Part shown: in pieces, positions 1-36,134 of the stretch
Layout of the letters: the number at the start of each line of letters is the position of its first letter
Numbering within the stretch: position 1 is the first letter of the stretch
Source of the DNA: a virus
Length of the DNA: 36,134 nucleotides
Strand: one strand, 5' to 3'
Virus record (IMG/VR): IMGVR_UViG_3300035201_000025
Coordinates: 1 to 36,134 of that record
Program-made: the position numbers and the translations under genes
Notes under the pieces: model-generated
Told to the model about the DNA's origin: nothing
The model's database searches: none
What the model saw: the letters and a program-made list of their open reading frames with translations, nothing else

Positions 1-1
1 G

Positions 2-325
2 AACAATCCTTCACGTATGACGAGGTCGTTTCAGAAGGATCTTATAGTTGAGGAATTTAAAGAGTTCCTTGAAGCTGATGGATTTTTATTTAAACATGGT
101 CAGAATCACCAAGCGGATTGCTTAAAAGAATTAGCTGATTTAGTGTATGTATGCTATCAGTATGCAGCAAACATGGGTTGGTTCTTAGATGAAGCTCTTA
201 ATAGAGTACACATAAGCAATTTGTCCAAGCTCGGTGAGGACGGTAAACCAATACGCCGAGAGAAAGATGGTAAAGTCCTAAAAGGACCGAACTACAAACC
301 ACCTGATCTATCTGATTTAATTTGA
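2..325 (+). CDS. mazG: MazG-like nucleotide pyrophosphohydrolase, 5'-truncated by the window edge
   Basis: Probably an all-alpha NTP pyrophosphohydrolase that trims nucleoside triphosphates. Cyanophage MazG proteins are thought to adjust nucleotide pools during infection. Visible signature: EEFKE near the N-terminal end of the visible part and KELADLVYV about 25 residues later. Together these supply the E-x3-E...E-x2-D acidic metal-binding pattern of the MazG/phosphoribosyl-ATP pyrophosphatase fold. The C-terminal stretch (SNLSKLGEDGKPI, then DGKVLKGPNYKPPDL) is typical of phage MazG. An ATG exists at 17, but the frame is open to base 2 and the helix before EEFKE looks cut, so the true start probably lies upstream of the window. 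The gene is followed after one base by nrdA, as expected for a nucleotide-metabolism operon. Confidence 0.75.
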   Translation, partial: NNPSRMTRSFQKDLIVEEFKEFLEADGFLFKHGQNHQADCLKELADLVYVCYQYAANMGWFLDEALNRVHISNLSKLGEDGKPIRREKDGKVLKGPNYKPPDLSDLI

Positions 326-326
326 A

Positions 327-1703
327 ATGACTGCTGAACTTATTTCCCGCACTGGTCGGGTCCAATCATGGTTGGATAACCCAGAATCAAGACTCCCAGT
401 GAGCTGCACCGTCTTTGTCGTAGAGGATTCTATGGAGGGAAAAGATGGAATCGAAGCAAGCTGGAGATACGTCAGCCACGGACTCCGCTTTGGAGCAGGA
501 GTTGCTGTGCATTTATCAAAGCTCCGTCCCAAAGGAGCAGAAAACGGAAAAGGTCTTACGGCTTCTGGCCCAGTATCCTTTGGCAAAATCTACTCATCAC
601 TCAATGAAACATTACGCAGAGGAGGCATCTACAAGAACGGTGCTGTGGTACTTCATCTTGACTTGTGTCATCCTGACATCCTTGAGTTTATCACTACTCC
701 CAGGGAAGAACTCCCATGGGTTAAAAGATGCGTCGACATTGATACGGGATGGTGGCAAAGCTGTGATAATCAAGTAAAAGATGCCCTACTCTACGGCATA
801 AAATCTGGAGACATTTGGCTCAACAAAGTAAAACATGACGAACAAGGAAAACGAATCTATGGCAACGTCTGTCTTGAGGTTTACCTGCCCTCACGCGGAA
901 CATGCCTGTTACAACATGTCAATCTCGCAGCCTGTGAGCTCGGCACCATCAAGCAGGGTTTCATTGAAGGTATGTCCCAATTGTGCGAGCTCCATGGTAG
1001 GACAGGTGTTGGAGCAACTGGAGAATACTTGCCAGCTGATATCGACCGTCAGGTTGGGCTCGGTGTCCTCGGCTTAGCAAATCTATTACATAAATACCGA
1101 GTTCCTTATGATGAATTTGGTAAAGCTTTAGAAGCAGTGAATACTGGTGAGTATATGGCTGGTATAGGTTATCAGTTAGCATTCAACTTAATGGATGGTA
1201 TACACCATGCAGCTGCTATAGCTGAGAAGAATAATATGGTACGTGCTTTTGCTATTGCACCTACTGCGTCTTGTTCTTATAGAAGTAAAGATACAGAAGG
1301 ATTCACAGCCACGCCTGAAATAGCACCACCTATCAGTCGAAAAATAGACAGAGACTCTGGTACCTTTGGTGTACAGAGCTACAATTATGGCGATGTAGAG
1401 ATCGCTAGTGAAGTTGGTTGGGATGCCTACAAGCATGTAGCTGATCAACTGATGATTATGTATGACAATACGGGACTTCTTCACGGCTATTCATTTAATA
1501 GCTGGAGTGATGTTGTAACTTACGACAGAAACTTCGTGGAAGAGTGGTTGCTATCACCGCAGACCTCCCTCTACTATTCCCTGCAAGTGATGAGCGACAC
1601 ACAAGATAAGACCGATGCGTATGCAGCATTAGATCAAAGCGAAGTCGATGATTACTTACAGGACATTTTAAATGAACCTGTAAACTGTGATTGCCAAGAA
1701 TAA
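327..1703 (+). CDS. nrdA: Ribonucleotide reductase, class I large (alpha) subunit, short phage form
   Basis: Reduces ribonucleotides to deoxyribonucleotides for phage DNA synthesis. At 458 residues it is far shorter than bacterial NrdA (over 700) and has no N-terminal ATP-cone domain, so dATP allosteric control is probably absent. Catalytic landmarks are visible: Cys27 in the SCTVF strand, N180-x-C182-x-E184 (the thiyl radical finger loop), Cys193 before the NL motif, PTAS at 312-315, the Tyr-Tyr pair 416-417 for radical transfer, and a C-terminal Cys454-x-Cys456 for re-reduction. The Tyr pair and the adjacent ferritin-like gene argue for class I rather than the B12-dependent class II often assigned to cyanopodovirus enzymes. 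The first half of the gene (to about 1070) is richer in G/C-ending codons than the second half. Confidence 0.9.
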   Translation: MTAELISRTGRVQSWLDNPESRLPVSCTVFVVEDSMEGKDGIEASWRYVSHGLRFGAGVAVHLSKLRPKGAENGKGLTASGPVSFGKIYSSLNETLRRGGIYKNGAVVLHLDLCHPDILEFITTPREELPWVKRCVDIDTGWWQSCDNQVKDALLYGIKSGDIWLNKVKHDEQGKRIYGNVCLEVYLPSRGTCLLQHVNLAACELGTIKQGFIEGMSQLCELHGRTGVGATGEYLPADIDRQVGLGVLGLANLLHKYRVPYDEFGKALEAVNTGEYMAGIGYQLAFNLMDGIHHAAAIAEKNNMVRAFAIAPTASCSYRSKDTEGFTATPEIAPPISRKIDRDSGTFGVQSYNYGDVEIASEVGWDAYKHVADQLMIMYDNTGLLHGYSFNSWSDVVTYDRNFVEEWLLSPQTSLYYSLQVMSDTQDKTDAYAALDQSEVDDYLQDILNEPVNCDCQE

Positions 1704-2425
1704 TGAGAAAACATCCATATGAAATTCTACTGGACCGAAAACGCAAATGGTCCCCCGTAAAACCCACCGTTGGAGTATTGAAAGATGAAGCGAGAGACAC
1801 TATTAGGCGTGCGCTCGCTGCACGTCATCTGGAGTTACCAGTGGGTGCCTTTATTACGGAAGGTCTTGAAAAAGATGTTCCCGATAACGCTAGAAAATTA
1901 CTAGAAGATAATGTTAAAGATGAAGAAAGGCATGATCTTGCATTGGGATACTATGCAGATGCCCTTGGTACAAATGAAAATGATGAAAAAGAGGGGAAGT
2001 TATTAAGAGATGCATGGGTCAACCATCCTGATCACACTATTACAAAAGCTCTGGTCGCAGAGCGGGCCATCTTCTTTGTTCTACTCCCTTTCTTTAGGTT
2101 TAATGGGGATGCTGCTCTTCGTACAATATCTGCTGACATTAGCAGAGACGAACAGATCCACGTGGGAACTAATAGTCTTGTATGTCGTGAGTTGGGTTTA
2201 CGTCCTTCTTCTTCTTTGGATAAACTTAGGAAAGCCACGATTAACTGGATTGTTAAACCTCTAGGTATAAATACTACTGATAAATATTTGGACAAAAAAT
2301 TTTGGCTGGATGCTAGCGATCGCTTAATGTATGAAGGCAAGGCACCTGAATTTTCTGAGACACAGAGAGCTAGAATGCCTGCCTTCTTTGAGCATTCAAA
2401 TGTAAACCTACCAAAATATGCTTGA
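1703..2425 (+). CDS. nrdB: Ribonucleotide reductase small (beta) subunit-like ferritin-fold protein
   Basis: Probable radical-generating partner of the upstream NrdA. The chosen start is the ATG at 1703, which overlaps the nrdA stop (TAATG). A TTG at 1691 is possible but would overlap nrdA. The 240-residue protein is shorter than typical R2 (about 320-375). Two dimetal-site E-x2-H motifs are visible: E74-x2-H77 in KDEERHDLAL and E150-x2-H153 in SRDEQIHV. E120 (VAERAIFF) and E53 or E56 are plausible remaining carboxylate ligands. The residue four after H77, equivalent to the radical Tyr122 of E. coli R2, is Leu81. Tyr83/Tyr84 follow nearby. A standard Fe2-tyrosyl radical therefore seems unlikely, and a metal-based radical (class Ic/Id-like) is an inference. 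Family placement rests on the helix pattern and operon context. Confidence 0.75.
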   Translation: MRKHPYEILLDRKRKWSPVKPTVGVLKDEARDTIRRALAARHLELPVGAFITEGLEKDVPDNARKLLEDNVKDEERHDLALGYYADALGTNENDEKEGKLLRDAWVNHPDHTITKALVAERAIFFVLLPFFRFNGDAALRTISADISRDEQIHVGTNSLVCRELGLRPSSSLDKLRKATINWIVKPLGINTTDKYLDKKFWLDASDRLMYEGKAPEFSETQRARMPAFFEHSNVNLPKYA

Positions 2426-2613
2426 TGGAACCAGTCACCCTAAGTACATTAAAGTTACATAACCAAAGACTGGATGAACTAATTACTAGACTTGACTCTA
2501 ACTTCGGTTGGAAACCAGTTCATCCTAAAGAACCAATCGAATCTATTATGTATCGTGCGGGTCAAGCTAGTGTCATTGATTATATAAAATCCGTTATGGA
2601 GGATGAAATTTAA
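2425..2613 (+). CDS. Small hypothetical protein between nrdB and the gp7.3-like gene
   Basis: A 62-residue protein beginning MEPVTLSTLKLHNQR. The ATG at 2425 overlaps the nrdB stop by one base (TGATG), so translation is probably coupled; a TTG one codon upstream is less likely. The sequence is charged and mostly helical, with no membrane segment or signal peptide. It resembles a small conserved open reading frame that I recall in this position in other cyanopodoviruses, but I know of no function. It sits in the T7 6.x-7.x slot, where small virion or assembly factors occur, so a minor structural role is possible. Confidence 0.65.
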   Translation: MEPVTLSTLKLHNQRLDELITRLDSNFGWKPVHPKEPIESIMYRAGQASVIDYIKSVMEDEI

Positions 2614-2876
2614 TGTGTTTCAAATTTAAAGTAGATACACCGAAACCGCCACCACCTTTACCCGATGCCCCACCACCACCACCAATAGAAAATGTAACAC
2701 CTTTACCTGAAGATGAACTTGTAGCAGATACAGATATTAATCCACAAGTTCGTGACGCAAAAAGTAAGAAGGATAAAAACCCACAAGCTAAAGGTACAGG
2801 TGCTTTGAGAATTGATAAAGCTCCTACAGTGAACACTGGTACCGCAGGTTCAGGTGCAAGTGGAGTTAACGTATGA
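2613..2876 (+). CDS. gp7.3-like proline-rich virion/tail assembly protein
   Basis: An 87-residue protein immediately before the portal gene, the position of T7 gene 7.3 (a small protein of the virion and tail required for infectivity). It starts MCFKFKVDTPKPPPP, with two polyproline runs (about residues 10-24), then an acidic stretch, then a basic Lys-rich segment (SKKDKNPQAK). It ends in a Gly/Ser/Ala-rich tail (GSGASGVNV) resembling the GGGINI ending of T7 gp7.3. It overlaps the portal start by 4 bases (ATGA), implying coupled translation. Homology is inferred from position, composition and tail motif, since low-complexity sequence gives little alignment power. Confidence 0.6.
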   Translation: MCFKFKVDTPKPPPPLPDAPPPPPIENVTPLPEDELVADTDINPQVRDAKSKKDKNPQAKGTGALRIDKAPTVNTGTAGSGASGVNV

Positions 2877-4456
2877 ATACCGCACGTGAGAGATATAACA
2901 CATTAGCTAGTGGTCGGAATCAGTTCTTAACGACTGCTGTTGATTGTTCTGAACTCACGTTGCCTTATCTAATTGACAATGACTTAAGTTCACATCCTAA
3001 CCATAAAAGAATCAAGACACCTTGGCAGAGTGTTGGTGCGAAGTGCGTAGTAACGTTAGCAGCTAAATTAATGCTTGCGTTACTACCACCTCAAACCACA
3101 TTCTTCAAGCTACAAGTTAGAGATGATAAACTTGGTGAAGAGATACCCCCTGAGATACGTAGTGAATTAGACTTATCCTTCTCTAAGATGGAGAGGATGG
3201 TCATGGATTACATTGCTGCCTCAAGTGATAGAGTAGTTATTCATCAAGCATTGAAGCATCTTATTGTAGGTGGTAATGCTCTAATCTTTATGGGGAAGGA
3301 TGGTTTAAAGAACTTTCCTTTGAATAGGTATGTTGTTAATCGTGATGGTAATGGTAACGTCCTAGAAATAGTTACTAAAGAACTGATAAGTCGTAAGGTT
3401 TTAGGTTTTGAACTGCCTGAACCTGACCCCAAAACTGTGGTCGACGAACAAAGTTTAAAAGGAGACGACGTTGAGGTATACACCTGTGTCAAATTGGATG
3501 AGAAGTCTGGTCGCTGGACCTGGCATCAAGAGGTTGATGATTTAATCATCCCTGGTACTAGAAGCACAGCACCTAAGAATGCAAGTCCATGGTTGGTACT
3601 CCGATTCAATACAGTAGATGGTGAAGATTATGGTAGAGGTAGAGTAGAGGAATTCATAGGTGATCTTAAGTCACTTGAAGGACTCTCTCAGGCATTAGTA
3701 GAAGGCTCTGCAGCAGCTGCTAAAGTCGTGTTCCTTGTATCCCCATCTTCAACCACTAAACCAGCTACTCTAGCGAAGGCTGGTAACGGTGCAATCATTC
3801 AAGGTAGACCTGAAGATGTTGCGGTTGTACAAGTTGGTAAAACAGCTGACTTCTCCACTGCTTCACAGATGGCTCAACAAATAGAAAGAAGATTGAGTGA
3901 TGCATTCCTATTAATGAATGTACGTCAAGCTGAACGTGTTACAGCTGAAGAAGTAAGGTTAACACAGATGGAACTAGAGCAACAGCTTGGTGGTATTTTC
4001 TCACTGCTTACTGTTGAATTCCTAGTACCATATTTAAATAGAACTCTTCTAGTTTTACAACGTAGAAATGAGATACCAAAGATTCCTAAAGATTTGGTAC
4101 GACCTTCTATAGTAGCTGGAGTTAATGCATTAGGTCGTGGTCAAGACAGAGAAAGTCTTACACAATTTATAGGTACCATTGCTCAAACACTTGGTCCTGA
4201 AGCACTGATGCAATTCATTAATGCTTCTGAAGCTATCAAGAGGTTAGCAGCAGCTCAAGGTATTGATGTCCTTAACCTAGTTAAGACTGAACAACAGATA
4301 CAGGAAGAAGCAGCACAAGCTCAAGCAGCTCAAGCACAACAAGCTCTTGTCGGGCAAGCTGGTCAGTTAGCTGGAGCGCCGGTTGTTGATCCTTCTAAGA
4401 ATCTTACATTAGCTAACTCTATCGAAAACGATGAAGTAGAATTACCACCAGAATAA
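2873..4456 (+). CDS. Head-tail connector (portal) protein, gp8-like
   Basis: Forms the dodecameric ring at the capsid vertex through which DNA is packaged and ejected. Its 527 residues match T7 gp8 (536). It begins ARERYNTLASGR, has a conserved early segment KRIKTPWQSVGAKCVVTLAA, and contains SPWLVLRFNTVDGEDYGRG, the characteristic W-R-...-G-E-x-Y-G-R-G motif of T7-type portals. A long helical region follows (about 330-470), and the protein ends in a Gln/Ala-rich coiled stretch (EEAAQAQAAQAQQA) with an acidic C-terminus. It is followed by the scaffold gene after four bases, the standard T7 order. Confidence 0.95.
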   Translation: MNTARERYNTLASGRNQFLTTAVDCSELTLPYLIDNDLSSHPNHKRIKTPWQSVGAKCVVTLAAKLMLALLPPQTTFFKLQVRDDKLGEEIPPEIRSELDLSFSKMERMVMDYIAASSDRVVIHQALKHLIVGGNALIFMGKDGLKNFPLNRYVVNRDGNGNVLEIVTKELISRKVLGFELPEPDPKTVVDEQSLKGDDVEVYTCVKLDEKSGRWTWHQEVDDLIIPGTRSTAPKNASPWLVLRFNTVDGEDYGRGRVEEFIGDLKSLEGLSQALVEGSAAAAKVVFLVSPSSTTKPATLAKAGNGAIIQGRPEDVAVVQVGKTADFSTASQMAQQIERRLSDAFLLMNVRQAERVTAEEVRLTQMELEQQLGGIFSLLTVEFLVPYLNRTLLVLQRRNEIPKIPKDLVRPSIVAGVNALGRGQDRESLTQFIGTIAQTLGPEALMQFINASEAIKRLAAAQGIDVLNLVKTEQQIQEEAAQAQAAQAQQALVGQAGQLAGAPVVDPSKNLTLANSIENDEVELPPE

Positions 4457-4460
4457 TAGT

Positions 4461-5342
4461 ATGGCAGAAACTTTAACTTATGATCCTGGGACTGATTCAG
4501 TTACCAAGGAAGATAACCTTACACCTGAGGAGCAGGATTCTCTACAGGTTGGTGAGGAAATGCGAAAGCAAGAGGGAGAACTTCTTGCTGGTAAATATAA
4601 AAATGCTGAAGAGTTAGAAAAAGCTTACGCTGAACTTGAAAAGAAGTTAGGTGAGCAGACTACGGAAGCACCTAAAGAAACACCTGAAGAAACACCTAAA
4701 TCAGAAGCAACTGATGAACCTCAATACTATCTAGAAGATGGTGTGGTTAATTATGATGCAGTTAATGATGCTTATGGTGAAAAATTAGGAGAAGTATTCA
4801 AGGCATCTAACGTAGATCCTTGGGCCATCAGTGAACATTTCCATAATAATAAGGGTACTATCACTGATGATATGTATGCTTCTTTAGAAGGCGCAGGTCT
4901 TTCTCGTGCTTCTATAGATGCTTACCTAGCTGGTAGAGCAGTTGAATCTGGTTATACTAACACAACTGAAGTACAGGATATGTCTGATGCAGACATTAAT
5001 TCTGTAAGAAATACTGTCGGTGGAGAAGCTGAGTACAATAAACTTGTAACTTGGGCTGCTGATAATTTAGATTCTAATACTATTCAAGGTTACGATAGTC
5101 TTTTAGAAACCGGTAATTTAAATGCTATTAAGTTAGCTCTATCAGGAATCAAATCACAATATGATGAAGCCAATGGGTATGAGGGTAGAATGTTAACAGG
5201 AAAAGCACCTAAATCTGGTGGAGATGTATTTAAAAGTCAAGCTCAATTAGTAGAAGCTATGGGTGACCCTCGATATGATAGGGATCCAGCTTATAGACAA
5301 GAGGTTATAGAAAAATTAGATCGTTCTGATTTGAAATTTTAA
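4461..5342 (+). CDS. Capsid assembly (scaffolding) protein, gp9-like
   Basis: Internal scaffold that guides procapsid assembly and then leaves. The 293 residues are strongly acidic, with an N-terminal disordered Glu/Thr/Pro-rich region (repeats of KETPEETPKS type around 70-80). The segment GKYKNAEELEKAYAELEKKLGE at about 41-62 is typical of T7-like scaffolds. The C-terminal part holds SQAQLVEAMGDPRYDRDPAY, the conserved D-P-R-Y-x3-P-x-Y-R motif of phage scaffolds thought to contact the coat protein. It lies between portal and the hli-psbA cassette. The major capsid gene is displaced about 2.5 kb downstream by the inserted accessory genes. Confidence 0.92.
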   Translation: MAETLTYDPGTDSVTKEDNLTPEEQDSLQVGEEMRKQEGELLAGKYKNAEELEKAYAELEKKLGEQTTEAPKETPEETPKSEATDEPQYYLEDGVVNYDAVNDAYGEKLGEVFKASNVDPWAISEHFHNNKGTITDDMYASLEGAGLSRASIDAYLAGRAVESGYTNTTEVQDMSDADINSVRNTVGGEAEYNKLVTWAADNLDSNTIQGYDSLLETGNLNAIKLALSGIKSQYDEANGYEGRMLTGKAPKSGGDVFKSQAQLVEAMGDPRYDRDPAYRQEVIEKLDRSDLKF

Positions 5343-5344
5343 TT

Positions 5345-5401
5345 ATGCCTAAAGGTAAAGGTACTTATGGTACCAAGAAAGGGAGACCTCCAAAAAAATG
5401 A
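5345..5401 (+). CDS. 18-residue basic micropeptide after the scaffold gene
   Basis: The open frame encodes MPKGKGTYGTKKGRPPKK, starting two bases after the scaffold stop and ending in a TGA that overlaps a second tiny frame (ATGA at 5398). The peptide is very basic (seven Lys/Arg). I recall similar MPKGKGTYG-type peptides in other cyanophage and pelagiphage genomes next to structural genes, which favours real translation over chance. It is too short to classify, and a nucleic-acid-binding or capsid-interior role would be a guess. Confidence 0.5.
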   Translation: MPKGKGTYGTKKGRPPKK

Positions 5402-5442
5402 TTCCAACAGTGCCGACCCGAACCTTCGTCATCGGCCATTAA
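5398..5442 (+). CDS. 14-residue micro-frame whose tail matches the D1 C-terminus (psbA-tail-like)
   Basis: Reads MIPTVPTRTFVIGH and stops at TAA. The segment PTRTFVIG parallels the last residues of the phage D1 protein encoded 1.3 kb downstream (PTRNFVLG), in the same reading frame relative to the repeated 25-bp element, and both copies are followed by TAACTT. The ATG overlaps the stop of the preceding 18-residue frame (ATGA), so it could be translated by coupling. It is either a relic of a psbA 3' end left by recombination or a separate short peptide gene whose DNA doubles as an RNA hairpin. Confidence that it is a functional gene is low; the similarity itself is plain in the sequence. Confidence 0.35.
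   Translation: MIPTVPTRTFVIGH
5412..5436 (+). repeat. Copy 1 of a 25-bp hairpin-forming direct repeat flanking hli-psbA
   Basis: Begins GCCGACCCGAA and ends TCGGC, matching 22 of 25 positions with the copy at 6675-6699. The ends pair (GCCGA with TCGGC) and an inner CGA/TCG pairs. The three differences between copies fall in positions unpaired in this fold. It lies 24 bases before the hli start. Possible roles are a transcription terminator or processing hairpin, or the scar of cassette insertion. Confidence 0.75.
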
Positions 5443-5460
5443 CTTACAATCTTTAATTTA

Positions 5461-5637
5461 ATGACCCAAAGTAACGTATTTCCTAAGGAACCAAAGGTAG
5501 AAGTTCTTGAATCTCCTACAACTCAGGAGTATTTTCAAAATGCTGAACGTATCAACGGATGGCTCGCAATGATTGGATTCAATGCAGCTGTCGGAGCTTA
5601 TATTTTTACAGGACAAATTTTCCCTGGAGTTTTCTAA
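5461..5637 (+). CDS. hli: High-light-inducible protein (HLIP), single-helix chlorophyll-binding protein
   Basis: A 58-residue thylakoid protein of the chlorophyll a/b-binding superfamily that dissipates excess light energy and protects photosystems, commonly carried by cyanophages. After a 25-residue variable N-terminus comes the conserved helix AERINGWLAMIGFNAAVGAY (about 29-48). The terminal GQIFPGVF matches the G-Q-I-x-P-G-x-F ending of marine phage HLIPs. The chlorophyll-ligating Glu and Asn of E-x2-N-G-R are kept, but the usual Arg is Trp here (NGW). It ends directly at the psbA start (TAA then ATG, no gap), so the two are co-transcribed and probably translationally coupled. Confidence 0.93.
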   Translation: MTQSNVFPKEPKVEVLESPTTQEYFQNAERINGWLAMIGFNAAVGAYIFTGQIFPGVF

Positions 5638-6702
5638 ATGACTACAGCCACACTTAATAAATCCCCATTGCAGAATTGGGATGAGTTTTGTGACTGGGTT
5701 ACTAGCACCAACAACCGGCTTTACGTCGGTTGGTTTGGTGTACTTATGATACCCGCACTCTTAACTGCAGCAACTTGTTTTATTATCGCGTTCATAGCTG
5801 CACCGCCAGTAGACATTGACGGAATACGCGAACCAGTCGCAGGCTCTTTACTTTATGGAAACAATATTATATCTGGAGCTGTTGTACCTAGTAGCAACGC
5901 TATTGGGCTTCACTTCTACCCGATCTGGGAGGCAGCTAACTTGGATGAATGGCTCTACAACGGAGGCCCCTACCAACTTATCATCTTCCACTTCCTTATT
6001 GGCATCGCAGCTTACATGGGACGACAATGGGAACTTAGTTATAGACTGGGAATGCGACCATGGATAGCAGTAGCATACTCAGCACCCGTCTCAGCAGCCT
6101 TTGCTATATTCTTAGTGTACCCATTCGGTCAGGGGAGTTTCTCTGATGGTATGCCTCTTGGTATTTCCGGTACTTTCAATTTTATGTTCGTCTTCCAAGC
6201 CGAGCACAATATCCTCATGCATCCATTCCATATGCTTGGTGTTGCTGGGGTTTTCGGGGGAGCTTTATTCGCTGCTATGCACGGAAGTCTCGTTAGTTCC
6301 TCGATCATTAGAGAGACAACTGATAATGAATCGCAGAATTATGGCTATAAATTTGGCCAAGATGAGGAGACGTATAACATCGTCGCAGCTCATGGCTACT
6401 TCGGTCGTTTGATTTTCCAATATGCGTCTTTTAACAATTCTCGTTCTCTTCATTTCTTTCTTGCTACTTGGCCAGTGGTTTGCATATGGCTCACCTCCAT
6501 GGGAGTCAGCACTATGGCTTTTAATCTCAACGGCTTTAACTTTAATCAATCTATCCTTGACGCAAATGGTAGGGTAGTACCTACGTGGGCTGATGTATTG
6601 AATAGAGCTAACTTAGGAATGGAAGTAATGCACGAGAGAAATGCACACAATTTCCCACTTGATTTAGCATCAGAGCCGACCCGAAATTTCGTCCTCGGCT
6701 AA
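5638..6702 (+). CDS. psbA: Photosystem II D1 protein (phage psbA)
   Basis: Core reaction-centre protein that turns over fastest in light; the phage copy keeps photosynthetic electron flow going during infection. The 354 residues are intact and collinear with cyanobacterial D1. Functional residues in place include D61, H118, Q130 (the low-light-type residue), E189-H190 (in [11 protein letters not shown]), and the C-terminal manganese-cluster ligands H332, E333, H337, D342 and A344 in the [12 protein letters not shown] segment. Cleavage by host CtpA after A344 would remove a 10-residue extension, [10 protein letters not shown]. That extension is unlike the usual Pro/Ala-rich tail of marine D1 and is encoded by the second 25-bp repeat. 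A CTGGAG ribosome-binding site lies within the end of hli. There is no intron or frameshift. Confidence 0.99.
6675..6699 (+). repeat. Copy 2 of the 25-bp hairpin-forming repeat, inside the psbA 3' end
   Basis: Encodes most of the D1 extension (PTRNFVLG) and ends one base before the TAA stop. It is 22/25 identical to 5412-5436, and TAACTT follows both (after an extra CAT codon in copy 1). The predicted hairpin has a GCCGA/TCGGC stem around an inner CGAAATTTCG palindrome. Placed exactly at the gene end, it could act as a transcript 3' end or RNase-protection hairpin as well as coding sequence. Confidence 0.75.
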
Positions 6703-6753
6703 CTTGATAAGCGGCTCGGATAGTCGAATCCAGTAGAAGCAACAGGCAGCTGC

Positions 6754-6820
6754 GTCCGTTCATTCCCTTTCGGGAACGCATGAAACCACATCATGGAACG
6801 GGGGTGTGGTACTAAGGAGA
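6754..6820 (+). promoter_or_regulatory. Glutamine-II riboswitch (Downstream-peptide motif) with ribosome-binding site
   Basis: The fold can be traced by eye. P1 pairs CCGTTC (6756-6761) with GAACGG (6796-6801). An enclosed hairpin pairs TCCC (6764-6767) with GGGA (6772-6775). A pseudoknot pairs ACCACA (6785-6790) with TGTGGT (6805-6810). The segment ACGCATGAAACCACATCATG is the strongly conserved part of the motif as I recall it from marine picocyanobacteria and their phages, where the RNA binds L-glutamine. The Shine-Dalgarno AAGGAG (6814-6819) starts three bases after the pseudoknot and seven bases before the ATG of a micropeptide. This fits translational control by pseudoknot formation; the sequence alone does not show the direction of switching. 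Confidence 0.88.
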
Positions 6821-6826
6821 AGATCC

Positions 6827-6883
6827 ATGCAAAAAAAGATCCAACTAAAGTATCGCGGCGTGCCTTATACAAAGCAAACTTAA
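6827..6883 (+). CDS. Riboswitch-controlled 18-residue peptide (downstream peptide)
   Basis: Encodes MQKKIQLKYRGVPYTKQT with an ideal AAGGAG ribosome-binding site and a TAA stop. Position right behind the glutamine-II aptamer and the L-x-Y-R-G-V-x-Y core match the short peptides that gave the Downstream-peptide RNA motif its name. The Y-R-G-V-x-Y core also resembles the start of the cyanobacterial DUF4278 domain. Basic, with no membrane segment. The molecular role is unknown. Host peptides under this riboswitch are presumed to act in nitrogen metabolism, so interference with host glutamine or nitrogen control is a reasonable but untested guess. The next gene starts nine bases after its stop. 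Confidence 0.8.
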   Translation: MQKKIQLKYRGVPYTKQT

Positions 6884-6892
6884 ACTTTATTA

Positions 6893-7258
6893 ATGAAAAC
6901 ATTAGCACTAGCACTCGCTTCCACACTCGTTGTTCTACCGGCTTCCGCCGGAGTCTACGTGAACGTAGAGAACAACGCATCTTATACAGGTTCTGATTAT
7001 CAATCAGCTGTAACTGACTGGCATGTTGGTTACGAAGGAGCTGTTGATAAGCTTGGATACTATGTACAAGGTGGTCCCGCAACAGTTGCTGTTGATGGTG
7101 CTGACTCAGATACCAGACTATCTGGTAAGGTAGGTGCAAACATAGCTGCCACCGAGAAGCTTGACTTCTATGGCGAGCTATCAGTACTTACTGCTGATTC
7201 AGATACCAATAATGACAACGCTTGGGGTACTAAACTCGGAGCGAAGTTTAGCTTCTGA
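6893..7258 (+). CDS. Small secreted beta-barrel (porin-like) outer-membrane protein
   Basis: 121 residues with a clear Sec signal peptide: MKTLALALASTLVVLPASAG, predicted cleavage after ASA at about residue 19. The mature part of about 100 residues alternates polar and hydrophobic residues in strand-like segments (VYVNVENNASYTG, WHVGYEGAV, LGYYVQGG, LSGKVGANIA, LDFYGELSVL). It ends in TKLGAKFSF, a terminal Phe preceded by alternating hydrophobics, as in the C-terminal beta-signal read by BamA. About eight strands would fit, like a small OmpA/OmpX-type barrel. No Shine-Dalgarno precedes the ATG; it starts nine bases after the riboswitch-controlled peptide, so translation is probably coupled to it. 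Possible roles are superinfection exclusion, nutrient uptake or lysis support; none is proved. Confidence 0.75.
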   Translation: MKTLALALASTLVVLPASAGVYVNVENNASYTGSDYQSAVTDWHVGYEGAVDKLGYYVQGGPATVAVDGADSDTRLSGKVGANIAATEKLDFYGELSVLTADSDTNNDNAWGTKLGAKFSF

Positions 7259-7389
7259 TGAAGTATTTTGAATCCCCATGGGCCGTAGTTTATATGGTCC
7301 TGGGGTTCTTTATTATGGTAGAGGGTCTACATATGTACGAACATCAGCACTGTAGATCCTGTCCACCTTGTAAAATAAATGAGTATTGA
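7258..7389 (+). CDS. 43-residue single-pass membrane protein with Cys-rich tail
   Basis: Starts with an ATG overlapping the stop of the barrel gene (TGATG) and overlaps the next gene by 11 bases, so it sits in a tight translational chain. The N-terminal hydrophobic helix is WAVVYMVLGFFIMVEGLHMY (about 8-27). The tail reads EHQHCRSCPPCKINEY, with C32-x2-C35-x2-C38 and two His, a plausible metal or disulfide site. I recall similar membrane-plus-Cys microproteins in other cyanophages but know no function. Operon position suggests action with the barrel protein in the host envelope. Confidence 0.7.
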   Translation: MKYFESPWAVVYMVLGFFIMVEGLHMYEHQHCRSCPPCKINEY

Positions 7390-7729
7390 AAAAACAGCTG
7401 AAGAGATAGGTCATAACCCATCTAATCCTATCGTTAAGATGTTGTTACTGAGCCCAAAGGATCATACTTTCTGGTATGAAAGAGAAGATGGTACTCGTTA
7501 TATGGCTCATAAACGTAGAGAGATACGAGATGATTATTTCTACACTGAAGTTGATGGGTATCAATTAGAATTAAAAATGGACAATGCTAAGGTAACACCC
7601 TATGGGTATACACCTGAGATAAAAGATCCTCCTCTTGATACATTACCTAGTGATGTACAACCACCAGGTGTGGATGAGGAAAATGAAATCGAAAGCAGTG
7701 AGGCTGAATTAGAATCTCACTCTTATTAA
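7379..7729 (+). CDS. Hypothetical 116-residue protein before the capsid gene
   Basis: Begins MSIEKTAEEIGHNPSNP. An N-terminal globular part rich in aromatic and charged residues (about 1-70: FWYEREDGTRYMAHKR) is followed by a proline-rich, acidic, probably disordered tail (DPPLDTLPSDVQPPG, then Glu/Ser-rich). No membrane helix or signal peptide is seen. It is last in the run of accessory genes between psbA and the capsid gene and ends just before a terminator-like hairpin. I do not recognise a family. The acidic tail could suggest a capsid-associated or scaffold-like accessory, but that is speculative. Confidence 0.7.
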   Translation: MSIEKTAEEIGHNPSNPIVKMLLLSPKDHTFWYEREDGTRYMAHKRREIRDDYFYTEVDGYQLELKMDNAKVTPYGYTPEIKDPPLDTLPSDVQPPGVDEENEIESSEAELESHSY

Positions 7730-7736
7730 TTGGAAC

Positions 7737-7765
7737 GGGAGCACCTCAGAGTCGGACTCCCTTTT
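7737..7765 (+). terminator. Terminator-like hairpin before the capsid gene
   Basis: GGGAG (7737-7741) pairs with CTCCC (7757-7761), followed by TTTT. The 15-base loop can form an alternative GAGTC/GACTC hairpin. It sits right after the preceding stop codon and could separate accessory transcripts from the capsid operon or reduce read-through. The T-run is short, so termination strength is uncertain. Confidence 0.45.
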
Positions 7766-7778
7766 CATTGGCACTGGC

Positions 7779-7818
7779 CCTGTACGCAGGATACCCTTTG
7801 CCGTCTAGACGGTAGGGA
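7779..7818 (+). promoter_or_regulatory. Hairpin cluster in the capsid-gene leader
   Basis: Two further stem-loops upstream of the major capsid ATG: CCTG-tacg-CAGG (7779-7790), and CCCT (7794-7797) with AGGG (7814-7817) enclosing the palindrome CCGTCTAGACGG (7801-7812). About 70 AT-rich bases with no clear Shine-Dalgarno separate them from the ATG. In T7 this spacer holds the strong phi10 promoter, so an RNA-processing or mRNA-stabilising leader, or a phage-polymerase promoter nearby, would fit. Confidence 0.5.
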
Positions 7819-7885
7819 AAGACCTACAAAATTGATCAAAAAATTTCGTGCGAAAGAAAGTTAACAATAAACTTATTTTAATATA

Positions 7886-9205
7886 ATGGCTAATGCTTTA
7901 CAAACCGGAATAGGTAGAGCCAATCTATCTTCTGGTGTAGGTTATGATGGTACTGCTGATAAGTATGCTCTCTATTTGAAACTGTTCAGTGGAGAGATGT
8001 TTAAAGGCTTCCAGCATAACACAATTGCTCGTGATCTAGTCACGAAGCGGACCTTGAAGAACGGCAAATCATTGCAGTTCATCTATACAGGTCGCATGAA
8101 ATCTGAGTACCATACTCCTGGTACACCTATCTTAGGTAATGATGACAAGTCACCTCCAGTAGCTGAGAAGACCATCGTAATGGATGATCTTTTAATCAGC
8201 TCTGCATTTGTCTATGACTTAGATGAGACACTTGCTCATTACGATTTGAGAGGAGAGATCTCTCGTAAGATTGGTTATGCTCTTGCTGAGAACTACGATC
8301 GTAAGATCTTCAGAGCTATTGCTCGTGGTGCTCGTAAGGCTTCACCTATCACTGCCTCAGGTTATGTAGAACCAGGTGGAACTCAGATCCAGTTAAATGC
8401 AACACAGAATAATACTCAAGCAACAACTGCTAGTAACTTAATTACAGGTTTCTTTGATGCTGCTGCAGTATTAGATGAGAAAGGGGTCAGTACAGATGGA
8501 CGTGTAGCTGTTCTTAACCCAAGACAGTACTATGCACTAATCCAAGAGACTGGTGATAATGGTCTCATCAATCGTGACGTACAAGGTGCTGGACTACAGT
8601 CTGGTGAAGGCGTTGTATCGATTGCTGGTATCAAGATCTATAAGTCTATGAACATACCATTCCTTGGTAAGTTCGGTACTGCCAATACAATCACGAACCC
8701 TGGTTCATTTATTGGTCAGTCTATAGATTCAGCTGCTGGTAGTCAGTCTGGTACTTATGCAAGAGCAGATACAGGTGTAACAACAGTTACCAAAACAGCT
8801 CATGGTATTTCTGTTGGCGATAAGGTAGTATTCAATGCTACTGCAGGTACTGCTACTTCTGGTACTTACACAGTTGCTACTGTTCCTAATGCAGACACCT
8901 TTACATTTACGGACTCTGCACTAACTTCTACTCAGTCTAGTGCAGCTTGTACTTTCAACATCGCAGGTGTTAATAACAACTATGGTGAGTCTAATGACTT
9001 CGCTGGCTCTTGTGGCCTTATCTTCCAGAGAGAAGCTGCAGGTGTTGTTGAAGCAATTGGACCACAGGTTCAAACAACTAGTGGTGATGTATCCGTTATC
9101 TATCAAGGTGACGTAATACTTGGCCGCCTTGCAATGGGTGCAGATTATCTAAACCCAGCTGCTTGTGTTGAACTTCATGTAGGTTCCGCTGACGCTGCTT
9201 TCTAA
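7886..9205 (+). CDS. Major capsid protein, gp10-like, with inserted beta module
   Basis: HK97-fold shell protein. The N-terminal half is typical of T7-like cyanophage capsids: MANALQTGIGRANLS, LYLKLFSGEMFKGFQ, then EYHTPGTPI and LAENYDRKIFRAIARGARKA. The C-terminal half includes RVAVLNPRQYYALIQ, EGVVSIAGIKIYKS and GLIFQREAAGVVEA. At 439 residues it exceeds T7 gp10A (345) mainly because of an insert at about 288-358 (DNA 8747-8960) with the pattern T-x-H-G-x3-G-D-x-V-x-F and NADTFTFTDS. That pattern resembles the small beta domain often matched as E1_FCCH in marine phage proteins and probably projects from the capsid surface. A strong terminator follows. Confidence 0.97.
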   Translation: MANALQTGIGRANLSSGVGYDGTADKYALYLKLFSGEMFKGFQHNTIARDLVTKRTLKNGKSLQFIYTGRMKSEYHTPGTPILGNDDKSPPVAEKTIVMDDLLISSAFVYDLDETLAHYDLRGEISRKIGYALAENYDRKIFRAIARGARKASPITASGYVEPGGTQIQLNATQNNTQATTASNLITGFFDAAAVLDEKGVSTDGRVAVLNPRQYYALIQETGDNGLINRDVQGAGLQSGEGVVSIAGIKIYKSMNIPFLGKFGTANTITNPGSFIGQSIDSAAGSQSGTYARADTGVTTVTKTAHGISVGDKVVFNATAGTATSGTYTVATVPNADTFTFTDSALTSTQSSAACTFNIAGVNNNYGESNDFAGSCGLIFQREAAGVVEAIGPQVQTTSGDVSVIYQGDVILGRLAMGADYLNPAACVELHVGSADAAF

Positions 9206-9221
9206 ATTTACTTTTATCCAT

Positions 9222-9252
9222 AAGGGAGGGTTCTCACGCCCTCCTTTTTTTT
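9222..9252 (+). terminator. Rho-independent terminator after the capsid gene
   Basis: GGAGGG (9225-9230) pairs perfectly with CCCTCC (9239-9244) across an 8-base loop, followed by eight T. It is placed like the T7 Tphi terminator directly after the capsid gene, so it should boost capsid message relative to the tail genes downstream. Confidence 0.93.
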
Positions 9253-9272
9253 ATTCACAAATATTTATACCT

Positions 9273-10319
9273 ATGGCAATTCCCACTACTATTGACACCG
9301 ATACCGAACTATCCGCAGTGAACTCAATACTGGGAGCTATTGGTCAATCCCCAGTTACAACACTCGGTGCTATAACAGAGATAACAGGAGAAGTAACGTA
9401 TACTGGTAGTAACGCTAGGGCTGGTACTTATACGAGATCTGGAACAACAGTTACTGTAACAAGTACTGGTCATGGACTGATTGTCGGTGAAGCTATTACC
9501 ATTGATTTCACATCAGGCGGTGCAGCTGATGGTGATTATACAGTTATAACTGTTCCCAGTGCTGATACATTTACTATAACTACAACAGCTAACGGAAATA
9601 TATCTACATCTAATCTAACTATTTCTCAATCAAAATTTGATATAGTTACTTCCTTCTCTACATCGAGTGAGATTAAAGCATCTCTTGATGGAGTAGAAAC
9701 AACTGCATTTACTATAAGTGGTAATATCTTAACGTTCGCTTCAGCACCAGCTACTGATACTAGTATAAGAATTTGGAGAGAAAAAGAAGTTGCTAATACT
9801 CTAGCTAACCCAGAGGTTTCATTTATATATAATATATTAACGGAAGTTAATAAAGATGTACAGAATGAAGCCTGGGTATTTAATAAAGAATATAATGTAA
9901 AGATATCACCTGATAGTAATAAGCATATTTCAATACCACCTAACGTATTAAGTTATGATTTACATAGAGATGATGAGAAATTTGATAAGAATTTAGTCAG
10001 AAGAGCAGGTAAATTATGGGATACTATTGGCCAAACATATGAATTTGATGATGATGTTTACTTAGATATCGTATGGCTATGGCCTTTTGAAGATCTACCT
10101 AGTGCATTTAAAAGATATATTATATCTAGAGCTTCTGTTAGAGCTGCTACTCAGTTGATATCAAACCCACAACTAGTACAACTTTTACAAATACAGGAAG
10201 CTCAAACACGTGCAACCTGTTTAGAATATGAATGCCAACAAGGTGATCATTCATTTATGGGCTGGCCTGAGAAAACCTCTTACACACCCTACCAACCTTA
10301 TGTAGTTTTAGCACGCTAA
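9273..10319 (+). CDS. Tail tubular protein A (adaptor), gp11-like, with inserted modules
   Basis: Adaptor ring joining portal to nozzle. The family core is split. The N-terminus ELSAVNSILGAIGQSPVTTL (about 12-31) matches the start of gp11 proteins, and the core resumes at about 172 with NPEVSFIYNILTEVNKDVQ and AWVFNKEYNV, ending in FKRYIISRASVRAATQL. Between them lie two additions. One is a beta module at about 51-117 (DNA 9423-9623), related to the insert in the capsid protein (TGHGLIVGEAI, SADTFTITT). The other, at about 120-170 (SLDGVETTAFTISGNILTF), resembles tail-fibre N-terminal strands. The total of 348 residues compares with 196 in T7. It overlaps the next gene by one base (TAATG). 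Confidence 0.93.
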   Translation: MAIPTTIDTDTELSAVNSILGAIGQSPVTTLGAITEITGEVTYTGSNARAGTYTRSGTTVTVTSTGHGLIVGEAITIDFTSGGAADGDYTVITVPSADTFTITTTANGNISTSNLTISQSKFDIVTSFSTSSEIKASLDGVETTAFTISGNILTFASAPATDTSIRIWREKEVANTLANPEVSFIYNILTEVNKDVQNEAWVFNKEYNVKISPDSNKHISIPPNVLSYDLHRDDEKFDKNLVRRAGKLWDTIGQTYEFDDDVYLDIVWLWPFEDLPSAFKRYIISRASVRAATQLISNPQLVQLLQIQEAQTRATCLEYECQQGDHSFMGWPEKTSYTPYQPYVVLAR

Positions 10320-13300
10320 TGGCAAGTATTACACAACAAATACCTAATTATATAGGAGGTATTTCAGAGCAGCCTGATGAATTGAAATTACCAGGCCAAG
10401 TAAGGACATTAAAGAATGCATTCCCTGATGTTACTTATGGATTAATGAAACGACCAGGTGGTGTACTACTTGGAAGTAATATGAATGCTAATACTGATGG
10501 TAAATGGTTCCATTATTATAGAGATGAAGGGGAGCAATACATAGGCCAAGTCAATAGAGCTGATGGTGTCGTCAAAATGTGGAGCTGTCTTGATGGTAGC
10601 TCTGTAGCTGTTTCATATGATAGCGGTAAAGAAACTGCTTTAAAAACATACTTAACACATACAGTTGATGATGATATTCAGACTTTAACTTTGAACGATT
10701 TTACATACATAACAAATCGTTTGAAAGAAGTTAAGATGGATACAACTATTACAGCACCAGCTAAACCTTTTGAAGCTTATATAGAATTAAAGAAAGTAGC
10801 TTATGCTAGTCAATATTCTGTAAATTTATATGATAGTACAGATACTGAATCAGTATTCACTGCTACTAGACTTACAATTAACAAATTAATTGACTCAAAT
10901 AATTCTTGTGGTACAGGTTCTGGTGGAGCTGCTAGTGGAACTTTCCCACCTTCTGGTACTTTACCTGGTAGTACTAATTGGAATGCTAGATGTGGGAATG
11001 AAGCAGGAATAAAAGGAGATAGTCTTTGCCCCAATGTAAAGACTAGTGTGTTAGCAGTTAACCATGGTGATGCTGGGGATACTGCTCAATCTAATGGTGT
11101 TAGTCAACCAATTAGTGTTACCGGAACTAGAGGTTCATGGGTAACTGGAAGAGCTTATGCTATAGATGATACAGTTCTTTCAAGTAATGGTAAATTATAT
11201 AGAGCTACAACTGCTGCAACAAGTTCAGGATCTACAGCACCATCCCATACATCAGGTACTGAGACAACAGGTGGTATTGCATGGTTATATCAAGGAGACC
11301 CAACAGAAAGGAAATTTTTATATTTTAGATTAACTACGACTGGTCAGTCTGTATCGACTTCAAATGAAGTTCCAACATACCATTGCCGTTATACAACAAC
11401 TCATGATTTATTGTATGGAGGCCAAGGTTGGAGAATAGGTGATCGCTTTACAATATGGATGGCAGATGCTCAGTACGAAGTAATTGTATCAGATCACAGT
11501 GAAGCTAAGGTGCAAGCTAATCTAGGTTTAGTAAGACCCTTACCAACACCATTTGATAATAAACAAACTATCACTGCTGAAAGTATATTAGGTGATATCC
11601 AGGAAGCAATAATAGCTGATACTTTTGGATCTACAGCAGGTGCTAGTATAACACAAATTGGTAACGGTTTGTATATAACAAGAACATCAGCTAACTTTAA
11701 TATCAGCACACCTGTAAGTGATTTATTAAATGTATTTACACATAGTGTTAAAGATGTAGCCGACTTACCAAGTCAATGTAAACATGGTTATGTCGTTAAA
11801 GTAGCTAATAGTGAAGCTGATGAAGATGATTATTACGTTAAATTTATAGGTAATAATGATAGAGACGGTGAAGGTGTGTGGGAAGAATGTCCACAACCTG
11901 GTAGGATGACTTCGTTTGATCCTGCTACTATGCCTATTCAATTAGTTAGACAAGCTGATGGTACATTTAAAATATCACAAGTTGAATGGGATCCAGCTCA
12001 AGTAGGTAGTGAAGTCACAGCAGGTAAACCAAGTTTTGTCTCTGGTTATGGGGTTCAAGGTACGACTGAATTAGACCCAACTGCTGCTGATTATAAAACA
12101 ATAGATACTAACAGGAAAAGGTTTATAAATAAAATGCTATTCTTTAGGAATAGAATGGTTATGCTCAGTGATGAGAATGTAATCATGTCTAGACCTGGGG
12201 ACTTCTTTAATTTCTGGCCAAAATCTGCAATTACATTTACAGCTAGTGACCATGTAGATTTATCCTGTAGTTCAGAGTATCCAGCTATCGTGTATGATGG
12301 TATTCAAGTGAATACTGGCTTATTGTTATTTACTAAGAACCAGCAGTTTATGTTAACAACTGACTCTGACGTTCTTAGTCCTAATACTGCTAAGATAAAC
12401 TCTTTATGTACTTATAATTTTAACGAACAAACTAATCCAATATCACTTGGTACTACCACAGCTTTCTTAGATAATGCTGGTAAGTATACTAGATTCTTTG
12501 AAATAGCTAGTGTATTAAGAGAAGGTGAACCTGATGTATTAGAACAGAGTAAACCTGTTGCTAGATCATTCCCTAAAGATATCACATTAATTGCTAATTC
12601 CAGAGAGAATTCTATTGTATTCTTTGGTACAAAAGGTAAGTCTGAAATATTTGGATTTAGATATTTTGCTAGTGCTACAGAGAGGAAACAACAAGCTTGG
12701 TTTAACTGGACATTAAGTGGTAACGTTCAGCATATGGCTATGCTTGACGACGCTTTATATGTAGTTCTAAGGAATGGATCAAAAGATGTACTACAGAAAT
12801 TCAGTATAAAAATAGATAATGATGGTGACTTTATCACTGATGATCAAGGTACTACTGACACTTCTGATGATGTTGTTTATAGAATCCATTTGGATAATGC
12901 TAAAATATTCCATTCTAATGCTTTAACATATGATTCGACTAATAACTTTACTAAATTTACTTTAGGCGATGGCTTCAATAATATAGAAGGTCAGCTTACT
13001 GCTTTCATTAGAGAATTCCAATCAGATAAACAAGGTGTTACAGCTCTTGCTTCTTTGTTTGTGGAGGATGGTATAAAAAAAGTAAAGCTTCATGGAGATT
13101 GGACTAAAGATACACCAGCTGCTAATGATAATTATTTAACATTAGGTTATACCTTTGAGATGGAAGTGGAATTCCCTACCATTTACGTAACTCAACAAAG
13201 TGGTGATGTCGTTAGAGCTGATGTACACGGTTCATTGATAGTACATAGAACTAGGTTTAGTTTAGGACCATCTGGTGTTTATGAAACAACATTAGAAAGA

Positions 13301-13522
13301 TTAGGTAAACCTATTTATAAAGAATTATTTGAAGCTACTAGGGCTGATCAATCATTCTCATCTTCTATTATATTTAATAAAGATCAGAAAACAACATTAC
13401 CTGTATATGAGAAGAATGTCAATTTAACATTAAAACTTAAATCCAAACACCCATCCCCTGCTACATTATATTCAATGACATGGGAAGGAGATTACACACC
13501 TAAATATTATCAACGTGTCTAA
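10319..13522 (+). CDS. Tail tubular protein B (nozzle), gp12-like
   Basis: Forms the tail nozzle that carries the fibres and gates DNA ejection. 1067 residues against 794 in T7. It starts ASITQQIPNYIGGISEQPDE, the conserved opening of gp12 proteins (Q-x-x-P-x-x-x-x-G-x-S-x-Q-P-x2), and has the family segment NKMLFFRNRMVMLSDENVIMS with FFNFW soon after. An extra Gly/Ser/Thr-rich region at about 195-330 contains a carbohydrate-binding-like module at 272-326 (DNA 11132-11296): W-x-T-G-R-A-Y-x5-V-L-S-S-N-G-K-L-Y-R-A, then GGIAWLYQGDP. This suggests a surface-exposed sugar-binding addition. The last 8 bases overlap the next gene. Confidence 0.95.
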   Translation: MASITQQIPNYIGGISEQPDELKLPGQVRTLKNAFPDVTYGLMKRPGGVLLGSNMNANTDGKWFHYYRDEGEQYIGQVNRADGVVKMWSCLDGSSVAVSYDSGKETALKTYLTHTVDDDIQTLTLNDFTYITNRLKEVKMDTTITAPAKPFEAYIELKKVAYASQYSVNLYDSTDTESVFTATRLTINKLIDSNNSCGTGSGGAASGTFPPSGTLPGSTNWNARCGNEAGIKGDSLCPNVKTSVLAVNHGDAGDTAQSNGVSQPISVTGTRGSWVTGRAYAIDDTVLSSNGKLYRATTAATSSGSTAPSHTSGTETTGGIAWLYQGDPTERKFLYFRLTTTGQSVSTSNEVPTYHCRYTTTHDLLYGGQGWRIGDRFTIWMADAQYEVIVSDHSEAKVQANLGLVRPLPTPFDNKQTITAESILGDIQEAIIADTFGSTAGASITQIGNGLYITRTSANFNISTPVSDLLNVFTHSVKDVADLPSQCKHGYVVKVANSEADEDDYYVKFIGNNDRDGEGVWEECPQPGRMTSFDPATMPIQLVRQADGTFKISQVEWDPAQVGSEVTAGKPSFVSGYGVQGTTELDPTAADYKTIDTNRKRFINKMLFFRNRMVMLSDENVIMSRPGDFFNFWPKSAITFTASDHVDLSCSSEYPAIVYDGIQVNTGLLLFTKNQQFMLTTDSDVLSPNTAKINSLCTYNFNEQTNPISLGTTTAFLDNAGKYTRFFEIASVLREGEPDVLEQSKPVARSFPKDITLIANSRENSIVFFGTKGKSEIFGFRYFASATERKQQAWFNWTLSGNVQHMAMLDDALYVVLRNGSKDVLQKFSIKIDNDGDFITDDQGTTDTSDDVVYRIHLDNAKIFHSNALTYDSTNNFTKFTLGDGFNNIEGQLTAFIREFQSDKQGVTALASLFVEDGIKKVKLHGDWTKDTPAANDNYLTLGYTFEMEVEFPTIYVTQQSGDVVRADVHGSLIVHRTRFSLGPSGVYETTLERLGKPIYKELFEATRADQSFSSSIIFNKDQKTTLPVYEKNVNLTLKLKSKHPSPATLYSMTWEGDYTPKYYQRV

Positions 13523-13961
13523 TTACATTCACCCAATAACTGTGGAGGCTGCCAAAGAGGTGGCCTCTAATTTACGTCCAGATGACCATAGAGAGATCGA
13601 AGAAGGCTGGGGGCTAGATCCTATCAAGTACCTACCTTTGGCTGCTCTGAGTGGTGATGGGGTGTGGTTTGAGGTGCCTAACGGCAAGACTGCCGGACTG
13701 GCCGGAGTTGATGAAGGAGGTATTATTTGGATGGTATGTACACCAGCTATTCATGAATACCCAGTAACATTTGCAAGAGAAGCTAAAAGGTTTGTTGAGA
13801 GTAGAACAGAACCTTTGCTTTGGAATATCGTTGACAAACGAAATAGAATCCACTTAAAACTACTCAAATTTTTAGGCTTTAAATTTCTACGAGAAATTTC
13901 TCACGGGCCTAATAACTTACCCTTTATCGAGTTTTGCCGTGTGCTTAGGACAAGACGCTAG
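13515..13961 (+). CDS. Internal virion protein A, gp13-like (acetyltransferase-fold)
   Basis: 148 residues, close to T7 gp13 (138). The start is a GTG overlapping the gp12 stop by 8 bases. Visible landmarks are DPIKYLPLAALSGDGVWFEV and GLAGVDEGGIIWMVCTPAI near the middle, with the C-terminal KLLKFLGFKFLREISHGPNNLPFIEF. This is a GNAT-like pattern seen in phage gp13 proteins (small residues then hydrophobic strand, ending in a G-F-K strand and L-P-F-I-E-F). Probably needed for virion assembly rather than catalysis. It overlaps the following core gene by 23 bases, as in a tightly coupled structural operon. Confidence 0.82.
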   Translation: MSNYIHPITVEAAKEVASNLRPDDHREIEEGWGLDPIKYLPLAALSGDGVWFEVPNGKTAGLAGVDEGGIIWMVCTPAIHEYPVTFAREAKRFVESRTEPLLWNIVDKRNRIHLKLLKFLGFKFLREISHGPNNLPFIEFCRVLRTRR

Positions 13962-14679
13962 AAATGCGAACAAAGCTGCTAGACGAAATTACGAATACCA
14001 ACTCAAAGTAAGAGAACAGAACTGGATGAATACTCTTGCTCTTACTAATGTAGAAAGAGTACAGTTTGCTCAAACACAAGACGCTGCTCATGTTGGGTTA
14101 GGTAATACTTACGCAGAAATACAAGAGAAATATAGAGACCAAATTGGTGAAGCTTTGCAAGCAAGTGAAGGTTTACGAAAACAATTTTTACAAGAAAATG
14201 TCAGTGATCAATTAGCAGCTGCAGGACGAACTGGTCGATCAGCTGACCGTATTGGGACTGTAGAGCTTGGTAATTATTTAGCTCAAGGGTCACGTATGGC
14301 CTATCAATTAACTCAATCTAGAAGAGATTTGACTAAAGAAGGAGCTCAAGCTGCCGCCCAAGCCAGAGCCGCACAGATGAATGCGTTTGCTAAAGTTAAT
14401 ATTATTAAGAGTCCAGACATTGCACCTCCAAAACCTGTTATGCAAAATGTAGGTATGGCTGCATTTAGGGATGCACTTAGTATTGCTGGAAGTGTTGCTG
14501 GTATAGCAACTGGCATTGGTACTTTAAAATCAGCCGGATTATTTGGAGGACTGGCAAAGTCAGGTATAGTATCAAAAGCTGCTCCTTTTGTTCTTGGAGG
14601 TAGTAACCCAATTGGTACAGCAGCAGGCTTAGGGGCATCCGCATTTCTAGGTAAAAGCAAATTTCCAATACTGAAATGA
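13939..14679 (+). CDS. Internal core/ejection protein B, gp14-like
   Basis: 246 residues starting at a GTG: MCLGQDARNANKAARRNYEY, a frequent opening of gp14 homologues in marine podoviruses. A long amphipathic helix follows (about 10-150; charged, Gln/Ala-rich). The hydrophobic Gly/Ala-rich region (about 175-235: DALSIAGSVAGIATGIG, then FVLGGSNPIGTAAGLG) fits a protein that enters the host outer membrane when ejected, as T7 gp14 does. It overlaps gp13 by 23 bases and ends one base before the next gene. Confidence 0.88.
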   Translation: MCLGQDARNANKAARRNYEYQLKVREQNWMNTLALTNVERVQFAQTQDAAHVGLGNTYAEIQEKYRDQIGEALQASEGLRKQFLQENVSDQLAAAGRTGRSADRIGTVELGNYLAQGSRMAYQLTQSRRDLTKEGAQAAAQARAAQMNAFAKVNIIKSPDIAPPKPVMQNVGMAAFRDALSIAGSVAGIATGIGTLKSAGLFGGLAKSGIVSKAAPFVLGGSNPIGTAAGLGASAFLGKSKFPILK

Positions 14680-14680
14680 T

Positions 14681-16969
14681 ATGAAATCATCTAAATATTT
14701 AATAGCTCAAGGGCCTTCTCTAGGTGTTAGTATAGACAATTTAAAACAGTATTATGCTGAGGATGAGAGAAAACGTAGAGAGCACGGACAACGTATGGAG
14801 CATAACCGTGCACAACAATTACAGGTTGACCAGAGAGAAGGCATAGGACCAACCTTAGGTTTACTTAGTAATTTTTCTCAAACAGCAGGAGCTTATGCTA
14901 AACAACAGAAACAATTTGCAGATATAAAACTTGAATCAGATCGGTTAAAAGCACAAGTTGATTTCTCAAAGTTAGATACTAAATCTATTGAAATTATTAA
15001 TAAATTAATCCAAGAATCTGGTGATAAACTTAAATTTGATGGTGCTGTATTTAAGAAGAAAGTTAATGCAAGTGAGGAATTAACTCCAGCTGTTAAAAGA
15101 CTAATCAATTCTCAACATGGTAGTTCTATTTATAGATTACATGAGCAGTTTGGTTTTCATGTAATTGATAGTTTAGATAGTTACCTTGAGCAATACTATA
15201 AAGATAATCCATCATTCCAGAGTAAGGTTACTGCAGAAAGACTGAGTGGTAATTATATTGGTGAGCAGAATTTATACAAACAAGTTGCTTACGAACGATT
15301 CGCTGCTTTACGTTTTAATGAAGATTTTGTAACTGCTAATTTTGAAAAACCATTAACTAAGCTACTTGACACCAAAGGTGCGATGGCTAAGTTATATTAT
15401 GATACACAATATCTTTCAGAGTTAGAAATAGAGTTTGATCGAAATATAGATACTGCTAAAAAACAACTTGAAAGTAACCCAACAGCTCTTACTGATGAAA
15501 TAAATAGTCAATTAGTTGCAGATAATAATTATAAACCTAGAACTGTTGCGCGTTTATATCGTTTAGCCAAAGCTGGAAAGTTGACACGGAATGAAATATA
15601 TGCAATAAAAGATGGTAAGTTACCACCAGAATTGAAATATGCAGCTGGTTCTTTAGGGAAAGCTTTGTTTTCAGATGAGCAATGGGAAAGTATAGAAAGA
15701 GGTGTTGATGAATTCGAAGCAAATGCTGTAAACACTCATACCACTAGAATCCAACAATCCGCAAATACAACTCTAGCTGCTATTTATCAAGGTACAGAAT
15801 CTATTGAACAATTAGAGGCTATGAAACGTGAAGCTTTATTAGCCTTATCAAGAGCAGGACTTCAAGATACAAAAATATACAAACGGTTAGATAATACTGA
15901 TGTTTCTATACAAAAACCTGAGTCTTATGCGGCTGCAGCAGAAAAGTACAGTCCTTATATTACTGGTAATAAAATAGGCCATCGTTTAAAAGATTTAGAG
16001 GATTTTGATAGTATAGGTCAAGGTAGACTTTCTCAAGAATTAAAGAATCTTGCAGCAGCTGATGCAAAATATTTCAGGGGTAGAGGTTTGCCAGATACTC
16101 ATGAGGGTTTTGTGAAAGCAGCTGAGGGGGTATTAGCTAAATCCACTGCTGCCAAGAATGTACCTACTAAAATTGATCATACATCTGACGAGTTTAAGTA
16201 TCTTTCTTATACTATAGCTATAAAACGTCAAGAACTACATGCTCAAGCAAGATTGGATCATCCAGATAATGACATCAAAGCATTTGGTCAAGCTGAACTT
16301 TTATTTAATCAATGGTTGGAAGCTAATGGTGCTAATGAAATAGATAATAATGGTCAGAATCCTAGAGCACGTATATTATCACCAAACCTTAAAGGTCAAT
16401 ATCAGATATCTAAGGAGAGAAGGATGGCTCTCTTTGAAAGCAGTCAATTAGGTACAAAAGGTAATGTTAATGCATGGTCGCAGAATTTAATAACAGCACA
16501 TACTCAATCTGGTGGTAATAAAGAGAAAGCATTAAATACTGCAAATTCTTTGACTTCACATGGTGATATACAAGGGGTGTTTATAAATAGTACTCTTGAT
16601 GCTAAAGGTAAGCCCATACCTAATTTTTCTCCCGAAATTATTTTTAAAGCAAGAGCATTACGTATACAACCAGCACAATTAATTCTTAGACAATTACAAG
16701 CTTTGAAAACAAGTGACGATCCTAGGGATAAAAATTTCTACAATCGACACAACTTAAAACAGTATGAAGAGTTATTAAAGAATGATCCAGCTATTAAAAT
16801 AGAAGAAGCTCTTGTAAATATGGCAGATGATAAGGGACAGAAGTTATTATTTTTATGGAGGAATGGAGTTGAAAATATGACAGCTAATCAAATAACTAGA
16901 CTTATTGACTCCCTTTCAGGATTTAAGTGGAGTGGAAATTCTTTCAATCAAGGATTCCCCGTTTTTTAA
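14681..16969 (+). CDS. Internal core/ejection protein C, gp15-like
   Basis: 762 residues, matching T7 gp15 (747) in size and order. Mostly helical and charged, beginning KSSKYLIAQGPSLGVSIDNL, then a Gln/Arg-rich coil (about 20-75), with no membrane segment or signal. T7 gp15 forms part of the inner core and, after ejection, the periplasmic tube with gp16 that guides DNA. Sequence similarity in this family is low across phages, so identification rests mainly on size, helix-rich composition and position between gp14 and the giant gp16-like gene. Codon use is AT-rich and uniform. Confidence 0.85.
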   Translation: MKSSKYLIAQGPSLGVSIDNLKQYYAEDERKRREHGQRMEHNRAQQLQVDQREGIGPTLGLLSNFSQTAGAYAKQQKQFADIKLESDRLKAQVDFSKLDTKSIEIINKLIQESGDKLKFDGAVFKKKVNASEELTPAVKRLINSQHGSSIYRLHEQFGFHVIDSLDSYLEQYYKDNPSFQSKVTAERLSGNYIGEQNLYKQVAYERFAALRFNEDFVTANFEKPLTKLLDTKGAMAKLYYDTQYLSELEIEFDRNIDTAKKQLESNPTALTDEINSQLVADNNYKPRTVARLYRLAKAGKLTRNEIYAIKDGKLPPELKYAAGSLGKALFSDEQWESIERGVDEFEANAVNTHTTRIQQSANTTLAAIYQGTESIEQLEAMKREALLALSRAGLQDTKIYKRLDNTDVSIQKPESYAAAAEKYSPYITGNKIGHRLKDLEDFDSIGQGRLSQELKNLAAADAKYFRGRGLPDTHEGFVKAAEGVLAKSTAAKNVPTKIDHTSDEFKYLSYTIAIKRQELHAQARLDHPDNDIKAFGQAELLFNQWLEANGANEIDNNGQNPRARILSPNLKGQYQISKERRMALFESSQLGTKGNVNAWSQNLITAHTQSGGNKEKALNTANSLTSHGDIQGVFINSTLDAKGKPIPNFSPEIIFKARALRIQPAQLILRQLQALKTSDDPRDKNFYNRHNLKQYEELLKNDPAIKIEEALVNMADDKGQKLLFLWRNGVENMTANQITRLIDSLSGFKWSGNSFNQGFPVF

Positions 16970-16981
16970 CTAATTAAACTT

Positions 16982-19900
16982 ATGGATGAATTAGAACTTG
17001 ATGCCCAATCAGTAGTAGATCAAGTACAATCTGCATTGGAAGGCACACAAGTGGATGTACAGTCAGAATTAGAAGTACCTACGGATACTCCTCCACCTCA
17101 ACCTGCACAAGTACAACAACCTTCTACGGAAGGAAACGAACAAACAGATGAAGGCTTTAAGATACCACGTTCAGAAGATGTCAATGATGGAAGTGTAGGA
17201 GGTATCTTAAAAGGTACTGCTGTAGGTATGGCAGAAACTGCTGCACCTATTGTTGGTATAACTGATACTGTTATAGATACAATTAATTTAATACCTGGAG
17301 TTGATCTACCTAAAGTACCTGAATATGAAAGCAACACTACTCAAGCTCTCCGTAATATATCAGGACTTATAATACCATCATTAGGGTTACGAGCTAAGCT
17401 ACTCTCATGGGGCGCTAAGACACATGCTGCAGGGACAGCAGCACCTTGGTTACAGAAATTAGGTAATAGTAGATCATTCCAATATTTCGCTAAGTTTGGA
17501 GCTGATGTAGGTACTGCTGGTTTAGTAGATTATGTAGCAGAACAAAATCAGAAAGATGATAACTTATTTGGTACTCTAAAAAACTACTGGCCTCAAACAT
17601 TTCAATGGATACCTAATAGTATAGCTACTAATGCTGATGACACACCTGGAGAGAAACGTGCTAAGAACGTTAATGAAGGTGCTATCTTTGGTGTACTAAG
17701 TAGTGTAGTTGAAGGTGTTGCGTATTTATCTGGTGCTGGTAGAAGTTTAAAAAGAACTGGTAAATTTGTACCTGGTAAAGAAACTGAAATTAGTTCCAAG
17801 GAATTAAACGCACGTACTTCAGATGAATTCGATGCTACTAAATTTTCTGATAAACCTGTAGAAGATCAGGTACTCAGAGACTATGCTAAGAAGGAACATG
17901 AACTTAACTTACTTTCTGAATACTATATAAGCAGAGGTGAAGAACCTCCTAATTGGCCACTCTTTGATGAAGGTGAGAAGTTAGTACGTACTAGAGATTC
18001 TGACGGCATTGCAGGAGCAATGGCTGATGAAGCACAGATAACTAATAATATAGAGACAGGTTGGGGGCGAATAGGTAACCTACTACATGAAGCTGGTAGA
18101 AAAGAAGGAATAGAATTCCAGAATCTTACCAATAGAACTTTAGTCAGTGAACTAACAGCTGAACTCAAGGCTGTTAAAGGTGCTTCTAAGACTCTTAGAT
18201 CAGGTAAACGCATCACAGCACGGATGATGGATGAGGCAGGCAGGAGACTAGCTGCTACACTCTTACATCCTAGAGTAGATACTGATGATATTCTTGGAAT
18301 TCTAGATGAGTTCAAGAGGTCAGTGGAGGGCTCTGCAGTTAGAATTGCAGGTAAAAAGGGTATTAAGTCAGCTGTAAAGCAGTTGAAAGAGCAGATGCTT
18401 GACCTTGATGCCCATAAAGCTAGAGCTTATCTTGCAACGTCAGAGGCAGGTCAGGTAGCTGACTTTGCTGAAGGTGCAAGATTGATGGAAGACGGAGCTT
18501 CAGTTCTTAGAACAGTAGAGCTTATGGCAGATCGATTGGAAGTTCTTCAAGTTGAGAAAGCTTTAGCTAACTTTGAAGCTAATTCCATGTTGTCTAATAT
18601 GAACACTTGGAAATCTGCTGTAGAAACAGGTGATATTCGTATAATGAATGCAGCTGCTGATAGTATCGTAGGTGATGCTGGAGAGAGATTGACAGAGATT
18701 ATACCTAAAGCTAAAGAATGGACTGAAACATTAAAGGCTGTAGCTAGAGAGAATCCTGAATTCCTCAGACCTTTCTTATTAGCTAATGAGTTTACTGATG
18801 GTAATGTAGACTCTATGTATAAGTTACATCAATGGGCTCAAGATAACTTAGGAGTATTTAAGAAAGCTATTTATGATAGTAATCCTGAAGTGCCTTCAAT
18901 CATCAACAAAGCTTGGTGGAGTAATCTCTTTAACTCTGCACTCTCTGCTATTGGTACACCATTCAGAGCTGGTGCTGGTAACTTAACAGGTTTACTTGGT
19001 AGAGGTACTGCTACTGTATTTGGTGCTGTAGCTGAAGGTGACTTTGTAAGAGCTCAGAATGCTATGACAGCTCACTTTGCATTAGATGATACTTTATCCA
19101 AAGCTTTAGATCATATGAGATTGGTCTTTAGAAAAGCATCGACTAATCCTAAAGAAGTTAGTTATGTAATGCGTAGTGATATTGCAATTAAAGAAGAGAA
19201 AGCTTTATCAAGTCTCAGAGCTTATGCTGATGCTGCTTCTGCTAATGGAGAAGATGGTGCTTCAATGCTTCTTAAAGTATATGAAGATTTAGATGCACTA
19301 TCTATGGATCCTGTACTTAGATTAGGTGGTAACTCTATGACAGCTCTTGACGGTTTTGCTAAGTCTGTTGTAGCTAATACCGAAGCTAAGTATATTGCTA
19401 TTAATAAACTAACTAAAGCTGGTGAAGAAATAACTGATGCAAGGTTGAGAGCAGTATCTGAAGATATCTATAATAGTTGGTTTGATAAGAATGGGATGAT
19501 TGCAAATGAAACCGTAGATGCTATTACAAGTGAAATAGCGTTGAATGCTGATTCACCTGTTGTAGATGGTTTTAATACTTTCCTCAAACGCTTCCCAGCT
19601 GCTAGATCTTTTATTTGGTTCCCTAGAACTACTGCTAATGTTATTGATACTTTTGGTAAATGGAGTCCAGCAGGTGTATTATCATCTGATTATCAGAAAT
19701 TATGGGGCCCATTAGGTCGTAAACACATAAATGATTTCACTCAAGATGAGATTATTTCATTTTTAACTAGTAAAGGTAGGGAAATCAATGAGAATGCACT
19801 AGAAACTTTTACAATGCTTCGTTATGAAACTAAAGGTAAAGCTGCTATAGGTAGTTTATTTGTTACTGCAGCAGGTTTAGCCTTTACAAATGGACGTTGT

Positions 19901-20929
19901 ACTGGTACAGGTCATTATGATAAAGCTAGGCAGCGTATGAGATTACGTAGTGGTTGGAAACCTAAAACTTGTCAAATCCCTGGTACTAATAAAGTAGCTA
20001 GTTATGAGTGGATGGGCCCATTAGGTGACTGGTTAGCACTTACTATTGATGTTGCTGATAACTTTGATAGTTTAACCTCTGGTATGCAAGAAGATTTATA
20101 CAAAAAACTTATGTTCCTTTTAGGTTCTTCTGTTACTAATAGATCAGTTCTATCTCAACTAGAACCATTACATGATGTGTTACAAGGTAATGGAGCTGCA
20201 GCTGCAAGGTTTGCTACTAGTTTTGGTAATAATTTAGTACCTTTAGGTAGTTTACGTAATGAATTGGGTAAAGTATTATATCCTGGATTACGCCAGATAC
20301 GAGGTGAATTAGATGAATTACTGAGAAATAGAAATGCTTTATTAGATTCAGTTGATCCTAACCGTGCCTTACCACCTTTAGTTGATCCTATTGATGGTAA
20401 ACCTGTTGGTTATCAAGAGAATTGGTTTATCAGAGTATTTAATATGGGTCCAATCAAGATCCATGATAAACCATCTAAAGAACGACAGTTCCTTATTGAT
20501 ATTGAATTCAATAGTTCTCCTACTATGAATCTGAGCCAGAGAGGTGTGCCTTTAGAAAGCCATGAAATAGCTGCAATTAATAGTAAGATTGGTGAGCAAG
20601 GGTATTATCGAGATGAAATACGTTCAATACAAAGAGATGCTAATAAATTGAGTTATATTGCTCCTGATGGTACAGAGTATAAAGGGTTTGTTAATATTAT
20701 TCAAGCTGCAAGACGTGGCGGTATTTCATCTGAAATATTAGATACTACTAAATTTGCTAATATTTATTCTAGATTAAAAAAAGCATATTCACAAGCTAAA
20801 AAATTCGCTGAAAACTCTCTAGATGAACCAATGAGATCTGCTATACTTCAACGTGAGTATGATAAAAATAGTCTAGAATTACAACAACAAACTGGTGACA
20901 TCGATCAACTAATTAACATGCATAAATAA
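16982..20929 (+). CDS. Internal core/ejection protein D, gp16-like (very large)
   Basis: 1315 residues, the size of T7 gp16 (1318). After ejection gp16 spans the cell envelope and helps pull in DNA. The N-terminal 70 residues are acidic and Gln/Pro-rich. A hydrophobic stretch follows (about 78-105: VGGILKGTAVGMAETAAPIVG), then largely helical sequence. A second Gly/Ala/Phe-rich region occurs near 645-685 (IGTPFRAGAGNLTGLLGRGT), and a WFPRTTANVIDTFGKWSP-type motif near 877 is in the style of gp16 C-terminal domains. I could not see the E-S-x-F-x-P-x-A-x-S style lytic transglycosylase motif that T7 gp16 carries at its N-terminus, so the wall-cutting activity may be absent. Confidence 0.87.
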   Translation: MDELELDAQSVVDQVQSALEGTQVDVQSELEVPTDTPPPQPAQVQQPSTEGNEQTDEGFKIPRSEDVNDGSVGGILKGTAVGMAETAAPIVGITDTVIDTINLIPGVDLPKVPEYESNTTQALRNISGLIIPSLGLRAKLLSWGAKTHAAGTAAPWLQKLGNSRSFQYFAKFGADVGTAGLVDYVAEQNQKDDNLFGTLKNYWPQTFQWIPNSIATNADDTPGEKRAKNVNEGAIFGVLSSVVEGVAYLSGAGRSLKRTGKFVPGKETEISSKELNARTSDEFDATKFSDKPVEDQVLRDYAKKEHELNLLSEYYISRGEEPPNWPLFDEGEKLVRTRDSDGIAGAMADEAQITNNIETGWGRIGNLLHEAGRKEGIEFQNLTNRTLVSELTAELKAVKGASKTLRSGKRITARMMDEAGRRLAATLLHPRVDTDDILGILDEFKRSVEGSAVRIAGKKGIKSAVKQLKEQMLDLDAHKARAYLATSEAGQVADFAEGARLMEDGASVLRTVELMADRLEVLQVEKALANFEANSMLSNMNTWKSAVETGDIRIMNAAADSIVGDAGERLTEIIPKAKEWTETLKAVARENPEFLRPFLLANEFTDGNVDSMYKLHQWAQDNLGVFKKAIYDSNPEVPSIINKAWWSNLFNSALSAIGTPFRAGAGNLTGLLGRGTATVFGAVAEGDFVRAQNAMTAHFALDDTLSKALDHMRLVFRKASTNPKEVSYVMRSDIAIKEEKALSSLRAYADAASANGEDGASMLLKVYEDLDALSMDPVLRLGGNSMTALDGFAKSVVANTEAKYIAINKLTKAGEEITDARLRAVSEDIYNSWFDKNGMIANETVDAITSEIALNADSPVVDGFNTFLKRFPAARSFIWFPRTTANVIDTFGKWSPAGVLSSDYQKLWGPLGRKHINDFTQDEIISFLTSKGREINENALETFTMLRYETKGKAAIGSLFVTAAGLAFTNGRCTGTGHYDKARQRMRLRSGWKPKTCQIPGTNKVASYEWMGPLGDWLALTIDVADNFDSLTSGMQEDLYKKLMFLLGSSVTNRSVLSQLEPLHDVLQGNGAAAARFATSFGNNLVPLGSLRNELGKVLYPGLRQIRGELDELLRNRNALLDSVDPNRALPPLVDPIDGKPVGYQENWFIRVFNMGPIKIHDKPSKERQFLIDIEFNSSPTMNLSQRGVPLESHEIAAINSKIGEQGYYRDEIRSIQRDANKLSYIAPDGTEYKGFVNIIQAARRGGISSEILDTTKFANIYSRLKKAYSQAKKFAENSLDEPMRSAILQREYDKNSLELQQQTGDIDQLINMHK

Positions 20930-20931
20930 CC

Positions 20932-22221
20932 ATGGCAACAGAAGTAACTTATAGTGGGGATGGTTCTAATAAAATATTCAATATAACATTCCCATTTTTA
21001 AAATCAGATGATGTAAAAGTACAAATTGGTGATTCTACTTTGGCTGCATCTGCTTACAGCATTACTGGAACTGTGGTTACAACAGACACAGCCCCAGCTT
21101 CAGGTACTAATAACGTTAAACTTTACAGAGTAACACCAATTGATTCTGCTGTACATGATTATTCAGCAGGATCTACTATAAGAGCAAAGAATTTAAATGA
21201 TAATCAAAAACAAGTCTTATATGGTATTGAAGAAGCTCAGTTAGTTTCAGTTACCTCAGGAGGCATCACTACAGGTGCTAAAAATGATATACATGTAAAC
21301 AGTGATACAGATTGGTTTATCCGAACTGGTTCTGTAGAACAATCTATGTTGGCTAACAATAGTGTAGGTTCTGATGAAATAATAAATGATTCTATAACAC
21401 ATGATAAATTAAAGGATTCTGCTGATACTGATAGCGATAGAGCAGTTACAACTAATCATATAAGAGATGGAGCAGTTACACAAAATAAAATTAATAATGA
21501 TGCTGTTACCTATGAGAAGATACAGAATGTTGCAACAGCTAATCGTGTATTAGGTAGTACTTCTGCTGGTGGTGTAGTCTCAGAATTAGAAGTAAATACA
21601 GATTTGATAGCAGGTGAAGCTATTACAGAAGCTAAATTAAAAGCTGATAATGATCCGGCTGATGATAAAGTTTTAACAGCTAAATCTAGTGCAGCCGGTG
21701 GTTTGACTTGGCAAAACCCAGTAATAACAGCTGCAAGTGCACCGTCTGGTTTCCAGGTGGGGTTTGCCCATATGAAAACAAGTACTCAAGAGAATTTCAC
21801 ATCTAATAATACTTGGACTGATTGCAATTTAGTACTTGCTTATACACCGAAATTAGCTACTTCTCTTATTGTATTAGAAGCTAGAGCAATGCTAAACTGT
21901 AGAGCAGTAGATGAGGAGCGTTATGCTTATTATGAAGCTAGGTTTGAATTAGATGGTACTGATACAGCTATAGATGGTACGTATGGTGTGAATTATGGTT
22001 GGGCTGCAGAACAGAGTGGATATGCATATTATGCTACCAACTCGAACTTACCTTTAACATTTACAGGTATGTATTCGAATACTAGTAGTGCTCAAAAAAC
22101 ATTTAGATTACAATTAAGAGCCCCTGATGTGACTACCGATTTTAAACTGAATTATGATGCCAATTATTTTGGCAAAGATTCTGCTAATTCTTATTTTATA
22201 ATAAGAGAAATGGCCCCTTAA
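20932..22221 (+). CDS. Tail fibre protein with T7 gp17 N-terminal domain
   Basis: 429 residues. The first about 105 (TEVTYSGDGSNKIFNITFPF, LKSDDVKVQIGD, VKLYRVTPIDSA, AGSTIRAKNLNDNQKQVLYG) form the T7-type tail-fibre N-terminal domain that docks on the nozzle/adaptor. The middle (about 115-270) has repeats of the N-D-S-I-T-H-D-K-L-K / V-T-Y-E-K-I-Q kind, a short-period triple-helical shaft found in marine phage fibres. The C-terminal about 160 residues (from SGFQVGFAHM) are a beta-sandwich-like head, presumably the receptor-binding part. It begins two bases after the gp16 gene and opens an array of fibre modules. Confidence 0.92.
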   Translation: MATEVTYSGDGSNKIFNITFPFLKSDDVKVQIGDSTLAASAYSITGTVVTTDTAPASGTNNVKLYRVTPIDSAVHDYSAGSTIRAKNLNDNQKQVLYGIEEAQLVSVTSGGITTGAKNDIHVNSDTDWFIRTGSVEQSMLANNSVGSDEIINDSITHDKLKDSADTDSDRAVTTNHIRDGAVTQNKINNDAVTYEKIQNVATANRVLGSTSAGGVVSELEVNTDLIAGEAITEAKLKADNDPADDKVLTAKSSAAGGLTWQNPVITAASAPSGFQVGFAHMKTSTQENFTSNNTWTDCNLVLAYTPKLATSLIVLEARAMLNCRAVDEERYAYYEARFELDGTDTAIDGTYGVNYGWAAEQSGYAYYATNSNLPLTFTGMYSNTSSAQKTFRLQLRAPDVTTDFKLNYDANYFGKDSANSYFIIREMAP

Positions 22222-22235
22222 ACGAAGGATAATTA

Positions 22236-22712
22236 ATGGCTACAACAACTGAAAATTATACAGGGAATGGTAGCACAAAAGTTTATTCTTTTACATTCCC
22301 TTATTTAAAAACTGAAGATGTAAAAGTACAGGTTAACGGTGTAGATCGTAACCCGGGTACTGATTCAACTGAATATTCCGTGTCGGCCACCTCCCTCACG
22401 TTTGTAACAGCACCAACTAATGGTCACAAAATTAAAATTTATAGAAAGACTGATTGCGATAATGCTAAAGCAGTGTTTGCTGCTGGAGCTTCAATCAGAG
22501 CTAGGGATTTAAATAACAATACAGAGCAAACACTATACTTTGCTCAAGAATTTGCTGATCCCAATAATCCTATATCAGCTACTAGTCTTGGTTTAGACGA
22601 AGCTGCTAAAGTAGATGGTTCTGTTATTTATTATAATTCATTAGCTTCTAAATTTAAAGCTGATGCTAATCAAACCTTAACAACACTTGTGGATGGAGGA
22701 TCCTACGCATAA
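22236..22712 (+). CDS. Second, short T7 gp17-type fibre N-terminal domain protein
   Basis: 158 residues that consist almost entirely of a gp17-like docking domain: TTTENYTGNGSTKVYSFTFP, LKTEDVKVQVNG, KIKIYRKTDCD, GASIRARDLNNNTEQTLYFA. It then has a short linker ending NQTLTTLVDGGSYA. It is clearly paralogous to the first 105 residues of the fibre gene just upstream, with the same landmarks in the same order. It lacks a shaft and head of its own and may be an adaptor on which the following fibre proteins sit. It overlaps the next gene by one base (TAATG), suggesting stoichiometric co-translation. Confidence 0.85.
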   Translation: MATTTENYTGNGSTKVYSFTFPYLKTEDVKVQVNGVDRNPGTDSTEYSVSATSLTFVTAPTNGHKIKIYRKTDCDNAKAVFAAGASIRARDLNNNTEQTLYFAQEFADPNNPISATSLGLDEAAKVDGSVIYYNSLASKFKADANQTLTTLVDGGSYA

Positions 22713-24055
22713 TGGCTAGATTAAAAATTAAAAGAAACACTCAAAATAGTAATGCACCGTCGAACACTGATTTAGTTAGAGGTGAATTAGCATTTAATGA
22801 ATCAAGTGAATCACTTTTTATTGGTAAAGGTGATAATGGTTCTGGAGCAGCAGCCTCGGTTGTCAATCTAGGTGGTTCAGGTTTATTTGTTGATAAATCT
22901 ACTAACCAAACTGGTATAGCAGGTAATAAAACATTCACTGGCAATATTACGATTGATGGTAATCTAACAGTTAGTGGTGACAACGAAACTGTTTTAGGTA
23001 ATACAGTAAATATTGGTGATAATATAATTGTCCTTAATAGTGATGCAACCGGTACTCCATCAGCAGATGCTGGGATTGAGGTTGAACGAGGAGATTCGGC
23101 TAATGTATCTATACGTTGGGATGAAAGTAGCACTAAATGGCAACTTACTAATGATGGTAGTAGCTTCGCTGATATCGGTAGTTCTTCAACAGATACTAAT
23201 ACTACATATTCAACGTCCTGGGTAGATTCTAGTAATGATGTTATTCTTCGCCTAACAGCTTCAGGCTCTGGTAGTGGCAATGATGATTTAAAAATTGTTG
23301 CTGGAAATAATATAACCTTAACTCCAAATGGGGATAACTTAGAAATAGTTGCAACTGATACTAACACAGTTTATACTCACCCCAATCATAGCGGTGATGT
23401 AACTTCAACTGGTGATGGTGCTACTAGTATTGGTGATGGTAAGGTTACATATGCTAAGATGCAGGATGTATCGGCAACTAATAAAGTATTAGGTAGGATT
23501 TCATCTGGTGCTGGTGATGTAGAAGAGCTCACAGCAGCTAATATACGTACAATAATTAACGTAGAGGATGGTGCTACAGGTGATCAAAGTGCAACAGACA
23601 TTCACAATTTACTAGCGAGTAGTAATTTAACAGCTGATCATCTTGCTGTAAACTCTGTTGGGGCTAGTGAACTTGCTGATAACGCAGTAGATACTAACGC
23701 TATTGCGGATGACGCTGTTACCTATGGGAAGATGCAGGATACCACGGCTAGTGACATATTGTTAGGACGTGATTCAGCGGGTGGAGGTACTATAGAAGAA
23801 ATAAGTGCAACTAATGCCAGGACTCTGCTTGGTTTAAACGACAATACAGTTTCACTCGGGTGTAACACCACAGGATTTGCTACACACGTTAAAATTACAG
23901 ATCACACAAATACAGATGAAAACAACCTTATAGCATTTGTAGAAGATGCTGCAGGAGCAGGTGATACTCGTGGTTTAGAGACAGATAGTGCTTTCCATTA
24001 CAACCCAAGCACAGGATTACTTACCGTAGGAGCTATAGACGGAGGGACTTATTAA
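22712..24055 (+). CDS. Long fibre shaft protein with tropism-determinant-like N-terminus
   Basis: 447 residues. The N-terminus (LKIKRNTQNSNAPSNTDLVRGELAFN, ending SLFIGKGDNG) has the I-K-R-x...G-E-L-A-x-N-x4-L-F-x-G-x-G pattern of Mtd-type N-terminal domains that cap many phage fibres. Next is a beta-helix-like region rich in NITIDGNLTVSGDNETVLGN strands, then repeats DAVTYGKMQD / KVTYAKMQDV and T-x-x-L-G-R-x-S-x-G-x-G-x-V-E-E, matching the shaft repeats of the first fibre gene (ENVATANRVLG type). It ends NPSTGLLTVGAIDGGTY. Likely a trimeric side fibre docked through the short adaptor protein just upstream. Confidence 0.85.
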   Translation: MARLKIKRNTQNSNAPSNTDLVRGELAFNESSESLFIGKGDNGSGAAASVVNLGGSGLFVDKSTNQTGIAGNKTFTGNITIDGNLTVSGDNETVLGNTVNIGDNIIVLNSDATGTPSADAGIEVERGDSANVSIRWDESSTKWQLTNDGSSFADIGSSSTDTNTTYSTSWVDSSNDVILRLTASGSGSGNDDLKIVAGNNITLTPNGDNLEIVATDTNTVYTHPNHSGDVTSTGDGATSIGDGKVTYAKMQDVSATNKVLGRISSGAGDVEELTAANIRTIINVEDGATGDQSATDIHNLLASSNLTADHLAVNSVGASELADNAVDTNAIADDAVTYGKMQDTTASDILLGRDSAGGGTIEEISATNARTLLGLNDNTVSLGCNTTGFATHVKITDHTNTDENNLIAFVEDAAGAGDTRGLETDSAFHYNPSTGLLTVGAIDGGTY

Positions 24056-24058
24056 GTT

Positions 24059-24358
24059 ATGGCAACTATCAAACATAAGAGAGGTACTAGTGATCCTGGT
24101 ACCTCTGATGTTGCGGTAGGTGAACTTGCCATTAATACCGCAGATGGTGGTTTATTTACGCAAACGGACGGAGGTTCGGTTGTAGAGATAGGTTCTGGTG
24201 GTGGTGGAACAGTTGCTGATGGATGTGTGTATGAAAACTCACAAACAATTTCGAACAACTATACGATGAGTACAAATAAAAATGGTATGACTGCCGGACC
24301 TGTGACAGTATCTGCTACCGTGACTATACCTTCTGGATCTAGCTGGAGTATAGTATAA
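24059..24358 (+). CDS. Short fibre tip protein (Mtd-type start, marine-phage fibre ending)
   Basis: 99 residues. It opens ATIKHKRGTSDPGTSDVAVGELAIN, a second Mtd-type N-terminal cap like that of the preceding gene, and then goes straight to the fibre-tip motif YENSQTISNNYTMST, then GMTAGPVTVSATVTIPSGSSWSIV. This C-terminal motif recurs at the ends of many marine phage fibre proteins. It overlaps the next gene by one base. Probably a trimmed fibre that forms a cap or decorates another fibre. Confidence 0.8.
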   Translation: MATIKHKRGTSDPGTSDVAVGELAINTADGGLFTQTDGGSVVEIGSGGGGTVADGCVYENSQTISNNYTMSTNKNGMTAGPVTVSATVTIPSGSSWSIV

Positions 24359-24915
24359 TGGCAGTATTAACTTCAACAGCCTTAACAGGCATAACAACAC
24401 GAATGGCAGATACAGCAATGTCTGCCGGAAGTATTTTACAAGTAGTACAAACAGAAGTAACAGATACTAAATCCGTAACTTCTGCGCCTTCTACAACTCA
24501 AGGGGTAGATTTAGGAATCTCAGTTGCTATAACACCTAGTGCAGCAAGTAGCAAAATCCTTGTAATGTGTGATTTAAACTATGCACAAAGTGGCTCCTTC
24601 GCAGCTTTTCTCTGGTTACTACGTGGATCTACTGTTACTATTGAAGGAGCTGATGCAAGTAATAGAATAGGTTGTACTAAATATCTTACTGGTTATAGTG
24701 GCACTGTAGCTCAAGATGCTTTACATATCTATCAAGTTGGTATCAACCATTTAGATTCACCAAACACTACAGATGAAGTAACTTATAAAATACAAGTAGG
24801 TAATTATAGTACCAATTATTATTCATATTTAAATCGTACTCATACTGACCAAGACGGAGCAGCGTATGATGGTCGTGGTTCTTCCACAATGATAGCAATG
24901 GAGGTAGCAGGATGA
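24358..24915 (+). CDS. Beta-sandwich receptor-binding/fibre head protein, paralogue 1
   Basis: 185 residues. Contains the marine-phage fibre-head module: ILQVVQTEVTDTKS, then VAITPSAASSKILVMCDLNY, WLLRGSTVTIEGAD, YQVGINHLDSPNTT, TYKIQVGNYS and YLNRTHTDQDG. The next gene shows the same landmarks in the same order, so the two arose by duplication and diverged. No signal peptide or membrane helix is present. The two genes overlap by 4 bases (ATGA). Likely an exchangeable head domain carried on the shaft proteins above, but the target molecule on the host cannot be read from sequence. Confidence 0.8.
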   Translation: MAVLTSTALTGITTRMADTAMSAGSILQVVQTEVTDTKSVTSAPSTTQGVDLGISVAITPSAASSKILVMCDLNYAQSGSFAAFLWLLRGSTVTIEGADASNRIGCTKYLTGYSGTVAQDALHIYQVGINHLDSPNTTDEVTYKIQVGNYSTNYYSYLNRTHTDQDGAAYDGRGSSTMIAMEVAG

Positions 24916-25502
24916 GTGGAAAATTAAGACTTAGTGGGTCCACATCTGGGTATATAGAATTACAAGCTGAAGCTGTAGCTAATAACTCAACACTGACTAT
25001 CTCTAATGATGGTTTTGGTGGAGGTAAGGTTCTACAAGTAGTACAATCAATTAAGACAGACGCAGAAGCTATTGTAACTGGATTTACTTGGACAGATATT
25101 GATGATTTATCCGTAACAATTACTCCATCTGCAGCTACCAGTAAAGTTTTTGTAATGGCTGATTTCGCTTGTGGTTCGAGTAATGCTTATAGTATGAAAA
25201 TAAGATTATATAGAGGTAGTACTCATATCTATAAAGGAGATGATAGCGATGATTATGTATCAGTTACTAAGAGACTTCAACCATACGGTAATAGTAATGA
25301 TTTCTATAAACTAGAGAACGCTTCAATTGGTTTTTTAGATTCACCAAATACTACTAGTGCTACTACATATAAACTACAAGGTGCTTGCTATGGTAGCCAA
25401 ACAATGTATATTAATAGAACTTCTACAATGAACGCACAGAAAGCCCTTGGTTATGATAGTATCCCTGCATCAAGTATATCAGTTTGGGAGATAGGAGCAT
25501 GA
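24912..25502 (+). CDS. Beta-sandwich receptor-binding/fibre head protein, paralogue 2
   Basis: 196 residues beginning SGKLRLSGSTSGYIELQAEA, a typical fibre-head opening. It then has the same module as the upstream gene: VLQVVQSIKTDAEA, VTITPSAATSKVFVMADFAC, IRLYRGSTHIYKGD, IGFLDSPNTTSATTYKLQGACYG and YINRTSTMNAQK. Shared anchors (L-Q-V-V-Q, I-T-P-S-A-A, L-D-S-P-N-T-T, N-R-T) show common descent; variable loops between them are where binding specificity would change. It overlaps both neighbours by 4 bases. Confidence 0.8.
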   Translation: MSGKLRLSGSTSGYIELQAEAVANNSTLTISNDGFGGGKVLQVVQSIKTDAEAIVTGFTWTDIDDLSVTITPSAATSKVFVMADFACGSSNAYSMKIRLYRGSTHIYKGDDSDDYVSVTKRLQPYGNSNDFYKLENASIGFLDSPNTTSATTYKLQGACYGSQTMYINRTSTMNAQKALGYDSIPASSISVWEIGA

Positions 25503-25819
25503 TGGATATAGACGCCGTATTAAAAGCATATCCTAATGTCACAAAATGTAATTCAAAAGGTGCTTGGGATAAAGATGGTAATAAAGTTACTATTGACCAA
25601 TCTAAGATAGATACTACACGTGCAGAATTAGATAAAGAGTGGGATGATACTCAATACCAACGAAATAGAACTGGTGGTCCTGGTAGTGAAGATGGGAAAA
25701 CTAACTACCCTACTCTATCAGAACAATTAGATCTATTATATTGGGACAAAAAGAATGGTACTAACAAGTGGGTCGAAGCCATTGACAAAGTAAAATCAGA
25801 TAACCCCAAACCATCATGA
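25499..25819 (+). CDS. Small fibre-cluster protein, paralogue A
   Basis: About 106 residues from the ATG at 25499 (ATGATG; the second ATG at 25502 is equally possible and has better spacing from AGGAG). A longer reading from a non-ATG codon at 25484 is unlikely because it would lie inside the previous gene. Pattern: I-D-x-V-L-K-A-Y-P-N-V, then WDKDGNKVTIDQSKIDTTRAEL, then LSEQLDLLYWD, with C-terminal NPKPS. It is clearly paralogous to the gene at 26463 (A-Y-P-N-A-V, D-A-N-R-N-K-I-T-L-V-Q-S-D-I-D-A-A-R, Q-L-D-L-L-Y, Y-P-K-P-S). Such proteins recur beside fibre genes in marine phages. Possibly XkdW-like or a fibre-assembly factor; function unproved. Confidence 0.75.
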   Translation: MMDIDAVLKAYPNVTKCNSKGAWDKDGNKVTIDQSKIDTTRAELDKEWDDTQYQRNRTGGPGSEDGKTNYPTLSEQLDLLYWDKKNGTNKWVEAIDKVKSDNPKPS

Positions 25820-26418
25820 GTACATTAAATACAACTAACATCAAACATGCATCGTCTAGTAGTAATAACATCATTCTAAATTCTGACGGTACTTCTAGAT
25901 TTGGGCATGGTGTTATAGAACAATTCTTTTCTCCTTGTGATGGATCAACTATCGAATTAAGAACTGGAGATATAACTCTTGGGAATGCTAATTCTGAGTA
26001 CCATTTGACTACAACCTTTACTGATATAACTGGATCAACCATTACATACACACCTCCAGCAGGTACAAAACAAGTTATATATGAATTCCAATATCATACT
26101 GCACCTGTAGATAATGATAATGAATTTAGTACCCGTTTGTACTTAGATAGTGATGAGATAACTGATGCAAGATCTGCAATTAGATCTTACACATCAATGA
26201 GTAATTTAAATCAGTATAAATGGTCCTTTAATATAGGAGGTACTACTAGCACCTCAACAGGCAGAGTAGCATCTTGGACTTCATCTAAAACTATTAAATT
26301 ACAAGCATGTGAAAGATCTACCAGCAATGAAGTCGCAATGCATCAAACTGGTTTCCACGGCACATCAATAACTGATGTATTTGTTAGACCTTGTATTGGT
26401 ATAACTGCTATTGGTTGA
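25816..26418 (+). CDS. Fibre head/receptor-binding protein with marine-phage N-terminus
   Basis: 200 residues. The N-terminus STLNTTNIKHASSSSNNIIL is the common opening of cyanophage and pelagiphage fibre proteins (N-T-x-x-I-K-x...S-S-x-N-I-x-L-x-x-D-G). The remainder is beta-rich, with TTTFTDITGSTITYTPPAGT and QVIYEFQYHT, like the head modules above but without their L-D-S-P-N-T-T anchor. It begins with a 4-base overlap of the small paralogue upstream and is followed by 44 AT-rich bases before the second small paralogue, so each head gene seems paired with a small partner. Confidence 0.78.
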   Translation: MSTLNTTNIKHASSSSNNIILNSDGTSRFGHGVIEQFFSPCDGSTIELRTGDITLGNANSEYHLTTTFTDITGSTITYTPPAGTKQVIYEFQYHTAPVDNDNEFSTRLYLDSDEITDARSAIRSYTSMSNLNQYKWSFNIGGTTSTSTGRVASWTSSKTIKLQACERSTSNEVAMHQTGFHGTSITDVFVRPCIGITAIG

Positions 26419-26462
26419 TATTCTTTTTATTCACTTATCAAACTTTTAAAAATTTATAAATA

Positions 26463-26801
26463 ATGGGATTAGATCACGAAGCAATTAGAAAGGCATATCC
26501 TAACGCCGTCACTATTGATGATGGTACAGGAGCCTTTGATGCAAATCGTAATAAAATTACTCTTGTACAATCAGATATTGATGCAGCACGTACTACATTA
26601 AATACAGAGGCTGCAGCAGTTAAGTATAAAAAAGATAGAGTAGGTAACCCTTTCCCAGGAACAGGTGATACTGTGTATTTATCAGTCGGAGACCAGTTAG
26701 ATTTGCTCTATAAAGACATCGTAGCTGGAACAGTTACAGCAAGTGGTGGTTTTGCAACAGCAATAAAAGCAACAAAGGATAAATATCCTAAACCATCATA
26801 A
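26463..26801 (+). CDS. Small fibre-cluster protein, paralogue B
   Basis: 112 residues. Shares with the gene at 25499 the A-Y-P-N start, the N-K-I/V-T-x-x-Q-S-x-I-D-x-x-R-T/A-x-L core, the Q-L-D-L-L-Y segment and the terminal K-P-S. The intervening sequence is variable. The arrangement head gene then small gene, twice in a row, suggests a duplicated unit. No enzyme motif is visible. A role in fibre folding or attachment would fit the context but is inferred. Confidence 0.78.
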   Translation: MGLDHEAIRKAYPNAVTIDDGTGAFDANRNKITLVQSDIDAARTTLNTEAAAVKYKKDRVGNPFPGTGDTVYLSVGDQLDLLYKDIVAGTVTASGGFATAIKATKDKYPKPS

Positions 26802-26808
26802 AATATGA

Positions 26809-27219
26809 GTGAAAATACCAACACTAATAATACCTAAAACACCACCTATCCCAGACCCTCCTACAATCCCCTTGAAGGTGCCTTCGGCTCACATACCATC
26901 CTTTCCCCCTATAGTGGTACCTCCGAGCGATCTGGAGGCCCCTGAGGGGGTAGAGGCGGAGGCTAAGGAAACAGAGACACCTGTACCTCCTAAGATAGAT
27001 ATACCTATTATAGATATACAATTACCAATACCAACTGCTGAGGTTGTGGCAACTGCTACTTATGCAGCTGTAGCTGCTGTAGCTACTACCACACTTGCAA
27101 CACCTTTCTTTGATACAATTAAGAAGAAAGTTCAGAAATTCTTACAAGGCAAGATTGATAAATGGAAGGAAAACCGGAAGAAAAAAAGGGACTTATCCGT
27201 AAACTCAAAGACGGAATAG
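26809..27219 (+). CDS. Proline-rich protein with C-terminal membrane helix
   Basis: 136 residues from a GTG at 26809 (an ATG at 26805 is in a frame that stops after ten codons). The first 90 residues are proline-rich (KIPTLIIPKTPPIPDPPTIP, SFPPIVVPPSDLEAP). A hydrophobic Ala/Thr/Val helix follows (about 82-105: VVATATYAAVAAVATTTLAT) and then a strongly basic tail (KKKVQKFLQGKIDKWKENRKKKR). The layout, extended Pro-rich arm plus membrane anchor plus basic cytoplasmic end, recalls spanin or envelope-spanning accessory proteins, but no lipobox is seen. The end overlaps the next gene by 58 bases. I recall similar Pro-rich genes near fibre genes in cyanomyoviruses. Confidence 0.65.
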   Translation: MKIPTLIIPKTPPIPDPPTIPLKVPSAHIPSFPPIVVPPSDLEAPEGVEAEAKETETPVPPKIDIPIIDIQLPIPTAEVVATATYAAVAAVATTTLATPFFDTIKKKVQKFLQGKIDKWKENRKKKRDLSVNSKTE

Positions 27220-27467
27220 AGGACCAAGAAGCCCAAATCCAGATCCTTGGAACATTCGTCAGACTTGGCGTTGTCGTTTGGTCTGGGTTTATCATAACAC
27301 TCAACTATGTAGAATTACCAATGATCAAGAAAGCTGGTAACAGCGATATAACTTTTGTCGCGTCGGTCTTCACTGGAGCCCTCGCAACATTTGGTTTGAC
27401 CACTGGTAATAAAGATGGTAAAGGTAAACCCGTAAATTGTCCTATGGCTAAAAAGAAAGAAGAATGA
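27162..27467 (+). CDS. Small two-helix membrane protein, holin candidate
   Basis: 101 residues. A charged N-terminus (EGKPEEKKGLIRKLKDGIED) is followed by two hydrophobic helices: about 30-48 (FVRLGVVVWSGFIITLNYV) and about 62-81 (ITFVASVFTGALATFGLTTG). The C-terminal tail is basic (MAKKKEE). This topology and size match class II holins, which are frequently unrecognised in cyanophages, but no endolysin lies adjacent in the window. It overlaps the previous gene by 58 bases and the next by 4 (ATGA). An alternative is a membrane anchor for the neighbouring exported proteins. Confidence 0.68.
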   Translation: MEGKPEEKKGLIRKLKDGIEDQEAQIQILGTFVRLGVVVWSGFIITLNYVELPMIKKAGNSDITFVASVFTGALATFGLTTGNKDGKGKPVNCPMAKKKEE

Positions 27468-27835
27468 AGAAATGGCTTTTACTCTTAATGCTGTTATCCC
27501 CCACGGTAGCAAGAGCGGAATTGGTAACACCCAATTTCACCCAAGGCTCAATGCAGAGCACAACAACTACCACCCAAGAAATAACAGAGGAGATCTCAAC
27601 CACTACTTATGGGTCCGCCTTAAACAAATGGACTGGAGAAAACATCACTCATACTTCAGCCACCTCTGGAGGTATTGTAGATTCCGACTCGGTATTTACA
27701 ATCCATACAGTAGGAGATCCATTCACCCTGGAGATAACAACAAGAGCAGCAAGTCAAGTACTATCTCTAACAGAAGTAGAAAGAACCATCGAAACTTCTG
27801 CTACTACTACATCATTATCAGTCTTCTCACAATAG
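27464..27835 (+). CDS. Secreted Thr-rich virion-associated protein
   Basis: 123 residues. The Sec signal peptide KKWLLLLMLLSPTVARAE is predicted to be cleaved after ARA at about residue 18. The mature part is Thr/Ser-rich: LVTPNFTQGSMQSTTTTTQE, then GDPFTLEITTRAASQVLSL and a C-terminal TSLSVFSQ. I recall closely similar proteins in cyanomyoviruses, paired with the same downstream gene. The signal peptide implies periplasmic or outer-membrane placement in the host. The ATG overlaps the holin-like gene stop by 4 bases. Its entire length overlaps the long reading of the next gene in a different frame. Confidence 0.72.
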   Translation: MKKWLLLLMLLSPTVARAELVTPNFTQGSMQSTTTTTQEITEEISTTTYGSALNKWTGENITHTSATSGGIVDSDSVFTIHTVGDPFTLEITTRAASQVLSLTEVERTIETSATTTSLSVFSQ

Positions 27836-28386
27836 GAGTACCAGTATATGCTGAAGAAGGAGAGACCAAGAATGTATCAAATCCTGTGGCAGCAGCTACT
27901 GGAAACGTTACAAATCAAGCCGTACAATTCCAAAACAACGGAGCCCCATCTCGTCAGAGTTACGGCCCGAACATATCCTGTAACGGAGCAACGATGACCT
28001 TTAGCCCATTTTATATGGGCAATCATGTTCAGCCTAAAATACCGGCTGATCCTGACGGTTATGTTCTAAATGAAAACTGGGGAGCCCAATTAAATTTTAT
28101 GGTTCCCCTTGATGGCGGTATAGTTGAACAATGTAAAGCTATAGCAGCTCGTCAAGAAGAAAAGATGCAATTGAATTACGAACTTGTCAGAATTGATAAC
28201 TGTGCAAAACTCCAGCAAAAAGGCTTTATGCTTAGACCTGGAAGCCGTGTATATCATCTCTGTCATGACGTAATTCCAATTGCTGCTTATAAACAAGAAG
28301 TTAAAGAACTTCAAAACAATCCATTCAAATTAAACTACAATGACTTTAATAATCAAGCCAATCCTTTTAGCATTCCTAAAAAGTGA
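27472..28386 (+). CDS. Exported conserved phage protein; start uncertain, overlaps the previous gene
   Basis: The credible part is from about 27770: a signal-peptide-like stretch (basic NRSRKNHRN, hydrophobic YYYIIISLLTIGVPVYA, then EEGE). Next come VSNPVAAATGNVTNQAVQFQ, SRQSYGPNISCNGATMTFSP and FMVPLDGGIVEQCKAIAARQ, ending at IPKK. I recall this as a conserved cyanophage protein with Cys pairs (C195, C216, C246, C262 in the long reading). No ATG, GTG or TTG occurs in frame just before the signal peptide. The nearest ATG is 27631, and the longest start is 27472, both inside the previous gene. Either the gene truly overprints its neighbour or it uses a rare start (ATT/ATC near 27811-27817). 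Confidence 0.65.
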   Translation: MAFTLNAVIPHGSKSGIGNTQFHPRLNAEHNNYHPRNNRGDLNHYLWVRLKQMDWRKHHSYFSHLWRYCRFRLGIYNPYSRRSIHPGDNNKSSKSSTISNRSRKNHRNFCYYYIIISLLTIGVPVYAEEGETKNVSNPVAAATGNVTNQAVQFQNNGAPSRQSYGPNISCNGATMTFSPFYMGNHVQPKIPADPDGYVLNENWGAQLNFMVPLDGGIVEQCKAIAARQEEKMQLNYELVRIDNCAKLQQKGFMLRPGSRVYHLCHDVIPIAAYKQEVKELQNNPFKLNYNDFNNQANPFSIPKK

Positions 28387-28495
28387 TTCAGTAAAGCAAC
28401 TAGTAATAGATTTACTTTCAGCTTACGTAACAAGGACTGACAATAAACTTGATGATAAGGCTCTAGAAATCGTAAAAGACAAACTATTCAGTTAA
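28340..28495 (+). CDS. 51-residue conserved small helical protein
   Basis: Encodes a 51-residue protein starting MTLIIKPILLAFLKSDSVKQ and continuing LVIDLLSAYVTRTDNKLDDK, ending in LFS. It begins inside the end of the previous gene (47-base overlap) and stops four bases before the small-terminase start. The N-terminal half is an amphipathic to hydrophobic helix and the C-terminal half is charged. I recall nearly identical short genes in other cyanophages, which supports real coding. A membrane-peripheral role linked to the small membrane genes upstream is possible, but no function is known to me. Confidence 0.7.
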   Translation: MTLIIKPILLAFLKSDSVKQLVIDLLSAYVTRTDNKLDDKALEIVKDKLFS

Positions 28496-28499
28496 AACC

Positions 28500-28745
28500 A
28501 TGGCTAAGGCCAAAGAAGAGCAGTTCAATGAATTGCATAATCTTGTCACTCTTGAATTTCTTAAACGGGTCAAGAGTGGTGAGGCGACTACCCAAGACTT
28601 AAAAGCAGCCTGCGATTGGCTTAAAACTAATGATATTACAGGTATTGCTACTGAAGGGAATCCTTTAGATAAATTAGCTAGTGTAATACCAACAATTGAT
28701 CCATCGCTTATACAACGGAGAATGTATGGCAAAGTCCTCAACTGA
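28500..28745 (+). CDS. Probable small terminase subunit (DNA maturase A), gp18-like
   Basis: 81 residues: KAKEEQFNELHNLVTLEFLK, then RVKSGEATTQDLKAACDWLK, NDITGIATEGNPLDKLASVI and a terminal QRRMYGKVL. The E-x-x-x-R-V-K-S-G-E-A-T-x-x-D-L-x-A-A-x-x-W-L-K core is typical of small-terminase-like proteins in marine podoviruses, and the size equals T7 gp18 (89). It would recognise phage DNA and load the large subunit for packaging. It lies 2.2 kb before the large terminase, separated by two other genes, whereas in T7 only small lysis genes intervene. It overlaps the next gene by 20 bases. Confidence 0.75.
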   Translation: MAKAKEEQFNELHNLVTLEFLKRVKSGEATTQDLKAACDWLKTNDITGIATEGNPLDKLASVIPTIDPSLIQRRMYGKVLN

Positions 28746-28971
28746 AACATATCGAACAAATGCTAAGTCAAGAGCTAAGCATGTAAGGGATAATAGTCCT
28801 GGTGGTAAGTATGCTCATAGTAAAGCTTACAAGAGAGCCCACTCTAAAGCCCGTAGGAAGCTTGGAATCATGGGTAAAGGTGGTAAGGACGTTGTGAAAA
28901 GAAATGGTAAGCTGACGGGTACAGAGAGTGTCAAGATCAACCGCGGTAGAGGCGGTGCTCAGAAGAGGTAA
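28726..28971 (+). CDS. Very basic 81-residue protein in the packaging cluster
   Basis: The chosen start is the ATG at 28726 (MAKSSTETYRTNAKSRAKHV), preceded by GGAG; an earlier in-frame codon at 28696 lies deep inside the preceding gene and is less likely. About a third of residues are Lys/Arg/His, with HSKAYKRAHSKARRKLG and a Gly-rich GKGGKD, ending NRGRGGAQKR. This resembles small basic proteins that accompany terminase genes in many cyanophages, where they are unassigned. A nucleic-acid-binding role in packaging is likely from charge and place, but no defined fold is visible. Confidence 0.72.
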   Translation: MAKSSTETYRTNAKSRAKHVRDNSPGGKYAHSKAYKRAHSKARRKLGIMGKGGKDVVKRNGKLTGTESVKINRGRGGAQKR

Positions 28972-28973
28972 TT

Positions 28974-30950
28974 ATGGCAACATGGGAAGAAGAGTTTTTA
29001 GAAGGTGATGAGGATTCACCTAGTTACTCGCCTACTGCCCCTGATCCTACATTTGGACAAACTATCTTTAATGTTTTAGGTAATTTAAACGAAGCTAGAA
29101 AAGCTATACCAGAACCTCCTGATATTTTAGTAGATACAGTTGATTGGTTTTATAAAAATCATCCGGTTGGTAAATTAGATCAAGCAGTAGATTATGGAGC
29201 AGGCGAAATATCAAAAGGTATTAGTCAGCAAGATTTCCCTGGTTCTGATATAGTAGGACCAGCTGCAGGGATCGCTTTTTCTATTGCAGCACCAGGAGGG
29301 TTAGCAGGAAAAGCAACTGCTGCTTCTCAAATTTCTAAATCATTTAATCGGATTAATAAATTAAAAAAAGCGAAAAAAGTAGTAAATAAAATAGATTGGT
29401 TTTCACCATCAAGCGGTCAATTACAGCATGCTTTTGCTACTGCTGGTGTACCTAATAGTATCTTTTACAAAGGTGTTAATCTTTCTGATGATGCTAATTT
29501 ATCTAAGAACTTCTTTGAAGCTAGAGGACTAGATAGTTTCCGACAAAGAAATATTAAAGCCCGTCAAGAACGAGGCTGGGCAAATGCAGATAATTTAAAA
29601 ACTAAAACTCCTGATCCAAGTTGGCAGTTACCTAAGAATCAACTTGAAGATTTAGAAGAATTAGCTAGTGATTGGGCTAGAGAACAAGCTGACTTAATGA
29701 GGCAGGCTGGTAAATCAGAAAAAGATATAACTAAAACATTAAAGAAAAGATTAACTAAAGAATGGACTGACTCTGGAATAGAATTAGATGAAGAACTTTT
29801 CAGATTTGGTCAAGGTAATATGGAAGAGGTTTTACAACCTGGTTCTACTTCTAGATTAAAACTAAAAACTAGAAAACATATAGATGCAAGAGCTTTAGGC
29901 TCAGATCCTACACAAGATCCAGCTGTACAGCAATTCTTTAAAAGAGCGCATAAACAAGGTGCTCTAGATCCTGAATTTACCCTTGAATCTTATGGTAAAT
30001 ATGTTAAAGAAGGAGCTGCTTGGTCAGATAGGATGACAGTTGATATGGCTAAACATTTTGGAGGATCTAAAGCTAAACAAACTGCAATCAGTGATTGGAC
30101 TATGAAATCTGGTGCTTTAGATAAGGAGCATGCTTGGTCTATAGCACTTAAAGGTAGTAATGATTTCTTATCTCAATTCTATGGAAGTAGGATGCTTAAT
30201 CGTAGTCAAGGTAAACTCAATTCATTCACACGTGAAGTGATGAATATTTTAGGAGCTCCGAGTAATAATTTAGAATCTGCAACTAATTGGGCAGCTGAAC
30301 AGATGGCACGTAAATCTAAGAAAACATTTTATAATCCAGCTCAAGAGTTAATGCCTTCAGATTGGTTAAGAGTACAAGATGCTTTTGCGAGAGTACCTCC
30401 TGGCGCTTCTAAACATATACAAGAAGAAGTTGCTATGAAGGTATTGAGAGAAAGGGAAATAATTACAGCGTGGGCTAAGTCAGATTTACCTAAACGTCCT
30501 AAAGATATTAAAGTATTACAGGCTTATATGGAGAAAATATGGGAAATAGATGTACCTAAATCTAAATTAATCTTAGATAGAACTATAGGTGAACAAGCTT
30601 TCAAAAAAGTAATGAAAGAGATGTATCGAATTAAACCTCATAAAGGTGTTAAAAATAAAGGACGCCTTGCACGAAATCAATATGCACGTCATGAAGGTTA
30701 TTCTATCGCACAACCAGGCGCTAAATTTGACCCAGAGATGGGAAGAGTAAAAAGTAAAATAGAAGTTAGAGGAACTAAGGTACCAGATAAACGTAAATTC
30801 ATTGATCTAGGTAGAGATGAATTAAAAGTATTACCACGTGATGAAGCAGCTCAACGTTATGAATATATCAAATCAACCCTTGATAGATTAGATGAATTGG
30901 ATACTACAAGTAATCCGTTTGGTTTATCTGAAATGCAGGATAGATTATAA
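28974..30950 (+). CDS. Large unknown protein between terminase subunits, possible HNH-like nuclease
   Basis: 658 residues. The acidic/Pro-rich N-terminus is followed by a Gly/Ala hydrophobic stretch (about 95-118: GPAAGIAFSIAAPGGLAGKA) that could be membrane-active, then charged helical sequence. At about 383-414 there is D-x-E-H386-x7-G394-S-N396-x12-N409-R-x2-G413-K. This arrangement recalls the H...GG-x-N...N-x2-K-G spacing of HNH nucleases, though one expected Asn is Ser. The C-terminal half is basic and helical. It overlaps the terL start by one base. It may be a virion protein delivered with DNA or a packaging nuclease partner. I do not recognise the full-length family. Confidence 0.75.
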   Translation: MATWEEEFLEGDEDSPSYSPTAPDPTFGQTIFNVLGNLNEARKAIPEPPDILVDTVDWFYKNHPVGKLDQAVDYGAGEISKGISQQDFPGSDIVGPAAGIAFSIAAPGGLAGKATAASQISKSFNRINKLKKAKKVVNKIDWFSPSSGQLQHAFATAGVPNSIFYKGVNLSDDANLSKNFFEARGLDSFRQRNIKARQERGWANADNLKTKTPDPSWQLPKNQLEDLEELASDWAREQADLMRQAGKSEKDITKTLKKRLTKEWTDSGIELDEELFRFGQGNMEEVLQPGSTSRLKLKTRKHIDARALGSDPTQDPAVQQFFKRAHKQGALDPEFTLESYGKYVKEGAAWSDRMTVDMAKHFGGSKAKQTAISDWTMKSGALDKEHAWSIALKGSNDFLSQFYGSRMLNRSQGKLNSFTREVMNILGAPSNNLESATNWAAEQMARKSKKTFYNPAQELMPSDWLRVQDAFARVPPGASKHIQEEVAMKVLREREIITAWAKSDLPKRPKDIKVLQAYMEKIWEIDVPKSKLILDRTIGEQAFKKVMKEMYRIKPHKGVKNKGRLARNQYARHEGYSIAQPGAKFDPEMGRVKSKIEVRGTKVPDKRKFIDLGRDELKVLPRDEAAQRYEYIKSTLDRLDELDTTSNPFGLSEMQDRL

Positions 30951-32689
30951 TGACAAACGTAGTAACCGCCCTACAAGACGACTTCAAGCTATTCCTACAA
31001 GCCTTATGGCAACAATTAGATCTCCCACCCCCTACTAGAGCTCAATATGCTATTGCAGATTACCTGCAGAACGGTCCCAAAAGACTTCAGATTCAAGCCT
31101 TCCGAGGTGTTGGTAAGTCTTGGATTACTGGTGCTTTTGTGTTATGGACACTATTTAAAGATAAAGAAAAGAAAATAATGATTATCTCTGCGTCTAAAGA
31201 ACGTGCAGATAACATGTCAATCTTCCTACAAAAACTTATTATTGAAACTCCATGGCTCAGTCATCTTCAACCCAAATCAGACGATTCTCGATGGTCCCGA
31301 ATAAGCTTCGACGTCGCTTGTTCGCCTCATCAAGCCCCAAGCGTAAAGTCGGTGGGCATAACTGGACAGCTAACCGGAAGTCGCGCAGATTTGATGATTT
31401 TGGACGACATAGAGGTACCTGGAAACTCCATGACGGAGCTCATGCGTGAAAAGCTCTTACAACTTTGCACGGAAGCAGAGTCGATTCTTACCCCCAAAAG
31501 CGATAGCCGTATTATGTATCTCGGGACTCCTCAGACTACTTTTACTGTTTATCGTAAGTTGGCAGAGCGCTCGTATCGTCCCTTCGTTTGGCCAGCAAGA
31601 TATCCAAGAAAATCTAAACTCAGTCAGTATGAAGGACTCTTAGCACCTCAGATCCAGGAAGACCTCGATTCTGGTGCTGAAGAGTGGGGTGCAACAGATC
31701 CCGATAGATTTGATAATGACGACCTACTCGAACGTGAAGCATCGATGGGTCGTTCTAACTATATGCTTCAATTTCAATTAGATACGAGTTTAAGTGATGC
31801 AGATAAGTTCCCTCTTAAGATGTCTGACCTTATTGTCACTAGCGTTAATCCTAGCGAAGCTCCAGACAACTGCATATGGTGCTCAGATCCCTCAAACGTC
31901 ATCAAAGATCTCCCAACAGTTGGATTACCTGGCGACTACTTTTATTCTCCAATGCAGTTACAGGGAGAATGGACTCCCTACACTGAAACAATTTGCTCAG
32001 TTGATCCCTCTGGAAGAGGAAGTGATGAGACAGCAGCTTGCTACATCTCCCAAAAGAACGGGTTCTTATACTTGCATGAAATGCGAGCTTACAGAGACGG
32101 ATACTCAGACAGCACCTTGTTGGACATACTTAGAGGATGTGGAAAATATAATGCCACCACACTCCTCATCGAATCCAACTTCGGTGATGGAATAGTTGCT
32201 GAACTCTTTAAAAAACATATACAACAAACTAAACAACAGATATACATAGAAGAAACACGTGCTAACGTTCGTAAAGAAGATAGGATCATTGATTCGCTGG
32301 AGCCAGTTCTTAATCAGCATAAGCTTATTTGTGATCGGTCAGTTATTGATTGGGATTATAAATCTAATAAGGATTCAGCTCCTGAAGAGCGTCTTCTCTA
32401 TATGCTTTTCTATCAGATGTCTAGGATGTGTCGTGAAAAAGGCGCAGTTAAACATGATGATAGATTGGATTGCTTGGCACAAGGAGTCAAGTATTACACA
32501 GATGCACTCTCCATCTCCGCTAATCAAGCCATCATAGACAGAAAAAGATTAGAATGGGATTCTATGTTAGAAGAATTCGTGGAAAATCCTCAAAACTCCG
32601 CTAACCATCTAGTATTCGCTATGAATAAAGACCAAAGAGATAAAGCTAACGGTATAAATACTGGAAAAGAAGTCCCCACCTGGGTTTGA
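30950..32689 (+). CDS. Terminase large subunit (DNA maturase B), gp19-like
   Basis: 579-residue packaging motor ATPase plus nuclease, similar in size to T7 gp19 (586). Visible motifs: adenine/Q-type region PPPTRAQYAIADYL (26-39), Walker A-like FRGVGKS (51-57), Walker B LMILDD (148-153) followed by I-E, coupling motif YLGTPQ (189-194), RNase-H-like nuclease aspartate in ICSVDPSGRGSDE (D351), LLIESNFGDG, and C-terminal KHDDRLDCLAQG. All catalytic positions look intact. The middle of the gene (roughly 31250-32200) uses more C/G-ending codons than either end, a compositional patchwork like that of nrdA. A strong hairpin follows, closing the late operon. Confidence 0.97.
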   Translation: MTNVVTALQDDFKLFLQALWQQLDLPPPTRAQYAIADYLQNGPKRLQIQAFRGVGKSWITGAFVLWTLFKDKEKKIMIISASKERADNMSIFLQKLIIETPWLSHLQPKSDDSRWSRISFDVACSPHQAPSVKSVGITGQLTGSRADLMILDDIEVPGNSMTELMREKLLQLCTEAESILTPKSDSRIMYLGTPQTTFTVYRKLAERSYRPFVWPARYPRKSKLSQYEGLLAPQIQEDLDSGAEEWGATDPDRFDNDDLLEREASMGRSNYMLQFQLDTSLSDADKFPLKMSDLIVTSVNPSEAPDNCIWCSDPSNVIKDLPTVGLPGDYFYSPMQLQGEWTPYTETICSVDPSGRGSDETAACYISQKNGFLYLHEMRAYRDGYSDSTLLDILRGCGKYNATTLLIESNFGDGIVAELFKKHIQQTKQQIYIEETRANVRKEDRIIDSLEPVLNQHKLICDRSVIDWDYKSNKDSAPEERLLYMLFYQMSRMCREKGAVKHDDRLDCLAQGVKYYTDALSISANQAIIDRKRLEWDSMLEEFVENPQNSANHLVFAMNKDQRDKANGINTGKEVPTWV

Positions 32690-32737
32690 ACGATAGGACA
32701 TCTATACAGGGGAAGAGAAGGGTGGACTCGACCCCTA

Positions 32738-32777
32738 GGAGGAAGTCGTCGTCTCTTCGAGACAACACTTCCTCTTT
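32738..32777 (+). terminator. Strong nested hairpin after terL (late-operon terminator)
   Basis: GAGGAAGT (32739-32746) pairs with ACTTCCTC (32767-32774), with an inner GTCTC-ttc-GAGAC stem (32751-32763), then CTTTATT. An additional GGGT/ACCC hairpin precedes it (about 32720-32734). The trailing T-run is interrupted by A, so termination may be partial. Position at the end of the packaging genes fits the end of the late transcript. Confidence 0.7.
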
Positions 32778-32856
32778 ATTAATACTTATATCCCCAATTC
32801 TCCCTCCACAGGATTCAACGAATCTTTGGATATACATATTATACTTACTATAACAT

Positions 32857-33492
32857 ATGATACATAGTGCTTCTCTTGTACATCATACATCCAATGGTGA
32901 TGATTTGATAGCTTACATGGCAAGAGTATCCAACCCCGCTAACCAAGATAATCCTAATAACTCTAAACTTATCCAATACCTTATTAAACATAAACACTGG
33001 TCACCTTTTGAAATGGTGAATATGTGTGTGGAGATATCTACTACTAGATCTATTGCAGCTCAAATACTTAGGCATAGGTCCTTTAGCTTTCAAGAGTTCT
33101 CTCAACGGTATGCTTCCGTAGATAAGTTAGGTGATGCTGTGTTTCCAGCCTTACGTAGGCAAGATGAACATAATCGTCAGAATAGTATTGATGATATAGG
33201 TGAGAATTGTAAAACAGAATGGTATAAAGAGATAGATAAGTTATATAAGCAATCTAGAGAGCTCTATGAGAGCATGTTGAGAGCAGGGATAGCTAAAGAG
33301 TGTGCAAGAGATGTTTTGACTCTCTCAAGCCCTTCTAAGCTCTATATGAATGGAACCCTGAGATCTTGGATTCATTATGTTGAACTTAGATCTGCTAATG
33401 GTACTCAACAAGAACATAGAACTATAGCTCTTAAAATTAAAGACTTATTAAAAGAAAACTTTCCTAAAACGTATAAAGCAGTATTTGAATGA
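32857..33492 (+). CDS. thyX: Flavin-dependent thymidylate synthase ThyX
   Basis: Makes dTMP from dUMP using methylene-tetrahydrofolate, FAD and NADPH, supplying thymidine for phage DNA. 211 residues, near the usual 210-250. The defining ThyX motif is complete: R72-H-R-x2-S77-x2-E80-x-S82-x-R84-Y85 (RHRSFSFQEFSQRY). Substrate-handling segments include HWSPFEMVNMCVEIS and the C-terminal LRSWIHYVELRSANGTQQEH. It starts after a 167-base spacer containing the terL terminator, so it probably has its own promoter (TATACTTA/ATAACATA-rich sequence just upstream, not clearly consensus). It overlaps the next tiny gene by 4 bases. Confidence 0.97.
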   Translation: MIHSASLVHHTSNGDDLIAYMARVSNPANQDNPNNSKLIQYLIKHKHWSPFEMVNMCVEISTTRSIAAQILRHRSFSFQEFSQRYASVDKLGDAVFPALRRQDEHNRQNSIDDIGENCKTEWYKEIDKLYKQSRELYESMLRAGIAKECARDVLTLSSPSKLYMNGTLRSWIHYVELRSANGTQQEHRTIALKIKDLLKENFPKTYKAVFE

Positions 33493-33647
33493 CTATTCCA
33501 TCCCAACCTAAGCAGGTTAAATCTCATTGGTACTACATATTTTGGGCTTCTGCAACAGTATGTGTGGTGTTAGGGCAGGTTTATGTAGCTCATAGCTATA
33601 GAGAGCTTGCATCGGCGTTAACTAAGACTTTATGGAGTATTAATTAA
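33489..33647 (+). CDS. 52-residue single-pass membrane microprotein after thyX
   Basis: The ATG overlaps the thyX stop (ATGA). A basic N-terminus TIPSQPKQVKSH leads into one hydrophobic helix WYYIFWASATVCVVLGQVYV (about 14-33), and the protein ends in a helical tail SYRELASALTKTLWSIN. The positive N-terminus suggests N-in topology. I recall similar KSHWYYIFWA-type genes in other cyanophages, but without a function. It overlaps the next gene by one base, forming a coupled thyX micro-operon. Confidence 0.7.
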   Translation: MTIPSQPKQVKSHWYYIFWASATVCVVLGQVYVAHSYRELASALTKTLWSIN

Positions 33648-33802
33648 TGGATACTCAAGCAATGTCGACTCCTTCGGAAGGTGATATCGATATAATTGTT
33701 GATTATGCTCCTTATCCAGAGGTGAAAAGGAATGTATTCACAGATAGAGAGAGATTTGAGTTAAAAGAGATCATCAGAGAGGTTATTAACGAATTTATTT
33801 GA
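33647..33802 (+). CDS. 51-residue acidic hypothetical protein
   Basis: Starts at TAATG, sharing one base with the previous stop. It begins DTQAMSTPSEGDIDIIVDYA and has a charged helical C-terminus (RERFELKEIIREVINEFI) that could form a coiled-coil or amphipathic helix. No membrane segment. Tight coupling to the neighbouring genes supports coding. Function unknown. Confidence 0.6.
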   Translation: MDTQAMSTPSEGDIDIIVDYAPYPEVKRNVFTDRERFELKEIIREVINEFI

Positions 33803-33808
33803 TTCATA

Positions 33809-33922
33809 GTGGATAAACATACGAAAAAGATGATAAAACTGAATAAGAAGGCTCAGAAGTGTGTCTCAAGAGAAAAAGCTGTAAAGCTTCTTAAAAAATG
33901 GCACAAATTAGTGAAGTCATAG
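33809..33922 (+). CDS. 37-residue basic hypothetical protein (GTG start)
   Basis: Reads MDKHTKKMIKLNKKAQKCVS, then REKAVKLLKKWHKLVKS, from a GTG at 33809; an internal ATG at codon 8 is an alternative. Fourteen Lys/Arg in 37 residues make it strongly basic and probably nucleic-acid-binding. It is the last gene of the thyX run and stops five bases before the palindrome-rich island. Moderate confidence because of its size and start codon. Confidence 0.5.
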   Translation: MDKHTKKMIKLNKKAQKCVSREKAVKLLKKWHKLVKS

Positions 33923-33926
33923 CCTT

Positions 33927-33945
33927 ATTGAGAACGATTCGCAAT
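33927..33945. promoter_or_regulatory. 19-bp Fur-box-like imperfect palindrome
   Basis: ATTGAGAACGATTCGCAAT: the two 9-base arms around a central G agree at 7 of 9 positions, and it resembles bacterial Fur-binding sites (TGA-x-AA-x-n-ATT-x2-CA). It lies just after a stop codon and before a GC hairpin, not next to an obvious promoter, so it may simply be part of the structured junction. Confidence 0.25.
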
Positions 33946-34027
33946 ACCCCCATAGGGGGGCCTCGAAGTTGCCACATCCCGCTCGACGCTTCGCGTCTCG
34001 CTCCCTTTAATGATGTTTTTTCCCGTG

Positions 34028-34107
34028 CAATATGTTATTTACCGGCGCCAAACGAGCGAGTTGCGTAGCAACGAGCGAGTCATTAGTGTTGCTTATGTAA
34101 CATATTG
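34028..34107. repeat. Inverted repeat enclosing a duplicated GC-rich decamer
   Basis: The perfect 10-bp arms CAATATGTTA (34028-34037) and TAACATATTG (34098-34107) enclose 60 bases. Within them are a GGCGCC palindrome and the direct repeats AACGAGCGAG at 34051-34060 and 34070-34079, which overlap the ends of a GTTGC/GCAAC hairpin. The whole can fold as one cruciform. Possible roles are packaging or terminus recognition, or an origin. Confidence 0.7.
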
Positions 34108-34174
34108 TGTCGCCATCTGTATGCGTTAAGTATTATGATTACAGAGTGTTAAGCTTTATTTGTTTATACTCCCA

Positions 34175-34198
34175 AAGTGACACAATGTATGCTATGAT
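34175..34198 (+). promoter_or_regulatory. Possible extended -10 promoter before the first early gene
   Basis: TGC-TATGAT (34190-34198) is a good extended -10 hexamer about 28 bases before the ATG at 34226. No recognisable -35 stands 16-18 bases upstream (TCCCAA-like), so this is a weak call supported mainly by position. Confidence 0.35.
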
Positions 34199-34225
34199 AA
34201 CTATGTTAACAAATCAGGAGACTTT

Positions 34226-34390
34226 ATGTCAACAACCAAACAACAAGTAGCAATGAATTTGTGTTACTTAATGCAAGGTGATTCCCAGTTAACTAATGAT
34301 ATCATCATTGAATATGTTGATCTTATTAGTAACAAACGTCTAGATGATTTGCTTGACTTCACTAACAATGAAATGAAAGCAAATGTCTAG
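34226..34390 (+). CDS. 54-residue hypothetical early protein
   Basis: Begins STTKQQVAMNLCYLMQGDSQ and is helical and acidic toward the end (NKRLDDLLDFTNNEMKANV). It has a clear AGGAG ribosome-binding site five bases before the ATG, unlike most other genes in this region. First gene after the GC island and placed before the strong sigma70 promoter. No recognised domain. By position it may be an early host-interaction protein. Confidence 0.65.
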   Translation: MSTTKQQVAMNLCYLMQGDSQLTNDIIIEYVDLISNKRLDDLLDFTNNEMKANV

Positions 34391-34424
34391 AGTTAACATC
34401 ATTATTACAGAGTGTAACAAACGC

Positions 34425-34453
34425 TTGACTTCTGTTTAAATGTTTGCTATACT
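34425..34453 (+). promoter_or_regulatory. Near-consensus sigma70 promoter for the early region
   Basis: -35 TTGACT (34425-34430), a 17-base spacer, extended TG-C and -10 TATACT (34448-34453). Each hexamer differs from consensus at one base and spacing is optimal. It drives the gene at 34513 and those beyond, using host RNA polymerase, as expected for the left end of a T7-like genome before phage RNA polymerase is made. Confidence 0.85.
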
Positions 34454-34512
34454 ATGTATATAAGATGAAAGATTAACATTTTTCATTCTTTAATTTCCAT
34501 TCAATTGTTATT

Positions 34513-34722
34513 ATGAAAGTTCTCATTCATTGCAAAGATTCTGCTACTAAACACCTAAAATCTTTAGGTCTTAAGTATAAAGAATCAGATGGAGAATTAG
34601 ATGTAATTGTTAATGATGTTCCTTACGCAGTTATTAACGGTATCTATCAAGATCCTGATGAACAGTTATGTGAACATTACGGCATTGATTATGATCAAGT
34701 TAATTGCATCGAAGTTCTTTAA
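34513..34722 (+). CDS. 69-residue hypothetical early protein
   Basis: Begins KVLIHCKDSATKHLKSLGLK and is acidic in the C-terminal half (YQDPDEQLCEHYGIDYDQV). Compact alpha/beta-looking, with no signal peptide or membrane helix. First gene behind the strong host-type promoter, with an AT-rich 60-base leader and no clear Shine-Dalgarno. Placement suggests expression immediately after infection, where small phage proteins often reprogram the host. No family recognised. Confidence 0.7.
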   Translation: MKVLIHCKDSATKHLKSLGLKYKESDGELDVIVNDVPYAVINGIYQDPDEQLCEHYGIDYDQVNCIEVL

Positions 34723-34733
34723 TCTTGCTGGAT

Positions 34734-34768
34734 CTGGTGATTAAATAGAGGTTCAATTCCTCTACCAG
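34734..34768 (+). ncRNA. tRNA-like minihelix (T-arm plus acceptor remnant)
   Basis: CTGGT (34734-34738) pairs with ACCAG (34764-34768), enclosing GATTAAAT and a perfect T-arm: AGAGG-TTCAATT-CCTCT (34747-34763). The T-loop begins TTCAA, as in true tRNAs. No D-arm pair or anticodon arm exists and no full-length partner for the 3' strand lies upstream, so it is a tRNA relic or a deliberate tRNA mimic, not a working tRNA. Confidence 0.55.
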
Positions 34769-34803
34769 TTATTGATACATTAAGTATCAAACCTGTCCAC
34801 TAA

Positions 34804-34817
34804 CTAACAACAACATG
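34804..34817 (+). promoter_or_regulatory. Repeated translation leader CTAACAACAACATG, copy 1
   Basis: Fourteen bases ending in the ATG of the 34815 gene, identical to 35042-35055 before the KTSC gene. There is no Shine-Dalgarno in either leader. The unstructured CAA-rich sequence may support ribosome-binding-site-independent initiation. Confidence 0.55.
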
Positions 34818-34976
34818 TTCAACCTTGTTCAACAATCACCTGGTGAAACTGTAATGCTTGGATGTTATGAATCAAAGCAAACTGCACTGTTTAAGTTAGG
34901 ACAACATCAGATGCGTAATCCTCTTTGTAAGTATGAGATTATGACAACTGATGAAATCAAACTGATGAACAGTTAA
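34815..34976 (+). CDS. 53-residue hypothetical early protein
   Basis: Begins FNLVQQSPGETVMLGCYESK, then QTALFKLGQHQMRNPLCKYE, ending EIKLMNS. The V-M-L-G-x-Y-E-S-x-x-x-A-L-x-K pattern suggests a small alpha/beta fold; no known domain assigned. It uses the CTAACAACAACATG leader shared with the gene at 35053 instead of a Shine-Dalgarno. Flanked by a tRNA-like element upstream and two hairpins downstream. Confidence 0.65.
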   Translation: MFNLVQQSPGETVMLGCYESKQTALFKLGQHQMRNPLCKYEIMTTDEIKLMNS

Positions 34977-34988
34977 TGTTACTTTCAC

Positions 34989-35030
34989 TCTCCCTAATTT
35001 GGGAGACTGAAGGAAACTAACTCCTTCATT
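34989..35030 (+). terminator. Tandem hairpins between early genes
   Basis: TCTCCC-taattt-GGGAGA (about 34989-35006), followed at once by TGAAGGA-aactaac-TCCTTCA (about 35008-35028). Both stems are perfect (6 and 7 bp). No T-run follows, so these may be RNA-processing or stabilising hairpins rather than true terminators. Confidence 0.6.
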
Positions 35031-35041
35031 GTTCACCCTAT

Positions 35042-35055
35042 CTAACAACAACATG
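35042..35055 (+). promoter_or_regulatory. Repeated translation leader CTAACAACAACATG, copy 2
   Basis: Identical to 34804-34817. It ends in the ATG of the KTSC-domain gene and supports choosing that ATG (35053) over the in-frame upstream ATG at 35029. Confidence 0.55.
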
Positions 35056-35289
35056 ACAAACATCAATGTAAATGACTCTTCTGCAATCAACGAATTGAAT
35101 GTTAATGAAGTCGAAGGACTTGCACAAGTTCAGTTCAAGAACGGTCAGAAGTATACTTACTTTGGTGTAGCTAAGGATGCAATCCGTGACCTTCTTTATA
35201 ACTCTGATCAAGGCACATCTATTGGCAAATGGGTTAACGAAAACCTATTAAATGCTGAGATTAGATATGACTTTGGCTTCACAAGTTGA
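35053..35289 (+). CDS. KTSC-domain small protein
   Basis: 78 residues. The KTSC-type domain is visible: L-x-V-x-F-K-N-G pattern (LAQVQFKNGQKYTYFGVAKD), then AIRDLLYNSDQGTSIGKWVNENL, matching the Y-x-Y-x-G-V...S-x-G-x-x-x-N-x-x-I layout. KTSC domains occur at the ends of lysyl-tRNA synthetases and as stand-alone phage proteins; their biochemical role is not settled to my knowledge. The start at 35053 was chosen because it carries the repeated CAA-rich leader. It lies in the early region between hairpin-bearing spacers. Confidence 0.8.
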   Translation: MTNINVNDSSAINELNVNEVEGLAQVQFKNGQKYTYFGVAKDAIRDLLYNSDQGTSIGKWVNENLLNAEIRYDFGFTS

Positions 35290-35313
35290 TCCTTAATTAA
35301 CATTCACAGTCAC

Positions 35314-35338
35314 GCACGGTTTGTATAACTAACTGTGC
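35314..35338 (+). terminator. Hairpin between the KTSC gene and tRNA-Asp
   Basis: GCACGGTT (35314-35321) pairs with AACTGTGC (35331-35338), 8 bp with one G-T pair and a 9-base loop, seven bases before the tRNA. A short CTTTCC follows. Could be a weak terminator or a processing site for the tRNA 5' end. Confidence 0.5.
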
Positions 35339-35344
35339 TTTCCT

Positions 35345-35416
35345 GGAGCTATAGATTAACGGTTAAATCATGTCACTGTCACTGACAAGATTCGGGTTCA
35401 ATTCCCGGTAGCTCCG
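35345..35416 (+). tRNA. tRNA-Asp (anticodon GUC)
   Basis: Complete cloverleaf: acceptor GGAGCTA (35345-35351) with TAGCTCC (35409-35415), all 7 pairs. D-stem GATT/AATC with GG in the loop. Anticodon stem TGTCA/TGACA around loop CTGTCAC, giving anticodon GTC (35378-35380), preceded by T33. Four-base variable loop. T-arm TCGGG/CCCGG with loop TTCAATT. Discriminator G73, as expected for Asp. CCA is not encoded, so host CCA-adding enzyme is needed. The strong GACAC-ttcg-GTGTC hairpin right after it may define the transcript end. Confidence 0.93.
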
Positions 35417-35417
35417 T

Positions 35418-35433
35418 TGACACTTCGGTGTCA
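35418..35433 (+). terminator. Hairpin with TTCG tetraloop after tRNA-Asp
   Basis: TGACAC-TTCG-GTGTCA, a perfect 6-bp stem closed by the very stable UUCG tetraloop, two bases after the tRNA discriminator. A short AT-rich tail (TTATTC) follows. Fits a transcript end or a 3' processing block for the tRNA. Confidence 0.6.
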
Positions 35434-35455
35434 TTATTCACATCACTAATTAACT

Positions 35456-35887
35456 ATGACTAGTGCAATTTCTGAAATCAAGGCCACTTATGACTATGAA
35501 GATGCAAAGGAGATTGTTAACAACGGTTGTGAATCTGGTTTGTGCTTCAAACACATATATTATGATGATACCGTCGGCTTCTTTAACAAGTATCCCGATG
35601 AAATCACCCGATATATTGTTGACAACGCTGGAATTGACTACCTAAAGAAAACACTTGAGCGCCATGATGGTTGGCTTGATGGTTATCTAAACGATCTAGT
35701 TTGGGCCTTCATTGAATTAGTTTGTGGTGAAATCGTTGATGATCATGAGTCAACAACTTGTGAGGAAATGGATGATGAGCCTATTAAATTGTATGCTGAT
35801 TATTCAAAAGAAGATTTAGAATTACTACGTAAACATGGATACAATCCACAACGTAGTATGACTGACTCTCGTTATTCACAAGTTTAA
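35456..35887 (+). CDS. Hypothetical 143-residue acidic early protein
   Basis: Begins TSAISEIKATYDYEDAKEIV. A conserved-looking core includes CFKHIYYDDTVGFFNKYPDE and YLKKTLERHDGWLDGYLNDL, with a Cys/Glu-rich segment near 107-115 (ESTTCEEMDD). Strongly acidic overall, with no membrane segment. I recall related acidic proteins in cyanophage early or hypervariable regions but no function. High negative charge could indicate a DNA-mimic or host-polymerase-binding protein, which is speculation. No Shine-Dalgarno is seen before the ATG. Confidence 0.72.
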   Translation: MTSAISEIKATYDYEDAKEIVNNGCESGLCFKHIYYDDTVGFFNKYPDEITRYIVDNAGIDYLKKTLERHDGWLDGYLNDLVWAFIELVCGEIVDDHESTTCEEMDDEPIKLYADYSKEDLELLRKHGYNPQRSMTDSRYSQV

Positions 35888-35892
35888 AGATT

Positions 35893-35931
35893 CACTCTCT
35901 AAGTGTTAGCTAGTCTAACATTTACTGAGTG
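35893..35931 (+). terminator. Nested hairpin after the acidic early gene
   Basis: CACTC (35893-35897) pairs with GAGTG (35927-35931), enclosing AAGTGTTAG-ctagt-CTAACATTT (35901-35923; 9 pairs, one G-T). No T-run follows. Another member of the hairpin series found in the spacers of this region. Confidence 0.55.
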
Positions 35932-35964
35932 GTTCTTATCACTCTGTCCACTTAAATTGCTACT

Positions 35965-36134
35965 ATGACAGCAACACCTAAGAAGCTCAATCCTAAACCA
36001 ATTAGGAATACTGAGACTTCACAGTCACAGCCAGTTGTTATTACTAAACAGCGTGATTTTACACACAAAGAACCAATTATTATACCATCTCACCTTGAAG
36101 AAGTACCAGTAATTAGTGCAGCATCTTATATCAA
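35965..36134 (+). CDS. Hypothetical early protein, 3'-truncated by the window end
   Basis: Open from ATG at 35965 to the last base. The visible 56 residues start TATPKKLNPKPIRNTETSQS and continue PVVITKQRDFTHKEPIIIPS, then VPVISAASYI. Pro/Lys/Thr-rich and probably unstructured at first. The leader CTGTCCACTTAAATTGC shares CTGTCCACT with the spacer before the 34815 gene. No domain can be assigned from the fragment. Confidence 0.6.
   Translation, partial: MTATPKKLNPKPIRNTETSQSQPVVITKQRDFTHKEPIIIPSHLEEVPVISAASYI

Follow-up and report, generated by a model that had tools for sequence, protein, structure and literature searches.

A glutamine-II aptamer and a short YRG peptide form a conserved unit upstream of the major capsid gene in marine cyanopodoviruses

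Introduction

The glutamine-II (Downstream-peptide) motif is listed by Weinberg 2010 as 'Cyanobacteria, marine'. According to a review (PMC6316151), glutamine turns host type 2 riboswitches ON, and the glutamine-synthetase inactivating factor IF17 has DUF4278 as its N-terminus. The authors of the crystal structure inferred that an unspecified structure, with which glutamine competes, blocks the ribosome-binding site (RBS) (PMC6698751). Among viruses, T4-like cyanophages are said in the literature to carry a glutamine riboswitch. A search of open-access literature found no description of an aptamer–peptide locus in cyanopodoviruses. The riboswitch type is already known, and the viral site is conserved. 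Cyanopodoviruses, P-SSP7 among them, serve as models for viral infection of phototrophs that rank among the most abundant, and large parts of the ocean are limited by nitrogen.

Results

The glutamine-II aptamer and its genomic site

The DNA analysed here (the window), a virus record of 36,134 bases, belongs to a T7-like marine cyanophage in which scaffold, hli, psbA and capsid genes are present. Its psbA gene is followed, in order, by a glutamine-II aptamer, a short peptide gene, a barrel protein gene, a gene for a 43-residue protein, an open reading frame (ORF) of 116 residues, a structured RNA and the capsid gene. The outer neighbours and the elements of the aptamer are as follows:

5638–6702, + strand: psbA, the upstream neighbour; an ORF whose product is 88% identical to the annotated photosystem II D1 protein of P-SSP10
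6754–6810, + strand: glutamine-II (Downstream-peptide) aptamer; RF01704 match and covariation
6756–6761 with 6796–6801, + strand: aptamer pseudoknot, from the RF01704 match
6763–6767 with 6772–6776, + strand: aptamer helix P1, from the RF01704 match
6785–6791 with 6804–6810, + strand: aptamer helix P2, from the RF01704 match
7886–9205, + strand: major capsid protein gene, the constant downstream neighbour; tblastn to annotated capsid genes

A preliminary description, made from the letters of the window alone, had called the aptamer fully traceable and proposed a search with the Rfam model. Rfam cmscan at gathering thresholds bore this out, with a match to RF01704 of 60.9 bits (cut-off 33 bits, E 1.6e-12) that spans the full model (1–60) and contains no broken pair. 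Leaders for comparison came from the matches listed for an aptamer pattern across IMG/VR (a sample, so that counts are lower bounds), from relatives of the barrel protein and from isolate genomes. When the Rfam-type structure was imposed on an alignment of 58 distinct viral leaders, 98.3% of the aptamer pair cells were standard pairs and two-sided changes were present in 11 of 17 pairs, comprising 4/4 in P1 and 7/7 in P2. The pseudoknot pairs are almost invariant, and their conserved letters are present in the window. The covariation score of 0.418 was above all 500 shuffles (0.132), while slid versions of the structure reached 0.076 at most. With this share of paired cells and two-sided changes beyond every shuffle, the aptamer lies far above chance, and it is expected to sense glutamine.

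In a search of whole records, 13 of 19 cyanopodoviruses have an RF01704 match over the cut-off (P-SSP10, P-SSP7, NATL1A-7, MedDCM C849, P-SSP2, P-GSP1, S-RIP2, S-TIP37, P-SCSP-R27W, S-CBP1, SS120-1, S28-C3 and 9515-10a). Among the matches listed, 77 records or contigs hold both the aptamer and the capsid gene within reach; in every one the two share a strand, with the aptamer 5′. The median distance is ∼310 nt where the barrel cassette is absent, and the cassette lengthens the gap to ∼960 nt. The site of this host-type riboswitch module in marine cyanopodoviruses is fixed: 5′ of the capsid gene and usually behind hli or psbA. A phage-type leader, together with the capsid-upstream RNA, also occurs in a contig filed in a genome collection (L300:1956–2065), which is probably viral DNA within that genome assembly. 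The crystallised 'Prochlorococcus sp. RS01' aptamer was considered as a sequence of viral origin, which was rejected as it had no exact match in viral contigs.

Five T4-like cyanophages (S-SSM4, S-SSM5, ACG-2014b, S-SSM7 and syn9; loci L343, L346, L347, L348 and L349) contain tandem, weakly scoring sequences that resemble the glutamine aptamer. The second copy, or both copies in syn9, encloses an ORF of 53–54 residues in its P1 loop, with the start codon in a P1 strand and the stop inside the aptamer. This nested ORF family is present in 307 phage records. In all of these phages but syn9, the tandem pair was seen to precede a DUF4278-like peptide.

The YRG peptide

6814–6819, + strand: AAGGAG, the ribosome-binding site of the peptide, from sequence
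6827–6883, + strand: 18-residue YRG peptide MQKKIQLKYRGVPYTKQT, DUF4278-like; Y-R-G-x-x-Y is invariant in viral leaders

The short gene first described behind the aptamer has this RBS, an ATG at 6827 and a stop codon that ends at 6883. The peptide is the constant partner of the aptamer, whereas the barrel is inconstant: at least 98 distinct viral leaders have a YRG peptide behind the aptamer, one in each, and 77 of the 98 peptides are preceded by an SD-like sequence. All 98 leaders share the Y, R, G and second Y of YRGxxY, which are encoded by 2, 6, 4 and 2 different codons, respectively. Because these residues are fixed while synonymous codons vary, the peptide is under purifying selection as a protein, and this is also the case in phages without the barrel. 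The conserved unit is the aptamer with a YRGVxY(T)K peptide 5′ of the major capsid gene.

Codons 9–14 of the window peptide encode YRGVPY, which has the YRGxxY core of DUF4278 (PF14105), but the profile of this family scores 16.4 bits against a cut-off of 25.3 and the peptide is therefore termed DUF4278-like only. No relatives were found in the PDB. The short peptide is unannotated in the feature tables of P-SSP10, P-SSP7, NATL1A-7, P-SSP2, P-GSP1 and 9515-10a, and in S-RIP2, S-TIP37 and S28-C3 longer YRG forms carry the annotation of hypothetical protein. Host glutamine-II leaders (Prochlorococcus and Synechococcus) precede proteins, mostly 33–72 residues long, in which a YRG or YRR motif occurs one to three times, such as MTTLTYRGKNY...ELTYRRNVY...ELNYRGVNYTK, and the two host relatives that were profiled both scored above the DUF4278 cut-off (33–43 bits). 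Judged by sequence, the phage peptide looks like the final unit of a host YRG-repeat protein and resembles a minimal host DUF4278-type microprotein.

A candidate expression platform

6807–6813 (UGGUACU) with 6849–6855 (K-Y-R codons), + strand: candidate expression-platform helix P3; fold, covariation, codon test and accessibility

In the predicted fold of the window, the 3′ end of P2 and the adjoining spacer pair with the K-Y-R codons of the peptide. This helix, P3, overlaps the outer end of P2 at 6807–6810, and both the RBS and the start codon lie between its strands. Complementarity covers the K/V-Y-R codons across viral leaders, and the same register recurs with matched changes on both strands (GGUACU/AAGUAUC, GGUAUAUG/CGUAUAUC and GGUGUAC/GUAUACC), while GGUAUU/AAAUAUC is found in the sole two leaders that use the AAA lysine codon. 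Two-sided changes occur at two pairs, in 22 and 20 sequences of the viral leader alignment. The covariation score, which like the other P3 statistics is inflated by relatedness among the leaders, was 0.285 and exceeded all 500 shuffles (mean 0.137) as well as every slide. In a synonymous-codon test, in which the amino acids were fixed and codons were drawn from phage usage, the real K/V-Y-R codons paired better with the spacer than the synonymous draws (mean z −1.34 over 78 leaders), compared with a z of −0.03 for control codons just past YRG; over 16 peptide clusters the mean z was −0.77 (p 0.04).

By predicted accessibility, imposing the bound aptamer eased opening of the start region in 63 of 91 viral leaders and hindered it in 10, while the corresponding predictions for host leaders were 29 easier and 27 harder. 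The predicted energy effect of P3 is ∼1 kcal/mol. P3 is absent from host leaders and from several Synechococcus-type lineages, and it was rejected as a universal platform on these grounds. In-line probing suggests that P2 is formed without glutamine (PMC6698751), which counts against P3, although P3 needs only the outer pairs of P2 to open. On balance, we regard the prospect that P3 is a real expression platform in this lineage as approaching even, but falling a little short of it. The supplement of Weinberg 2010 reportedly hints at a regulatory role for the conserved amino acids, an idea with which P3 may overlap.

The complementarity between the peptide codons and the edge of the aptamer would also suit a YRG ORF that serves as a leader peptide, in which the act of translation, or stalling, adjusts the RNA switch or the downstream genes and the product has no partner protein. 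Such a role would suit a very short ORF with a small core that lies directly before other genes. It is nonetheless unlikely, given that the four core residues are fixed across at least 98 leaders while their codons vary, and that the motif is kept both in N-terminally extended forms and in host versions of 33–72 residues. In addition, most aptamer-sampled contigs have no other ORF coupled to the peptide.

The barrel cassette

6893–7258, + strand: Phage_OMP barrel protein of 121 residues with a signal-peptide-like N-terminus and no SD; PF24653 match and AlphaFold2
7258–7389, + strand: one-span Cys-rich membrane microprotein of 43 residues with EGLHMYEHQHCRSCPPC; relatives in other loci
7379–7729, + strand: ORF of 116 residues, fourth member of the overlapping chain; phrog_14292 (E 1.1e-9), relatives found

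The barrel protein matches PF24653 (Phage_OMP) over its full length (residues 1–121) with 144.3 bits against a cut-off of 27. Its AlphaFold2 model has six strands (pLDDT 81.5, pTM 0.67) and matches models of other cyanophage Phage_OMP proteins, with weak matches to solved outer-membrane barrels. The family is present in 463 phage records, and those listed are mostly large cyanophage genomes. As had been noted from the sequence, the barrel gene has no RBS of its own (its ATG at 6893 lies nine bases past the peptide stop and no SD-like sequence intervenes), its stop overlaps the start of the next gene in TGATG at 7256–7260, and the 43-residue product has a C-x2-C-x2-C motif (CRSCPPC). The extent of the operon required one correction: the chain had been ended at 7389, but the 116-residue ORF overlaps the 43-residue gene by 11 nt and extends it.

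None of 32 riboswitch-linked barrel genes is preceded by an SD-like sequence, in contrast to 77 of the 98 viral peptides, and their distance from the peptide stop ranges from −1 to 15 nt (median 9). This spacing, which is within reinitiation or overlap distance, and the missing SD sequences fit translational coupling. The cassette of barrel, Cys-rich protein and 116-residue protein would be expressed through translation of the peptide. Relatives of the 43-residue protein occur in ∼15 riboswitch loci, where HCRxCxxC is usual but not universal. The family consists of one-span microproteins of the form EGLHMxEHxHCRxCxxC, and in distant relatives the cysteines are lost, whereas the hydrophobic span and the His residues remain.

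The preliminary description went further and took the riboswitch to tie an envelope-modifying set to host nitrogen status, a reading in which the barrel and the Cys-rich membrane protein are the purpose of the riboswitch and the peptide is only a coupling leader. The lack of an SD sequence before the barrels is in line with this, as is the finding of an aptamer directly before 42 of 68 barrel loci with enough upstream sequence (32 by pattern and 10 by the Rfam model). The model found divergent aptamers before ten barrels labelled 'not linked', so that label was not accepted at face value. Viewed from the aptamer, the association is much looser. PF24653 is found in 8 of 19 cyanopodovirus records, and the barrel lies directly behind the peptide in 4 of the 13 isolate records with the aptamer (P-SSP10, 9515-10a, P-SCSP-R27W and NATL1A-7). 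It sits 5′ of psbA in P-SSP2, S-RIP2 and S-TIP37, as in S-SBP1, and P-SSP7, P-GSP1, C849, S-CBP1, S28-C3 and SS120-1 all carry the aptamer–peptide module with no barrel match. Among the matches listed, 47 aptamer-sampled contigs include the capsid gene; the barrel is between the two in 7, 5′ of the riboswitch in 6 and unseen in 34, these contigs being fragments. As the peptide is also selected as a protein in barrel-free phages, we consider it distinctly improbable that the riboswitch exists for the envelope cassette. Where the cassette is present it looks coupled, while comparison of synteny across cyanophages shows the peptide and barrel to be linked in some and the barrel to be optional. 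The membrane-protein genes beside the riboswitch are an occasional, lineage-specific passenger.

A structured RNA before the capsid gene

7729–7834, + strand: structured RNA R1, at the end of the cassette and before the capsid gene; covariation and a covariance model score of 114.3 bits

In an alignment of 54 distinct copies of R1, 95.7% of cells are paired and two-sided changes occur in 14 of 18 pairs. Its hairpin of GCACCUCAGAGUCGGAC type is invariant; the other features are a helix capped by UACG, the palindrome CCGUCUAGACGG and a GAnAGA hairpin whose stem covaries. R1 has no Rfam match. Of 19 cyanopodovirus records, 17 contain a match to its covariance model, among them four with no glutamine-II match over the cut-off, and it was absent from the two T4-like records searched; further copies lie at L001:4648–4752, L330:3334–3439 and elsewhere. 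In NATL1A-7 and some contigs, the T-arm of a complete tRNA-Gly(TCC) stands in for the first hairpin (L003:4738–4808, L160:3546–3618, L162:3527–3598 and L193:3524–3596), and P-SSP7 and P-SSP2 have a lone T-loop-like hairpin at this site. A permuted tmRNA or tRNA was rejected as the identity of the capsid-upstream element, as the sole ARAGORN match in the window is a tRNA-Asp at 35344.

The constant position of the aptamer before the capsid gene, on the same strand in 77/77 cases and at a median of only ∼310 nt without the cassette, could mean that the riboswitch mainly tunes late expression through the downstream capsid transcript. R1 intervenes as a separate structured RNA, also in records with no glutamine-II match (S-B28, S-CBP3 and DSL-LC07), and the cassette lengthens the distance to ∼960 nt. 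Predictions on the window gave no sign of a transcriptional platform. A sigma-70 promoter was rejected as a unit boundary, promoter predictions being not above shuffles, and so was an intrinsic terminator, with four terminator-like sites in the window (1.9 expected) and none between the riboswitch and the capsid gene. A main role in capsid transcription is accordingly very improbable.

Discussion

The explanation that we favour, and hold to be somewhat likelier true than false, is a translational ON switch for a peptide that acts on host nitrogen, with P3 as the OFF helix and an optional, coupled envelope cassette. At high glutamine, the pseudoknot would form and the outer P2 pairs would hold, which would free the RBS so that the 18-residue peptide is made. 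At low glutamine, pairing of the K/V-Y-R codons with the spacer and the 3′ edge of P2 would instead lock the start region. We infer the ON direction from work on host riboswitches (PMC6316151) and from predicted accessibility. During infection, the YRGVxY(T)K peptide would most likely target the nitrogen metabolism of the host or the control of PII or glutamine synthetase, and in this lineage the cassette behind it would be expressed by translational coupling. A bolder version is that T7-like marine phages carry a stripped-down glutamine sensor–effector, in which the YRG codons are themselves the OFF strand and the product is a one-motif DUF4278 mimic that resets host nitrogen assimilation during capsid production; we offer this as speculation and consider it doubtful as a whole.

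If true, a conserved glutamine sensor 5′ of the capsid gene would tie infection directly to the nitrogen state of the host. This idea is testable in existing isolates, and the peptide is unannotated in P-SSP7, P-SSP2, P-SSP10 and P-GSP1. The crystal-structure paper (PMC6698751) left open which alternative structure occludes the RBS, and P3 is a concrete candidate for it; the phage module also offers a route to learning what YRG microproteins do.

Several described systems share parts of this locus. Methylophage Melnitz and its relatives also demonstrate a glutamine riboswitch in marine phages, but theirs is glnA-type and tmRNA-linked, with no YRG peptide described (PMC9004378). The window barrel is a full-length member of the cyanophage Phage_OMP family (PF24653/phrog_417) in both profile match and fold, and differs from most members found in being linked to a riboswitch. 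With DUF4278 proteins and the N-terminus of IF17, the phage peptide shares the YRGxxY motif and riboswitch control; it differs in having 18 residues, a single motif and a score below the family cut-off, and any inhibition of glutamine synthetase by it is putative. The closest counterpart is RF01704 of marine picocyanobacteria, which has the same P1, pseudoknot, P2 and conserved core letters, as well as a short downstream ORF and the same spacing to the start codon. Compared with these host copies, that of the window is encoded by a phage and lies next to the capsid gene, its spacer can pair with the peptide codons (P3) in a manner unseen in host leaders, and its peptide has a single YRG motif, against two or three in most host proteins.
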